Of a stretch of 64,000 nucleotides of DNA, positions 1 to 64,000 are shown piece after piece. The first letter of the stretch is position 1; each line of letters opens with the position of its first letter. This DNA is from Candidozyma auris (taxonomy: Eukaryota; Ascomycota; Pichiomycetes; Serinales; Metschnikowiaceae), in contig NC_072816.1 of assembly GCF_003013715.1 (NCBI RefSeq), forward strand, positions 682,001 to 746,000, read 5' to 3'. The notes under the pieces are model-generated. The model was not told the DNA's origin. It ran no database searches and worked only from the letters and a program-made list of their open reading frames with translations. Both the position numbers and the translations under genes were made by a program.

Positions 1-1391
1 CGCCTAGAAATTGGAGGTGTGTGGCAGGAAGGGGAACAGAGAATGTAGGAACAAGTCAAACAAAGACAATAACAGGGAAGGTGACAGGCGACAATGGTAG
101 GGGCCTAAGATGGAGAAATTTAAATTGGATGAACTTGTAGATGGAGCAATCAGGGATATGGGGCCTGGAGATGGCATCGGGGAGGTAGCAAATAGGCAAC
201 GGGGCGCCGGGGCTGGAGGCGCTCGCCCGCCTGGTGGCTGCGAAAAGTCGGCGGCAGCCCACCAGGACCAGCGAGAGGCCCCAGCCCAAAGCACCAGCCA
301 GCGTGAAACACGATGGAGACCAAAATAGTACGATGATGAAAGTGCCGTCTGAGGAGGACGTGGCCGTGGAATTCCTTCAGCGTGGGTCCACCGCACTGGG
401 TGCTGCTGCTGCTGCTTCTGCTGCTGCTGTCGTCGATGCGCTTGTTGTTGCAATCGACGCAGCGACCTCCCTTGAACCCAAGTGCACAACACCCTGCCCT
501 ATCCAGCAAGAAAGGAGATGCAATTGTTGATTGCCTGCTTGTTTAGTGCCAAAATTTAGTACCACCACCCTTTGTGCTGCTTTCAGCCTCTTTCTGCCTC
601 TACCATCCAATTCCATCAAATTCCATCAGTGGCCATCGCCAATTCCTACTGCTTGGAGTCACTTGGGCAGCGCTCCACGCCGGCCGTGTGTATTTTTTCG
701 CCTGTTTGGGCGCGGGCTGGGATGTTTTCCCCGTGCGCCGACTTTGCGCCTCCATGTACCCTCAGCAAACGCTCGCTGTTTGCTCGCTGTTTGCTCGCTT
801 TGCTCACTTTTTCCCTCTGTTTGCTCGCTTTTCGCCTCTGTTTTTCCTCCCGCTTGTGCTCGCCTGCCCCCACTGGCCTTGCTGTTTTCGGCCGCCGCAA
901 GCGCGCCTCCTCCAGGCAAAAACCCCCTTTCCTGGGCCACTGGCGACCGACCTGAACCTCGAGAGCTACCGCTTGAGAGCAGAAGCTCAATTCTGATCTC
1001 TGGTCTTTTGCACTGTAATGTCACTATTTCTCTTGAAGAACATCAGCCACCAGTAAACTTAAATCCCATCGCTTAGGCCCCTCGTTTTCTCTTTTTTTCT
1101 TTTCTCGTCTGGGCAAGCGGCCGCCGGGCAACTGCCAAAAATAGCTCGTAACTGGTGCTTGGGCCCCCGCCTGCACATACCTGGTGCCATCAGACATTTC
1201 ACAATCAGAAAATTTTTTCCTCCTGGCTACCGTCCTGCACCGTCGTCGAGGCTGCTCGCGCCATCCAGAAAAGTCTCTCACCCTCGGGCGGCTTTGCCCA
1301 ACTATAAATACTGGCCCAATCCGCCTCACTTTGCCATTTCTCTTTTCTCTTCTTTCTTTATACTACAACCACAGTCACTCGCTTCTTCATA
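1..1391. other. 5' intergenic region, no gene supported
   Basis: No reading frame here resembles a protein; overlapping frames on both strands are low-complexity and contradict one another. A CTG/CAG trinucleotide tract lies near 400-440. Around 771-850 there is an imperfect repeat built on TTTGCTCGCTG. The last 100 bases are the CCW12 promoter. Confidence 0.5.
1301..1309 (+). promoter_or_regulatory. TATA box of the CCW12-like gene
   Basis: The sequence CTATAAATA lies about 85-90 bases upstream of the ATG at 1392. This is a normal TATA-to-start distance for a strongly expressed yeast cell-wall gene. A pyrimidine-rich leader follows it. Confidence 0.55.
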
Positions 1392-1823
1392 ATGCAATTC
1401 TCCACCGTCGCTGCTGCTTCTGCTCTCGCTGCCACCGTTGCCGCTGGCTACTCTAACGCCACCACCGTCACCACCGACGTTACCGTGACTGGCTACACCA
1501 CCTACTGCCCAGAGCCAACCGTCATCACCATCACCAAGTGTGAGGAGGTTTGCAAGCCAACCGAGATCACCGTGACTGAGGCCACCACCTTGACCGTCAC
1601 TGAGCCATGTGTTGTGCCAACCACCTACACCACTGCTTACCACACCACCACCTCCACTGTTCCATGTGAGGAGTGTGAGCACAAGCCAACCACTGTTGCT
1701 GGTGAGTCCACCAAGCCAGCTGAGTCCACCACCGCTGCTGTCTCCTCTTACGAGGGTGCTGCTGCCAAGAACGTTGCTGGTGCCGTTGCTGGTGTCGCTG
1801 CCGTTGCCGCTGCTTTGTTCTAA
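1392..1823 (+). CDS. CCW12: CCW12-like GPI-anchored cell wall mannoprotein
   Basis: This 143-residue protein has a secretory signal at residues 1-19 that opens with MQFSTVA, the same N-terminus as S. cerevisiae Ccw12. A Thr/Val-rich mature region follows, with an N-glycosylation site near residue 22 and several cysteines, including a TTYCP motif like Ccw12's TTWCP. It ends in a hydrophobic alanine/valine tail after SSYEGAAAK, the layout of a GPI-attachment signal. Ccw12 is a small abundant wall protein covalently linked to beta-1,3-glucan and needed for wall stability. Length matches the family (133 aa in S. cerevisiae). Codon choice is strongly biased (ACC, GTC, AAG), as expected for a highly expressed gene. 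It stands alone between long non-coding regions. Other small Sed1/Ccw-type wall proteins are possible alternatives. Confidence 0.85.
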   Translation: MQFSTVAAASALAATVAAGYSNATTVTTDVTVTGYTTYCPEPTVITITKCEEVCKPTEITVTEATTLTVTEPCVVPTTYTTAYHTTTSTVPCEECEHKPTTVAGESTKPAESTTAAVSSYEGAAAKNVAGAVAGVAAVAAALF

Positions 1824-2100
1824 GCATGACAGGGACTGTTTTTCTTTAAATAATAACTGACATGATCTCATTCTTTATATCTTGGTGAGCGTTGCACGCG
1901 CCTCCTCATTTCATTCGAACCATAGGTTACAGGGTTTTAATTTTTACATTTTTCTATATCATCGAATATTGTAGTGAGACATTTTGTGTAGTGGGCTTTT
2001 CGCTGAGGGGCTCGTTTCGAGATAGTACTGTGCATTCCCGCCCATCACCTGGTGCTACCTTCCCAAAGGGGCAAGGTCCTACCTGCGAATGATAGCAGCA

Positions 2101-2150
2101 CGCGCAGCGAGCGCAGCGAGCGCAGCCCGCGCAGGCCGCGCAGCCGGGGC
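2101..2150. repeat. GC-rich short tandem repeat (GCGCAGCGA-like)
   Basis: About five degenerate copies of GCGCAGCGA/GCGCAGCCC occur head to tail in an otherwise AT-richer intergenic stretch. The function is unknown. Confidence 0.6.
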
Positions 2151-2310
2151 TAAATGTCGCACGCTGTGTACAGGACAAAACAACAATGTCGGGCACCTCC
2201 TCTAAATTGCGCTTTGCAAAGCCGACATTCTGTCTCCCAATCCGGTTATAGAGCGGGAATATTCAACAAGGAGAACTTCAGTATGAGGTTCAGATTGATG
2301 AAGTAGCGTT

Positions 2311-2763
2311 TTATTTGGATGCCCCAAGCTGCCTTCGTACCCAGGTCCAGAGGGTCAGCTCGCCCTGCACACAGGAGCCAGCGTAGCCGAAAGTGAGGTG
2401 GGTGACATTCGCTAAGCGGCTTGAAAAAGGCCGAGGATCCAGCACCTTCCAGCGGAAGGGAAACATAAGTACCGAACAGAATAGGTGATTTCGCATGTAA
2501 AAGAAGGGATACGTAGTGCATGTAGGAGCCAGTGATTCCAATGATTCCAATGATTCCAGTGATTTCAGTGATTCCAGTGATTCCAGTGAAGTGAAGTTGG
2601 CCAAGATTGGTGTTTTCTCAATTCTATATTGGAAAAGTCGGCCGGAATTGGGGAGATTCCATTTTGGAATGAAGATTTCGTCTCGAAGCAATGGCTCTAA
2701 TTGCTCAGGTTGTGTGGATTCCTGATAGAGGTAGAGCTCGAAAAGAGATTGCGAATGCGTCAA
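2311..2763 (-). CDS. Doubtful 150-aa hypothetical ORF containing a minisatellite
   Basis: An uninterrupted 150-codon frame starts at an ATG. Its middle is a repeat of the triplet Leu-Glu-Ser encoded by the 9-bp minisatellite. The N-terminal third is acidic and aromatic, and the C-terminal third has no family resemblance I recognise. The plus strand of the same repeat is also open and encodes Asp-Ser-Asn/Ser triplets. The openness may therefore be a by-product of a repeat whose unit is a multiple of three. No expression signal decides it. Confidence 0.15.
   Translation of the reverse strand: MTHSQSLFELYLYQESTQPEQLEPLLRDEIFIPKWNLPNSGRLFQYRIEKTPILANFTSLESLESLKSLESLESLESLAPTCTTYPFFYMRNHLFCSVLMFPFRWKVLDPRPFSSRLANVTHLTFGYAGSCVQGELTLWTWVRRQLGASK
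2531..2590. repeat. 9-bp minisatellite (AGTGATTCC)
   Basis: Six near-perfect copies of AGTGATTCC or AATGATTCC follow one another. The unit length keeps frames open on both strands. Confidence 0.85.
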
Positions 2764-3274
2764 TGAAGAGCAATTGACAATTTGAAGTGAGCGCTGGAGG
2801 TTGGAGGAAGTTTCAAGAAGTCGATGTCGACATGACTATTTGCTCGTGACAGCGAAGTGTTTTAATGACCCAGGAATTTTGAAATCTTAAGCGATAGCTC
2901 TTTCATTTTTCTTCTTCTTCTTCTTTTTTTTCTTGTTTTGAAATTGAAGCAACTCTGAGGTTCTCAACTAGAGTCTCTCAGAGACCAGTCATTAATGGTC
3001 ATGAAGCGGCGCTCAAAATTTGGAGTGCATTTGGGGCCATTAACAGCTCCACAATGAAGTCACAGTGGCCCCGATCAGGTAGCCATTGTATATACTGTGA
3101 TACTAGCTCTACTGAAATTTCAATGGCTGTTTTCTTGTACCTTTCTTTATGAGCCTGCGAATGGTTGCAAAAATGTCGTCGCTTGGTCAGTGGACCCACC
3201 CCACGGCATCTTCATACAAAGCCCCGATTAACCAAACTTGATAGCGTATATCAAATCTTCACCTTATTTCCAGC

Positions 3275-3550
3275 TCAGCGGTATCTTTTGTATTTCAATT
3301 TGACCATCTCGGGCAAAGTTGACTCGACCTTTGCTGACGCAGCCACGACATTGTCGCAACCATTTCCAGAGGCCCATGCCCCAACTGCAACAGCCTTATA
3401 ACAAGCGCCGAAATACATGATACCTCGGTGACAATTCACGCTTCTGGAAATTTTCATAGCATTCTCAGTGCATGGGCCAAAACGGGATCGAGCTTCTGGA
3501 TGCCAGTCCACCTCGCAGCCATAGTAACTGCAAGGGTAGTATGTCTTCAA
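3275..3550 (-). pseudogene. Cysteine-containing coding-like frame, possibly broken gene
   Basis: A 91-codon minus-strand frame has six cysteines and an aromatic/Gly-rich centre (residues 36-60) that looks more protein-like than its surroundings. After its stop, another coding-like stretch continues on the same strand to 2999, separated by further stops. I recognise no family. It could be a small secreted protein, the remains of a longer gene, or chance. Confidence 0.2.
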
Positions 3551-4205
3551 GATGTGTTTTTTTGTGATGGGTAATCATTGACCAGATAATTAGCGAATTG
3601 TTTACTCCCTGCATTTCTCTCATTTCTTGATTATTTTTTTTATTTTTTTATTTTTTTTATTTTTTTATAAATACAGAGTAGACTCACACGAAGAGTTGGG
3701 ACGTTGAAGATCGGAGATTGAGGACAGTTATGAGGGTCAGGAGCACATTGCAGTTTGTGTAATTGTCCACTTGGGTTGTCCACAAGAAAAAAGGTTGCAA
3801 TTGATTTACGGGCAAGAAAAGACCATTTTTCACTTATTACCCTCATTGTCAAAGATCTTTACCAAAATTATGGTCGCAAGGTGTTACTTGGTCGAGAAAA
3901 TACTGCTCTTTCCCTAAAGTACTCTACTTACTTTTGCGAATACACTTTTGCAAGTTTACAACGTCACAGAAGAACCCAGCACCAGCAAACAAGACCAGGG
4001 ACCTGACAATTGGTTCATCATTTCCCAAGCATATTTTTGACCATGGAGAGCTCCATCCCGTGGCTGCAAAATTGGTCCCGTTTCGGCACATGACTTGTAT
4101 CACGTGCCACAATCATCATTGTAGATTTCCCACTGCAACATATCTCGGTTTCCTGGATTGACATTTTCGAAGCTTCAGCTCAATTTTCCCGATTCAGCCT
4201 CCATC

Positions 4206-7200
4206 ATGTCTTCAGAGGAGCTAGCGCAGTTCCCTGCTACAAGTCGTTTTTTCCGCAGGTATCCAGGCGACCCACAAGACCCGAACCACAATCGCCAGCC
4301 CAAGTCGATCCTTCTCAGCAGCTCTGGCTCCAACTCTCTGCCCTTCAGCTCGCCCCAGACACGTCCACGACAAACTTATCCAATCAACTTGTTTAATCTT
4401 CCCAATAGAATCAGTCTAGATGAAAAACTCCCCCCTCACCTTCCCCACAAGGGAGCCCAAGAAATCCCTGTTTTTCACTATAACCCATCCACCATGAGCG
4501 ACCCAGTCCTGTTTGTGGAGTCTGTCAAGGAGGCAGGTCAAAAACACGGTGCAGTGAAGCTCATAATGCCTGAGAGCTTTAACAGCTCGGCTAGAACGAA
4601 CTTTCAGATTAACCCTGACACATTTCAGTTCAAGACGAACCGTATATTGGCCAACCCCAAGGAAAACGAGATATTGACACGCCTTCGTTTCTACAATGAG
4701 CTCATAAACTACCATCTCAACGTGCTGCGCTCCGGTGGCCCAGAGCTGGCCCAACAGCCCGAGGTACATTCTTCAAAGGTCGAAGAGTCCAATATACCAC
4801 TTGCATCTCCTACCGCTGACCCTGGCGTGTCTCCTGCTACTGATGTTTCTTCTACTCAGATAAAAGAAGAGGCTACAAAGCTGACATCTTCAAGAAGCAG
4901 AATCCCTCCGTTTTTGCAGAAGCTACCGATGATGGACAAACGCCCTCTTGACTTGTTTGATCTCTTTCGTCTCGTAATCATGAGAGGCGGCTACACGGAG
5001 GTTATCAACAGAAAGCTTTGGGCTCAGATTGGCAGAGAGTTAGGTTACAAGGGCAAAATCACAAGCAGCCTAAGTAGCTCTCTCAAGATATCTTATGCCA
5101 AGATTCTTCATCCGTTAGAGATGTTTTTGGGAAATAGGTGCATAGAAGTAGCAGGCCTCGCTGAGGGTGCAATTCCAGAAGTTGAGGAGCCTGCTGCAAA
5201 GAAAAGAAAGGTGGAGTCTCTGGCTCCCCTACTTCTTGGATCCGCTAAGGAATATAGAAGATCGATTCGTGCCAAAGCTGCGAAGGGACTTCTTCTAAAT
5301 CAGCCTCACTTGATCGATATCAAACCTCCACTTTTATTTTCGACGGCACAAGAAAGTGCTCCTACAAGTCAACCTACGCCAGAGGGCCCAACAAAATCGT
5401 CCAAGAACTCAACATATTATTCTCTTACACCCGCTGCACAAGTTAACAATTATCTCAAGTGGCTAAGTACCCACGCAGCCGATCTACAAGATGCCGCAAG
5501 GCACGAGCCAAATGGCAAGTCTGCATCGATATACTCTTTAAGACAGTTCATTGAGAAAGATTGCAAATTTCAAGAGGTTTTGATATCGTCTAACCCAACA
5601 GTATTTGGAATCAGCAGTGATCGCTCGCTCCATACATCAGTAAATATACCGAGTCAGTATAGCGGGTTTCAGATTAGCGAGGAATCTAAGCCTGTATCTC
5701 CTGAAGCCATGGAAGACATATTCTGGCAACGTGTTTGTCGTGAAGGTGTGGATGATCTTTTGGATGGCTTGAAGATTGAAAACGGCACTTCTTTGTTGGG
5801 CTTGAGCAACGGGTCGGGTTTTCTCAGAATCGGTGACGACTTCAGCAATTACAAGTCACATCTCAGCGCCAACAGCTACCCCAGCACAAGCACCCTTTCG
5901 TCCGGATCTGATTTACTGTCGAGATTTCCCGACCACATGTCTGCTACGAGCAGCAAAAGCGGCACCCCAACCCCAGCAGATACCCCACTTGTCCAATCAG
6001 CGAGGACCTCTTTCAATGGAAGCAGTGAATATCAAAGTACTAGCTCAAGTCATAGCGAGTCACTCATTCTCAATTGTCATCCTTACATCTCACGAACTAT
6101 CGGCAATTCGCTAGCACCATTCAACATACACAACATTCCTTCTTTGCCCAACTCTCTTCTTGCAGCCTTTTCGGCTCATGACGTTCAAAATTCAGATATA
6201 TTTAACTCACAGATGAGTGTCGGAATGACATTTAGCACAGAAAATTGGCACTGTGAGGACCACTTTTTGCAGAGATGTAATTACCATTTTTTTGGAAGAA
6301 GCAAACGCTGGTACTTCATACCAGAACTGGATTTCAAGAAATTCGAAGAGCTCTTGAAAGATATCAATTCGCTTAATAGATTCAACAAAGTTCACATGAA
6401 CAGCAATGTCAACAGTTGGCAAATTCCTGAGCTCAGAAAATACTTCAAGTCAGAAGACGAGACGCTCAATTTCGAATTTGAATGTCTTTTTAATTCTTTG
6501 GAGAACATGATCAACCCATTTCCTGAGGTACGTGCAGTGATGAATGATCCTGAATTCCAAAGGATTATAGACTTTAATAAGTCCAAGAACGATGGGATTA
6601 ACCTAAACCAAGAGTTCTTAGTTAGTCCAGATATGCTTGAAAGCAGAGGTATACGATTCACCACGACTCTTCAAAAACCAGGAGAATTCATTTTCAAGTT
6701 CCCAAAAACATACTCATCATCCATTTCCTTGGGTTTGAACATTTGCGAAGAAGTTAGCCTTGCAACAAAATCCTGGCTAGATTACGCACTTGAAGGAGAG
6801 CAATGGTTGAAACGACAAGGTATTCTCCCTGGAATCTCCGTCTTCAAGCTACTCGTAAACCTTGCAAATTTGTATGAGAGCAACTTTGGGAATTTTGATT
6901 CCGAGACGTACAATAAGGCTCTGGAATGGTTTGACAAGCTTGTGGAGCGAGAATTGTCTTTGAGGAGCCAGGTCAGGTCACGACTTAAAATGAAAGAGAT
7001 CGCCATTGAGGACCGAAGTTCTAACGACGCAGATTGTGTTGCAGATGATACCTTGGAAAATGTGTTTCCTACAAAAATTGTTGTCACGAATGTCAAAGAT
7101 TCTAAGCAATTCTCCATGTCTCCCGAAAGTTTTTTAGATTACTTTGATACCTTGGAGCTTCAAAAGAAGCAGCAATCAAACATTGGCATTCAACTTCCAG

Positions 7201-10200
7201 ACCTTATTTCATCATCAAATCACAGAGTTGAGCTTCATGTTTTCTTATCAGACGATCGTTTAAGAGCTCTACAAAAAATCTTGAAAGGATACTCAATAGA
7301 GTTTGATGATTGGATTGCCAACTTTGAGAAATTGATGAAGGAAGAGGAGGAAGTGCCCTTGAAAACATATAGAATCTTGCTCAACGACGGGCAAAAGATA
7401 TTATCTGCCTTGTCCGGGGCTCATCCAAAATTCAAGCGATTCGTTGCGAATGGCCCGAAATCTCTAGAGGACATTGATCGCGAGAAGAAGATTGAGTACT
7501 TTCAAGGATGCCTTGAAAATCTAAATCAATACGTGACTTACTGTAATGACATCATTGAAGAGTGTCAAATGGTTTTGTCACTCAAGCACCAGCAGCGGAT
7601 CAGAGGTGCAACAGAAAATAAAGTCCCACAAGAACAAGGAAAACAGGGAAATTTATCTACTCTCTTGGATCTCGCGAATAGGATCCTTAAGCTCAATTTC
7701 CACGCCCCTGAGTTTGAGCAGATCATAGAATTCAGAAACGAAATCCAAAATTTTGATCGTGCGTGCAGAAATTTGATTTCGAAATCAAATGTCCAAGTTG
7801 CAGAGCTAAATGACATGATCAACCTTGGAACATCATTTGGCATAAAATTACCAATTCTTGACTTCTTGATTCGTCTCAGGGACAGAGAAGTGTGGATTAA
7901 AACGTTCAACACTCTATTTGAGGGAGGTGATCCATTCGCTGGCAAAAAGGACGTGTATTCACTTTCTCATCTCGAAGAGCTACACAGTGAAGGCATGCGT
8001 GTTCTTAGCGCTGACGACTTACCCAAGTTACAGCAGGTTGATGCCTATCTTCGCGAGGGAAAGCAATATGAAATCAAAGTAAAGGAATTTCTCAGCAAGA
8101 ACAAGAAGCTCAATACTGTGGACCTCAATGATTTGGAAGAATTGCTAGTGGATATGGAGGAGCGAGCAAAAGAAAGTGGCGAGAGAAGGCTTTTTGTATA
8201 TATCGAGTTCTATCACAAGCTTGTGAACTTGAAGGCGCAAACACCATTAATCAAACTTTCGCAAAATTATTCGACAGAGACACCGTCATTATTGGCTATG
8301 AAACAACTCATGGGAGATCTCGAGAAATCGGATTACGACTTTGACGCAGGCGACTTGAAGGATGATCTCGACAAATCAAATAAATGGGTAGACGACTTGT
8401 GGGCTGCATTCAAAAAAATACAGGCACCTTTTGGGAACAGAGCGAGACTTGAGTGTGATCCGCAATCTTTAAAGCAAGCAGTGAACACAGACTTGGTAAA
8501 AAAGATTACCTTGATCCAGAATAAAGTTTCAACAAACCTCTCTGGAAATGATGTGGATCCTTTTGAAAGGTCCGGTGGATATCTTTTCCTCAAAGATATT
8601 GATGCACCGTATGACGAGAAGCAGCCTTTGAGATACTGTATCTGCCGAGAATTTGAAGATGGCATAATGATCGAGTGTGATAAATGCCATGAGTGGTATC
8701 ATATTTTTTGCGTGAAAGAGAAACTGGAGATTGAACAGAATGACGATACTTATACCTGTCCCACTTGTGTTTCGTTGGAAAGAGAGTCCATTCTTCCTGA
8801 GTTCGCCAAGGAGAGAATCACCGATAAAGCCATTGATGATTTTGTTGCTTCTGGGGAGGCATTAAAGGTGAAGCCGGTGAGTGAACTTAAGGAATTGAAG
8901 AAGCTTAAAGAACAACTTGACCGGTTTAAGCAAACATTCACTTCAGAAGGATGGCAAAAGAAACAGACTGCCATTCTGGTTCACTTCGAAGCTTTCAGGT
9001 TTAGAAAGGTGTTTGGCTCTCCAGTTTTAATCACCTCCGTATATGAGGTGCTCTTGTCGTTTTTGAAAGACAATAGCGTGGTGCTATTCTCAGCTACCGT
9101 GAATGTTTCGCAAGAAAATGGTATTGAGACCCAACAAGGCGATGAGAAGATGACAGTCGAGCCTCTGTCTCTGGAAATTCGGGACACAGAAGTTGAGAGA
9201 GGTTCCCAAACTGCTCCTTACAAGTCTGCAAATGTCGTACATAATAGCCCCCTGGAGAACGACAATGCATCACCCATCTCAAAGGAAGCACCAACTGATA
9301 CAACGGATTTCAGAATTCATGGATTGGTACTTCCTCTGCAAGCTGTTGAAGAGGGATCTTCAATCCAGGATACGATGCCACAGACTCGTCCACCAATCAG
9401 TCCAAGTGAAAGAGCAGCACTAGTTGTCCCCTCTAAGGTCGCAGGAGCTGAGACAATTTCGCAGCCAGATAAGGAGATGGCAAACGATAGTGTAGCGGAT
9501 AAAAGTCAGGAGCAGCACAATACTCCACAATTTGATGTGCCTAGTATTGTTGATACAAAAATGCCTGATGAGAGAATCTCACAGCAGGCTAATCCGCCTG
9601 ATGAAGCCGTGGAGGCGACTTCAACTCTGGGCAAGTCTGTCGTGGAATTAGAAAGCTCAAACGATGATCATCACAGGGGCCAACCACAGTCGCAAGTCCA
9701 ACTCGACAGTGCTTCTACTAGTGACACAGATATCCGTCATCCAAATAAAGCTGAGTCAACTATTACTTTAACAAAAGACTGCCTGGTGTCTGAGGAACAG
9801 GACAAGGCTCTGGCTTACACTGATCTGCATCAGCAGGAACTGGGAACAAAAGCGCCCATGGAACGCCATGTCGAAGCAAGTGCGGTGCCTATCAAGTCAA
9901 ATACTTCTCAAATTGAGCAAAATTTTCCCGAGTTGGCGCAGCATATTTCCAGGGACGAGCACCAGCTGGAGCCTCTACAGACACAAGATGGAGAGTCCAA
10001 ACTGCCACTCAAGCTGACATCGCCGCTGGATCTTCCCGATCATCTGCATCCAGACATCTCGAGCAGTCGTTCCTCAGAGCGTCCTGATGATGGCTCTTCC
10101 AAATCGTTGCCAAGCGTGAATCCCCCCTCCGCTGCACCTATCTCGAATACACCATCCTCTGCTCCTGCGTCGTCTAATGAGCCTGGAGATGACACTTTTT

Positions 10201-10409
10201 TGGCTTCTTTGGCGGCTGATTTTCCTAATGCTTCAGCTTACCCAGACACCACCTATGTTGACCAATCACTCCCCATGATCGCAGGATCAGACAGCAAGAG
10301 GGATATACAATCCGCAGAAGGTACTCGTGAAAATGTTTCTTCTGATGTACTCGGCGAGATTCTTTTGGCAGAAATTGGAGACGAGAAGAATGAGGAGGAT
10401 CTGAGTTGA
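4206..10409 (+). CDS. ECM5: ECM5-like JmjN/ARID/JmjC/PHD chromatin protein
   Basis: This 2067-residue protein starts at the ATG at 4206; the frame runs a little further upstream but without an ATG. In order it has a JmjN segment (about 86-125), an ARID DNA-binding domain (about 232-310), a JmjC domain (about 640-860), a long helical PLU-1-like region and a PHD zinc finger (about 1475-1523, starting RYCICREFEDG). That order is the KDM5/Lid2/Ecm5 architecture. In the JmjC domain the first two iron ligands remain (WHCEDH, His682 and Glu684). The conserved distal histidine of KDM5 proteins is replaced by serine near residue 837 (TYSSS for YHSGF), so demethylase activity is unlikely, as described for S. 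cerevisiae Ecm5, a subunit of the Snt2C complex with Rpd3. The C-terminal 500 residues are an acidic Ser/Pro-rich tail, making it much longer than S. cerevisiae Ecm5 (about 1400 aa). Confidence 0.9.
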   Translation: MSSEELAQFPATSRFFRRYPGDPQDPNHNRQPKSILLSSSGSNSLPFSSPQTRPRQTYPINLFNLPNRISLDEKLPPHLPHKGAQEIPVFHYNPSTMSDPVLFVESVKEAGQKHGAVKLIMPESFNSSARTNFQINPDTFQFKTNRILANPKENEILTRLRFYNELINYHLNVLRSGGPELAQQPEVHSSKVEESNIPLASPTADPGVSPATDVSSTQIKEEATKLTSSRSRIPPFLQKLPMMDKRPLDLFDLFRLVIMRGGYTEVINRKLWAQIGRELGYKGKITSSLSSSLKISYAKILHPLEMFLGNRCIEVAGLAEGAIPEVEEPAAKKRKVESLAPLLLGSAKEYRRSIRAKAAKGLLLNQPHLIDIKPPLLFSTAQESAPTSQPTPEGPTKSSKNSTYYSLTPAAQVNNYLKWLSTHAADLQDAARHEPNGKSASIYSLRQFIEKDCKFQEVLISSNPTVFGISSDRSLHTSVNIPSQYSGFQISEESKPVSPEAMEDIFWQRVCREGVDDLLDGLKIENGTSLLGLSNGSGFLRIGDDFSNYKSHLSANSYPSTSTLSSGSDLLSRFPDHMSATSSKSGTPTPADTPLVQSARTSFNGSSEYQSTSSSHSESLILNCHPYISRTIGNSLAPFNIHNIPSLPNSLLAAFSAHDVQNSDIFNSQMSVGMTFSTENWHCEDHFLQRCNYHFFGRSKRWYFIPELDFKKFEELLKDINSLNRFNKVHMNSNVNSWQIPELRKYFKSEDETLNFEFECLFNSLENMINPFPEVRAVMNDPEFQRIIDFNKSKNDGINLNQEFLVSPDMLESRGIRFTTTLQKPGEFIFKFPKTYSSSISLGLNICEEVSLATKSWLDYALEGEQWLKRQGILPGISVFKLLVNLANLYESNFGNFDSETYNKALEWFDKLVERELSLRSQVRSRLKMKEIAIEDRSSNDADCVADDTLENVFPTKIVVTNVKDSKQFSMSPESFLDYFDTLELQKKQQSNIGIQLPDLISSSNHRVELHVFLSDDRLRALQKILKGYSIEFDDWIANFEKLMKEEEEVPLKTYRILLNDGQKILSALSGAHPKFKRFVANGPKSLEDIDREKKIEYFQGCLENLNQYVTYCNDIIEECQMVLSLKHQQRIRGATENKVPQEQGKQGNLSTLLDLANRILKLNFHAPEFEQIIEFRNEIQNFDRACRNLISKSNVQVAELNDMINLGTSFGIKLPILDFLIRLRDREVWIKTFNTLFEGGDPFAGKKDVYSLSHLEELHSEGMRVLSADDLPKLQQVDAYLREGKQYEIKVKEFLSKNKKLNTVDLNDLEELLVDMEERAKESGERRLFVYIEFYHKLVNLKAQTPLIKLSQNYSTETPSLLAMKQLMGDLEKSDYDFDAGDLKDDLDKSNKWVDDLWAAFKKIQAPFGNRARLECDPQSLKQAVNTDLVKKITLIQNKVSTNLSGNDVDPFERSGGYLFLKDIDAPYDEKQPLRYCICREFEDGIMIECDKCHEWYHIFCVKEKLEIEQNDDTYTCPTCVSLERESILPEFAKERITDKAIDDFVASGEALKVKPVSELKELKKLKEQLDRFKQTFTSEGWQKKQTAILVHFEAFRFRKVFGSPVLITSVYEVLLSFLKDNSVVLFSATVNVSQENGIETQQGDEKMTVEPLSLEIRDTEVERGSQTAPYKSANVVHNSPLENDNASPISKEAPTDTTDFRIHGLVLPLQAVEEGSSIQDTMPQTRPPISPSERAALVVPSKVAGAETISQPDKEMANDSVADKSQEQHNTPQFDVPSIVDTKMPDERISQQANPPDEAVEATSTLGKSVVELESSNDDHHRGQPQSQVQLDSASTSDTDIRHPNKAESTITLTKDCLVSEEQDKALAYTDLHQQELGTKAPMERHVEASAVPIKSNTSQIEQNFPELAQHISRDEHQLEPLQTQDGESKLPLKLTSPLDLPDHLHPDISSSRSSERPDDGSSKSLPSVNPPSAAPISNTPSSAPASSNEPGDDTFLASLAADFPNASAYPDTTYVDQSLPMIAGSDSKRDIQSAEGTRENVSSDVLGEILLAEIGDEKNEEDLS

Positions 10410-10480
10410 TTTTCGCAGCCATTCCTGAATACGCGAATACTGAAAAACATCAACACTTCTATCTTGTATTCACAGAGCCC

Positions 10481-11446
10481 ATGGTTTCTATCTACGACCA
10501 ATTCATCGCCATTTGTTGGCAAAACTTGGCTCAGCGAAATCCACAACCAAAGAACTACATAACTATAAATGAGGTACCTGCGCTCGCACGTGAGATGGAA
10601 GGGGTCCTCGGAGTTCTGAATCTCATCAACAAAACAGAGATGCAGTTGGTGGAGCAGATGGCTAGAAAGAAGCCCACACTCCGGCTTTTCGAAAAAGATG
10701 TCGAAAAATTCTTTCTACGACTTGTGAAAATGGACACAATGGAGGAGTTTTTGAAGAGGAGAGCGAACACATCAACCTTCACATTAACGCGCCTACTAGA
10801 CAACCTCACCACTTACTCACGAATCAAAGTGAAAACTGGCCAAAGCTTTGACGATGTGCTTAGCTCCAAGATTGACATGCAGAGAAGACCGCGTTCTGAG
10901 CCTGAAAGAGAAGTGAAGCAAGAGGTAGAGCCAACGGTACCACGTCTTTCGAGTGCATCAGAACTACATGGACGCCTGAGCGAACAGCAGAAGAAAATAG
11001 CACAATTGGAAAGATTGTGCCAGCGGTACGAGGAGAAGTTGGGACGCAAAGGCGACGATCTTGAGCGAGCGAAGCTGCTAGAGGACTTCAAGAAAGCCTT
11101 AAATGAACAGGATGCGCTCATACGGCTGCTCCAAATGAAGATGTCTGGCAAGTCCACAAATGCTGATCTTGTGGCAAAACTACCTTTCATCAAACAGTAT
11201 CTTGAGTACGAGAAAACAAAGGTATGGGGAACAGCACAAGATTTGCTTGCAATGGTACTAGCGTTCATTTTCCTCATGAACTGTCTTAAACTCGTATACT
11301 ACATTGCACTTACCCTAATGACACCATCATACTACATAAACTCTTATTCGGGTGATTATGTGGCGAGCTCGAAGTTCTCATGGCTCCAGCAAATGCCGTG
11401 GCTAGAATACTGGTACTACAATATCGCCGACTGGCTCGAGGGATAA
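10481..11446 (+). CDS. MPS2: MPS2-like spindle pole body / nuclear envelope protein
   Basis: This 321-residue protein starts at the ATG at 10481, 71 bases after the ECM5 stop; the frame is open upstream but without an ATG. It has an N-terminal helical domain (1-110), a Lys/Glu-rich linker, a coiled coil (about 160-222), one transmembrane segment (about 254-279) and a short tryptophan-rich tail (SWLQQMPWLEYWYY). S. cerevisiae Mps2 has the same layout. The stretch LLEDFKKALNEQDALIRLL resembles Mps2's ILEEFRRRLQRQTDTISFL, and both proteins end with Trp-containing segments after the membrane span. Mps2 anchors the duplicating spindle pole body in the nuclear envelope with Bbp1. The family diverges fast, so the assignment rests on architecture plus these short matches. 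Confidence 0.65.
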   Translation: MVSIYDQFIAICWQNLAQRNPQPKNYITINEVPALAREMEGVLGVLNLINKTEMQLVEQMARKKPTLRLFEKDVEKFFLRLVKMDTMEEFLKRRANTSTFTLTRLLDNLTTYSRIKVKTGQSFDDVLSSKIDMQRRPRSEPEREVKQEVEPTVPRLSSASELHGRLSEQQKKIAQLERLCQRYEEKLGRKGDDLERAKLLEDFKKALNEQDALIRLLQMKMSGKSTNADLVAKLPFIKQYLEYEKTKVWGTAQDLLAMVLAFIFLMNCLKLVYYIALTLMTPSYYINSYSGDYVASSKFSWLQQMPWLEYWYYNIADWLEG

Positions 11447-11555
11447 AACCGGATACCATATAATTAATCATACACGTGGCGAATGAAATGATATATTCAA
11501 ATACATTCAAAAGAAAAAGAAAATTTTAGAAAGCAACAAAACACGTTCATCTAAC

Positions 11556-12913
11556 TTAGTTCATCTGCTTAACCAAGTTGTTGATGAAGTGCTCTCTGTT
11601 ACCAGTGTCACCACCCTGGATGAAGTGGAAGAACTTTCTAGCTCTGAAACCACCGTTAGGGTTGGACAAGTGGAATGGCCACAAGAAGTTGTTGACCTGC
11701 TTGAAGTTAGGACCAACGGTGTAGATCTCGTGGATCAAGTCCTCCATGGAGGCAATACCGTACTTGCCCAAAGCACCCTCAATGATGGCGTTGTCAGTCA
11801 AGGCGATTCTCTGGGTGTTGATCTTACCGTAACCTCTCTTGTAGATCAACTTTCTCACGGTAGCCAAGTTGGGGTAACCGTAGGTGATGTAAGGCTCAGC
11901 CAACTTGAGCAACTCAGAGGTGGCCTTGGTAACCTTGACGAAAACACCAGAGTTGATCTGAGTCAAACGGAGCAACTGCAAGATCTTTCTTGGCTTTGGT
12001 GGGATCTTGGAGATACCCTTGATTCTGATGACGAACACCAACTTTGGCTCGGCCTCAACGTAGAAAGAGTTGGTGGCCTTGGCCTCACGCTTGGCTTCAA
12101 TAAGAGCACGCTCAGCATCTCTGTACTCCTTGTAGTAGGCGGCGGTTCTCTCAGCAATAGCCTTTCTCTTCTCCTTGTTAGCCTGGGGATGTTAGTAACA
12201 AAAGTTGGGGAAAATCAGGAGGTTTATATTTTCTCAGTCCCGAAAGATGGTTAACTGATAGACAGCATTGCCGTGGCTAGTCATATTCCGAATAGATTGT
12301 CATCTTCAAAAAGAACCTCCTTCATAGTGGCAATTTGTACATACTTCTTTTCTGGCGGCCTTGTCGGCGGCACGCTTCTCAAGAACCTTAGCGTCGGTCT
12401 TGGTCTTCTTGATCTGAGTCTCTGGTTTCAAGGTACTAAATGTTAGCTTATGTTCGGATTACGGCAGAGGTTGGGCGGAGGTTGGTGCAGGTTATGAGAG
12501 ACACGGCCAGGGTCAATTGATGACTAAGACTAGTCAGCAGCAGAAGCAATCAACGTCCATACGAAATTCTCAAAATGAGTTCTAAGAGACACCTTGATAT
12601 TATACCATCAGGTTTGGCGTACAGTAGGACAAAGGACGGATCGACGAGTCGATTTCCTTCCTTCTCGTTGAATGCTTAGCCAGTGTTATAGCGCTTTCCA
12701 TGGATGAAAAAATTCTTCCGTGGAACAGCGCTGTCATAACTGAAACGGGTGACAAGACCAACCCACGATTACCCTGGGATGATAAACTGGTCACTCGCTT
12801 CCTCTTCGAACTCGAGGTTTGTAAACCTCTCAGGCGCTCGAAGGACACCATACCTCAAGCCGAACGTTGCCGAGCAGGAAGTAGTGATGATTTGTGGGTA
12901 CATACGTAGCCAT
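11556..12913 (-). CDS. RPL7: 60S ribosomal protein L7 (uL30), three exons
   Basis: The exons are 12906-12913 (8 nt), 12345-12435 and 11556-12182. Joined, they encode 241 residues starting [15 protein letters not shown] and ending NNLVKQMN; S. cerevisiae Rpl7 has 244. The core [18 protein letters not shown] is diagnostic of eukaryotic L7, a large-subunit protein that binds 25S rRNA. Both introns have GTATGT donors. Acceptors follow GCTAAC or TACTAAC by only a few bases (CTAACATTTAG and CTAACATCCCCAG). The two-intron arrangement with a minute first exon is as in S. cerevisiae RPL7A/B. A C/D snoRNA lies in intron 2. Codon use is strongly biased, as in highly expressed genes. A TATA box, a Tbf1-like element and a CACGTG lie upstream. 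Confidence 0.97.
12183..12344 (-). other. RPL7 intron 2 (162 nt)
   Basis: The donor is GTATGT at 12344 and the branch point is TACTAAC, followed by ATCCCCAG at the acceptor. It hosts a C/D snoRNA. The flanking exons join in frame between residues 33 and 34. Confidence 0.93.
12218..12320 (-). ncRNA. Intronic C/D box snoRNA, snR39/snR59 type
   Basis: Inside RPL7 intron 2, the 7-bp inverted repeat GGAGGTT / AACCTCC (12314-12320 and 12218-12224) brackets a C-box-like AAGATGA and a D box CTGA (12234-12237). The bases just upstream of the D box read AACCATCTTTCGGGA. This is complementary over 13 bases to the 25S rRNA segment CCCGAAAGATGGT. In S. cerevisiae that segment is methylated under guidance of snR39 and snR59 (A807) and snR39b (G805), and snR39 and snR59 themselves lie in RPL7 introns. 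The D+5 rule applied here points to the G of CCCG, the snR39b target. The C box is one base off consensus. Processing would be from the spliced intron. Confidence 0.85.
12436..12905 (-). other. RPL7 intron 1 (470 nt)
   Basis: The donor GTATGT begins at 12905. The branch point is GCTAAC, with the acceptor TAG six bases later. It interrupts codon 3 after two bases. I see no clear snoRNA boxes on the gene strand, only a short GAGGTTTGTAAACCTC hairpin near 12815. Confidence 0.9.
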
Positions 12914-12964
12914 TGTTAGAGTTGGTGATGAGGTAAAAAAATTGTAGGGTGGAAAATTGAGATC

Positions 12965-12973
12965 TTTATATAG
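12965..12973 (-). promoter_or_regulatory. TATA box of RPL7
   Basis: CTATATAAA on the minus strand lies about 55 bases upstream of the RPL7 ATG. Confidence 0.6.
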
Positions 12974-13014
12974 ATGCCATGATGAAGAAATTTTTCGCGC
13001 TGAGGAAACGCAGT

Positions 13015-13052
13015 CACGTGCAGAGAAGAGCTCCCAGAGTAGGGTAGGGTTA
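13015..13052. promoter_or_regulatory. Cbf1-type and Tbf1-type sites upstream of RPL7
   Basis: CACGTG sits at 13015-13020 within GTCACGTGC. An AGGGTAGGGTTA element sits at 13041-13052. They are 100-140 bases upstream of the RPL7 start. In Candida albicans, ribosomal protein genes are controlled by Tbf1 and Cbf1 rather than Rap1, and these two motifs fit that scheme. Assignment is by motif only. Confidence 0.6.
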
Positions 13053-14781
13053 CAGCCCTTGAATGATACCCGTAGAGATTATAGCATGCGGAGGGTTACC
13101 AACATTGTTCGTGAGTTCAACAAAAGTGATTGAACTTCACTCGCCCAGTTAATAGCTAACTGTGGCGGATTGAGTAGGAAAGCACAGAAATGGCGTGAGC
13201 TGTACATGAATCGGTATATTCACGCTCCATGAGATGGGTTTGATGGGTCTGGAAACTAATAAAGTATAGATCTGTTCTCTTTCCTCAAAATCTCGAGAGT
13301 TTTAACTGAAATTGAACCGATGCCGGTTGAACTATTCATGCCACGATCACTTCATTGAGGCTTTACATGACACTGGTGAGGTAGAAACAATTGAGCCAGC
13401 TAGGTTTGTTAAGAGTCTTCAAGGGTTCTCAATCGAAGCGTCGGAACCATTCTTATGTTCCCACAACAGGCGTAGACGAAATAGGGTCGACTGAAGACTA
13501 TTGAAAGTATAGACTGACAATCCATGGTTGGGAAAGTCAAAAATCGTAATAAACTTTCGAACGTTTTAGAGAGAATGGTAAAAGTCATTTTGTCAATTAG
13601 AATACCATTACAAATATATCGTATCTGACTGACAAAGTGGTAAATTAATGATTGTTGAATACAATTCTTACCTCTCTTGTAGATTTTGCCAATTTTGTTT
13701 TGTTGAGGATTTCGTAACCAGATTACATAACTCGACCAACAATCGAGTTCACCAGCTTTGATTTGTCACAAAACATTTCGATAAACGTTTCGAGCTTTTA
13801 GTCAATGATAGCCCTTGCTTACGCAAGCATCAGATAACCACTATCTTGAGAAATTTAATCTCGTTGCTTCTATCCAAACGAGCTAGCCGCCGATATTTCT
13901 TGTCCTTCAGCAACTTGGCGTTAAACAGCTTCCACGCATTTTCTTTGTTCCCCAGGAATCACCCACGCTAGACATCTAGCCCCACATGGTCGAGTTTTTT
14001 ATTTATTTTTTTTTCTTTCTTTTTCCTTTCACCAGTGTCTATGAAGTGTTATCATATACCGCTATCACGGCGTTATCACGAACTGCTTTCAACTAGCGCT
14101 AACACCTTCTCGAAAAGGAAGTCTACATGAAGCCACAAAAGCATCAAACCTTAATTTTTTCCGAGCACTCGCAATGAAAAGATCTGATCGATAGAATAGA
14201 CCATATTGCTGCCTTCAAACTTTTGTACAAGATCTTCACTTAGCACTTCTGTGACGCATTCCTTGCCGACCTCTTGTAAATACGATGATCTGTATATCGT
14301 GAAAATCTAGCATCATGATTCTGAACACAAAGGAGTTTTTGTATCCTTGTCCGTAGCCCCATCAATTTTGTCAATTCTAGCCCCAATAACCATACCCACA
14401 TGTCAAAGCAGCTCTTTGCATGACATATGCAAGGACCAAGCGGTTACCTTGATTCAACGAAACCCCCATCAAGTACTCAAGCAGGGAGACTCACCCCCTA
14501 CAGGAGGGAATTTTTTGCCATACACCGTCCTTGCGTCTTCGTCAACAATACAGACAATCGAGCTTATCTCGAGAACGTTATCGACGCGCACGGGGCTATC
14601 TAGAAAGTGCCTTGCCGACAGCTGATGCTGGAAAGAGCAAAAGGTACAAGAGAGCTTGTCTCCAAAAGCGTCTATCGTTTTTATATATTTAGATCACTTC
14701 ATCCATCTTGTGTCACTCTGTAGCTGTTTGGCAAATCCTTAACAGTACAACCATCACCAAGGCCATCAAGGGTTCACAACC
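13053..14781. other. Intergenic region between RPL7 and the UGA4-like gene
   Basis: About 1.7 kb without a convincing reading frame, tRNA or structured RNA. Two short plus-strand frames (13312-13494 and 14347-14625) lack protein-like composition. The last 220 bases include CTTATC at 14563-14568 and GTTATC just downstream, possible GATA-factor sites for the permease gene. Confidence 0.5.
14563..14568 (-). promoter_or_regulatory. GATAAG site upstream of the UGA4-like gene
   Basis: One GATAAG on the minus strand lies 214 bases before the permease ATG, with a degenerate GATAAC nearby. GATA-factor control under nitrogen limitation is known for UGA4. Here it is only a motif match. Confidence 0.35.
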
Positions 14782-16467
14782 ATGATTCAGCCGGTCCTCT
14801 CCAGAGAAGAGATCATCGAAGCAGTCACCTCGGATAAAAGATACTACAACAATTCTCAGAATGTGGAGATGCCACATATCGATGCTTTGCACACTTCTGG
14901 CGACAATGATCTTCTTCTTCAGATCGGGTACAAGCCTGAGCTTAAGAGACGGTTTAATACGCTCCAAGTGTTTGGCGTTGCCTTCTCTATTATGGGATTG
15001 CTCCCTTCCATCGCCACCACCCTTGCTTATGGCATCACAGCTGGCCCTGCTGGTGCCATTTGGGGCTGGTTAATAGCCTCGTGCTTTATTCTTGTGATTG
15101 GCATTGCCATGAGTGAAAATGCCTCGTGCCAGCCAACCTCGGGAGGTCTTTATTACTGGACAAATTACTATGCTCCTCCTAAACTCAAGTCGGTGCTTTC
15201 GTTCGTCATTGGGAACACAAACTCGCTTTCTTTGACATGTGGGTTTTGCTCGATCGATTATGGCTTTGCCCAGGAGCTCTTGTCCATTGTGGTGATCGCC
15301 AAAGACGGTAATTTCGAGGTGACCCAGGCCAAAACGTATGGTGTGTTTGCTGCCTGCGTCATTGCCCACTTACTTGTCACCTGCCTGTCTTCCAAGCATA
15401 TTGCCTCTTTGCAAGCCACATCGATTATGTGGAATGTGCTTTTGATCGTGATGTTTCTTATTGCCATGCCAATTGGTGCATCGAGAGGTCTGTTCAAGTC
15501 GGCCAAGTGGGTTTTCACTCACTTCGATAACCTCACGAACTACCCCATGGGCTGGAACCAGGTCTCTCAGGCATGGCAATCGGCAATCTGGACCATCGGT
15601 GCTTTTGACTCGTGTGTCCACATGTCCGAGGAAGCGAAGAACGCCACTACCGCCGTGCCTCTTGGGATTGTGAGCTCCATCACTGCTTGCGGTCTCATAG
15701 GGTTTGTGATATTGATAATGACTTTCTTTTGCATCCAGACAAACGACTTGGAGGGCCACATTCTAAACACAAAAATGGGCCAGCCAATGGCACAAATCAT
15801 TTATGATGCTTTTGAAACGAAAACTGGCCAGGGAAAGCCTATGGCCATCACATTTATGGTTCTCATTACCATTGGTCAATTTCTCATGGGGGCGTCAATT
15901 TTGACGGCTATCTCACGACAACTTTTTGCCTTCTCCAGAGATAACGGCCTTCCTTTCTCATGGTGGATTAAGAAGGTCAACAAAGAATTATCTGTGCCTA
16001 TTCATGCGGTCATCACTGGTGCTATTGCGGCACTTGTCATTGGTCTTTTGGTGTTGATTGGTAGCACAGCGGCTTCGGCTTTGTTCAGCTTGGGTGTTGC
16101 AGGCAACCTTCTTGCTTACATGTTGCCAACATTGTTGCGTTTGATATACACAGACAAGTTCACTCCTGGGCCCTTCTACTTGGGCAAGGTCATGACTCAG
16201 GTGAACGGTTGGATCTCTGTGCTTTACATCGTTTATGCTATAATAATGGTGATGTTTCCCAGAGACCGTAATCCCATTGCGGATACCATGAACTATACCT
16301 GTGTCATAGCCCCAGGCGTGTGGCTCTTATCTCTAGTGTACTACTGGGTGTACGCCAGAAAAGTGTACCACGGACCCACGAAGACAGCCGAAGTTGACGA
16401 AGATGAAACAAGCAGTAGCGTCGAGCAGTTGAGAGAGAACCTCGATGCAAAGCAGCTTGAAGCATGA
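14782..16467 (+). CDS. UGA4: UGA4-like GABA / amino acid permease (APC superfamily)
   Basis: This 561-residue membrane protein has about 12 hydrophobic segments and hydrophilic ends. Family features include the N-terminal RFNTLQVFGVAFSIMGLLPS, the glycine-rich GLYYWTNYYAPP after the second span, and the HMSEEAKNATTAVPLGI segment in the middle. These are typical of the GABA/choline permease group (Uga4, Hnm1, Bio5). S. cerevisiae Uga4 (571 aa) imports GABA and putrescine at the vacuolar membrane. The Uga4 group is my best match, but substrate cannot be read from sequence and a related permease is possible. The ATG at 14782 is the first in frame. The gene converges on the carboxypeptidase gene with 84 bases between stops. 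Confidence 0.75.
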   Translation: MIQPVLSREEIIEAVTSDKRYYNNSQNVEMPHIDALHTSGDNDLLLQIGYKPELKRRFNTLQVFGVAFSIMGLLPSIATTLAYGITAGPAGAIWGWLIASCFILVIGIAMSENASCQPTSGGLYYWTNYYAPPKLKSVLSFVIGNTNSLSLTCGFCSIDYGFAQELLSIVVIAKDGNFEVTQAKTYGVFAACVIAHLLVTCLSSKHIASLQATSIMWNVLLIVMFLIAMPIGASRGLFKSAKWVFTHFDNLTNYPMGWNQVSQAWQSAIWTIGAFDSCVHMSEEAKNATTAVPLGIVSSITACGLIGFVILIMTFFCIQTNDLEGHILNTKMGQPMAQIIYDAFETKTGQGKPMAITFMVLITIGQFLMGASILTAISRQLFAFSRDNGLPFSWWIKKVNKELSVPIHAVITGAIAALVIGLLVLIGSTAASALFSLGVAGNLLAYMLPTLLRLIYTDKFTPGPFYLGKVMTQVNGWISVLYIVYAIIMVMFPRDRNPIADTMNYTCVIAPGVWLLSLVYYWVYARKVYHGPTKTAEVDEDETSSSVEQLRENLDAKQLEA

Positions 16468-16551
16468 AAAAGTGGAGCGAAGCAGCATTCAACACGGTAT
16501 AACGAATAGTCGTATATCATGTATATAATTCATATAGATCTTGCTTATCAG

Positions 16552-18186
16552 CTAGTACTTCTTGAAAGCGTAGTCGCCCAGGATCCACCTGTTGACTAAA
16601 TCCAACGAGTTTTCTGGCTGGTCGTACGGAACCATGTGACCAGCGTCGTAGACACGGACAAAGGTGAACTTGTCGTAGTTCTTGACTTCGCCAGCCAACA
16701 CCCTATCCTTAGTACGCCATGGGCGCAAAGGCTGGACCTCGTACAAATCGTGCTTGGAGTAGTCCAACACATCAGACCAAGCGTGATTGCCCAACCAGTT
16801 GCAGATGACGTCCTTGTCGCCAGCATACAACAACACAGGGATATCCTTTTCCAACAACTCAGCAACGTACTGCTGGAAAGGTTTCATTCCGTCACCGGAT
16901 AAAATGAAATTTCTGAACACCGTTGGGTCGCAGCCTACAAAGTTTTCGGTTTCTGCGCCAATGGCATTTTTCACAAATTCAAGGTTCAAGTATTCATCAA
17001 TCCAAGCCTGTTCTTCGTAACAGTCGCCACCGTCGCCACACTTCTTACGAATGTCGTATGGGTTCAATCCTGTCTCTTGGTATGGCCCAAAAAGTCTCTG
17101 CTCACAGTAGAGGCCAGCAGGAACACATGTGAAAGCGTTCTGGACAGCATAGCAAGCTCTAGTCAAAGTAGCACACAAGGGATAATCTCTGTCCATTTGT
17201 TCACACTGTTCCGTGGTCAATACTGGCTTGTAGCCGCCCTCACCACACATCATTGGCCTGTAGTACTTATACTGGACCAAAGAGTCGGTGATACCGTTAC
17301 CGATCAACACCGAGGACAATTCAAAAGAACGGTCGGCGTTGTTGACGATTTCGGAAGCGAATGCAGGGATGTAGTGTCCAGCGTACGACTCACCGGCAAT
17401 GTGGAATTTGTTCTTGATAAACTGAGGGAACTTTTGGAAGAAGAGCTCCAAGAAAATGAAAACGTCCTTCGCTGCTGCTGCTGTCGAAGAGATCTCCTCA
17501 CCCTCAGTGTAAGAATATCCCACGCCTACGGGCTGGTCCAAGAAGATCACAGAAGCATTGCTGTTCCACGAGTACGGGTTGAATTTTGGCTGCAAAGTAG
17601 CATTAATCGAAGAGGGTCCCAACTCGAAAAACAATCCTGTGGCAGACGAGCAGCCTGGTCCACCGTTCAACCAGAGAATCACAGGGTCGTTCTCTGGGTC
17701 GTTCCTCGACTCAAAGAACCAGTAAAAGAAATGTTTCTTGAGTTCCTCCACATCTAAGTACCCAGTATACTGCTTCACAGAGTCCAACCCCAAGAGCTCT
17801 GGATTCGTCTTTTTCGCCCTCAATGCGTAACCGGGGAACTTTTCGTTTTTCTCGATTTCAAAGCCTTTGGCATTGCCACTCTTTCTGTTGTTCATGTTGC
17901 TGTGCGTGAGTTTGTCTTTAGCTGCTTCGTACGTCTTTCTGGCCCTCTCTAAAGCGTCAATTCCATATTCTGCGGTCAATTGCTCCCACGCAGCGGCCAC
18001 ATCTCCGAATTCGGCGATTCCGCCGGTTTCCGTGTTGCCAGAGAATATTTGGTGGAGGTATTCAGACACTCTGTTGGAGCCGATTTCAATGATGTCTTGG
18101 TGCTGGTTGAAGAAACGAGAGAACGGGTTTGAGAGGGCATTGGCGCCAGCGGCAGCGCAAACTGCCAACAAAACTGACACTTTCAT
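16552..18186 (-). CDS. PRC1: Vacuolar carboxypeptidase Y (serine carboxypeptidase)
   Basis: This 544-residue preproenzyme has a signal peptide (1-18), a propeptide to about residue 115 and a mature S10 serine carboxypeptidase domain. The oxyanion motif LWLNGGPGCSS, the catalytic Ser267 in AGESYAG, Asp459 in AGDKDVICNWLGN and His517 in YDAGHMVPYDQP are all present. The mature region is rich in paired cysteines, as in CPY. Length matches S. cerevisiae Prc1 (532 aa). It degrades peptides in the vacuole, releasing C-terminal residues. The QRPL-type vacuolar sorting signal of S. cerevisiae CPY is not obvious in the propeptide. The upstream region is shared with RSC9 and contains three CACGTG sites. 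Confidence 0.96.
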   Translation of the reverse strand: MKVSVLLAVCAAAGANALSNPFSRFFNQHQDIIEIGSNRVSEYLHQIFSGNTETGGIAEFGDVAAAWEQLTAEYGIDALERARKTYEAAKDKLTHSNMNNRKSGNAKGFEIEKNEKFPGYALRAKKTNPELLGLDSVKQYTGYLDVEELKKHFFYWFFESRNDPENDPVILWLNGGPGCSSATGLFFELGPSSINATLQPKFNPYSWNSNASVIFLDQPVGVGYSYTEGEEISSTAAAAKDVFIFLELFFQKFPQFIKNKFHIAGESYAGHYIPAFASEIVNNADRSFELSSVLIGNGITDSLVQYKYYRPMMCGEGGYKPVLTTEQCEQMDRDYPLCATLTRACYAVQNAFTCVPAGLYCEQRLFGPYQETGLNPYDIRKKCGDGGDCYEEQAWIDEYLNLEFVKNAIGAETENFVGCDPTVFRNFILSGDGMKPFQQYVAELLEKDIPVLLYAGDKDVICNWLGNHAWSDVLDYSKHDLYEVQPLRPWRTKDRVLAGEVKNYDKFTFVRVYDAGHMVPYDQPENSLDLVNRWILGDYAFKKY

Positions 18187-18528
18187 CTTCCTCTTTGCTC
18201 GGTTTTTCCTTTTCTCTTTTTTCTTAGAGAAAAAGGGTGTAGGTTAAAGTTAATGCAAAAGGTGGGTCCTTTTTCGCAACCATGGGGGTGTGCGCCTTAA
18301 GTATGGGTAAAGATAGGAGGGAGCCGTGCAGGGGAACGGAACGAACCAGCAATTGCGGATAGACGGGTGCACAAAACGGCACAAAAATGGGATTGTTGGA
18401 TGTGTCTATATACTCCTAAATATACACTGATTGGAATCCGATTGAATCCGGGTCATATATTGGAATGAAGGCTGACGGAATTTGTAGCGGGAGGTGGATA
18501 TGATAAAAAAGAACGTCACATGGTTTTG

Positions 18529-18566
18529 CGCACGTGATGTAGCACGTGAATACTGCATCACGTGCG
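18529..18566. promoter_or_regulatory. Triple CACGTG cluster between PRC1 and RSC9
   Basis: CACGTG occurs at 18531, 18543 and 18559. The outer two sit in the inverted repeat CGCACGTGATG ... CATCACGTGCG. The cluster is about 85 bases upstream of RSC9 and 345 bases upstream of the carboxypeptidase start. Bases flanking the outer copies match a Cbf1 site (TCACGTG), but Pho4 or Tye7 could also bind. Confidence 0.6.
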
Positions 18567-18650
18567 TATATACTAACGTGCACCTACCGATACTTCTCAA
18601 GTGTCGCATAATTCTTTCTGAATACTTAAACCATCAACACTAACCTCCAC

Positions 18651-20516
18651 ATGCCTCTGTTAGTGCCAATACAAGGGGTCTCGAAAATAGGCGTTTCCGC
18701 CGACGGAATGCCTGCGCTGTACGCAGGCGGAACGTTAGGAAACAATCTGGAATTGCACGGCGCCGGGCATATGGGCATTGGACCTTTGGACAGGATTATT
18801 ATGTCCCTTGAATCTGGGCTCGAGTCAGAAATTGAATACGCCCTCTCCACGCTCACGTACTATTCATGCAACGAGCCTAAGCTCCTCGATTTTACCAGCT
18901 ACCTGCTTATGGGAAGAGAACTCATCAAATACTTTATCAGACCGTACCATTTGATCATTGAAGGTAAAGAGAACGAGGTGCGTGCTGAAATGATGTCTTT
19001 GAGCTGCGAGTCGCTTCTATCGTTAAGAAACGCTGTACAGGATCTTCACAATCAGCAGTGGCTTTGTCAGAGAGAAAACTTCCGGAAATTCGCCGCAGAA
19101 GCGCTCAAATTCTTGCTGAACTGGTTCTACGCCCCTGGTGGCCGTAAACTGCACCTTTCACAGTTTTCTGAGCTTTTCAGAGAGTCATTTTTGTACTTGC
19201 TTGATACACTTGACCCGCTCACATGTTTCTACACCAATACGTCCAAAAATGACTCGTTGTTCCATACCTTGTTGTACATCTTGTCCCATACCTCAGACAG
19301 GTACGTATTGCTCAACACGATAAAGTGCTTGTACCACTTGCTCTTCGTGAAGACATCGGAGACTGCTTCCAAGGGTGCCGAGGATGAGGAGACTACCGAC
19401 ACAAGCAATTGTATAGATGCGTTGCTGGGTGAGCACTTATCAATTATTGTAAGAACATTGATGGTCAACGACGACGAACTCACCCACGCCACGTTGCTGT
19501 TTTTGAGGCAATATTTGACGTCAGAGGCGTTGCATGCCCAATATCCTACCTCTGTCGAGGCCTCACAACGCCATCGTCTGAGGAAACTCATGCACGCCAA
19601 CTCAAGCACATCTAACATGCACATATTGTTGAAGCAGCTCCCAGAGTTGATTGTGGCAAAGTTGCCTCTTATAGACCCTCATAAATTTCTGTCCTCGTTA
19701 CCTGTGACGTTTACCAAGCGTTCAACATACGCTGGTATCCCTCTCAGCACACCAAAATTACCTAAGAAGCTTTACAATATCATCATCAATTTCCCGGAGC
19801 CTTTGAGAGCCACAACGTGGCTAAGGTGCTGCTACGAGCCTTACACACAAGTGACGAACCCTGAGGACAACACCAAAGATGTTGCCGCAGGAGAAGTCAC
19901 ACAAATATCGCTTTGGAAGGCCTACGAAAATCAGTTCGAGGCGATTTGGAAAGAAAGACTCAACCCTAATTGGCCAAATTTGCTACCCGCTGTTGAATTT
20001 ATTAAAAACGTAAGCTCTGCATTCCCCAACTCGGAGGCGATGGTCGTTAACATTCCACAGACAGACCCAGGCGCCCAGCCCAAAAAGAAATTTATCATCA
20101 AGGGAATCCAGCCGCGCCAATTCCCTGTGAGTGTTGAGGTTGGAAATTTCGAGGCCCTTCGGAGTATCCCAGCAACAGCGGAAGAAAAACATTCTCCGTC
20201 TGCGCCTATCGGACACATAGATGTGGAGGCATTTGAGGCAGCGTTAGCAGCAAAAAACGAGTCGTTGTTGCAAGCGTCTGTCGGGTTAAGCGGTCCGGAG
20301 GACACAAGTGCTCCATGGCACTCCCCTATCAATGGCGTGGCCCGAGATGTTCTTGGCAAGATCGTGGAAGAGTTACTTGAGCCAGATACCGACGGCGTCT
20401 ACAAGAATGTATTCAGGCAATATAACCGCGACTGGTTACCAGACCTAGTGTACGTGAACCCCGGGCTTGTGGAGCAGGAGTACATCAACGGCCAGTGGTT
20501 GCTGTACCTCTTGTGA
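18651..20516 (+). CDS. RSC9: RSC9-like subunit of the RSC chromatin remodeler
   Basis: This 621-residue protein has no obvious signal or membrane segment. An N-terminal region (about 40-100, GIGPLDRIIMSLESGLESEIEYALSTL split over the helix) and helical repeats through about 370 look like an armadillo-type fold. The segment EVTQISLWKAYENQFEAIW near residue 415, and PVEFIKNVSSAFPNSEAMVV with KKFIIKGIQPRQ after it, are features I associate with Rsc9. Rsc9 is a core RSC subunit, distantly related to the ARID2 region of PBAF. S. cerevisiae Rsc9 has 581 residues. The call is from remembered family features, not a search. The C-terminus beyond residue 520 is less conserved. It is transcribed away from the carboxypeptidase gene. 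Confidence 0.75.
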   Translation: MPLLVPIQGVSKIGVSADGMPALYAGGTLGNNLELHGAGHMGIGPLDRIIMSLESGLESEIEYALSTLTYYSCNEPKLLDFTSYLLMGRELIKYFIRPYHLIIEGKENEVRAEMMSLSCESLLSLRNAVQDLHNQQWLCQRENFRKFAAEALKFLLNWFYAPGGRKLHLSQFSELFRESFLYLLDTLDPLTCFYTNTSKNDSLFHTLLYILSHTSDRYVLLNTIKCLYHLLFVKTSETASKGAEDEETTDTSNCIDALLGEHLSIIVRTLMVNDDELTHATLLFLRQYLTSEALHAQYPTSVEASQRHRLRKLMHANSSTSNMHILLKQLPELIVAKLPLIDPHKFLSSLPVTFTKRSTYAGIPLSTPKLPKKLYNIIINFPEPLRATTWLRCCYEPYTQVTNPEDNTKDVAAGEVTQISLWKAYENQFEAIWKERLNPNWPNLLPAVEFIKNVSSAFPNSEAMVVNIPQTDPGAQPKKKFIIKGIQPRQFPVSVEVGNFEALRSIPATAEEKHSPSAPIGHIDVEAFEAALAAKNESLLQASVGLSGPEDTSAPWHSPINGVARDVLGKIVEELLEPDTDGVYKNVFRQYNRDWLPDLVYVNPGLVEQEYINGQWLLYLL

Positions 20517-20605
20517 GTGACAGAATAACGAAGAGGATTAGAAGAATCTCTATGTATATTATAGAAACATGTATCATAGACCATGGGTGTAGACTGGTAT
20601 GTGCG

Positions 20606-20611
20606 CACGTG
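20606..20611. promoter_or_regulatory. CACGTG upstream of COX14
   Basis: A single CACGTGAC lies 84 bases upstream of the COX14 ATG. It is consistent with a Cbf1-type site, which in this clade often marks genes for mitochondrial and sulphur functions. Motif only. Confidence 0.4.
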
Positions 20612-20694
20612 ACCCCACACCCTATGAGCGCTATCATTGCATGCAATCAGACAATCTCACCAACTCAAACCCCATCACAACCTTACTATACAAA

Positions 20695-20907
20695 ATGTCC
20701 AAACTCCCTTTAAGTGTGCGTGTCACCGATGCCGTGCACCGAGTATTTGTGCTTGGGCTTTTCGGTATCACCGCCGTCGGTACAGGCAGCATATTGTTCA
20801 ACATCTACGCCAACTCAGATTTCGGAGGCATGAATAAGAACAAGTTGAAGTTCAGCAGAGAAGAGTTTGACGAGAAGCGTGCAAATGAAGCAGAAGAGAA
20901 GCAGTGA
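20695..20907 (+). CDS. COX14: COX14, mitochondrial COX1 translation/assembly factor
   Basis: This 70-residue protein is exactly the length of S. cerevisiae Cox14. It starts at the ATG at 20695 (AAAATGTCC), not at the upstream open frame. The N-terminus MSKLPLSVRVTDAVHRVFVL aligns with [20 protein letters not shown] of the yeast protein. A single membrane span (about 17-39) is followed by a charged C-terminus. Cox14 sits in the inner mitochondrial membrane, binds newly made Cox1 and couples its synthesis to cytochrome oxidase assembly. It lies 178 bases after the RSC9 stop. Confidence 0.9.
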   Translation: MSKLPLSVRVTDAVHRVFVLGLFGITAVGTGSILFNIYANSDFGGMNKNKLKFSREEFDEKRANEAEEKQ

Positions 20908-22047
20908 TTGGAGGAAGGATGTTTTAAAGTTTAACCAGATACTTTGTACATAGTCAACATGAAATTTTGAAGATGTGAGTGTAGAACGTCAACAGGTGAT
21001 GCTCTGGTGGATGCAGCAGCAATAGAGTTCTTGTTAGTGACGCACACGTAATCTCTATAGAGCAACCAATCGGAGAGCACGGTCTCAAAAAGATAAAACT
21101 CCCAAGGACTTTTTGATACCCGAAACTCACAGTGACTTTTGAGATGACCGGATTCGATTCTTGCTGTGTCTACTACGAAGTGACGTCTTCTGTCAATTTG
21201 ATTCGAAGCAAAGTGTTAGCACATAACTTATTCGTTTTGCGAGGACATCATTTAAATTTTTCGACGACTTTAAGCATTATACCCGTTTGATGCTTCGCAA
21301 GTTGCTGAAATACTTCGAAGAATTGGGTGCAAATGCCTCATTACGTATATCGTCGCTTGGTCACCAACAGAATACGCACCAAGACCTACAAGTTTCTTGC
21401 AAAAGCATACTTTTAAACAGATAGACCTGTTGAGTCTGATGCTACATTCAAAAAAAGCATGTCAATAAGTTGGGGTTCAGCACTTTCCCCGCTTGAATAT
21501 TAGCTCGACACAACCATATACTTCAATTAGGAAAGACGTGAATAATTCAACAAGTTGCCTCTCGTCTTCAATTCATTTACTTTACTAAAAAATTATTTTT
21601 TTTTTCGTATTGTGTGTGTCGTTCAGCACATGTACAGTGAGTGATGGTAAGCTAGAAGCTGCACATCCGGGTCTCCTCTCCTGCTCAATGCCAACTGATA
21701 AGTGGCCAGCTTCATGATATCAAAGCTTATTCATCTTACTGGACTTCTATCTGAGTACTGCTTTAATTCTGCTTTACTACCTACAATCACTCAATCTTTT
21801 CGACGATCTGAGAGTATCTTTTTGCACCCAAATCTATGAGATCATCGCCGCTGCAACTTTCAAAAAAAATAAGCTCAATTCTAGAAGCCTTCCACCAATA
21901 TCATAACCTCATACATTTCTCTCAAATTTAAGTTATCAGAGATTGCCTTTTGATCCCCTCATCCACGGCATTGATAGTCTTCCACTTAGTGCGAAATTTG
22001 CAATCGATATAAAGTGTATCAGTACTCATCGAAAGGCACCATTGCAA
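20908..22047. other. Intergenic region between COX14 and GIM5
   Basis: About 1.1 kb of AT-rich sequence with no supported gene, tRNA or snoRNA. A T-run at 21592-21605 and several short frames were seen. It carries the COX14 terminator and the GIM5 promoter. Confidence 0.5.
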
Positions 22048-22500
22048 ATGAGCCAGCGCAAGATCGATATTTCTCAGCTCGAGCCCCAGCAGCTTTTGGA
22101 AATCAGAAAATCCACGGAACAGGAAATCCAGCATTTCACTCAATCGCTCCAGGCTTTGCAGACGGCCCAGTCGAAGCTCCAAGATTGCGTCAACACCATC
22201 GACAACATGGAGTCCTCAAAGGGTGAAGACTTGCTTGTGCCAATGACGGCATCTTTGTACTTGCCTGGAAAAATCGCTCAAAAGGATAGGTATTTGGTGG
22301 ATATTGGAACAGGCTACTTTGTGGAGAAAGATGCTCAGAGCGCCAGGAAGGTGTACCAGAAGAAGCTTAGCAAATTGGGGGACGACGCGAAGAAGTTGAA
22401 AGAGATCTTGGTTCAGAAGAACGAGATTTTAAATAATGTGACGTTAGTCTTGAGAAAGAAAGTGATGGAGCTGCAACAGCAGCAGGAGGGACAGAAGTAA
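22048..22500 (+). CDS. GIM5: Prefoldin subunit 5 (GIM5)
   Basis: This 150-residue protein starts at the ATG at 22048; upstream in-frame sequence does not look coding. MSQRKIDISQLEPQQLLEI and HFTQSLQALQTAQSKLQDC match yeast Gim5 closely. The central LLVPMTASLYLPGK and VDIGTGYFVEK segments are the prefoldin-alpha beta-hairpin core, between two coiled-coil helices. It is one of six subunits of the prefoldin/GimC co-chaperone that hands nascent actin and tubulin to the CCT chaperonin. S. cerevisiae GIM5 contains an intron; none is needed here. Confidence 0.95.
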   Translation: MSQRKIDISQLEPQQLLEIRKSTEQEIQHFTQSLQALQTAQSKLQDCVNTIDNMESSKGEDLLVPMTASLYLPGKIAQKDRYLVDIGTGYFVEKDAQSARKVYQKKLSKLGDDAKKLKEILVQKNEILNNVTLVLRKKVMELQQQQEGQK

Positions 22501-22715
22501 GTACTAAAAGTGCACGCAGGCGGTGAAGTTGCACTGTTGCAGATTCTGTAGTATGTTACAGCTACTTCGAAGTAACAAAATCTTGGCAGAACATCTGTGT
22601 CATCAATTAGATGCCTCACGACACAGCTGATCAATTGGTCTTATGTATATAGCTACCAGAGACGGCCCACCGACAACACTTGCCTGCAATGTTGTCTTTC
22701 TAGTCACCAGTCGAC

Positions 22716-23702
22716 CTATGCATTGCCAGCCTCATAGTCCTTATTAAAAATGAACGGTTCAGCAAACGCTGCTCGTAGATTTAAAAGTTTCCGCTCCCCA
22801 AGTCCCTGAATGTGAGAAAGCCCATTGGTTTCAGTTGCCATGGTGACAATAGACTTGAACGACTTGCAATTGGCCAAAAGATTGGCAACGTCTGTCTTAT
22901 TGACGGCCCTCACAGTGGTCAACGAGCTTACTATTGTTGAGTTGTAATCTTCCTTTTTGAGACCCTGGATCGACAGGTCTACCTTAGACCTGGCCATCTC
23001 GTTCTGCTTGAAATATGCAATGTAATTACCTGCCTCTTCAAACAGCCATGCCACCACTATCGACAAATCGTGACGAACACAGATCGCCAGTAAAGAGCGA
23101 ATGGCGTCTTGCGGAGAGTCGATATCCACCACGACTAAAAGCACCCGGAGCACCTCATCGTTATCCTGCCGTTCCTCCACAATTGAGCTTCCTCCTTTCA
23201 TTTTTTCAATTCTCCTCCAGACGTACTCAGGTCGAAGCTTGTGGTACTTCAAGGAGAGAAAAATCACCTGAAGAGTGGCGTTGATGTAGTAGTCCAGAAG
23301 AATCTGCCCATTGTACATCCACGGCGTGAGCTTCATCAGCGGACTCTCCAAAAGGGGATTACCCTTCTGTGAATGTGCCACTTGCACCGACGTATATGTT
23401 TGTACGCTTTCTCGGACTCTCCTAGATCCTACCGGCCGGTTAGGTCTATGGCGATTCTTGGGCGGTTGAGCTTGCCCAGGCGGCTGAATTTGCGCAGTAG
23501 TATCAAGGCTATTTCGAGAAGAAACAGCTACATTCTTTGCTGTGCTTTGCTCCCTGGGAACTGGAGATGCTGCAGGTATCTTACTCTGCTGGGGTTGCTC
23601 AACCTCTTTGCTCGCAGAAGGAGAAGTGTCGTAAGACTCACGCATCTTGCGGACGCCTTCTAGAATGCTGGCAAACGACGACTGGTCGATATTTTCAGAC
23701 AT
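22716..23702 (-). CDS. RAD10: RAD10 (ERCC1 homologue), nucleotide excision repair
   Basis: This 328-residue protein has a disordered Ser/Gln/Pro-rich N-terminus (1-110). A Rad10/ERCC1 central domain follows, beginning NPLLESPLMKLTPWMYN and continuing YYINATLQVIFLSLKYHKLRPEY in pieces. The C-terminal tandem helix-hairpin-helix (about 260-320) contains VSSLTTVRAVNKTDVANLL and LSHIQGLGERKLLNL. Rad10 pairs with Rad1 (XPF) to cut 5' of lesions and at flaps during recombination. The protein is longer than S. cerevisiae Rad10 (210 aa), mostly because of the N-terminus. It is divergent from KSH1, with only 129 bases between the two starts. Confidence 0.93.
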   Translation of the reverse strand: MSENIDQSSFASILEGVRKMRESYDTSPSASKEVEQPQQSKIPAASPVPREQSTAKNVAVSSRNSLDTTAQIQPPGQAQPPKNRHRPNRPVGSRRVRESVQTYTSVQVAHSQKGNPLLESPLMKLTPWMYNGQILLDYYINATLQVIFLSLKYHKLRPEYVWRRIEKMKGGSSIVEERQDNDEVLRVLLVVVDIDSPQDAIRSLLAICVRHDLSIVVAWLFEEAGNYIAYFKQNEMARSKVDLSIQGLKKEDYNSTIVSSLTTVRAVNKTDVANLLANCKSFKSIVTMATETNGLSHIQGLGERKLLNLRAAFAEPFIFNKDYEAGNA

Positions 23703-23831
23703 CTCGAGTTTTAGTGCAAGGAAGGATGTAGTTTGAGTCGTAACTATGGTGTATATCAGGTTCGCGATATCTCAAGTAAACTCCATCTACACTTAGATCT
23801 TTTTCCACCTTTCTCACAGCCAGACGCTCAC

Positions 23832-24096
23832 ATGGTATGTTGCGGCGAAAATTGCATAACTTCATCTCGCTTACTAACGTTAGTCTGCCCTTTTCAACTT
23901 TCAGTCGTTGCTTCTAGTCATTTTGTTGGCTATTTGCACTTGCACCTATGTCCATGCCACTTGGCCAGCGCTTTTGGACAAGAACAAGAGCGGTGCTTTT
24001 GGCGTCTTTTGGAAATTTGCCCGTATTGGTGAGCGTTTGAGTCCCTACGTGGCAATTGGTTGCTTCATCATGGCGTTTAATGTTCTTTCAGGATAA
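23832..24096 (+). CDS. KSH1: KSH1 (KISH family), spliced
   Basis: Exon 1 is only the start codon ATG (23832-23834) and exon 2 is 23884-24096. The 49-nt intron has the donor GTATGT and a TACTAAC branch point followed directly by GTTAG. The joined 71-residue product begins [15 protein letters not shown]. It shares [22 protein letters not shown] sequence with human KISH-A (72 aa) and yeast Ksh1. Two membrane spans flank a short loop containing [15 protein letters not shown]. Ksh1 is an essential small protein of the early secretory pathway. Choosing a later acceptor would lose the conserved SALFNFQ, so the first AG is the right one. Confidence 0.95.
23835..23883 (+). other. KSH1 intron (49 nt)
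   Basis: This minimal intron has the donor GTATGT and the branch point TACTAAC; the acceptor TAG ends five bases after the branch-point motif. It immediately follows the initiator codon. Confidence 0.93.
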
Positions 24097-24147
24097 GATT
24101 TCCTGGGCGAGTTCCTATGTACACTAGTTAATGTATGACGATATTTT

Positions 24148-26274
24148 TCACCTGAACTCATAGGTTTCGTTGACTGAGTTGCAGAGGATTGGAGCCCTCT
24201 CGTTGCCCACGATTCGCTCTAAGGCTACCGCATCCCATTTCGAATAGAGCGTCTTGACGAACGAGAGATCAATGTCGGCTTCTTCCTTGAACACAGACTT
24301 GGCCACAAACCGAAGAAGCTCTTTGTAGAACAATGGATTGGATGGCGGCTCATAGATCAACACGGTCTTCACGCCAGCGATCTCAAACCGTCTGAAATGA
24401 TGCAATCTTTCCGTGTACAACATAACTTTGATCTTGCCAGTCTGGAAGTTGTGGCGTGTTTTGGTCACCCTTGATTGAGAGGAATACTCGTCAATAGATC
24501 CAAAGTTGAGCTTTGTGTTCTGCTTCATATGGCTCTTGATCCTCACGTAGTCGAAGTAGGAAGGGATGTATATCAAAAGTCCGTCTTCATACAGAGTCTG
24601 TTTGCTGATAGACGGGAGCACTGAGTTGATGAGAAACTTGAAACGAGCCTCATAATTAGATACTGGATCGGGCGACTCAAACCGCTGGAAGATTTGCTTG
24701 ATTTTGATACCAATGGAATTCATAATGCAAGTTTGCGTGGTGATCTCTGGCTTGTATCTGGTTTTGCCGGCCACGTTCTGTGACTTGGATAGAATACTGT
24801 TGACAACGGGTGTGGTGAACTCGCTGAAAACCAAAGTTTGACGCAAGAGACTCAGCCTATCATTGATGGCCCACATTCTAATTCTTGAAAAGTCAGCTCC
24901 ATGCGATTCCTTGGGGATCTTGTTGATATACTTCATCACTGTATTAACGTGGTCCCAATTTTGCATCTCGATCTGGTTTGCATGGTCTATCACAAGAACC
25001 TCAATGGAAGACAAGAAGTCATACTGTCTCTTCGACTGTTTGGGGTCCTCAAGGATCATGGAAAGTCCAATTGGTGATGCTATCAACACATCGGATTTGT
25101 AAAAGGAGGAATAAAGCTTGAGGGCTTTTCTTGTAAACTTCAATCCTATACTGAAAAAATCATTTGAGTTGCCCTTGAACATCTCCTTGAAATCTGCGGG
25201 CTTTGTCTCTGAGGGGCCACCAGGTTCGTAAAATTCCTGCTTAAACCGCTTTCTATTTTCCTGTTGGTCACAGCCAGAAAGCTTTATGAGAAGCTCGACA
25301 AGTTCGTATGCTGCGTTTCTAGTGGGTAGAAGAATTAATGCCTTCGGTCTGGTGAAGCCCTGGTCACGAAGCTCTGGTTCTTCTGTGGCCCCGTCAATTC
25401 TGCCCTCCCTGACATCTTCTAGAAACTTTTTTAGTTTCTCGTTGTTTTTCATGACTCTATCTCTAGTCTTGAACACATGGTTCAAGACATGCAATGCGTA
25501 CAATCTTTGGTACGTTGTATTTTTGTAAGATTTGGAAGGAAACATGACATCTTTGTAAGCAAGAAATTCGTCAAGCAATGTCTTATCCAAGGGCTTGAGA
25601 TCCCCAGAGTAGTTCTTAAGAAAGGCTTCGCCAACCCTTCTTTTGATGCTATGGTACTGTCCAAGATGCAGTTGCAGTTTGTTGAATTTGGGGACGGAGA
25701 ATTCTTCTCCTGGAGGCGTTTGCAGAACAGCGGTGTATATCGTGTTTTCAACCTTACGCTTCTCGGAATGCCAGGGTTTCTTCTCTGCCATAGCATCCGC
25801 CTTGCGTTCTATGAAATCCTCAGACACCAAATTGAAATGACTCTCGAAGGGGTCCTTCGAGAGAATGTCTTCGTCTTCTTCAGCATCAACATCCTCAACT
25901 TCAGACCCTTCCCCTTCCGCATCGTCCTCGGCTTCTTCTTCCTCCACGTTGAACCCAGCGATATCCTCCAGCTCCTTTTCCTTAGCTTTCTTTGCAGACT
26001 TGTTTCTGATTTCCGGATGATCGCTTTTCAAGAGCGTAAGTAATGCATTGTAGGCCAATCTTTTGTCTTCGCCAGCGGGTACCAGCTCAGCTTCCTCTTC
26101 CTGAGGCTCCTTCAGCTCCACCTCGGAGTGATGAGCATCGCCCTCCTCATTGGCCTCTGGCTCTTTGTCTCTGCGTGTTGTTCGCTTTATTTGCCTGAGC
26201 TCTTGTCTTCCATATTTCTGTCTGGGTCGTTTTGTGCCATTCGAGCTTGGCTCCTGAGCTGTCCTTTTTACCAT
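24148..26274 (-). CDS. UTP25: UTP25, SSU processome component
   Basis: This 708-residue protein starts at the ATG at 26274. The N-terminus is basic, then strongly acidic (about 100-145), followed by the family hallmark DPFESHFN near residue 146. The C-terminal two thirds form a helicase-like fold without a usable Walker A motif. Conserved pieces include YQRLYALHVLNHVFKTRDR, PKALILLPTRNAAYELV and IEVLVIDHANQIEMQNWDH. Utp25 is a nucleolar DEAD-box-like protein (digestive-organ-expansion-factor family) required for 18S rRNA maturation. Length matches S. cerevisiae (721 aa). It converges on KSH1 with 51 bases between them. Confidence 0.93.
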   Translation of the reverse strand: MVKRTAQEPSSNGTKRPRQKYGRQELRQIKRTTRRDKEPEANEEGDAHHSEVELKEPQEEEAELVPAGEDKRLAYNALLTLLKSDHPEIRNKSAKKAKEKELEDIAGFNVEEEEAEDDAEGEGSEVEDVDAEEDEDILSKDPFESHFNLVSEDFIERKADAMAEKKPWHSEKRKVENTIYTAVLQTPPGEEFSVPKFNKLQLHLGQYHSIKRRVGEAFLKNYSGDLKPLDKTLLDEFLAYKDVMFPSKSYKNTTYQRLYALHVLNHVFKTRDRVMKNNEKLKKFLEDVREGRIDGATEEPELRDQGFTRPKALILLPTRNAAYELVELLIKLSGCDQQENRKRFKQEFYEPGGPSETKPADFKEMFKGNSNDFFSIGLKFTRKALKLYSSFYKSDVLIASPIGLSMILEDPKQSKRQYDFLSSIEVLVIDHANQIEMQNWDHVNTVMKYINKIPKESHGADFSRIRMWAINDRLSLLRQTLVFSEFTTPVVNSILSKSQNVAGKTRYKPEITTQTCIMNSIGIKIKQIFQRFESPDPVSNYEARFKFLINSVLPSISKQTLYEDGLLIYIPSYFDYVRIKSHMKQNTKLNFGSIDEYSSQSRVTKTRHNFQTGKIKVMLYTERLHHFRRFEIAGVKTVLIYEPPSNPLFYKELLRFVAKSVFKEEADIDLSFVKTLYSKWDAVALERIVGNERAPILCNSVNETYEFR

Positions 26275-27638
26275 CAACAGTGGAGTTGTAGTAGTAGTAG
26301 AAAGTATGTGATGAGGTGAAGAAGTGCAGGATACATCGATGAGGTTTGGAAGAGATGAGCTGAAAGGAAACGGTAAAGTTCATCAAGGTGAAGAGTGACG
26401 AGGAATTTAGGTAAATAGTGGATCTGAGTGGTTTTGTTGGAAGAACTTGCTAAGTTTTTGAGAGAAATGGTGATTTTGTAATCTTTGTCTGGTATTGCCT
26501 TTGCGAGTGAAATAATGGCTACCAAACGGGTGAAGATAGAGAGGGCCATGAAAATTTTTGAAAAAAAAAAAAAAAAAAAGAAAGAGAATGACGTAGTTTC
26601 TGGAGAAAAATTGGATACTCTGCTTTCTTTGCTTTTTAAGCAAAAAAGTGAGTAATGTAAAAGTCTATCGCCTCAGCTACGCAATGCCATTTATCCACTT
26701 TTGGGACAAACAACAGTACTAAACAAGTCAATTGCACATCCCGTTATAATTTTTTTTGTGAATACCCTGAAAAAGCAATATAGAATTCGTGAATTGTCAA
26801 TATATTTCAAGGGTATCACCCACCCCAGCTCTCCCTTGCTTCGGTGGTGAAGAAACATGAAACAAGAAGAAGGTAGAGAATAAAAAAGCTCACACGTAAA
26901 GCTCATGCTTTAATGAATTGCGGCTACTACAGCTCATCTTCATCTTTAGCACCTCGTAAACTCATCAATGTGGTGGCCTCGAAAATCCTTCATTTTCGAT
27001 GCTCTCGTTTACCGATGTCGCTTATTTCAACTTCCTTCCAAAGCTGCAAAGGCGCAAGCCCTCCCTAAAATCCATAGAGATGTTTCATATAACCAGCTTT
27101 GGCATCATATTTGTTGTTGTTTTTTGTGAGTGCCACATCTAGGTGTACAATGTTCACAGAAGACCCCCATTCCACACAGCCCACTAAGCTTTTTTAGCAT
27201 ATCCTGAATATCAAGATTTTGACACTACCCAGCCAGTAGAACGTCGCTTGGAAATTCCCAAAAAAAAAGTGAACAAAACACTTACATCCATCAAATCCTG
27301 TCCAGCAGCTGCTCGTGCTAGGCACACACAAATGGTTGCAAAACTCTATGCGCACGATATCCCTTAGCCGTCTCCAAACAGTCACAAGATGGCTAAGGCA
27401 AACAAACACAACAAAATCAAAATTTAACCACACCCGTTATCTATTTCAACTATCTAGCATATAGACCACTCCAATTCCTCTACCTCAAATATCCCGTAAC
27501 CCTTCCCCTGACCAAATGCTCTTGGGACCTGGGGGACCACCCTGAAAACCTGTATACCTCCCTTTTCTCAATGCAAACTTTCCCTTCTCCCCTTACCCTT
27601 CCCCCATCACCATCCTACTACCACTTTCTCCCCTGGCC
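26275..27638. other. Divergent promoter region UTP25 / ICE2
   Basis: About 1.4 kb without a supported gene. It contains a 19-base A run at 26561-26579 and a pyrimidine-rich leader before ICE2. No tRNA or snoRNA boxes with rRNA complementarity were found. Confidence 0.5.
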
Positions 27639-29012
27639 ATGCGAAAACTCACGAACTTCGTCAGGTCGCTCTTCTCCATCGCGTACTTGGCCTTGATCGT
27701 GCTTACGGTGCCCCTAGCATTTGACTTGGGCGGTGTTGAGTGTGGGCTCACATACTCCCTCACCATTGTGGTGCTATACTTTCTTCTCACGTCTGTCAGG
27801 CTTCTTTGCAAGCGGTTCCCCGTGCTCAAGCTCTTGGTCCCGCTCTACTATGCCCAGCACGTGTTTCTACCGAGTATCTTGATGTACATCATTCTGTACT
27901 GCCAGAACCAGAACAGCAGGTCTTACTTTGCTGTGGTGGCCGTGTGGCGCTACATTTTGGTCCACCTGACCCCAGTGTTCACCATTGCCGAGGGTTTTTG
28001 CTCGTTGCTTTTGCTCCAGGCGATTTCCCAGACGTTGGACTGGCTCACTTTGTACAAGTCTGATAGCTGGCTCTTTGTTTCGTTAATAGGCTCCGGGTTC
28101 ACCATCACAGGCGCCTTGTACTTCTTGTACAGAATCTACGTGTTGCCCTTCACTATTGAGTTGGGCAGCGCCTCGCTTCTAGGCTCCTTTTTGACGTTGA
28201 CCATCGGGCTCGGTTTTTATGGAATTGTTTCCGGAAAGGGCTCCATGATCGAGTCCTCCTTGTTGTTTGCCTACATTGTGCGCTGCATCTACGAGATGTT
28301 CCCTCTGCTCTCGGATAACGCTGCTCAGACATTGACCCACCTCTTCACCCAGACGAAAATCAATTTGCAAAACGAGATCCCCAGGCTCCCTCCGCCTCTC
28401 ACAAATACCATACTGGCTGTGCTCCCCTTCTTGGCACAAAACTTACCGGGCTCTTTCAAAACGATATGGGACTTCTTTCTTTCTTCGGCTGAAAAGCTCA
28501 CCTTACCGTTGGTTGTGAATTTGGCCTACAGAATTGGTGTCTTCTACGCCGCTACAAAGATCATCCCCTCCTTATATCATCGCCTACCGTATTCTCCGCC
28601 AAGAACACCTCCGCACATCAGCTCACGCCTGTCATCATCCGCATCCATTTCCCCCATCTCTCTGAGCTCTTCTACGTCTCTGCAAGCAAACGAGAAAGGC
28701 AACGAGCGTCTAAAGATCAACCGCGCCCGTGCAAGGGCTCGTCCATCCACTACAATAAGGTTGATCTATGCATACTCCCCTTGCATCATTATTGCCGTTT
28801 ACACTCATATGATGCTTCTGTATAATGGGGAGCTTGGCTCCGAGCTCAAGCTCTGGGGCTGGTGGGCTTCTGCCCCGAAGGATATGGTGATCATCGTGCA
28901 CCCTTGGCAATTCTGGAACTGGGTCAAAATGGGCACCACTCTTCTACTCTACATGTTAGAATTATCTGGCGACTCGAGCTCGGCCATGACTAGCCACTGG
29001 CTGGTGAATTGA
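27639..29012 (+). CDS. ICE2: ICE2, ER membrane protein
   Basis: This 457-residue multi-spanning protein begins with about eight hydrophobic segments. GGVECGLTYSLT near the N-terminus, the central GFYGIVSGKGSMIESSLLF followed by AYIVRCIYE, and the late YSPCIIIAVYTHMMLLY match Ice2 of S. cerevisiae (491 aa) almost position for position. A Ser/Pro-rich loop (about 320-370) precedes the last membrane segments. Ice2 is needed for cortical ER inheritance. It also inhibits the Nem1-Spo7-Pah1 phosphatase cascade, thereby promoting ER membrane biogenesis. The start ATG at 27639 gives the expected N-terminus. Confidence 0.94.
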   Translation: MRKLTNFVRSLFSIAYLALIVLTVPLAFDLGGVECGLTYSLTIVVLYFLLTSVRLLCKRFPVLKLLVPLYYAQHVFLPSILMYIILYCQNQNSRSYFAVVAVWRYILVHLTPVFTIAEGFCSLLLLQAISQTLDWLTLYKSDSWLFVSLIGSGFTITGALYFLYRIYVLPFTIELGSASLLGSFLTLTIGLGFYGIVSGKGSMIESSLLFAYIVRCIYEMFPLLSDNAAQTLTHLFTQTKINLQNEIPRLPPPLTNTILAVLPFLAQNLPGSFKTIWDFFLSSAEKLTLPLVVNLAYRIGVFYAATKIIPSLYHRLPYSPPRTPPHISSRLSSSASISPISLSSSTSLQANEKGNERLKINRARARARPSTTIRLIYAYSPCIIIAVYTHMMLLYNGELGSELKLWGWWASAPKDMVIIVHPWQFWNWVKMGTTLLLYMLELSGDSSSAMTSHWLVN

Positions 29013-29209
29013 CCAAACCACTTCCTAGGTGTGTGTTGGGACAGTCAACCGTGGGTCACATTTGCAGCGCTTAAATTCGATTTGCTGCTTACCATAAGTT
29101 TTTTCTTCAACGATGTACTATAGTTAATTTTAAATTTTACAAAGTGGTATTCTGTAAGTAACATTTCAGTAGGGTGAATTTCACAACGCTTAGGTCATGA
29201 CCGGATGAT

Positions 29210-29325
29210 CTCTTCAGAAAAATTATGCAAATCTCGTCCACGAAAGAAAACCAGCCATCTTTCCAGACTGTGAAATCCTCTCAGAGCTTGACTCTATGTT
29301 TGCTTTGGTATTTCATCATTCAAAG
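29210..29325 (-). ncRNA. C/D box snoRNA, snR66 type (25S U2417)
   Basis: On the minus strand an ATGATGA C box (29313-29319) is followed after 28 bases by a CTGA box (29281-29284). The 12 bases immediately before that CTGA (29285-29296) are complementary to AGCUUGACUCUA of 25S rRNA. By the box+5 rule the target is the second U of GCUU, which I number U2417 in S. cerevisiae, the snR66 site. A second CTGA (29214-29217) would be the terminal D box, so the first acts as D'. The upstream guide half has no rRNA match I recognise. It lies between the ICE2 3' end and the RNase MRP RNA candidate, on the same strand as the latter. Ends are approximate. Confidence 0.8.
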
Positions 29326-29457
29326 GCGGTCAAGACAGTTCAGTATGAAATCCACCCATACCCAAATGATAATTACAAAATGAAGTTCGGTACATTTGAC
29401 TGTACAAATATCTCATCTAGAAATAGATATCGAACTTGAAAAAAAAAGTAAGGAGGG

Positions 29458-29977
29458 ACGTTCATAGACAAGAGTGAGCTCCATTGGGTTAGCCAAATTG
29501 GCCATTTGCTATACCTATCGTTTAGGACACGTCGTCCCAGTGCCGAAAGACAAAACTCCAGAAAAATCCAGAGGAAGCAACGATGGCAGCATCAAGAGTG
29601 CCCACACAGCAACAGCGGTCGTGAGCTCAGTTGTGAGAAACAAGTACAGCCAAAGACCTCGTGATTCCTCGTTTTCACCACCAACAAACTGCCCTGAGCA
29701 AAGCTCATAAAGTTCAAAGGAACAAGCAGGTATTGGATTTAAGTGATGGAGAAAACCACAGAGGTAAATGACGTATCCTTGAAACCAAGACCAGCGGCCA
29801 CTGCTGATAAAGTGACGAGCCTTATTCCTTCAGCCCGCCATCGTGCAAACGGAGGAATTCTTCCGTTGCGTTTCCGCTGTCACGGCCGGAGACTTTCCCC
29901 GAAGCATTAGTCATTTTGCAGACCTGGCGAAAACGCCATTACGTAGGCTTCGAAAACAAATCGTTGTCTATGAACGT
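29458..29977 (-). ncRNA. NME1: RNase MRP RNA (NME1) candidate
   Basis: The 520-base minus-strand unit is closed by a perfect 14-bp inverted repeat ending TTGTCTATGAACGT (29458-29471 with 29964-29977), the expected P1 helix. Downstream in the RNA come TTCGAAGCCTACGTAATGG, a TGGCG-TTTT-CGCCA hairpin (29925-29938), GCTTCGGGGAAAGTCTCCGG around 29886-29905 and GCGGAAACGCAACGG. As I remember it, S. cerevisiae NME1 has the same succession: ATCGAAGCTTACAAAATGG, a GAGTAAAATTTTACTC hairpin, GCTTTGGGTTGAAAGTCTCC and GCGGAAAACG. GAAAGTCTCC is the CR-I core. A TATA box lies about 36 bases upstream of the 5' end and a T-run follows the 3' end. The RNA would cut pre-rRNA at site A3. RNase P RNA is the alternative, but its yeast CR-I differs. 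Confidence 0.85.
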
Positions 29978-30012
29978 GAAGAAAAAAGAGAAGCTGAGCG
30001 ATGCGCTCTGGT

Positions 30013-30064
30013 TATATAGTGGGTTTTTCGTGCGTGCGCGGCCCAAGGAATAGAGATTAGGGTT
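30013..30064 (-). promoter_or_regulatory. Promoter of the NME1 candidate: TATATA and TTAGGGTT
   Basis: TATATA at 30013-30018 lies 36 bases upstream of the predicted RNA 5' end. TTAGGGTT (30057-30064), a Tbf1-type motif, lies about 80 bases upstream. No coding gene starts here on either strand, so the elements are best explained by the RNA gene. Confidence 0.65.
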
Positions 30065-30287
30065 TGAAGAAGATAAAGAAGTTGACATTTCTACACCAGA
30101 GGATGCATTTCAGGAACTTTTGATATCATTAGGAGATCAAGAAGTTCAAGGTTTTGTGGTGAGAATTTCAGTTTCACGTAAGCCAATAGCTTGTTGGATT
30201 ATTTTACAATTTGATGATCTCTGCGATTTTGCAGCCATTTGGTTGCAGACGAACCACCATAACTCTTTCCCAACGGATTCCCACTAA
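30054..30287 (+). pseudogene. Coding-like fragment, unidentified
   Basis: The open stretch lacks a start codon near its beginning. Its first 30 codons read as an acidic, amphipathic protein segment (EVDISTPEDAFQELLISLG). After about codon 35 the composition deteriorates. It overlaps the promoter of the NME1 candidate. It may be the remnant of a lost gene or an exon fragment; I do not recognise the family. Confidence 0.25.
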
Positions 30288-30988
30288 AAAGGGGAAGGCG
30301 ATAAATTCGCATGAGATAATTTAGGCAACACGCACATATTGACTCACCCGTTATGGCGCTCAGATACGACCATGTATCGGCGATCACTAGCAAGACAAGC
30401 CAAATTCCCATTAAAGGCCGTACATTGGTGTACTACGTCGGGACCTTTCTCCGTACACTGTTTGAGTTTCAGTAAATGATTCTCTCTTAGGGAAATGACG
30501 TTTCCAGAAGCCTTATGATCACGATTTGTGATGGTCACTCAGTAGGGTCTCAAAATGAATTCTCACACTGTCGATTCCATCTTCTTACCGATAGGGATAT
30601 GTTCTTTGGGCTAGCCTGTTAGCTACCTCAGAGTTGATGTTTCTCGATGTTTTACGATAAGCCAGGTTTGAGTAATCTCACGCAGAACCACATTGCACTG
30701 TGGTTGAGTATGAGAGCAACTCCTCCCCGGTAGCCACAAATGCACGACACAATGGTCAATGTTGCTTGTTGAAGCCGCTCTTCAATTCACGCTCGTGACA
30801 TTTTAACTCCCCGTGTGATGGTCTGTTGACAAGATCTCGAGCTCAAGATTTATATATCACTGTGAATCATACAATGGGTTCGAGGTTTGTTTGTTACCAT
30901 AGACTTACCCACACTGGCACAATATGTCAGCCATGGAGATGGAAATATAAGATGTGTAGGAGACTGATACGCATCGAGAAACAAATTT
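30288..30988. other. Intergenic region downstream of PBR1
   Basis: About 700 bases with no supported gene. The short frames present are not protein-like. It lies at the 3' side of PBR1. Confidence 0.45.
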
Positions 30989-32242
30989 TCAAAAGATTAA
31001 TTCGCTCATGGAATTGGGCAAGAACGATACTAACCTGTCGTATGCGCGGGCCCCGGTGCCACAGTAAACGACAGATGGAGAGCGGCCCTCATAAAAGATT
31101 AAGTCAAAAAGTACATGGTACAACTCGCGTAAGCCTTTGCTTTTGAAAGAACTGCCCATTGGCCTCAGATGCGCCTGAGACTTCAGAAAGTCAGATCCAT
31201 AGGCACTACGCATTTCCTCGCTCCACAGTCGAATCTCTGCTTCGACAATCGTGGGCACACTATCTGAACCAATTGCAGCGCCTGTTTTCGAAGTGGCAAG
31301 GTTCAAGTTTCCGAGACGCACTTGCGTAACGTTTATATTCTGGGGTCTCAACTCCTTCGCTAGTGTAGTAAAAATATCCTTCATGCTATTTTGCAAGACC
31401 GACTCAGGCCCGTGGTAGGGCATTCGAAGCGAGCTCACGATGCTGGGCACTATGGCCACAATACTGCTTTCCTGCTCACGTACAATATCCAAAAGACCCG
31501 AACAGAGAAGCTTCGTGGTTACGTTCAATCGAAAGAGCAGTTTCTGCCATCCAGGCTCAGACATGTTCTCAAGAGGGCCAAGGGGGAAGTATAGCGTGGG
31601 CGCAAACACCACCGCAGAAAGCCGAAGGTAGTGAGCATCGGCGCCTGGGAAGGGAACCACACTCACATGTAGAATCTTGCGAAATTTCGCAAGATGAGCA
31701 TCGTAAGTATCCTCAACCAAATTCAAATAGTTGATGTCGTCAGTGATTTGGTTTGACTGGATGTACTTATAGTCCTTGTCATCAAGAATGGTCAAGTAGA
31801 CAATGAATCCACGCTTCTCGAAATCGACAGCGATCAACCGGGTCATTGGTTCAGTGGGAGACCCGACTACCAAAACAACATCTCTGCGGGCGCCATTGGC
31901 GAGCTTGGGCACTCTTCGACGAAGCTTATTCTTCAGCTTGGGGGTATTGATATGGTTGTATAAAAGGTAGGTTGATACCGTCAATGAAGTGGCAAAACAC
32001 GATATGAATGCAAGCTTGTGGTCCTGGATCAATTTGGAGAGACGATCCAATGTCTTTTCTTGTGGCTGTGGAGGCGGATGGTCCTCAGATTTGAGTATGG
32101 AGAAGATCTTCAGGTTGAATACCTGATCCAGGCTAGGGAGCGAATCATTGACCATTTGCAGCAGGGAGTTGAGGATGCCACAAACGGAATGGTAGGCCAG
32201 GCGTAAAGCGTCTGTTGCGGCCAGAACAGGTTCAGCTACCAT
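30989..32242 (-). CDS. PBR1: PBR1-like putative oxidoreductase (DUF1776, SDR-related)
   Basis: This 417-residue protein has one membrane segment (about 78-95) and an SDR-like domain after it. RDVVLVVGSPTEPMTRLIA near residue 120 replaces the usual TGxxxGIG dinucleotide motif. SSIVAIVPSIVSSLRMPYHGPES near residue 262 holds the region corresponding to the catalytic Ser/Tyr of SDR enzymes, with a modified YxxxK. This pattern is the DUF1776 family, to which S. cerevisiae Pbr1 (YNL181W) belongs. The yeast protein is required for viability in some backgrounds and its substrate is unknown. Family assignment is fairly sure, enzymatic activity is not. The tRNA-His gene lies 76 bases upstream on the same strand. 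Confidence 0.8.
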   Translation of the reverse strand: MVAEPVLAATDALRLAYHSVCGILNSLLQMVNDSLPSLDQVFNLKIFSILKSEDHPPPQPQEKTLDRLSKLIQDHKLAFISCFATSLTVSTYLLYNHINTPKLKNKLRRRVPKLANGARRDVVLVVGSPTEPMTRLIAVDFEKRGFIVYLTILDDKDYKYIQSNQITDDINYLNLVEDTYDAHLAKFRKILHVSVVPFPGADAHYLRLSAVVFAPTLYFPLGPLENMSEPGWQKLLFRLNVTTKLLCSGLLDIVREQESSIVAIVPSIVSSLRMPYHGPESVLQNSMKDIFTTLAKELRPQNINVTQVRLGNLNLATSKTGAAIGSDSVPTIVEAEIRLWSEEMRSAYGSDFLKSQAHLRPMGSSFKSKGLRELYHVLFDLIFYEGRSPSVVYCGTGARAYDRLVSFLPNSMSELIF

Positions 32243-32301
32243 GAGGAAAAAGGTGGTGAAGATGATTTTGATTTATGTAGGTAACTCAGGTTGGTGGGGG
32301 C

Positions 32302-32309
32302 AAAAAAAA
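32302..32309 (-). terminator. Pol III terminator of tRNA-His
   Basis: Eight consecutive T on the minus strand start ten bases after the tRNA 3' end. Confidence 0.85.
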
Positions 32310-32318
32310 TGAAACCCT

Positions 32319-32390
32319 TGCCGGCCCCAGGAATCGAACCTGGGTTTGTTCGGCCACAACGAACTGTACTAACCACTATACTAGACCGGC
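32319..32390 (-). tRNA. tRNA-His (anticodon GTG)
   Basis: The 72-base cloverleaf has a 7-bp acceptor stem (GCCGGTC / GGCCGGC), a D arm with TAGTGGTTAGTAC, an anticodon stem GTTCG/CGAAC with loop TTGTGGC (GTG, histidine), and a T arm with the B box GGTTCGATTCC. The discriminator base is A. The base before position 1 is C, so the extra G-1 of tRNA-His would be added after transcription. No intron is present. A run of eight T on the gene strand shortly downstream (32302-32309) is the Pol III terminator. Confidence 0.97.
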
Positions 32391-32963
32391 GCGCATGACA
32401 CAACTTGAAAAACAACAAACTAAATCGAGCAAATTGAGATATATTTATCCCCACAAACTTAGGTTTTTGTATTTTAAAGCCTCATGTTTTTCTCTTATCT
32501 AAGTGCTATCAACTTCCTCTAGCTGAATCCGGCCTCAAAAGGCCAATATAAAGGGTTTTAAACACCAAGAGGAGTAGCATCATTTGTACATTGGCAAACC
32601 GTACGTCTTTTGTTTAATTATACACGGCATCATTTTAAACATAATTTTCATGTTTGGGATATGTAACAATGTCCAGGTACTTTGTGGCCTGATGATATCT
32701 ACAGGGACTTACACCTTTGTAGGGTAAGTGTCTCTAACAATTGAATCTGATTGAAGGTTTGTTTCTATAGTGATATAGTTCTATACTTTAATCGGAATAT
32801 GTCGTCATAAAAATAGCGATACGGCCCGTCGCTCTTCGAATAAACTCGATTATTGACTGATAAGAGCATTCAAAGACTTTTTCCAGCTTAAACCCCTAGC
32901 ATTCTCAGGATTCAATCCATCTGCTTCATACTTCTTCTTCACCGAAAGAAATATATGCCTCGT
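32391..32963. other. Intergenic region between tRNA-His and an OPT gene
   Basis: About 570 AT-rich bases with no supported gene. It contains the upstream flank of the tRNA and the 3' end of the OPT transporter. Confidence 0.5.
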
Positions 32964-35273
32964 TTAAAATTCATATCCGTCAGGTTTTGGAATGATCTTT
33001 GAAAAATGAGGGCAGCCTTGGGCATCACATCCTTCCTTCGCCACTTGCGTTCCCCACCAGGAGTAGTTCTTGGAACCACCAGTGTAGACGACACAGAAGT
33101 AAATTAAAATTGCTGCTATGGCGACTCCACTATCAAGTGCCACCGAGCTAACCAAGTTGTATTTTCTCCACCAAGAAGTGTACTTACGGTGAATGAAGTA
33201 GTTGAAAACGGCAGCAGTAGCAAACCAACAAGAAAAGTTGTACCCTGTGACACCAGGTATATTAGCAGCACCGCCAAAGAATAGAATAGGGTCAAATCTC
33301 CTGACCCAAGTATTTGGCCTAAACTTACACCAAACGAAATGGACAATAGGCACCAATGCACCAACAAGGAAAAACCACAAGACCCAGTCATACCTGCCTC
33401 CTGGAGCAAAGATCTCACTTCCAAACAAACCCCACATCGAATGGGTGTTGAAAGCGGTCTTCTGCTTACGGCAAACCATGTTGTTTCTGGCGTGGGGAGT
33501 ACAGATATCATCAATATGGTGCAACAAGTAACCTGTCACCGATGGCGACACTAAAGCAGCCCATATGCCTCCACATAACAGCAAGAACATGACATGCTTG
33601 GGAGGAACCCTCATGTAATGGCCCATCTTAGCACCTTGAGCCATGTGCATACCGTGCTGGATAATACTGAAGCCGAAGGAGTAGAAGTAGAGTAAAGTGT
33701 ATGCGTTGCCCTTATACCAATTAGCGGAGACTATTTCGAAGAAGCTCTGTAAAGATACAATTGTGTTGGCCCTGGCTTCAAGAAGCGAGAGAGGCACAAA
33801 CATCGTGGAGCCGATGAGAACTGAGACAAAATATCCGCCAGCATCAATGGGAGAATTGTCCCATCCTTCAGAGAATGCAAATCCAAGTCCCAACCCAACA
33901 GCAATCATGACAAAGTAGATCCATTTGGGGAATTCCTTGTAATGTCTAACTGCCTTGTTGAAGATATCCTCGTGTCTGCTACGGTTCACCCATGGCAACC
34001 AAATCTCCGAGTAGAACTTGAGAACGGTATGGACGACAAGAGAAGAAAAGACGGCAATACCAAGAGCCAAACTCATCAAAAATGCAACAGGCATGAATGC
34101 ATGTGAATAGGATTCAAATTTTTGTTTGTCAAGTTGCCAATTGCGGTCGACAATCTCGGAGAAATTGTACTGCTTTCCGTGCATATCAAACACACTATTA
34201 CTCATGATAGGCATGTGGGCAGTTTCCCAGTGGTTCTGGTAGTAGAGTCCTGGCATGATAATCCAGATCCAGAAAACAAATGAGACAAACATTGAGGCGA
34301 CAGCGAAAAATGGAGTAGTCAAAGGATTGTTTATAGAGGTGATTTGTGTCCAGTCGAGAGTGAGCGGGAAAAGCCCAAGACCCGTCTTCACTCCAAAAAC
34401 CTGTGACAATGCAGCACTATCAGGCTTGCACCAACTGATCCAGGCACCAATTGTGGAAAAAAATGGGAAAATGAGGTCTGGAAACCAGTAGTATACAAAC
34501 GACCCCAAGAATACAATGACAAAAAAGATATAGCGGGGCATTTTCCACCCGTGTACCACCGGATTGTCCCTTGAGTAGATGGTCTTGAACAAGGCAATGT
34601 TGGAGAGCACTCCCGGCCAGACTCTTTCAGCAGGAGTGATCATGACGTCTCTGAATATTCCAACAAGGCCGACAGACTGGATGTAGCACGACATGTTGAA
34701 AAGAATCTGCCTGCCGATGCCAATGTCCTTCTTAAAGTATTTTGTGTCTTCAATCACCAAATTGTTCACCAAACCGGCACTGATGACAACGTTGCAGAAT
34801 ATGAAAATGCATGTGTGCTCTTTATAATTGAAAGGGCCCGGGTTCAAGCTGAAAGAACAGTCAAAGGGAAGAGTTACAGTCCACGCAGGGACAATATAAT
34901 GCCATGCTTGACCGAGAGGCCACGAAATTACCTGTATCACGACCACCGTGATACTTATAGTAGGGAACCTCATGTTGAAGAAAGCATCAACACCAGCGAT
35001 AAATGCACCCAAGCAAACAGCCATAACCCACATACGTAAGGTCAACGAGGGCAAGTGCTCATCGTCGTCTATTAAGATGGCCATGATGTCACCTTCATTG
35101 AACTTGAAACCATCGTCAGTGTCCAAGGTGTTTTTGGACTCAACAGCCGCCAAGGCGTAGTCTCCGAGATTCTTCTCATCTGTAGGGAACTCTTCACCAA
35201 TGTTTGGCTCTGAGCTTGATGGAACCTTTAGGGCAGAGTCCTTCTCCGCAGAAGCATTTTCTGAACGGGACAT
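32964..35273 (-). CDS. OPT-family oligopeptide transporter (copy 1)
   Basis: This 769-residue protein has an acidic soluble N-terminus (1-75) and about 14 membrane segments. After the first span comes the NMRFPTISITVVVIQVISWPLG region, and later MKWGHYMRVPP-like sequence (KMGHYMRVPPKHVMF) and FGGAANIPGVTGYNF. These are hallmarks of the OPT family of proton-coupled tetra/pentapeptide importers. The usual cytoplasmic signature SPYxEVRxxVxxxDDP is reduced to a DDDEHLPSLTLRMW segment, so this is a divergent subgroup. It is clearly paralogous to the gene at 42-45 kb but not a recent duplicate. Whether it carries peptides, glutathione or siderophore-like cargo cannot be read. Its upstream region is 2.5 kb long. 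Confidence 0.88.
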   Translation of the reverse strand: MSRSENASAEKDSALKVPSSSEPNIGEEFPTDEKNLGDYALAAVESKNTLDTDDGFKFNEGDIMAILIDDDEHLPSLTLRMWVMAVCLGAFIAGVDAFFNMRFPTISITVVVIQVISWPLGQAWHYIVPAWTVTLPFDCSFSLNPGPFNYKEHTCIFIFCNVVISAGLVNNLVIEDTKYFKKDIGIGRQILFNMSCYIQSVGLVGIFRDVMITPAERVWPGVLSNIALFKTIYSRDNPVVHGWKMPRYIFFVIVFLGSFVYYWFPDLIFPFFSTIGAWISWCKPDSAALSQVFGVKTGLGLFPLTLDWTQITSINNPLTTPFFAVASMFVSFVFWIWIIMPGLYYQNHWETAHMPIMSNSVFDMHGKQYNFSEIVDRNWQLDKQKFESYSHAFMPVAFLMSLALGIAVFSSLVVHTVLKFYSEIWLPWVNRSRHEDIFNKAVRHYKEFPKWIYFVMIAVGLGLGFAFSEGWDNSPIDAGGYFVSVLIGSTMFVPLSLLEARANTIVSLQSFFEIVSANWYKGNAYTLLYFYSFGFSIIQHGMHMAQGAKMGHYMRVPPKHVMFLLLCGGIWAALVSPSVTGYLLHHIDDICTPHARNNMVCRKQKTAFNTHSMWGLFGSEIFAPGGRYDWVLWFFLVGALVPIVHFVWCKFRPNTWVRRFDPILFFGGAANIPGVTGYNFSCWFATAAVFNYFIHRKYTSWWRKYNLVSSVALDSGVAIAAILIYFCVVYTGGSKNYSWWGTQVAKEGCDAQGCPHFSKIIPKPDGYEF

Positions 35274-35828
35274 GAAGATTTAGATTTGATCTGATCTATC
35301 AGATAACGAAGACAGAGATATGAAGCAGTTTATGTACTGCCTGAACTGATATCACATTGACGTCTTCATATTCCCCATGGTCTGCGCCTTCATGGTTTTG
35401 CAGTCAGCTTTCTCCAAATGATTGGCCATTGCATTGTCTTCGACACTTAAACGCAAGTGCCTCGGGTACCCGAATCCCGATCATTGGCCTAGCCCTCGAG
35501 AATTGCGCATCCTTTCATAACTCCCCAATTCGATGAGGTAATCATAGTAGATTTTACAGCCTTATGCATAAATCTCGCAGGGATTTTGACAGCAAAACAC
35601 GGGTTGGGCTACAAACCTTGCATGAACCTTCTACACCCAAGGTCTCTGCTCGCAAATACATTTCGAGGGCCGTTTACACTTTGAAAGGGCGGTATATTGA
35701 CTATACTGTTTCTACCTGAGAGTTCCCAAAAAGCGCAGTAGTTAACAGTATAGGTGCAAACGTCTGTTGGTGATGTATGTCTCTCCTTCGAAGGAGCATA
35801 TCAAAGGGACCAAAAATGAGAGATCGTT

Positions 35829-36620
35829 TCACGTCGTAACTAATGCATTTGGCGGTGAGCATTTGACGGTGAGTACTTGAAAAAACCAGCAGGTGCTCCT
35901 ACCAAAAACTGCCGGGCCTTGGCAATTCGCATCTGCGGGTCTCTTGTAGTATTCGCCTTTATCCTGGACGTTCTTGACCTCAAACAGATTGTCAGGATCG
36001 ATTTCGTCAATTCTTTGGGGAAGGTTAGTTTTGTCCACCATTGGGCGAAAAGACCCCACTCGGTGTCTTGCGGAGTAAGTGGACGTATAAATGGCTGGTA
36101 AAGAATTCCGAAGCTCGGACCGGCTTACCTTGATAAGGGCTACAAGCTATGCTCTCCAGATTGAACTGCCCTCGAAGCTTCACCCTATGATCCTAGCAAT
36201 CCTCGCTTGTTAGGATACAAGCTTTACGAATCAGGTATGGTCGTTACTTCTATTATACTTCCTTATGAAATCCTACGAAGTATGGCAAGGCTACGCCCTC
36301 ATATAACCCTTGTCGGATACTTTCGGGTTATCTGCTTCCAAAAGGTGCACAGTGAGGCGCCGTATCTCAAGGGCATCTCTGGTCAGGAAGCGCAAAAAAC
36401 ACTTATCATTGGCCGCGATGGCTGCAAAATTTGGGTAAGGTTTTTGGTTGGTCGGAGGAAATGGCAAATATGCGGCGTCGATCCGAAGCGAGTCGAAGCG
36501 AGATGAGCGTTGCACTTGTTACCTGATTAGGGAACATGGCCGCGATTTTGACAGGTTCTTGACAATAGGTCAAAGCAGGTTTGACAGATTCGAGCATATC
36601 GACGGTCTGTTCCAAAATCA
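35829..36620 (-). pseudogene. Degenerate coding-like fragments, unidentified
   Basis: Several minus-strand frames here look translated in part. Examples are 36620-36520 (a segment around QTVDMLESVKPALTYCQEP), 36430-36300 and 36110-35880, where two overlapping frames both look protein-like. They are separated by stops and frame changes. The order and common strand suggest a decayed single gene, but no family is recognised and chance cannot be excluded. Confidence 0.2.
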
Positions 36621-37505
36621 GTACAAATATACATATCTGGGCAATTTCGATACGAGGTGTCAGTTGTGCGTTTTGGTTTTTATGAAGTTAACGTGGTTTT
36701 GACCCCCTTATCTATGGCGTGTGTTGACTGAGCCTGACAACGTGTGAGATCAAGAGTACTACAACAAAATCCACAAAAAAAGGAAGGGGCCTTGCTGATA
36801 TGTTAGAGCATTTAGAAAGCTGGTCTATTCACAGAGTGACTTTGTGTCGAAACAGGTGAGACTTCGGAAACAGCGACGGCCCGGAAAAAATGACATAACC
36901 AAGGATAACCAAGGATAACCAAGAATAACGATTGTTAAAAGGTCTACAGTCGATGTACCGAAGTTGGAGCTGGTCAACTATAGGGATGGTCCTAAAACCC
37001 GAATCTGAAAACGCTACATGTATTGAGTCGTACCCACATGAATTGCCTCGGTGACCTTACTAACTGGACTATGAAAATGTTAAAAGTAACGGAATACAAC
37101 TGAATTAAAGAACGGTGGTCAAGACTCCATTTTAAAATGAATAATCAAACTTGTAATACAAGTTGGACATAATCCAAGTGTTTGCCGCAAACGCTACTTT
37201 GAGACACAATTTCAAGTTGGCAAGAAGGCTCACGGAAGAAAATGATCGCTCAAATTAGAGTACTACTAAGAAGTACTTCAAGTGCCAGGTTCCTGAGCTG
37301 ATTCGTTCCAACAGATGATGTGCTTAGCCGGTAGGCTCTCCTCTTTAAATGCTCAACGGCAAAATGCTAAATATAACTTTCTAAAGCATGCTGCACGAAA
37401 TCTCTTGATCCAAAACTTGTTTGTTAAAGAACTGAATAATGTTTAAGGGTAATTATTGTTATCGCTTGAGTTTCTTGAGTCCATTTGAGGATGAGCCCGA
37501 CTCGG

Positions 37506-37594
37506 CTTATCTGAAGATACGATCCGATCTTGGCTTCTCCACTTGATAAGGGCTTATCTGGACATGGCACTAGCGAATTCTCCGCGTTGATAAG
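37506..37594. promoter_or_regulatory. GATAAG cluster
   Basis: Four GATAAG/CTTATC sites lie at 37506, 37545, 37553 and 37589, within 89 bases. They are 2.2 kb upstream of the first OPT gene and 215 bases downstream of the GLN1 stop. GATA-factor binding is inferred from the motif only. Confidence 0.4.
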
Positions 37595-37808
37595 GTTGCA
37601 TAAATTTTTACCCCTCAGTAGGAGTTCGTGCTACAAACAGTCAAATTTCGAAAAATGGGCTCATCAAGAAGCCAATGCATGTAGTAAAGAGCTCTAGATA
37701 CAGAACTGAAGAGGTGATTAGAATTGGAAAAGTTTAATTAAGTTGGCAACTGTTTTTTTTTTTTTGGTAGCGAAGAGACCACTTCTCTTCCCAATGCAAA
37801 TATCATGT

Positions 37809-38918
37809 TTACTCCGACTCTCTAGCGTACTCCTTGTACATGTCAGCGTCAGGGATAGCACCACAGATGGTCTCCACCATAATACCGGTGACCAAGTATG
37901 GGTCAATGTTGGAGGCGGGTCTTCTGTCTTCAAAGTAGCCGTAGCCCTCCTTGGCCACAGCTCTTGGAATTCTCACAGAGGCGCCTCTGTTAGCAACACC
38001 CGAAGAGAAGGCCTCCATGGAGGCAGTCTCGTGACGACCAGTCAATCTCTGCTCGTTGTCGGCACCATAAAGCACCAAGTGTTCCTTGTGTCTCTTGGCC
38101 AACTTTGCGAGGGCATCCTCAATGTACTTCATGCCTCCGGCTTCCCTCATGCTCTTGGTCGAGACGTTGGTGTGGCAACCAGCACCATTCCATTCGCCCT
38201 TCAATGGCTTAGGGTGGAAGGAGATCTTCACGCCGAACTCCTCGGCGACTCTTTGTAAAAGGAAACGCGCCATCCACAACTGGTCACCCATCTCAATACC
38301 TGAGCAAGGACCAACCTGGAACTCCCATTGGGAAGGCATCACCTCGGCGTTGATACCAGAGATGTTGATACCAGCATGTAAGCATGCTCTGTAGTGAGCT
38401 TCAACAACGTCTCTAGCGTAAACCTTACCAGTACCGACACCACAGTAGTAAGGACCCTGAGGAGCAGGGAAGCCACCCTTTGGCCAGGCGTAGACATTGT
38501 CGTACTGGTCGAAGAGAGTGTATTCTTGTTCAAGACCAAACCACACCTGTTCGTCAGCGTGCGCAGACATCAACTTGGCGCATTCGTGTCTGTGGTTGAA
38601 CTTGTTAGGCGTACCATCGTTGTTCCAACATTCACACAACACAATCACGTTGTCACCCTTTCTGAAAGGATCAGGGTAGAAGGCAACTGGACGAAGGTAC
38701 ACGTCAGAGTCGTGGCCTGGGGCCTGACCAGTAGAGGAACCGTCAAAGTTCCATTCGGGCAAATCGTCAACAGCGGAAGGCTTTTTACTGAGGGTCTTAC
38801 ACTTTGATCTTGTGTTACCCTCAGCGTCAATCCAGACGTACTCAGCCATCACCTTGCCATTTTGGTTCAAATCAAAGTATTTGGCTAGTATAGCGGTTTG
38901 TTCTGTGATACCGGTCAT
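37809..38918 (-). CDS. GLN1: Glutamine synthetase
   Basis: This 369-residue protein matches eukaryotic GSII in length (370 in S. cerevisiae). The beta-grasp domain contains [18 protein letters not shown]. The catalytic barrel has [11 protein letters not shown] (metal ligand Glu), [14 protein letters not shown] (ATP/metal site), [13 protein letters not shown] and [10 protein letters not shown]. It condenses ammonium and glutamate with ATP in the cytosol, the central ammonium-assimilating step. Codon use is strongly biased, indicating high expression. The upstream region has a TATA box and a striking set of GATAAG elements, consistent with nitrogen-catabolite control. It lies between two peptide transporter genes. 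Confidence 0.98.
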
Positions 38919-38988
38919 TATGCAATAAATAGAAGTCTATGAGGAAGATAGTAAAGTAGGTGTAAATTTTTTTTTGTGGAATTCACTC

Positions 38989-38995
38989 ATATATA
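38989..38995 (-). promoter_or_regulatory. TATA box of GLN1
   Basis: ATATATA lies about 70 bases upstream of the GLN1 start codon, inside a longer alternating AT stretch. Confidence 0.55.
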
Positions 38996-39050
38996 TAGCA
39001 AATGGCCAAAGGCTAGGCGGGATTTGATAAAGAAAAAGAAACAGGCCGCG

Positions 39051-39206
39051 TCCTGCAGGAAAGCAGCATTCTATCCGGATAAGACGGGTGCAGGTGAAAG
39101 CACCTGTCTTATCCGGACACACCGCCCCATAATTCCTGCAGGAAAGAACCCGTTCAGCCGGGTGTTTCTTCCGCCATGACATGTTCTTCGCACCTGTCTT
39201 ATCCGG
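39051..39206. promoter_or_regulatory. Repeated GATAAG palindrome module upstream of GLN1
   Basis: The 17-base element GCACCTGTCTTATCCGG occurs at 39100-39116 and 39190-39206. Its near-perfect inverse is CCGGATAAGACGGGTGC at 39075-39091. The first pair forms a large palindrome around an eight-base centre. A second element, TCCTGCAGGAAAG, occurs at 39051-39063 and 39134-39146, so an 83-90 base module is repeated. Each long element contains a GATAAG. Further GATAA sites lie nearby, one at 39545. The position 130-290 bases before GLN1 fits Gln3/Gat1-type regulation. The repeated flank CCGG...GGTGC suggests a second factor. Confidence 0.65.
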
Positions 39207-42110
39207 ACCCCTTCAATCCGGATGTCATTAAGCAGCCAAAAAAATTGCCGCAAACTGGAATTGTCTCAATTGTTCCAACACCCTAGGCCCCTGCCTTGAG
39301 CGATATAAACAAAGTTCACAGTTTACTTCCCCCCAAACAAATAGTTTAAAACCCACCTGTTTGACTTTATCACACGAGCCGCCTGCACATAGTCCCCGGT
39401 TGGAAATGGCGTCGCTGATAATTGTAGCAAATTACTCGTTTCTACTTTGCTTATCACCCAATGAGAGCGCCACTATACAATTACTCACAGGACACAGAGC
39501 GCAGTCAGAAATGGGAAATTATCCTGGACCAGCGGGAGGAAAGCGATAAGTGACACAAAGAAGGAAAGTTGGCAGAATCCGGGGTTTATTATTTTTTTTT
39601 TTTCTTTTTCCCCTATTGGCCAACGGCAATTGGCCAGATATCGTTTTTGGTTTTGGCCTTGTGTCTATCTTTCGATATGGTCTCACTATGTACTTCCCAG
39701 AGTGGATTTCTCAGTATGGTTCTCTCAGAAAGCCTGGTATGGCTACTCTGTTGCTGATCTCTTTTAATCCCTCAAAACATGACGAACGCAAAATGTCCCA
39801 ATATTGTCAACGATAAATCCCTCAAGGAACGTTCTGGGGGGTTTGAGGCATTTTTGTCTCCCCAGTTCCCACAATGGTGTTTTTCGCAGCCACTGGTTCT
39901 CTGGGAGGAAGTTGACAAACACTTGCAAAAGGAGCGGTGAGTGATTTTTGGATGCTTTTGCCCTTGCCCTATTTGCAATTGAGCAATTGAATTGACCTTG
40001 AGGCATTTTCTTTTGTTTATTCTTCTTATGCTTTGAAGCTCTCTTTCCTTGTGCTTCTGTTTTCGTGGCTTCTGCTCCACGAGGTCTCCAGGTTGCCGTA
40101 AATGCATCTTGATGACGTGTGATTTTTTGTAGGGGTGAGTTGATACTCGTGGTTGGAGAATTATTACGCCTGTGATTCTTCGGTGCACTTTTCCAGATTG
40201 GTCACATCACCAGTTGGTAGATGCAACGTGAGAAGTCAGTGGTTCAGTCTTGAGGTTAGCCAGCTGCCCGTAGATTCCAACGTATTCGAAATTTTTTCTT
40301 TTTCTTCTCCAGGATCTTCTGGGAGAGTACTGAGGGCATGTTCAGAATGGAAGTCTGTCTACTCTGGACCCTGCCTTGCAATCGCTGAATGAAATCGCTG
40401 AACAGAAATGGTACTACAAAATGGATCAAAACCATGGAAAAGGTATTCAGGGCTTTTGAGTCTCTCCATATTGCACGTTCTACATCAGCTCCTACTGTGA
40501 TCGGACTCTTTAGACGAAGAGTCAACCTCATATAGCCTAGTTACAAGCTCAAAGCCAGTCGACCGTGATCAACTAGTATCAACATCATAAAGGCCTATCA
40601 CATCACGAACAAGTTTCTTCTTGAGATATCATTGTGTCGGAGTACTTATGCCAGGCTAATTTTTATGGAACTGGTGAAAATAATAGAGTGCAGTTGGCGA
40701 AGGTTTTGAGATGATTCGAACGGAGTGAGAACGTAATTGGTGATCAGAGGGAAGTCTGGATTGAGTTCTTGAATACTGCTTCATTGTAGCTCTTCACTCT
40801 AGAGTCAGACGCGTTTGAACTTTACCAATTGTGCCTCTTTAATCTTTTAGTGATGTGGATACCTACTAGTTTGTGCTCTCTCGAGCTTGAAACTCCGTTT
40901 TAAAAGGACCGTTTCTGTTTTTCATTGAAATTGTTCTTCAGCGCTAGGTTGAAGCTGCCTGGATAACAAGCTTACACGGGGACTCTCGTTTTATCGAACT
41001 CTGACTCCTTGCATTCAGGAGGTGTCTTTATTTCACTTCAATTTTTCTGGTGGAAACCGAGTGCTCGATATCATCATGGTTTCTTTCGGCTATTTTAAAC
41101 TTCCCCGTATTGTCTCCTTGTAATTGGCGATTAATTTCATAGAGAGACTGATCCTTGAGCGTGAAGAACTCCTCAATTTCATTCAAGTGATCACAGGTAC
41201 AAAGCTGTGTAATGCACAGTGTAATGACAGATAATGCGTGTAAGTCCATCACCTAGCCTTCTGAAAGTGGTCCCCATTAATGGCCCCTCAAAAAATTCCA
41301 GCGAAGATGAGTGGCGAGCTTCGTAGTAGCCACGGGCACAGTGCAAAGCGTTATAAGTCGTGGTTTTATCACACTTGAATGCAATACATAATTTCAGATA
41401 TGTCAAAAGACATGTGCGATGCGTAGAGTATCCAAAGCTTGCCAAAATGTCTTTTTTGACAAACTAGTCTATCTCCTTCTCGTATATCTTCCATATTGAA
41501 TCCCACGGCCCCTCATTACTTCTGCGGATAACATTACGAAGGACTATCTTTGCCTCATTTGGATCCACAAGCTTTCGCTTCGTTATTAATTTCGTCAAAC
41601 CACTTACCACAATATTCATCAATCTTGCTGGCTCGTACGTAGGCATATCATGTAATTTGCTGACGAAAGAGTCTTTGAGCTGTTTTTGGCTTTCTGAGAT
41701 TTGTCTGAGTTTCTCAGGGCGTATTCGTATTTTGACGTGTTGGACCTATTGATGCACGCTATGTACACTCAATGCATGCAGCGAAGCACAGGCAGTCTCG
41801 TTTAGATATATTCTATGCGCAAGAGTTCGCACAGTATTACCTCTTCATTTGTAGCAAGATCTTCAACAAGCACCTATCCATTTTACATTCGGCTGTGATT
41901 CTTCGAAAAAATGTAAGCAGTGTTGTGTATTTTTCACAAAAATCATCTCCTGCACTCTCTTTGCATTCTTTAGGATGCATGTACAACAGCTGGAACGCTA
42001 AAATGTCTAAAATCGGCACTACATATCATAATAAGGCTCTTATGGTTCCTTTGATTTCAGTCGAACAAGCTACGCCACGCTAGTGTAACAAAATATATTC
42101 ACAACAAAAT
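39207..42110. other. Intergenic region between GLN1 and the second OPT gene
   Basis: About 2.9 kb without an intact gene. The part near GLN1 is promoter. From 41028 to 41980 there are minus-strand coding-like fragments, listed separately. No tRNA, snoRNA or transposon end was recognised. Confidence 0.45.
41028..41980 (-). pseudogene. Unidentified broken or multi-exon gene
   Basis: Three coding-like blocks follow one another on the minus strand. Block 1 (41837-41980, from an ATG) is cysteine- and lysine-rich. Block 2 (41464-41752) is an uninterrupted 95-codon charged helical segment ending KIYEKEID. Block 3 (about 41028-41215) contains NEIEEFFTLKDQSLYEINRQ. A GT follows block 1 (AAGAG/GTAATA) and an AG precedes block 2 (AATAG), but joining them changes frame and no CTAAC branch point is nearby. 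It is therefore either a pseudogene or a gene with different exon limits. No family is recognised. Confidence 0.35.
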
Positions 42111-44840
42111 TTAAGGAAAGTGTCCAACTCTTGGACCAAAGTATCCATCTGGGGCATCGATAGTGGCATTGAGTCTAGCTGGAGCATACGCATCAAGAAC
42201 ATTATTGTTCACGTTATTGCCCCACCAGGAAATATACTTCTCATGATACTGAACAGCGAAAAAGATGATAATTCCGCTGAAAGCGACACCACCTTGAAGA
42301 GCTCCTGAGAGGGTGTAGTTGTACTTTTCCCACCACGCAGTGTACCGTTTTCTTATCACATACATGAAAAAGAAAGATGCTATGAATCCAGGAGTATAAT
42401 ACGTCAAATTGTAGGGGGCATAGTTCATGAGACCAAATGAAAGCACAATGGGGTGAAGATATTTGCCTATCGTCGTGTGTCCGTAGTATTTCTTCAATGC
42501 CCAGCATGGGAAGGCGGCAAGGAACCCAATCAAGAAGCACCACTGCAAAATAGGATAGAGACCTCCAAAGACTCGTTTTGGCCCAATTACACCCCAAATC
42601 ACAGACGACGAGTAGAAAGTATTTGATCCAGGACACGTGAACTTTTGAGGCTGATGTGGTTCACAAAAGCCTGACACGGAATCCAACACCACTTCTATCA
42701 CGCCAACAGACAAAAGACTATTGACGATCACAGAAACCATTTGCACCCTAAACAAGGCTCTTGGCGCGATTCTCCAATAGTGTGCCTGTTTCTGGTTGGT
42801 GAAGTAGTTTTCAGCCTGGACGTCGATGTTGGTACCTAAGGTCTTGACGTAGTTGAGTGCGGTTCCATTACCTGGAAGTGCGTAACCAATAATCATCTCA
42901 AGAAGAACGTTGATTGAGTTTTGAGTACCTGTCGCAGCGTAAACTATGGCAAAAGGTAACAAGAAAACGAAGTTGAGGGCCAAAGCAAAGAAAATGGTCC
43001 ACACTGGAGTTTGCAAATCATAAACCTCCACTGTTATAATCGAGAAAACGATACATATCACCAAGATCACGGTGAACCACCACTCTGGGACTTCGGGGTA
43101 CTTTTTCATGGAAACAGAGAAGGGGTCATCGAAACCCTCGTAGGTTGAGCGTTTTTTCTTGAAATTAAGCGATTTGACAAGACCAACCACAGCAAACTTC
43201 AATTGCTTGAAGTGAGTTAATATCACATAAAAAAAATTCATGGGGTATAAAGCAAAAAACGTGCCATAGGTCACCAAGTTCGCAGCTGAGTAGAATGGGG
43301 GCCCCATTTTTTCATACTTGGCTAGATCAAGTTTCTTTTCATCATTAAGAATAGCAGTCACAGCATAAGGTTCACCTGTATTTGTGAAAATGCCATTGGA
43401 GTTAATTGGTAAGAAGCCCGTCCATTTGTAGTTTGACCACCAAACTCCCACAATACAGAAGAATCCAATGAGCATGCCAATGTACTGATTCAACTGGGCA
43501 AAAAAGGGAACGTACAAAGGCCCGCTCATATTGATGATGTTCCAATCAAAGGTGGTGATAGGATTCAACCCAAGACCACTTTGGGACCCCGTAATTGCAG
43601 CAACATTGAAGTTGTTTGGTGCTGCCCAGGATATCCAGTTGAATGTGGAAAGTGCCGTAAACAAGTAGTCGGGAACCCAGAAGTATAGAAAAGATACAAC
43701 AAAGGTAATCAAGAAGAATGAATATCTGGAAATCGACCACCCGTTGATATTTTCTTTCTTCTCTCTTTGTACCAAAGCTTTGTTAACAGCAAGGTTTGGA
43801 AGAATAGTCGGCCAGATTGCTGAAACAGGGTAAACAACGAATTTACGGATAATTCCGGCGAACCCAAAACCCAAAAGGTTTGATGATAATACAATAAGAA
43901 ATTGGGCGCCAATTGTAAATTTTGGGTTGTCATAGAACATCTCAAGCTTCTGGAGGTAAATGAAGTATGTTGCATACACTGCACTTCCACTCACACTGTA
44001 GCACAAAGTTGCTAACATTTGTTCCTTATGAGACCATGGACCAGGATTTAAATTGATCTCCCATCTCCACAACTTGAAAGTTTTGGCAGGAAGCGTCAAC
44101 TCCAAAAACTTTCCGCAAGGATAGACAAAAAGCTGCACCACCATTGACAGCAAAGAAATGCTTGGCATTCTTTCGACGAAGAATTGGTTAATGAAGGTAC
44201 CGAGAACCACCCATACGACACCGATTATGTAAACACGTAACGTTTCGCAAGGAGTATCTGGATCGTCGAATGGATCTGTAACAGATCTGACCTCAGGGTA
44301 TGGAGACCAGTAAGCAATAAGAGCAGCTTCAGTTTTGGTTTGCAACTCCCAGTCAAAAATGTCATCGGACTCGGCTGATTCAAGGTTTTTGACCGTCTTC
44401 TCTGCGACATGAACTTGGCTTTTTTCTCTGGAGCTTGCTGAATTCTCATCTTCGTAGCTTACAGGGCCATCTGAGTCTGTTGCGTGTTCATATTTGACGA
44501 GTTGCGCAATGAAGTCGAAGGTCTCCATTGGAATATTGACGTCACCATCATGATCCTTCAAAAAACTTTTCAAAATGCTTTCTGCCTCAACAATCTCGAT
44601 CTCCAGAATTTTTTCCAACATAAAAACAGCAGATGGAGGCAAATCCTCAAAAGATTTGAGATGATTAAGATCCAATCTTTTAAGGACGTAAAACTTCTGG
44701 TCCGAGGTAAGACCGTCAGCAACCCCATTCAAGGAATACTGGTGAGAGGTAATCTCATGTAAGTCAACTTCGTGAGCCGTGGTGTCAAGCCTACCACCGC
44801 CTTTGGAGATACTCGTAGAAGGATTAAGCTTTTCGGACAT
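42111..44840 (-). CDS. OPT2: OPT-family oligopeptide transporter, OPT2-like (copy 2)
   Basis: This 909-residue protein has a long soluble N-terminus (1-200). It carries the full OPT signature YWSPYPEVRSVTDPFDDPD just before the first membrane span, then FINQFFVERMPSISLLSMVV and about 14 spans. ERMPSI-type and NYAPYNLTYYTPGF segments match the Opt2 subgroup (S. cerevisiae Opt2, 877 aa). Members import glutathione or oligopeptides, or affect glutathione and lipid homeostasis; the substrate here is unknown. The N-terminal domain (MLEKILEIEIVEAESIL and neighbours) is also typical of Opt2-like fungal proteins. Together with copy 1 it flanks GLN1, suggesting a nitrogen- or sulphur-scavenging neighbourhood. 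Confidence 0.9.
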   Translation of the reverse strand: MSEKLNPSTSISKGGGRLDTTAHEVDLHEITSHQYSLNGVADGLTSDQKFYVLKRLDLNHLKSFEDLPPSAVFMLEKILEIEIVEAESILKSFLKDHDGDVNIPMETFDFIAQLVKYEHATDSDGPVSYEDENSASSREKSQVHVAEKTVKNLESAESDDIFDWELQTKTEAALIAYWSPYPEVRSVTDPFDDPDTPCETLRVYIIGVVWVVLGTFINQFFVERMPSISLLSMVVQLFVYPCGKFLELTLPAKTFKLWRWEINLNPGPWSHKEQMLATLCYSVSGSAVYATYFIYLQKLEMFYDNPKFTIGAQFLIVLSSNLLGFGFAGIIRKFVVYPVSAIWPTILPNLAVNKALVQREKKENINGWSISRYSFFLITFVVSFLYFWVPDYLFTALSTFNWISWAAPNNFNVAAITGSQSGLGLNPITTFDWNIINMSGPLYVPFFAQLNQYIGMLIGFFCIVGVWWSNYKWTGFLPINSNGIFTNTGEPYAVTAILNDEKKLDLAKYEKMGPPFYSAANLVTYGTFFALYPMNFFYVILTHFKQLKFAVVGLVKSLNFKKKRSTYEGFDDPFSVSMKKYPEVPEWWFTVILVICIVFSIITVEVYDLQTPVWTIFFALALNFVFLLPFAIVYAATGTQNSINVLLEMIIGYALPGNGTALNYVKTLGTNIDVQAENYFTNQKQAHYWRIAPRALFRVQMVSVIVNSLLSVGVIEVVLDSVSGFCEPHQPQKFTCPGSNTFYSSSVIWGVIGPKRVFGGLYPILQWCFLIGFLAAFPCWALKKYYGHTTIGKYLHPIVLSFGLMNYAPYNLTYYTPGFIASFFFMYVIRKRYTAWWEKYNYTLSGALQGGVAFSGIIIFFAVQYHEKYISWWGNNVNNNVLDAYAPARLNATIDAPDGYFGPRVGHFP

Positions 44841-46661
44841 GGCCTACACCTGAAACTTTTTCTCGACCATTCGACCCAAATTTATACAGCTCAGCTACCG
44901 AGAGGTGCAAAACCATGCCATGGCTCTCTATTATTTTCCGCATATCCCACAGTTGCCTTGCTGCAAAATTTGGACTGATAGGGCCCGCCTTGGTGCATAT
45001 CATGGGTGCCACAATAACCTGTAACTTGAAGCCGCTCATGATCAAATCTAGCTTCATTCACGACTGTGCTCCCCAATCTCTCGGCCCGATTACTTTTTTT
45101 TTCTCTATCTCAAATTCATACTTTCGGCATGATATCAGCGTGCGGCACCAGGATTATCAAATCACGCGAGGAGTGGCTCACGAAGCGCATTGTGAATTTC
45201 CTCGCTCGCCTGTCATTTCTGTGGCTTTACACACGTCAACTGTGTGAATCTCGGAGCATTCCTGAGAGTCAAAAAGCTTGAAGTGATTTTTTCAAGTGCA
45301 CTCGAGAATTCAGCTTTGTCACGCTGAAAAAAGAAAATGCTCTTTGAGGTTTGAGCGTTAGCTGTCATCCTTATCAAACGCAGGTTACGACTTCTTTCTG
45401 AGCGGTTCGGCAGGAATTGCCGGTGGGGCCATACGTCAAGCGCTAAAAGTGCAACTTTTCCGGGAGTGCCGTGCATGGCTAGCAATAATCAATACAGGCG
45501 AGCCCATTCGTTTTCAGTGAGTGATATTATTATAGATTCTTTATTTGGGTCATGTTGAGCCAGGTTTTGGCTATTGAAAATTACACACTATCTTCTAGAG
45601 CGCAAGCTATCGGAAAAGCTTTGCTTTAAGTATTATTCGATCACTTGAGAAACTGTGGCACCATTAGGTGGTCTCGAGAGCCAACCAGACAGACAACCAT
45701 GGACTGTGTGAATGACGTAGGAGTTGCGCCTCACGGCTGTTTACAGGAGCCGTATATTAAGCGGCTGCGAATGATAAGTTGCAGTGTATTCGCTTCTTCG
45801 GATCAGTAAGCCACCTCTTCGATCGATAGCTCAGATCCCCAAGGTTCCACTTGGGAAATCGATGTGTCCCCCTTGTGCCTAGTCAAGTATTGGTAGACAT
45901 TATTTGGTAACAGTGTTATTAGGAGTATTATTTAGCTCTACGAGTAATGAAAGGATTTCCTTCATCCAAGGAGAGGTTGCTCTCGTGTATTGTGATGATA
46001 GGTGCTACTTCATGGTGATGCGCTATGGTTGATTGACCTAAGCTATACCATAAAACGATTACCTGGAAGATATCACTTAGCATCCTTCGAATTTTAAAAG
46101 ATACATGTCCTACTTGGAATCTCGGTTTGCTGTGATGATTTCGCCTCGCCATTCGAGTCAAGACCATTTCATCTACCTTCTCTGGCTTCCATGTGACTAT
46201 CTTTATCAAACTGAGAACACATGCAAGTTTTAAAACCTTCTGATTCACAAGCCGGGTACACACACCAGCAAGCGAATTAGGTCCAAAAGTGTTAAGAGCA
46301 TCGTTTGGAAGATTCTGTGACGCTATTTTGCTCAAGCAAAATAAGGGTGCCCCCGCAAAGTATTCACATGTTTTCATAATTTTCAGAGGTTGTTGGCCCG
46401 AGCGGCCTCACCCTTCAAAACTTGAACAAAAGTGTCTCATGCATCCGAAGCCCACAAAGCACGTAGCAATGCCAACTTGACAAGCAGAGACACAAGTTAC
46501 AACAACCTGATCCGATATTTAGAGAACCACATCAAAGAATTATCACCAAAGCGACAGCTCTGAGACGATTGACTCCTCAGCTTCACTGTTCCCTCGCAAT
46601 GAATCAGTCATGGGCACTGGGTACGTAGTTTCAACATTTGCGCATACACCAAAGTGCCTCT
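44841..46661. other. Intergenic region upstream of the OPT2-like gene
   Basis: About 1.8 kb. It carries scattered GATAA motifs (near 45370 and 45774) and one doubtful 149-codon frame, listed separately. Nothing else was recognised. Confidence 0.45.
45928..46377 (-). CDS. Doubtful hypothetical protein, 149 aa
   Basis: This ATG-initiated frame of 149 codons has mixed composition, basic in the middle and with a hydrophobic stretch near residues 100-115. No motif or family is recognised. It lies between divergent and convergent neighbours with ample space. Length slightly exceeds what chance usually gives here, but no promoter or codon bias supports it. Confidence 0.2.
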   Translation of the reverse strand: MKTCEYFAGAPLFCLSKIASQNLPNDALNTFGPNSLAGVCTRLVNQKVLKLACVLSLIKIVTWKPEKVDEMVLTRMARRNHHSKPRFQVGHVSFKIRRMLSDIFQVIVLWYSLGQSTIAHHHEVAPIITIHESNLSLDEGNPFITRRAK

Positions 46662-47195
46662 TTAGGACTTCTCCTTGGCTGCCTCCTTGTACTTGGCCAA
46701 TATCAACTCCAAGCCGTCCATGTCATTGGCAATCAAGTTCTGGTCCCAGTCAATGAGCAATGGAGGCTGGAAGAGCTCGTTAGGGTCGATCTCCGGGTTC
46801 TCCTGGTTGATGAGATTGTCAAAGGCCTCATGAATATGGTCGTACTCGTTTTGAGAAAAGATCTTGAACCCTCTATCGTGAGAAATGCCGAGGCTCTTCA
46901 CGGTAACCAGGCCTTGGTCTGATTTGATGAATTTGTCGTTGAGCAACGGGAAGCACTCTTTCAACACGGTTTTGCAGCGATCACCACGAACACAGTTGGT
47001 ATAAATAGACTTGAACTGGTCGTAAGTGGGCATTTGTTTGGCGTTCATATCGAGCTGGAAAAGGTTCTTATCATCGTTCAATTGATAGTATGCTTTCTCC
47101 AAGAAAGCAAACAACCTAGCCAGGGCCGGAACTCGGGCATTGTGGAAAATCGAGATAGTAGCTGGAGAGTTTTGCAAAGACCTGAAGAGAGACAT
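46662..47195 (-). CDS. FMP46: FMP46-like mitochondrial redox protein (DUF1687)
   Basis: This 177-residue protein begins MSLFRSLQNSPATISIFHN, like yeast Fmp46 (MSFWKTLQRQPRTISLFTN). The family features MPTYDQFKSIYTNCV (yeast FPTWDQLQYMRTSCP) and the C-terminal PPLLIDWDQNLIANDMDGL (yeast LWVDWENKLVGNEPADI) are present. The DUF1687 fold is thioredoxin-like and the protein is mitochondrial in S. cerevisiae; its substrate is unknown. This copy is longer than the yeast one (133 aa) because of inserted segments. A single Cys follows the TxC position, so any redox chemistry would use one cysteine. Confidence 0.85.
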   Translation of the reverse strand: MSLFRSLQNSPATISIFHNARVPALARLFAFLEKAYYQLNDDKNLFQLDMNAKQMPTYDQFKSIYTNCVRGDRCKTVLKECFPLLNDKFIKSDQGLVTVKSLGISHDRGFKIFSQNEYDHIHEAFDNLINQENPEIDPNELFQPPLLIDWDQNLIANDMDGLELILAKYKEAAKEKS

Positions 47196-49635
47196 TAAGT
47201 AGAGCAGAGAAAAAAAATTGTGCAGTTGTCAATTGACTTTTGGGCACGAGGTGTTTTTATGGTGCAAGGGCAACCCCGGACTTTTGCTTGACTCAAATGT
47301 CGCGGTGCCACATAATCCGTTGTACCGAGGAGATGGCTCGAGAAGATGAGGAGGTTATATCCACCAAAAGCCTAGAGGTATGTAGAAAATGAGCTTACAT
47401 TTGTCGAAACGAGACCCAAAGGAGTAAATAAATTTTCTTTTTACATTAAAAATACCCAACATCACTCAAGACTGAGTGGGTCATTTCTCTTGGGATAGCG
47501 ACGACATTGTCGCATCGTGGGAATATCTCGTGTTGAGTCCCCTTGGCTATCTCCCGGACGTGTAACTCCGACCCGGAATTTTTCCGATGTGGTCACGATG
47601 AAAAAAAAAGTCGGGAAAGCAGTGAATGAATTGAATTTAGTATAAAACTCTCATGTGTTTTGGACGTATTGTAGATTTATCGAGTGACTTGTGCTGGTGT
47701 TTGGGATTGAGTAGTGTAACGGATCCCTCAAGAGGGGAAAGAATCTGGAAACGTTAGTCGATGAGACCAGGACGCAGTATAATGTCAAAAAGAGCTGCTC
47801 ACTGGTGACTTGGGGTCCTCTTTCCTAGATATACTTTGTTTGAAAGAAATAACTGTAAATGCTGATTTTTGGAAAGAGTTGCCGTATTGTGGTAGGTTTA
47901 TGGCAATGTTTGCGAAAAGTAAGAAGTGAGAATACAAGTTGAGTATTGGGCGAAAAGACCTGAGAACCGAGAAAGTAGGAGAACTACAAGTTAGCAGGCA
48001 CACACACTAGAAGGAGTGTATGTGTAGTCTTTTTATTATTTATTTACTTATTTGATTTTTTTTTTCCGCTAAACTACTTCTTATCTGTAAGACAGCTCCA
48101 ACTCCAAGGCAAGGACAAAAGGGAGTAACGAACTAAGGTTAGAGGTCGTCGAGTCTCAAAGCGAAAAGACAATGTCTGGATCGAAGGAGTAGTCCATAAC
48201 TCAATGGAGTCTCTATCAACAGTGAGTACTTTGATGGACAGATTGCGGATTAATGGAGACCAAATATGACACAATCTATCTGAATAATTCCTCTATTAGT
48301 TAAAGAATGATCTTAGGTGATTTCTACGAGTTTGGCAGGTTTTTGCAGCCAGATTTGCACCCGTACACCAGCACACCCTCAGGAAGCATCACCCCCCCTC
48401 CAAGAAAAGATAAATTCCTTTTCTTTGTTTAGTCTTCGAGATCTAAAGTGATCAACGCGGGACATTAGACCAGTGAGACTTTTTATTTAAAGGTTTTGGA
48501 ATGTAGTCATCCAAATCTGGCGACCCCAAAATCCTCAACAGTCCATCGATTTGTCGCCATGGAGCTAGCTCCACACATTGGCATCGTTTAAGGAGCTCAA
48601 TTGTGTAGATAGTCCCGATGGACCACCTCCAAAGCGACCTGAAGCTAAAGAGACTGTTCCATTTGTAAAGACTGCAGGCTACGGGTGGACTAAACAAGGC
48701 TAGGTCGAGCTCCTTGAGAGAGTCAAAGTCTCAGCAGTCAACAGCAACGTATTCACCTGAATCAGCAAGCCTGAAGCAATCTACACATAAGGAACTGGAT
48801 ACGCTTGTGTCACCCAGAGAAGGGGTATTGATGCTGTGCCTTCAGGCTACCGCTTTACAATGGACTCTATCAAGTGTTTCATGAGGAATTGCAATTGTTT
48901 TAGACAAAAATGTACTTCGGTTCGTGGCCAGTATGATTTTCAAGCTGGTATACACTTCACCTGGTATATATGCTGAGATGATATTTTTAGTTGGGGTACT
49001 TTTCAAGGCGGAAGGGTATTTTTGGCACCAGTCGACTCACCTCCTTTGGCGGTGATCATCCTTGGCTCATTCCCGCCTGCTACACCGGTGTGGAGGAGCC
49101 ACCAGCTAGCCCAGCGAGCCAAAACGCTCACGAACAGCCTGTTTTGAAAACCATTGAAATCTGCCTCCAAAACCGGGGTCAATGTAGATGGATTTCCACT
49201 TTATACGAATCTTTCTCTCTTGTCTGCCTCCTTTTCCCCTTCCTTATTCATCTTGAGTCGTCTGGGCCAGAGCCGTTTTCGCACTCGCATACTAATTCTT
49301 TCTTAACACTTGATTCTCGTGCCTTGTTCCTGTGCCGGGGCCGCTAAACCTACATTTCCCAGTTCTTACCCTTGATCTCACCCTAAATCCAGGTGCCCCC
49401 ACCAACAGATTCCACTGTGGCCAGTTTCTTCTTGCACTTCCGCAAAGCGGCCTTCTTCAGGTCCAGTCTAGTACTCAAATCTTCCTTTTTAAATCGACTG
49501 AATCCTTATATTTTGGCCCCAACGACTATCACCTATCCGTTCAATTGCCTGGGCACCTCCAATAGAATCGATTTCCTCGTCAGATCGCCTGCTGAGTAAA
49601 TATTTCGGATCCCCCTTCCTTTTTGTTTTCTTTAG
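47196..49635. other. Intergenic region with a kinase relic
   Basis: About 2.4 kb without an intact gene. It holds the CMGC-kinase-like remnant at 48452-48769, T-rich tracts at 48030-48066, and the long pyrimidine-rich leader of MSG5 ending TTTTGTTTTCTTTAG just before the ATG. Confidence 0.45.
48452..48769 (-). pseudogene. Relic of a CMGC-type protein kinase domain
   Basis: A minus-strand frame without a proper start contains the order of motifs found from the activation loop onward in CMGC kinases. A DFD in the DFG position is followed by SPPV (activation segment), WRWSIGTIYTIELL (like DxWSxGCIxAELL) and QIDGLLRILGSPDLDDYIP (like QLxxIxxxLGTPxxxxxP). An in-frame TGA (48731-48733) sits just before DFD. 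The HRD catalytic loop is not visible upstream. It therefore looks like the decayed C-terminal half of a kinase gene, perhaps of the CDK/MAPK or CAK type. The motif matches are short, so moderate caution applies. Confidence 0.5.
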
Positions 49636-50955
49636 ATGACCTCCCCTGAACTGGAGGTGAACGTATCGCAGGCGACCTCTGTGGCGTATATCAATCCGGT
49701 GACCTTGAACAAGATGACCCTAATCGATCTGGACTCAGCGTCCCAACCACCCAACGACTCCGCTGTCTCATGTTCCTCCTCTCCGCTGGTAATTGCTCCT
49801 CCACAGCTTCTTGCGGACCACGCGTCCTCCACCATCAACTATTCGCCGAAACACTCAAGAAAGCCCAGCCTGCTATCAACGTCGCGTAACATCAACATGA
49901 AGCAGCTTCTGCTCAATTTTCTGAGCTCCTCACCTTCTCCCTCGAGAGACCTGTCCTCCAGCGTCGCAAGTGAGGCTGTTTATGGGCCTTCCATCGCCAA
50001 CGGCTCCCTCCATGTGAGCCCGCCTCTGCGGGAACCAGCAAAGAAACCGCCTGCCCTAGCGATTCCCCACCACCAACACGCATCTGCGCCATTAGTGACC
50101 CCTGTGGTCGCCCTGACGCCCTTGATACCGCCGGCACCACCTCCACAGAAGACTCGAGGCCACTCGCTCCGTCTGCTGCCCGTGATACCGCCCTCTGAGT
50201 TTCGCTTAGGCCTGCCTCCTGTTCCTTTCGCTCCTGGATCTCCTGAAATCGCCTTGCTGAGCCCCTTTGCCTTGGCCCATCACCAACATACCCACAATAA
50301 CGCATCTGACTCGGTCTTTGACGAAGCTCCCCTGCTAGCTCGCCGGCAAGTTCATCTGCACTCGCACCAAGACGCTTCAGGCATCCAGTATTACCCTCCT
50401 GAGGAGCTCCAGGAACAGTCGAGCCTACACGCCTACCCCAATGGCCCTGCCAGGGTTTTAGATAACAACTTGTTTCTATATCTGGACCCAAAGCACTCTT
50501 CGCGACCGGTGGATGTCAATGATTACGATTTGGTGATCAACGTTGCCAAGGATTGCACTAATTTATCGGAAGAGTTCGACACCAAGAATGGCAAACGCAC
50601 GTACCTTCACGTTCCGTGGTCCCATACCTCGCTGATTCTGAAGGATCTTCCCAAGATTACAGAGATGATCGCGCGTTACGATAGGCCGGGGTTAAAAACG
50701 CTAGTGCACTGCCAATGTGGCGTGCTGCGTTCGGCGTGTGTGGTGGTGGCATACTTCATGGTGAAATTCCATATCTCTGTCAACGAAGCTTACGAGCTCT
50801 TGAAGTCTGGCACGGCCAATACTGCAGAACCGTGCAACCGGCGCATCGCCCAGCTTGGCCATCACGTAGATGCTTGCGAGCGCATTTGCCCAAACATGAG
50901 CTTAATATTTGAGTTGATGGACTTTGACGAAAATAGAAAAGAGCTGGCGAGCTAG
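49636..50955 (+). CDS. MSG5: MSG5/CPP1-type dual-specificity MAP kinase phosphatase
   Basis: This 439-residue protein has a long disordered Ser/Pro/His-rich N-terminus (1-270) and a C-terminal dual-specificity phosphatase domain. YLHVPWSHTSLILKDL and KTLVHCQCGV lead into the active site, and PNMSLIFELMDF near the end is as in yeast Msg5. The catalytic Cys359 and Arg365 frame the P-loop. Residue 364 is encoded by CTG; read as Ser it restores HCQCGVSRSA, identical to Msg5. Msg5 and C. albicans Cpp1 inactivate the filamentation, mating and cell-integrity MAP kinases. The long N-terminus probably holds MAPK docking sites. The ATG at 49636 follows a pyrimidine-rich leader directly. Confidence 0.92.
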   Translation: MTSPELEVNVSQATSVAYINPVTLNKMTLIDLDSASQPPNDSAVSCSSSPLVIAPPQLLADHASSTINYSPKHSRKPSLLSTSRNINMKQLLLNFLSSSPSPSRDLSSSVASEAVYGPSIANGSLHVSPPLREPAKKPPALAIPHHQHASAPLVTPVVALTPLIPPAPPPQKTRGHSLRLLPVIPPSEFRLGLPPVPFAPGSPEIALLSPFALAHHQHTHNNASDSVFDEAPLLARRQVHLHSHQDASGIQYYPPEELQEQSSLHAYPNGPARVLDNNLFLYLDPKHSSRPVDVNDYDLVINVAKDCTNLSEEFDTKNGKRTYLHVPWSHTSLILKDLPKITEMIARYDRPGLKTLVHCQCGVLRSACVVVAYFMVKFHISVNEAYELLKSGTANTAEPCNRRIAQLGHHVDACERICPNMSLIFELMDFDENRKELAS

Positions 50956-51262
50956 AGTAGCTCTGATCTCTATAAAGAAGTTCACCGATGATTCCTAGAG
51001 AGAGGCCCACCTCACATTGCATCATACCGAAGAAACGACGAAACGATACAACAGCATATATCCAAATGCAAATATATACAAAGTTCTGCTGCCTCATTAC
51101 TCACCTTTGTCCATTCGGATATTCTCTGCTTTTAATCTATAGCACGAAAATGGCTGCAAATGTTATGACCGGTAGTATCCTGTACATGGAGAAAACTCAT
51201 CTTCAACAACCATCTCACCCAAACACAATCTCTCACCATTGGGATACACCTTTATCTTCTTC
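50956..51262. other. Intergenic region MSG5 / HOS4
   Basis: About 300 bases containing the MSG5 3' end and the HOS4 promoter, including an AT-rich TATATATCC-like stretch near 51055 and ATATATAC near 51072. Nothing else was seen. Confidence 0.5.
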
Positions 51263-54200
51263 ATGTCATACAGTTCTGGGTCAAGTAATCCGCGGGCACC
51301 CAGTGGCAACCGAGATCCGGGTCGAAGTCGTGACAAAAGCAGAAACCTTTCAGGCTCCAATAACCCATTTAGCACGAGAGACGCAGAACGGAACCTAAAA
51401 GGACCCGCTCAGAGCTCAATGTTCGGTCCAGGCCTGACATCAAACAAAAACTCCTCGGTCGACTCTTATAGCAGACGTCATGATCAGCAACGTGACTACT
51501 TTGGCTACAGAAACAACTATGGCCGCAAGTCAGGATTTGGCTCAAGTAATCGTAAACGCGAAAGCTACGACAAATACAGGCCTTCTAACAGGCGAAAGTC
51601 GAATTCTAACATTGATACGAGCTCTTGGAGCGAACGGCGGCTGTCACAGGGCAAGGGAGGAACAACTTCAAGTCTATTCAGCGATAGAAGCCGAGAGCGG
51701 TCAGAGTACAGGCCAAGCAGAGACAAAGACGATGGTAATGCGCCGAGCAAGATCGATGATAGGCGGCTGGGAAGTAGATCGCATGATCGTGAGATCGGAA
51801 GAGACCAGGGGCATTCAAGAGACCACAAGGACATTGGCAAGGGTAAGGATAGGTACTCAGAAAAGCAGCGCTCGTCACACTCTCTGGAATTACGGCGTTC
51901 ACAATCAGAGGCGTTTCTGTCCAACGAAATTGTTTCGAGCCAACACAGATTGTCTGATCCTTCTCCGTCAGTATTGCAATCGCAACGACCATCAGTGAAG
52001 GACGATTCTGTGCTGAAAAGCGATTCAAAGATAGACCAAAGTGTTATAAAGAAGGAGCACGCTTCACATGTTTCAGAAATTAAAAATGAAAGACTTCTTC
52101 ACTTGTTTGACGATGATGACGAGCCCAATAAGCAGGACGTTGTCGATGAGGAAAAGAGTTCCATAAAAAACACAAATTCCCTCAAAAGTAAGGAGACCAA
52201 TGAAATATCTGAGGAGAAAGGGAGTATTTCTAGTGAAGCTAATCAAAATTTGAGCACATCTCCACATGATGAGCGTCATTATGATGAACACGACGAACAT
52301 GAAAACAGCGAACTTGATTCAGAAGCAGAGACAGTCATCACAAACGAACCTATTTCTACTGACAAAGCTAAGAAGTATCTTCGCAAATCTGGACCAGATA
52401 GTGAGCGCAGGCGCCTCAAGTCCAAAATTATTTACTCAGATAATGAGAGCGATTCTGACGATGCTTATCCGCCAAAATCGGTAGACGATCTGAAAAGTTC
52501 CAGCTACTCTTCCACATTAGATAATAGTGTGAGCCTCAAACCAAGAGATAACTCTGAGAGCAACAAAACATTGAACGCTAAGGATCACGAGAAATCGTCC
52601 AGTACCCCTGTTCCTGATGCTGACCACGAAGAATACTTCGAAGATGATTCCGAGAGGGTTATTAAGCTGGAGAAGCAACACTTGTCCAGGACTGAATCAA
52701 CTCAAAGTTCAAAACCATCTAAATCGTATAAGATTAAAAGGGACTCAACTGGCAGATCACTTCTTCAGAGAGCATGCAAAAAAGGCGACCTTGAAGCCGT
52801 AAAGAACCTAATATCCAGAGGTGCAGATGCCAATGAAAGTGATTTTGGTGGTTTCACCTGCTTACATGAAGCTGCTTTAGCAGGCCATACAGAGATAGTG
52901 AAATTCCTCATAGAGAATGGTGCTGATGTCAATAAGCAGGCCTTAGAAGCAGGCGACTCTGAAACGCCATTGATGGATGCTGCAGAAAACAAACATGTTG
53001 AAACTGTCAAGGTGTTGCTTGCCAATGGCGCAGACCCTAATATTACTAACGTTGATGGCTTTTCCGCATTGACCAAACTTTATCACCTACAGGCCGAGGA
53101 GGAAAATTACGACGAGGTGATCGGTTTGTTGAGTGCTGCAGCTAACAAGACGCTGAATCCAACAGGGTTCTCTTTGTCTCCGAGAAAGATCATCGAAGAT
53201 CCCAACGAAGGATATTTCAATGACTTGGTTAAAAAGAAAACACCACTGTCTACAATCTACAAGTATGTGGCACAGGGTCTCAAAGAAGCAGCAGCAGAGG
53301 ATTTCATCCTTCACGGTTATTCATTGCTGAAGAAGCCCGATATATTGATTTTGGCAGCCCGTCATGGTCACACCGAACTTGTTGACATCCTCTTGGGCTT
53401 GAATCCTGGATCTTTCGATATTAATATGAAAAACAAGGTCGGCGTGTCGATTCTTCTTGCAAGTGTTGGAAGAGGCAATTATGACGTTGTAAAGCTTCTT
53501 TTATCAAGAGGGGCAAATCCCCTGATCAAAAGAGATCATGACAATTTAAATGCGCTTCAGATTGCCAAGCATTCTGCCCAGCACGATCCCAGAGAGGTAT
53601 TCTTGATTGAAAAACATTTACATGGCGAAACTGAGCTGAAAGCCCCAACTGAACCTCCTTCAAGTCCTACGCCCGACAAGGAAGCCGAGAAGGTGAAGTT
53701 GAAAAATGAGGACGTAGAAATGAAAGAACCAGAGGTAGAAGTTCCCCATTCTCCTTCTCCTGTTCCAAAGAAAAGCCATTCTAGAAGAGGGTCTGAAGAC
53801 TCTCTGAACAAGAGAAGGAGGAATCTGGAAGATGATTCAACGAAACTGTTGAAGAAGCGAAAGGGGGCCGTTGAAGCAGCGATGGAGGAATCGAGTTTGT
53901 CTGGCAAGGGGACAAAGGAGGTGGAAGAGAAGCTTTTGAAATCACCCAGCGGTGAGGCTAAGGAGAAAACGCCTGACGCAGATCAGAAGCCTAAAATGAA
54001 TCGCACAGAAAGCCAGGCACCTCTTCATTCAGTGCCAACAAAGGCGCAAGAGGAGCAAAGATTAAAGGCGCAAGAGGAAGCCAAAATTTGGCAAGAAAAA
54101 GTTCAAGCGAAGAAGAGGGCTCGAAGGGAAATGTTCCTACAGGCTGAGAAGGAGAAGGAAAGAAAACGTAAAGAGGAAGAGGAAAGGAGACTTGAACAAG

Positions 54201-54898
54201 AAAAGTTAGCGAAGTTGAGAGCACAAGAGGAAGCGGATAGGAAGGCGGAGGAGGCAGAGAGAATTGCAAAAGATCTTGAAAGCAAACGCATTAAGTTGGA
54301 GATCGATCTTATCATGGCGAAGTATCCAATAGGGCTCAGGCAGTTCGTATTTGGTCAAGCGTTGAGCAATCAAGAAAGACTCAGGTACTGTCCTCTCTAT
54401 GTTTTTGATATTGCGAACAAGAATTATGTTATCGACTTGCAAATATCGCTCTTACTCGCTACATCGGTGTCAGACTTGCACAAACATTGTCAGGAGAGCG
54501 GGTCGAACGAAAAGAAGTTGCTTGATTCAGAAAGTAAAGCCAAGGTGTGGCCTCTTTTCTTCCCGATGATCGGTATTGGCAGGAACCAATCCGTCGAGCC
54601 GGATGGGCGTCAGAAATTCATGGCACTTCAGCTTGCATATATTCCCTACGAAGATGCGGCAAGTTTTGTGAAGAAGAAAGATCAACAGCTTCATGAAGAC
54701 GTGTGGGTGTCAAAGAGGGAAGCGAAGGTGAGCTTGGCGCACTTTCCAGTGCTAAGAGATCGCTTCCAAGAGCCCGAGACACCACAGCACAAAAGGGACC
54801 ACGAAAAACATGACAGTCTCGGGTTTATTCCTCCCAAGTGGAAGCTTCGCCAGGACGTGATACGCACCATCAAGTCAGCTCAGACTCCATTGTGGTGA
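51263..54898 (+). CDS. HOS4: HOS4-like ankyrin protein of the Set3 histone deacetylase complex
   Basis: This 1211-residue protein starts at the ATG at 51263. The N-terminal 490 residues are Ser/Arg/Asp-rich and disordered. Ankyrin repeats occupy about 497-610 (GRSLLQRACKKGDLEAVKNL, TCLHEAALAGHTEIVKFLI) and again about 690-765. FSLSPRKIIEDPNEGYFND lies between them. A highly charged coiled coil (about 926-1012) precedes a conserved C-terminal domain beginning near MAKYPIGLRQFVFGQ. This is the Hos4 layout; S. cerevisiae Hos4 has 1083 residues. Set3C (Set3, Snt1, Hos2, Hst1, Sif2, Cpr1, Hos4) represses or tunes transcription and affects filamentation in Candida. The upstream frame is open without an ATG. 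Confidence 0.9.
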   Translation: MSYSSGSSNPRAPSGNRDPGRSRDKSRNLSGSNNPFSTRDAERNLKGPAQSSMFGPGLTSNKNSSVDSYSRRHDQQRDYFGYRNNYGRKSGFGSSNRKRESYDKYRPSNRRKSNSNIDTSSWSERRLSQGKGGTTSSLFSDRSRERSEYRPSRDKDDGNAPSKIDDRRLGSRSHDREIGRDQGHSRDHKDIGKGKDRYSEKQRSSHSLELRRSQSEAFLSNEIVSSQHRLSDPSPSVLQSQRPSVKDDSVLKSDSKIDQSVIKKEHASHVSEIKNERLLHLFDDDDEPNKQDVVDEEKSSIKNTNSLKSKETNEISEEKGSISSEANQNLSTSPHDERHYDEHDEHENSELDSEAETVITNEPISTDKAKKYLRKSGPDSERRRLKSKIIYSDNESDSDDAYPPKSVDDLKSSSYSSTLDNSVSLKPRDNSESNKTLNAKDHEKSSSTPVPDADHEEYFEDDSERVIKLEKQHLSRTESTQSSKPSKSYKIKRDSTGRSLLQRACKKGDLEAVKNLISRGADANESDFGGFTCLHEAALAGHTEIVKFLIENGADVNKQALEAGDSETPLMDAAENKHVETVKVLLANGADPNITNVDGFSALTKLYHLQAEEENYDEVIGLLSAAANKTLNPTGFSLSPRKIIEDPNEGYFNDLVKKKTPLSTIYKYVAQGLKEAAAEDFILHGYSLLKKPDILILAARHGHTELVDILLGLNPGSFDINMKNKVGVSILLASVGRGNYDVVKLLLSRGANPLIKRDHDNLNALQIAKHSAQHDPREVFLIEKHLHGETELKAPTEPPSSPTPDKEAEKVKLKNEDVEMKEPEVEVPHSPSPVPKKSHSRRGSEDSLNKRRRNLEDDSTKLLKKRKGAVEAAMEESSLSGKGTKEVEEKLLKSPSGEAKEKTPDADQKPKMNRTESQAPLHSVPTKAQEEQRLKAQEEAKIWQEKVQAKKRARREMFLQAEKEKERKRKEEEERRLEQEKLAKLRAQEEADRKAEEAERIAKDLESKRIKLEIDLIMAKYPIGLRQFVFGQALSNQERLRYCPLYVFDIANKNYVIDLQISLLLATSVSDLHKHCQESGSNEKKLLDSESKAKVWPLFFPMIGIGRNQSVEPDGRQKFMALQLAYIPYEDAASFVKKKDQQLHEDVWVSKREAKVSLAHFPVLRDRFQEPETPQHKRDHEKHDSLGFIPPKWKLRQDVIRTIKSAQTPLW

Positions 54899-54984
54899 GA
54901 GAAGGGTTACCAGTTACGACGTGTATATTAGTGTATTTATCGATATAGCAGATGCGCATCGCAAAAGTGGTAGCTTAGGACATC

Positions 54985-55670
54985 ATGGGAGATCAACAAA
55001 GGTATGTACATGATAATTGAAAGAAAGATAAGAAATCCTCACTAACATCAGAATTAATAGAAAAGATCTCTATGACCAGGAGAGCGAAATTGACGAAGAC
55101 CCCATCGTCTTGCCCAATATAGAGTTTGAGCTCATCGATGTAGCCCTGGAGGAGAACCCTACGAATGGAAGCATCGCTGCTGAAGAACCCGAAGAGTTTG
55201 CTTTTCCTCTTTTCTCAGCTCCAAGCTCTGAAGTGATGACGGTGACCATGAGAGAGGAGGAGTTGGACGAAGATATCAATAACGAGCGACCCGAGTCTTA
55301 CTATCGAGCGATATATTCGAGGAGCCAAAAAGAAGAGTTCGCATTTGCTGCTGTAGATGCAAGCTATATTTTCGAGTGGAGCCGAACGCTGTTCCCGGAC
55401 TCGGCACCGTGGAAGGTAATGAACCTTAGTAAGTATAATGAGACTGTGGAGAAGGAGAGGAGAAAGAACCGAAAAAGAAGACCGGGGAAGAAAAAGAGAG
55501 CCAACGTCATTGTCTGCAAAGAGAGAAGACTACTAAGAGAAAAGGAGGAAAAGAAGCTTCGACGGGAGCAGGAAGCAAGAGAAAAGAGAAAGCGGTTCAA
55601 AAAGTGGACTGGTGGAGCACCAAAGGGGAAGGAGAAGACACCGCAAAAACCCAAGTATAGGACGGAATGA
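54985..55670 (+). CDS. DUF2011-type basic protein, spliced
   Basis: Exons are 54985-55001 and 55052-55670, separated by a 50-nt intron (donor GTATGT, branch CACTAAC, acceptor ATCAG). The product has 211 residues, starts MGDQQRINRKDLYDQE, and has an acidic N-terminal half and a very basic Lys/Arg-rich coiled C-terminus. The central RPESYYRAIYSRSQKEEFAF and WSRTLFPDSAPWKVM resemble the fungal DUF2011 family, whose function I do not know. The basic tail would suit a nucleolar or nucleic-acid-binding protein. A second AG nine bases downstream (AATTAATAG) is also in frame and would remove three residues. The ATG lies 86 bases after the HOS4 stop. Confidence 0.7.
55002..55051 (+). other. Intron of the DUF2011-type gene (50 nt)
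   Basis: The donor is GTATGT, the branch point CACTAAC, and the acceptor AG five bases later; an alternative acceptor ends at 55060. The exons join inside codon 6 and keep frame either way. Confidence 0.85.
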
Positions 55671-56121
55671 GTACCAAGAGGTTATCAGTGGTTGCCACAT
55701 CACTTTACAATTGCTATCACATTATGTTGGACAAGGTGAGCTTTATAGCGCATTTTCCACGATGCGTAGCAAGTTGCATTAGAAAGCTCCTATTCAATGA
55801 CTAACGCTAATTCTTATCAATCCCACACGAAAAGAAACTAACACCGAACGAGACTTGAGTGAAGGATTACCATCTCAGAATAAGTTACTGGTGGCTGCAA
55901 AAAGTCAATTTCGGGCATCATCACATTGCCTAATCTCGGCAAGTACAACTTATCACACAGAACACAATGTACTTTCGTATTTACGAAATCAACTTCTCTA
56001 CGTATAAAAATACATGTACATATATGAAGCATCAACATATCACTGAACTCTCCCACGAAGTAGAATCCTGCATACCCTTTACATCAAACTCAAACCACGA
56101 AGTGGTATTTTTTCGAACCCA
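55671..56121. other. Intergenic region before COG5
   Basis: About 450 bases. A minus-strand frame (55838-56056) looks partly protein-like but has no support. Otherwise it holds the COG5 promoter, with an AT-rich region near 56000-56040. Confidence 0.4.
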
Positions 56122-57273
56122 ATGACAACACAAGCAATTGAGGACTTCGAAGCGTTTCTCGAGGACGAATTCAATCCAACCAAGTTTTCCGCCTCGCTTC
56201 TCCTAGCAACGAATGTTGCAGACGACTCCGAGCTCGACTTGGCCACGCCGATCAAAAAGCTCCAGTTTGATGCCAACGAATGTGAATCTCGGATGGAGCA
56301 CCTTGCACGTACACATACAACAGAGCTTGTGGACAGCTTTTCCAACATAGAATCGACGAAAGCAGTCATGCTGCAGTCTGTGGCTCCTCTGGTCGAAAGA
56401 GTCAAGAAGTCATATGCCCGAATCGAGCGAGAGATCGTGGAACCTTATAAGGAAGCTGCCAAGCTCAATGAAGCACTCGAAAAGATCCATACTACATCTA
56501 CACTTCTTCGAGGAGCCTGTATTCTTATAATGTTCATTCAGCAGCTCCAGGAGTGTGAGGCAAGTGGGACGGACTCCGTGAGGATGGCTAGATTGTACAG
56601 CTTAATGAATCAGTTTTACACTGGGAAACTTCTCCTGAACTCGGCTGCTGCTGGTGATGTGTTTTCGTTAAAGTTTGTGAAGGAGTATCATCCGGTTTAC
56701 AAATCAAAGTCGGCTGAATTCTTGAATTCGCTTTCTGAGAAAGTAACAAACGACATTGCCCACCATAACTCGTTCAAGGAATCCAACACCACTTTGAGAA
56801 ACAACATATTAGCATTGTACACCATGGATAGTAAGGAGTTGTTTGTTGTATTGGACAAAGATGCTCTTTCGAAGTCAATTCAGATCGCCTCTACTCAACT
56901 CTCGAGGGCGTTGCAGTCCCCACGAAGTTTTGGCTCCGCTTTGGAGGATACCTACCAGTTTGCTCTACTGTTTAATGAAACTTTGGAAGCATTGCTTAGA
57001 GCTTGCCGCATATCGGATGACAAGCTGTTGTACACGGCTTTCGTCAACGAGCACCTCCAGGTTGAGTCCTTACGTGATGTCTATTGGGACCGCTTGGTGA
57101 TGAAATTCAAAAAAAGCATAGCAACCACAATGGCTCGTGGTGGGCCCATTGCAAAGTCCCTTGTGACAAATTACCCAAGAATAGCCAGTGCCGTGGAGTC
57201 TACTTTTGAGCCAGACCTTCGCAAGATTCTACTAGACGCCATTGTCATTATCGATAATGCTCCTAAGCAATAG
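56122..57273 (+). CDS. COG5: COG5, conserved oligomeric Golgi complex subunit
   Basis: This 383-residue, mostly helical protein begins IEDFEAFLEDEFNPTKFSASLL after the start. That is the Cog5 N-terminal motif (S. cerevisiae 403 aa). Central helices include LARTHTTELVDSFSNIESTK and KLNEALEKIHTTSTLLRGAC, typical of COG/exocyst tethering subunits. The C-terminal RLVMKFKKSIATTMARGGPIA and NYPRIASAVESTF segments are also Cog5-like. Cog5 belongs to lobe B of the COG tether, which captures retrograde vesicles at the Golgi. The gene converges on SEC24, with a CGA/TGA microsatellite between the stops. Confidence 0.92.
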   Translation: MTTQAIEDFEAFLEDEFNPTKFSASLLLATNVADDSELDLATPIKKLQFDANECESRMEHLARTHTTELVDSFSNIESTKAVMLQSVAPLVERVKKSYARIEREIVEPYKEAAKLNEALEKIHTTSTLLRGACILIMFIQQLQECEASGTDSVRMARLYSLMNQFYTGKLLLNSAAAGDVFSLKFVKEYHPVYKSKSAEFLNSLSEKVTNDIAHHNSFKESNTTLRNNILALYTMDSKELFVVLDKDALSKSIQIASTQLSRALQSPRSFGSALEDTYQFALLFNETLEALLRACRISDDKLLYTAFVNEHLQVESLRDVYWDRLVMKFKKSIATTMARGGPIAKSLVTNYPRIASAVESTFEPDLRKILLDAIVIIDNAPKQ

Positions 57274-57312
57274 ACGACGATAACGACAACGACGACGACG
57301 ATGATGATGATA
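57274..57312. repeat. GAC/GAT trinucleotide microsatellite
   Basis: Imperfect ACG then ATG triplet repeats begin directly after the COG5 stop codon. They probably lie in the 3' UTR. Confidence 0.85.
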
Positions 57313-57354
57313 TGATGCATTTTGACTATGTATACTCTTTAATATCGATAACTC

Positions 57355-60189
57355 TTACTGAGCAATCTTGGTTTTGAGTTCAGTGAGGAAGTCTCTGTAA
57401 CCCTTGGAGTGTAAAGATCTATCCTCGACCAAGTTGCTCAAAACCCAGGATCTCATGGCGTTGAACAGACGCGCCAGGGCAATCTCCAATGGTTCCTCCT
57501 CCGAAGGTCCGATACAAACATACAAGTTCTTCCATACAATAGAGTCCTTTTGCTCTCTGAGCTTGCCAATGATTTGGCGAATCTTGTAGTTGAATTCCGA
57601 CTCTTCGAACAGAAATTCTGGCAATTCAACTTTACCTGTCGCAACCTCATACAAGTTGTCGGTGCCAAACACGTCCGCAACAAGAGCTGGAGTAACTCCA
57701 CCAGAGACCCACAAAAAGAGTTCAATACCATTATCAATCAAATATAATCCATACAGCTGCCACCCAGCATTAGAAGCGTTTTGAGGTTCAGGCATCTTGA
57801 TTTCCGTTGAAGTAATAGTAGTTTCCTCTCCTGTCTCTGGATCAATGTCGATGGAGGTCTTGGGTAATCCACAATCGTCGTCCATCAAATGCAAGGCGTA
57901 CACCGTAGGATAAATGGTCTTAATCAAATGATTAAGTGGAAGCGAGCCCAAATCATTCAAGGCACGGGCTCTGAGATCCGCTAAAAGCCTTTCATCTCTG
58001 AACCCCATATTTTTTGTCAATGAAAAGAGCAAGAGTGGGAGCAATCTCAAGTTCGTGGAGATCTGCAAAGGAGAAGAGCCGGTAACGTTACCAGGGACCA
58101 ACTCTTTTCTGTACACATTCAAGATGTCCACAACAGACTTGAGCAAGTATTCTCTGGCATCACCCAAGGAGCTTGACAATCCCTTCTCAATTGCTCTGTG
58201 AGTGACATAGTTTGTAATCGCGAGTTGATCTGCAGAAGCGTAAATATCATCCAATTTGCTGGAAGTTGGAACAGCCAAATTGATCACTCTTACTCTTCTT
58301 TCACCAAAGCATGTGGTATGTAGAACGGCTGCTTGGAAGTACACCACCGGTTTAGTGATCGTCTCTTCGATGGCTACCTCGATGACGTAGCTCTGATCTC
58401 TAGGGAAGGATGGGTAAGAGCACAAATCAGACGACCTGTTGAAAAAATTACCGAAAAATCCACTCATTCTAAAGCCCGTTGAGCATCTCACTCTCAACAC
58501 AGCCTCCAAAGCAATCTCCATGGATAAGTGCTCACTAATCTCTCTAGACAACTTAGCAACGTCTTCCACTGACGAGCAATTCCAAGAAGGATAGAAGTGT
58601 GTTTGACCAGCAGTATAACGGGGCAAGTTTGATAAAGTGGCAACATCTTGGTATTTAGACCCTGTCAAGAACAAGTCGATGGTGACTTGGCGAGTGTTAC
58701 AATCAACGGCGAACGTTTTGTAAAATTTGTCAGCAACGTTCAATAATGTTTGAGCTTCCTTGGGTTTACCCGATTGAGATTCGTCTCTAGCCATCAACTT
58801 ACCTTCACCGATACTTGGTAACGTTGCCGAGAAGACAACAAGCTTACCACCTATTGACAGGATGAGGTTATGACCAGATCTTAAGGCTGGACCCAAAGCG
58901 AAGTGAGGGTTTGCGGTACCCTCGAAATAGCTAGGGAAGTCATCCAAGAGCTTTTCAATGGCTTTTCTGTTTTCATCAAGATTGATGAGTAATCCCTCAG
59001 GAGAAGGCAAGAAAGGCTCGTCGAGATCAGATACAATGAGCATTTCAGGAGCCTCATCTAAACCCTCGCGGAATCTAAAGAAGTGCAAGTTGGAGTCAAC
59101 GCCGATAATGGCAATTTTGGCCGTCTTGTTAGCGTTGGGAATGCGGTCCAAGCTCTCCAAGATGGTTCTAGCAACAGTTGAAGTCAAGCCGGAAGCCACT
59201 GCATTAGCAGACACGTCTATGATGAAAGTGTAGACGATTGGTTGAGGGGCTCTGGCCATGTATTCCTTGGGGGCAATGAATTCGACGCAGGAATGATTCA
59301 ACTCGACACGCTCATACCTGTTAGCAGCCTTCCGCGACAATTCATCGTAGTCGAACGCGCTGGGAACGTCGTTTTGCAAGCCACAGAAATTACATCTCCA
59401 GCGCTTACCATTCTCGGTCCACGAAATGAAGGGGTTGATGTAACTTCTGCAACGACGACAACGACTAATGATGGTATCCTTGGTGACTGGCACCTGCTCT
59501 TCCGAGTCGTGCAAGGCTGTGTACGGTCTGACAACGAGAGCCAAAGGCAACTTGGATTTCTTCAACAAGGACGACGTAGTGGGAATCACATTCAACGTCG
59601 AGCGGAAGTACTCATGGGAAGCGTTCGCAGTCTCCGAGCCAGGAACAATTGTACTCGTTGGTGGAATGATTAGAGGTGGTGGAGGCAACGACAATTCGCT
59701 AATAGGAGGAGGCAATAAAGTCATCAAGTCAGTGGTGTACAACTGGTTCAAGGGAAAGGCGTTTGCCGATCCAACTCCACCCATCCCTCCCACTGAAGGT
59801 CCAGTACCGTAAAACGATGCCTGGGTCTGCTGTCCATACGGATCAGAGGCCTGATACCCAGCCTGGTACTGATTTTGCTGGAATTGAGGTGCCACTGGCG
59901 ATTGCACTTGAGCCTGAGCCTGAGCCTGAGCATATGGGTCAGCCTGGTATCCGTAAGCTGATGCCAGTTGGGCTGGGTATCCCTGAGCGTTACTATTGAC
60001 AGGATACTGAGGTTGCTGTTGCAATTGCTGTGGTTGTTGAGAGAATTGTGGCTGAACTGGCTGTTGCTGGAGGTTCAAGTTCTGAAAACCTTGGGTGGCT
60101 TGATCCACACCGTAAGCATTATACGAAGGCTGCGCTGGAGGCTGCTGCACAGCGTACTGGGGCTGTGGATATGCTCTTCTTCTGGACAT
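57355..60189 (-). CDS. SEC24: SEC24, COPII cargo-binding subunit
   Basis: This 944-residue protein starts at the ATG at 60189. A Gln/Pro/Tyr-rich disordered N-terminus (1-190) precedes the zinc finger (about 241-265, [11 protein letters not shown] ... RCNFCGLQ). The trunk follows, with [16 protein letters not shown] and [13 protein letters not shown]. Next come the beta-sandwich, the helical domain ([14 protein letters not shown]) and a gelsolin fold near the C-terminus. This is the canonical Sec24 order (926 aa in yeast). With Sec23 it forms the inner COPII coat and selects cargo leaving the ER. A CTG codon (58858-58860) occurs where Sec24 proteins often have Ser, fitting CTG-Ser decoding. 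Confidence 0.96.
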
Positions 60190-61037
60190 GAGCGAGGGGG
60201 AACGGAAGGACAATGGTGTATGCGGTTGAAGTTGTGGGAGGTAGTCCTTGGATCGTTGAAGGTGTTTATGAGCGAAAGATTTGAGACGTGGTCAGTGCGC
60301 GACTACAATGTACGCCCTGCGAGTAAACGAGGGCACGGTAATTGGAATAGAGACAAAAGGGAGAGATGTGGAATATTGGTAGAATTTGTGTTAGGCAACA
60401 GAAGTGGTGAGGAGGGGCTTGATGTTAGAGAAAGGTAAAAGGGTTTCGTGTGAAAAAAGTGGCGAGTTTTAAGTGCAATGTACGGTGGAGGGAGCTCACC
60501 TTAAAAAAAACAATTTCAAGGTATTACTTCAATATCTCATGTGACTTGCCGAGATTTCTCGTAAATTTGAAACGGATAATCAATGTTAGATCGAAATGTC
60601 TTCTCTTTTACCGGCTGTACCCTGAAAAGACATTATAGGGCGCATCTCGTTGTAACTGTTGCAGCCACAGATCAAAGGCACATCATAAAATCACTAAACA
60701 AGTTTCGGGAAAATTGAGACAATTGAGTGTGGAAACTTTCTAGTTAGATTATCTAAAAATTTTTGTGAGGTCTATCAATACCTGAGTAGAACTTCAATCC
60801 GGGTTGACGATGTCTAGAGGTCATTGTGAATTGAAACATCAGATGGGTCTTTCTTAGGAAATAATTTATTTCATCCTACATCATGTTGTGAAAGTTTTAA
60901 ATTGTCAATTTATTGCTCTCAGATTCATTTTGAGATCAAAAGATATTTAGTGGCAGGACTGTAGCACATATACAAGCAAAGTATCTTGATTAATCACGAA
61001 TAGAAAAGAAAAGAACAAGATATCCATTATTAGCTGA
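60190..61037. other. Intergenic region SEC24 promoter / STE24 3' end
   Basis: About 850 bases with no supported gene. The SEC24 leader is purine-poor on the gene strand and AT-rich toward STE24. No tRNA or snoRNA signature was found. Confidence 0.5.
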
Positions 61038-62468
61038 TCAACCTGCTACACTTTCGATGATCTTCTCGGAACCTTCAAAGTTTTTTTCCTCAGTCTCTGC
61101 TTTGGAGGGATCGTATCCCACGGCCGTCAATCTCTCAACTAGATTTGGGTGAGTGACATTATAAAGTGCGTACAACCAATCGTTAGTCGTATTTGTCAAA
61201 TTCTTTTTATCCAATCTAATCAATCCAGAAGCAATCTCGTTTGTGTAACCTAGGTCAGACGCAAACTTGTCTGCTTGGTATTCATTCCTTCTAATCAAGA
61301 GATTGTTCTGGAGTTTATTCACAATGTCAATAGGCCATGTCAAATACGATACGAGGATAAGGGCAATCAAGGGAGAAATCCCCTGAGAAAAACCAAAAGA
61401 ACGGAAAAGGGACTCATTGTGGGCAAAAACAGAAAAGGTGATGAAAGTGAGGGCATGAGAAATTTGATCTCTGAAAATCATTTGAGGAATGTGATTCAAC
61501 TTCCAATGACCAATCTCGTGGCCCAAGATAGCAACAATCTCTGGGATCGACGATTGTTCAATCAAGGTATCAAAAAGAACAATCCGTTTACACCAAGGTA
61601 GCCCAACCATGAAAGCATTTGAGTGAGAAGTAATGACCGAGCCCTCCATGACTAACAATTGAGAGACCGGGAAGCCGTTTTTTTTAGCAAGCGCCTCAAT
61701 TTCTTTGCGCAAGGGGCCTTCTTCCAAAGGATACAACTTGTACAAGAAAGGAAGGATGAAGTTTGGAATGATTGTCTGAACAAAGAGTTCAGCCACCAAG
61801 GCGAAAGTCATCGCATAGAAAATGAAGGAATCACCAAAAACAGTCAAAATTCTCACAAATAGGTACACAAGAGGAGCTAAAACTACCTGCAAAACCAAGA
61901 ATTCCTTCAACTTATCTTTGGCGAACTTCGCGTGTGTGTATTTGTTGAAGCCCCAACGCTCCTCGAGGTGAAATGTGTGAATGTAGGAGGTTACCCAAGA
62001 TATAATAGTAGATACAGTGAAGTTGAGGGCAAAAAACATGACGCTTTGCAGAATGGTATTGACCACCAAGAACTTACCAACAAAAGGCAAGCTGCTCAAC
62101 TTTCGTACAGCAGCGTGAGCAACGTTCCAAAAATGAGGATAATAGTCGCACTTTAATCTGGCCACATCTCTGATGAGGGAGACTGCTTGTCGAAACATAT
62201 CCATCTTCAAGTTATCCCGAGTGTAACCCTTACTTTTTTCGAATGTCTCAGCATCAATAACGTTTTTAAGAACTCCAGGAGTCTTTTCCTTCTTATCATG
62301 GAATTTGTACTCCCTGTAGTTGAGATAAGCATTGAGAGTAAAGTTTCCAATTAGGAACAGGATGGCCACCCCTTTGTAGTTTATGCTAGGATTGTCTAGT
62401 ATAGCCTGCTGTTAGTTGAATCCAGAGTGAGGGAAGAGTGTGAAACATACGGCAAGGGTAGGAAACAT
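61038..62468 (-). CDS. STE24: STE24, CAAX prenyl protease 1, spliced
   Basis: Exons are 62451-62468 (six codons, MFPTLA) and 61038-62405, separated by a 45-nt intron. The 461-residue product reads MFPTLA then AILDNPSINYKG, matching yeast Ste24's MFDLKTILDHPNIPWK. Seven membrane segments, the ERWGFNKYT loop, the zinc-protease motif HEIGH (about residues 302-306) in GHEIGHWKLNH, and the later NEYQAD third-ligand motif are present. Ste24 sits in the ER and inner nuclear membrane, removes the AAX tripeptide from prenylated proteins and makes a second cut in a-factor precursor. It also clears clogged translocons. Without the short exon the conserved N-terminus would be missing. Confidence 0.96.
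62406..62450 (-). other. STE24 intron (45 nt)
   Basis: The donor GTATGT is at 62450, the branch point is AACTAAC, and the acceptor AGCAG comes directly after it. Splicing joins codons 6 and 7 without splitting a codon. Confidence 0.93.
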
Positions 62469-64000
62469 TTGCAATGATGGTTACCAAATTGAAGGAAGAG
62501 GGTCCTCTTTTTATACTTCAATTTGCGCTCGGGATGGTTTTTAGCCTTCGTTCTTTTGGAGATAGTGATAAACGCACCCTTGGCAAAATCTGCCTATCCC
62601 TTGAGCGCCACAGATGCACCAACCATACAATTCGTCTATGCTTACGCAGGAGAAAAGGATGATGAATAAATGATTTGATTATGCAATTGAGACTTTGACG
62701 TAAGAAGAGTTTATTAAACGATTCATAAATGTAGGTGTCTTAAAAAAGAATCCAGGAAATAAGCGAGCCGGCACTTTGCTTTTGCGTGAAGTGAGCGAAA
62801 AATTAGGGTGCAAAATTAGTTCACTCAAAAATGCTCGCAGACTGATATTCTGGCCATAAACTTGTCGAGCATCATTCGCGCTTTGGATCAGCAGAGAATT
62901 CATTGTTGGATGGAGAGTCTGCAAAAAACAACCATTGTTCTAGCAGGTTGTGGTTTCCGCTTGATTGAGGTCAAAAGTCAAAATGCCCATTCTTTTCCTT
63001 GACAGCTAATGGAAATGTGTCAAGGCGGCGCCACCCGGCTCGCTTATCAGTTAGGTGCGGCACCAGAAGCCGCATGTATCGTTGGCACCTAAAAAGTCGG
63101 CTCGAAAGCTCGCCGAGGGCGGCAAATAAACAATACTATGAAGAGAAAAAAATGTCTTATTCTGCTCGGCACGTGGGAATTTTGAAGCATTCCATTTCCA
63201 CTGAGTCATTTGGCGCTGTCCATTATACATAGAGGTTTTAGTTAGCATACAACCATGAATGCGAACACTATCTTCAATGATACTAGTTACATTAAAATTG
63301 AAATATCTGCCAATTACGCTAGCTACATGAAGTATAGCCCATTAACTGAAAACTATGCGATGGTGATAAAAAGAGATCATTTTAAATAGGTTGCACTAGT
63401 TTCAATCTTCTACCATCTTCCGTAAGACTGGTCTGATGGGCTTCGCCCAGTGTTAGACGCAACACACCTTCCTTGGCCATGTTAATAGACGGTGCTGATC
63501 TTTTTCTCTACTAAAAAGTACAAAATCAAGGGGTTACTACGACCCCTAGTGCCATTGTTGAAGTGAGCGTAAAGGTATTGAAAGGAAGAGAGGTGGCAGC
63601 ATGAAGAGGGGAGAACCACGAAGACCCTGACAGATCCCCACCCTCCCTCCTGAGCACAAGAAAGGGGACAGAGATCTAACACTTCTTTGGAGACGCCGCC
63701 GTTGAGTTGGGCAACTATTACCTGAATGTCACTTGCACAGCGAATACGAGTGCAATGGTTCTGGCAACCAACACATGCTCAGGGGTTGCCTGTTATGGGA
63801 AAGGGAGTGTGAGGAGCCAATCAGTTTCTGCTTTGAAGAATGTGGTGTTAAGCCATGAAGTTCTATAAACAACGCTGGAAGAGAATGTGCATGAGATTTT
63901 GCAGCCATTTCGGTAGCCAGAGGGCGCCAGCTACGACTGCAACGATGAATAAGTAAAATCAAAAAAAGAGCAAAAAAAGGTACCGATGCGTGAACTATCA
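62469..64000. other. 3' end of window, no gene supported
   Basis: The 1.5 kb upstream of STE24 contains several short frames on both strands but none is protein-like or recognised. A GC-rich patch occurs at 63020-63120. No gene can be seen entering from the right edge. Confidence 0.45.

Follow-up and report, generated by a model that had tools for sequence, protein, structure and literature searches.

An RNase MRP RNA gene between two convergent genes

The window analysed here is a 64-kb stretch of Candidozyma auris DNA. Within it, the genes for ICE2 (27639-29012, plus strand; PF08426) and for a DUF1776 protein (30989-32242, minus strand; PF08643) converge, with 1,976 bases between them. The ICE2 protein is 85% identical to a protein of Candidozyma duobushaemuli. 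On the minus strand of the intervening DNA, we located an RNase MRP RNA gene and, downstream of it, a probable gene for the C/D snoRNA snR66. The features of the locus are collected in Table 1; for the MRP RNA, the window coordinate equals 29975 minus the RNA position. No ATG-started ORF of more than 54 aa overlaps the MRP RNA. A tRNA-His (GTG) gene was also seen in the window, at 32319-32390 on the minus strand.

Table 1. Features of the MRP RNA gene, its upstream region and its neighbours in window coordinates
Feature	Position	Strand	Remarks
RNase MRP RNA gene (NME1 homologue), 513 nt	29462..29974	-	RF00030 match; ends predicted
P1 helix, 5' strand	29964..29977	-	perfect inverted repeat; 14 bp possible, 10 bp within the Rfam match
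P1 helix, 3' strand	29458..29471	-	perfect inverted repeat
P2, 5' strand AUUUGU	29956..29961	-	pairs with 29504-29509; Rfam alignment
P2, 3' strand GCAAAU	29504..29509	-	Rfam alignment and constrained fold
P3	29899..29953	-	proximal stem UCGAAGC/GCUUCGG; distal hairpin UGGCGUUUUCGCCA at 29925-29938
CR-I GGGGAAAGUCUCCGG (core GGGGAAAGTCTCCGG)	29886..29900	-	Rfam alignment and constrained fold
P4, 5' strand AG(U)CUCC, bulged U	29888-29894	-	within CR-I
P8 hairpin GCG-GAAA-CGC	29868..29877	-	tetraloop (GARA) version of GARAR, an MRP-specific element
Variable domain 2	29553..29867	-	enlarged relative to S. cerevisiae; folds predict mostly one long branched arm
Hairpin UGGGAC-GACGU-GUCCUA, candidate P15	29523..29539	-	constrained fold; named by position, just before CR-IV
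CR-IV AUAGGUA	29512..29518	-	two bases ahead of the P2 3' strand
P19 hairpin GCCA-AUU-UGGC	29492..29502	-	Rfam alignment and constrained fold
CR-V	29474..29489	-	P4 3' strand GGAGCU at 29477-29482
TATA box TATATA	30013..30018	-	-44 from the predicted 5' end
T6 run	29982..29987	-	-13 from the predicted 5' end
AACCCTAA (= TTAGGGTT on the plus strand)	30057..30064	-	-90; candidate Tbf1-type site, function inferred
T9 run in the 130-nt MRP-snR66 gap	29439..29447	-	
snR66-like C/D snoRNA	29199..29331	-	RF00477, 46.0 bits; 130 nt downstream of the MRP RNA
snR66 C box ATGATGA	29313-29319	-	
snR66 D' box CTGA	29281-29284	-	
snR66 D box CTGA	29214-29217	-	
KSH1-type (DUF1242) coding stretch	23908..24012	+	PF06842, 69.6 bits; C5:705908-706012

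The assignment of the MRP RNA gene is carried by the Rfam covariance model RF00030, which matched over its whole length (model positions 1-266 of 266) on the minus strand with a score of 97.9 bits and an E-value of 3.8e-26 in the window; the curated cut-off of the model is 50 bits. In the complete genome (12,249,773 bases in 7 contigs), this was the only RF00030 match, and the DNA of the locus is itself present in a single copy. When the same model was run against 14 control genomes, there was one match below the cut-off and none above it. From the letters of the window, the initial annotation had proposed a probable RNase MRP RNA gene in a 520-base minus-strand unit (29458-29977), lying in a gap of about 2 kb between convergent genes and explained by no protein gene. 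It had suggested a covariance search as a check and had named a clear NME1 elsewhere in the genome as evidence against the proposal. The covariance search bears out the identity, a second RF00030 match was looked for and not found, the ends of the match differ from those of the unit by 3-4 bases per side, and the description of the surroundings holds. We put the probability that 29462-29974 (minus strand) is the single-copy RNase MRP RNA gene of this Candidozyma yeast at about 0.97.

RNase P RNA and MRP RNA have helices P1-P4 and the conserved regions CR-I, CR-IV and CR-V in common, and both families are placed in Rfam clan CL00002. A locus with such a core might instead encode RPR1, the RNase P RNA, or a diverged paralogue of RPR1. 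However, the RNase P RNA model (RF00009) finds its one locus in the genome elsewhere, on contig C4 (C4:613569-613915; 51.9 bits, cut-off 28). Moreover, a scan of 28400-31200 that admitted E-values up to 10 assigned the region to RF00030, and the loop on P8 has the MRP-type GARA form. An RNase P RNA identity is very improbable and was rejected, the RF00009 gene being a separate locus.

RNase MRP is an essential enzyme that trims rRNA to size in nearly all eukaryotes. The MRP RNA locus is a housekeeping gene of an ordinary kind, easily missed, in a well known family. Its precise placing, together with that of a probable snoRNA neighbour, gives the position of an essential but poorly conserved RNA and aids annotation of Candidozyma genomes. 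In the parts of the literature searched, we found no prior description of this MRP RNA gene or of a conserved MRP-snR66 pair. Sets of C. auris ncRNAs are mentioned in connection with the Candida Genome Database and RNAcentral (PMC8672890), and the gene may have been annotated earlier in such sets.

Structure of the predicted RNA

In its sequence, the RNA shows a catalytic C-domain (P1, P2, P3, P4 between CR-I and CR-V, CR-IV, and P19) and an enlarged domain 2 with P8. Helices P1, P2, P3, P4, P8 and P19 are all able to form. Both the Rfam alignment and a constrained fold pair RNA positions 2-11 with 504-513 (P1), 14-19 with 466-471 (P2), 22-28 with 70-76 (P3, with its distal hairpin at 37-50) and 473-476 with 480-483 (P19).

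P4 is formed by positions 81-87 (AGUCUCC) and 493-498 (GGAGCU), giving six Watson-Crick pairs with one U bulged. Compared with the Rfam consensus (AGUCCCC and GGGGCU), one C-G pair has become U-A, with both strands changed. The P4 columns are unpaired in the structure line of the RF00030 model; because the pairing is not imposed by the model, we regard this compensated change as the strongest individual piece of structural evidence. The energy of P4 is not outstanding: of 490 further 22-nt segments taken from the RNA, 167 pair with CR-I as strongly as P4 does or more strongly. A pattern search of bacterial and archaeal genome contigs for relatives that could show covariation gave at least 119 matches; those listed were all bacterial or archaeal by title, were taken as chance and were not used.

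CR-IV (AUAGGUA) departs from the motif AnAGUnA by one substitution, and the U of that motif is sometimes substituted (PMC1796607). The middle of domain 2 aligns poorly to the Rfam consensus and contains many non-standard pairs, as expected of a fast-evolving part of the RNA.

Folded freely, the RNA has a minimum energy of -181.8 kcal/mol, compared with -151.65 +/- 5.86 kcal/mol for 100 shuffled sequences (z = -5.15), none of which folded as well. Imposing the core (P1, P2, P3 and P19) gave -171.2 kcal/mol against the free minimum of -181.8 kcal/mol, and P2 and the proximal part of P3 were not formed in the unconstrained minimum-energy fold of the single sequence.

These results agree with the structural details of the initial annotation. 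The perfect 14-bp helix that it described as P1-like is exact on both arms; the CR-I core GGGGAAAGTCTCCGG lies on the minus strand where CR-I is now placed; and the elements that it listed follow in the order it gave (TTCGAAGC, TACGTAATGG, a hairpin, GCTTCGGGG and GCGGAAACG). It had further looked to a CR-V partner that could pair with CR-I as P4; this partner is present, with six Watson-Crick pairs. It had also proposed folding of the unit, for which the z-score above is the outcome.

The loop on P8 lacks the fifth purine of GARAR, as might be seen in a non-functional copy of an MRP RNA gene. Yet the locus is both the sole MRP match and the sole DNA copy in the genome, the six helices named above can form, the change in P4 is compensated, and GARA is known as an occasional natural variant of GARAR (PMC3737539; PMC1796607). 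That the locus is a pseudogene is thus scarcely credible.

Upstream elements

A TATA box, a T-run and the sequence AACCCTAA precede the predicted 5' end of the MRP RNA (Table 1). Yeast NME1 is transcribed by RNA polymerase II. The genome contains two U3 genes (198.0 and 195.4 bits), and both have a similar arrangement, with TATAWA at -51/-52, T9 runs at -16/-18 and TTACCCG at -79/-99. Since this similar promoter layout precedes both U3 genes, we infer that the MRP RNA is most likely transcribed by RNA polymerase II, which would start from the TATA box. Upstream of the RNase P RNA gene, TATAWA and a T-run were found only at ~390-400 nt.

The combination of TATA box and T-run occurs at 32 of 127,200 positions on both strands of the window, in two clusters. 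One is the predicted MRP 5' end. The other is at 12914-12930 on the minus strand and lies, by eye, just ahead of the start codon of a split gene for ribosomal protein L7, so the combination also occurs outside RNA genes. Because it was defined after the MRP and U3 promoters had been viewed, it is only suggestive.

AACCCTAA resembles a Tbf1 site. In yeast, Tbf1 is reported to act as a transcription factor for snoRNAs (PMC7277114). We considered a Tbf1-type site followed by a TATA box as a general ncRNA promoter signature and rejected it: genome-wide, AACCCTAA followed by TATAWA at an MRP-like spacing gave five matches, as against eight for a reversed control pattern, and at Rfam gathering thresholds the five loci around the matches held no ncRNA gene besides MRP. 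Within the 400 nt upstream of the U3 genes, AACCCTAA was found at neither (0 of 2). The TATA element and the TTAGGGTT element that had been pointed out upstream of the unit are both present, and TTAGGGTT remains a candidate site; their pairing is not a genome-wide signature.

The U3 genes have the Reb1-like TTACCCG at -79/-99, where the MRP gene has AACCCTAA at -90. The two sequences perhaps serve general factors that can replace one another within a common promoter layout.

A snR66-like snoRNA gene downstream

The minus-strand sequence at 29199-29331, overlooked in the initial annotation, is a probable snR66 C/D snoRNA. The whole of model RF00477 is covered; the score of 46.0 bits lies below the gathering cut-off of 65, and the E-value was 6.8e-6 when 2.8 kb were scanned and 0.00015 for the whole window. 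At E-values up to 1, this was the single match in the genome, and two of the 14 control genomes were matched, neither above the cut-off. C, D' and D boxes are in place (Table 1), and the guide block upstream of D' is conserved with the RF00477 model. The snR66 homologue of N. crassa guides through its D' guide (PMC2780460).

A search for the 25S target of the guide gave no clean one-stretch match, the site lying within the final 60 bases of contig C5, where the sequence is possibly unreliable. Contig C5 ends inside 25S rDNA (C5:1002000-1007026). The conserved 25S stretch that follows AAGACCCTGTT at the contig end differs from the expected sequence, and this discrepancy is perhaps an assembly error. 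A second 5.8S match, partial and scoring 43.8 bits, was observed at C5:961500-963500, with an apparent 18S end and ITS1 ahead of it and an N run after it.

Elsewhere in the window, an exon for ribosomal protein L7 lies at 11556-12191 on the minus strand (PF00327, PF08079). It is preceded on the same strand by a weak snR39-like C/D snoRNA match at 12232-12313 (28.9 bits, cut-off 40; E-value 0.49 in the window). In S. cerevisiae, snR39 sits in an intron of RPL7A, and the snR39-like snoRNA may lie inside an intron of the L7 gene here.

Gene order and transcription of the MRP-snR66 pair

The main interest of the locus, besides annotation, is the conserved pairing of MRP RNA and snR66. Followed along the RNA genes, the order in C. 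auris is MRP, snR66, ICE2, UTP25 and, on the opposite strand, a KSH1-type gene. The KSH1-type stretch is the only DUF1242 match (PF06842) in the genome, DUF1242 being the Kish family.

In S. cerevisiae, the order is SSN8, NME1 (YNCN0013W), SNR66 (YNCN0014W) and KSH1 (YNL024C-A); NME1 and SNR66 are W-strand genes and KSH1 is a C-strand gene (PMC9731477). There, KSH1 adjoins SNR66, whereas the KSH1-type gene of C. auris is ~5.2 kb from snR66, in the same relative orientation and, unlike in S. cerevisiae, with ICE2 and UTP25 intervening. On the other side of the MRP gene, SSN8 is found in S. cerevisiae and the DUF1776 gene in C. auris. Cyclin and Sam50 families were absent from all 24 ORFs of at least 150 aa in the window when these were scanned with Pfam, smaller and split genes falling outside the scan. 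The proximity of the KSH1-type gene to the MRP-snR66 pair points to an old gene order. In the two species compared, the pair and the KSH1-type gene appear to be old neighbours, with the other flank differing.

In addition, MRP RNA and snR66 might be made from the MRP promoter as one dicistronic precursor, to be split by RNase III and exonucleases. The two RNAs are on one strand with only 130 nt between them. In the 400 nt upstream of snR66, there is no TATAWA, AACCCTAA or TTACCCG, whilst TATAWA lies within 60 nt for the MRP gene and each of the U3 genes; yet little weight attaches to the lack of a TATA box in a stretch of 130 nt, and a T9 run lies beyond the MRP 3' end. S. cerevisiae likewise has NME1 and SNR66 side by side on a single strand (PMC9731477), but with a KSH1-type gene nearby as well, conserved gene order would explain the pair equally well. 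The snR66 of S. cerevisiae is among the known Rnt1p substrates, but it alone of these was not upregulated in rnt1-delta (PMC4334505). The 130-nt gap of C. auris folds in an ordinary manner (z = -0.25; 73 of 200 shuffles as good), which gives no support for an RNase III-type hairpin there.

Alternatively, snR66 may have a promoter of another kind or be intronic, as are most C/D snoRNAs in the C. parapsilosis group (PMC5033589). Near snR66, the sequence GTATG (29357-29361) could serve as a 5' splice site; a search of the minus strand from 29000 to 30200 gave no TACTAAC. Taken together, we consider a shared precursor unlikely.

A broader proposal is that MRP RNA and snR66 form an ancient unit, expressed as one polymerase II precursor and kept intact from Saccharomyces to a CTG-clade yeast, in an old neighbourhood with the KSH1-type gene that is otherwise partly rearranged. 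This we hold to be quite unlikely. If it were true, a single precursor would yield both an rRNA-cleaving RNA and a guide for rRNA methylation; and if a NME1-SNR66 unit were shared across yeasts, the output of two RNAs of ribosome assembly would be coupled.

Protein partners

The partners of RNase MRP RNA are the shared Pop/Rpp proteins, Rmp1 and Snm1, and the particle cleaves pre-rRNA in ITS1. The predicted C. auris RNA would form the RNA component of a particle with these partners and this activity. Rmp1 is encoded in the genome (PF20945, 100.1 bits; 2e-17 to chain 6w6v_L, RMP1). There are two Rpr2/Snm1-domain proteins. The first resembles p21 and Rpr2 chains; for the second, the only matches were weak ones, to archaeal RNase P component 4 (best E-value 0.0016). 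The second was not recognised as Snm1 from its sequence and is a putative Snm1 by elimination, the other protein matching Rpr2/p21. Yeast Snm1 has the RNase P homologue Rpr2, whilst Rmp1 is restricted to MRP (PMC7351766).

Comparison with related RNAs

Nuclear RNase P RNA (RF00009) has the same catalytic core as MRP RNA. In C. auris, its gene is on contig C4 and, unlike the MRP gene, has no TATA box or T-run near its start.

With NME1 of S. cerevisiae, the C. auris gene has in common the family (RF00030), the C-domain architecture, Rmp1, and snR66 as the next gene on the strand. The two differ in the P8 loop, which is GARA in C. auris and GARAR in S. cerevisiae, where A113 is the fifth nucleotide (PMC7351766). 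They also differ in length, the C. auris RNA having 513 nt and that of S. cerevisiae 339 nt (PMC5033589).

An enlarged domain 2 is common to the MRP RNAs of C. auris and of other CTG-clade yeasts, as compared with the published description of the latter, and the 5' and 3' ends of MRP RNA are conserved among C. parapsilosis, C. orthopsilosis and L. elongisporus (PMC5033589). The C. auris RNA is nonetheless shorter than the four CTG-clade MRP RNAs described, of 991 nt (C. parapsilosis), 971 nt (C. orthopsilosis), 907 nt (L. elongisporus) and 2,226 nt (C. albicans) (PMC5033589). At 513 nt, it provides a further point on the growth and shrinkage of domain 2.
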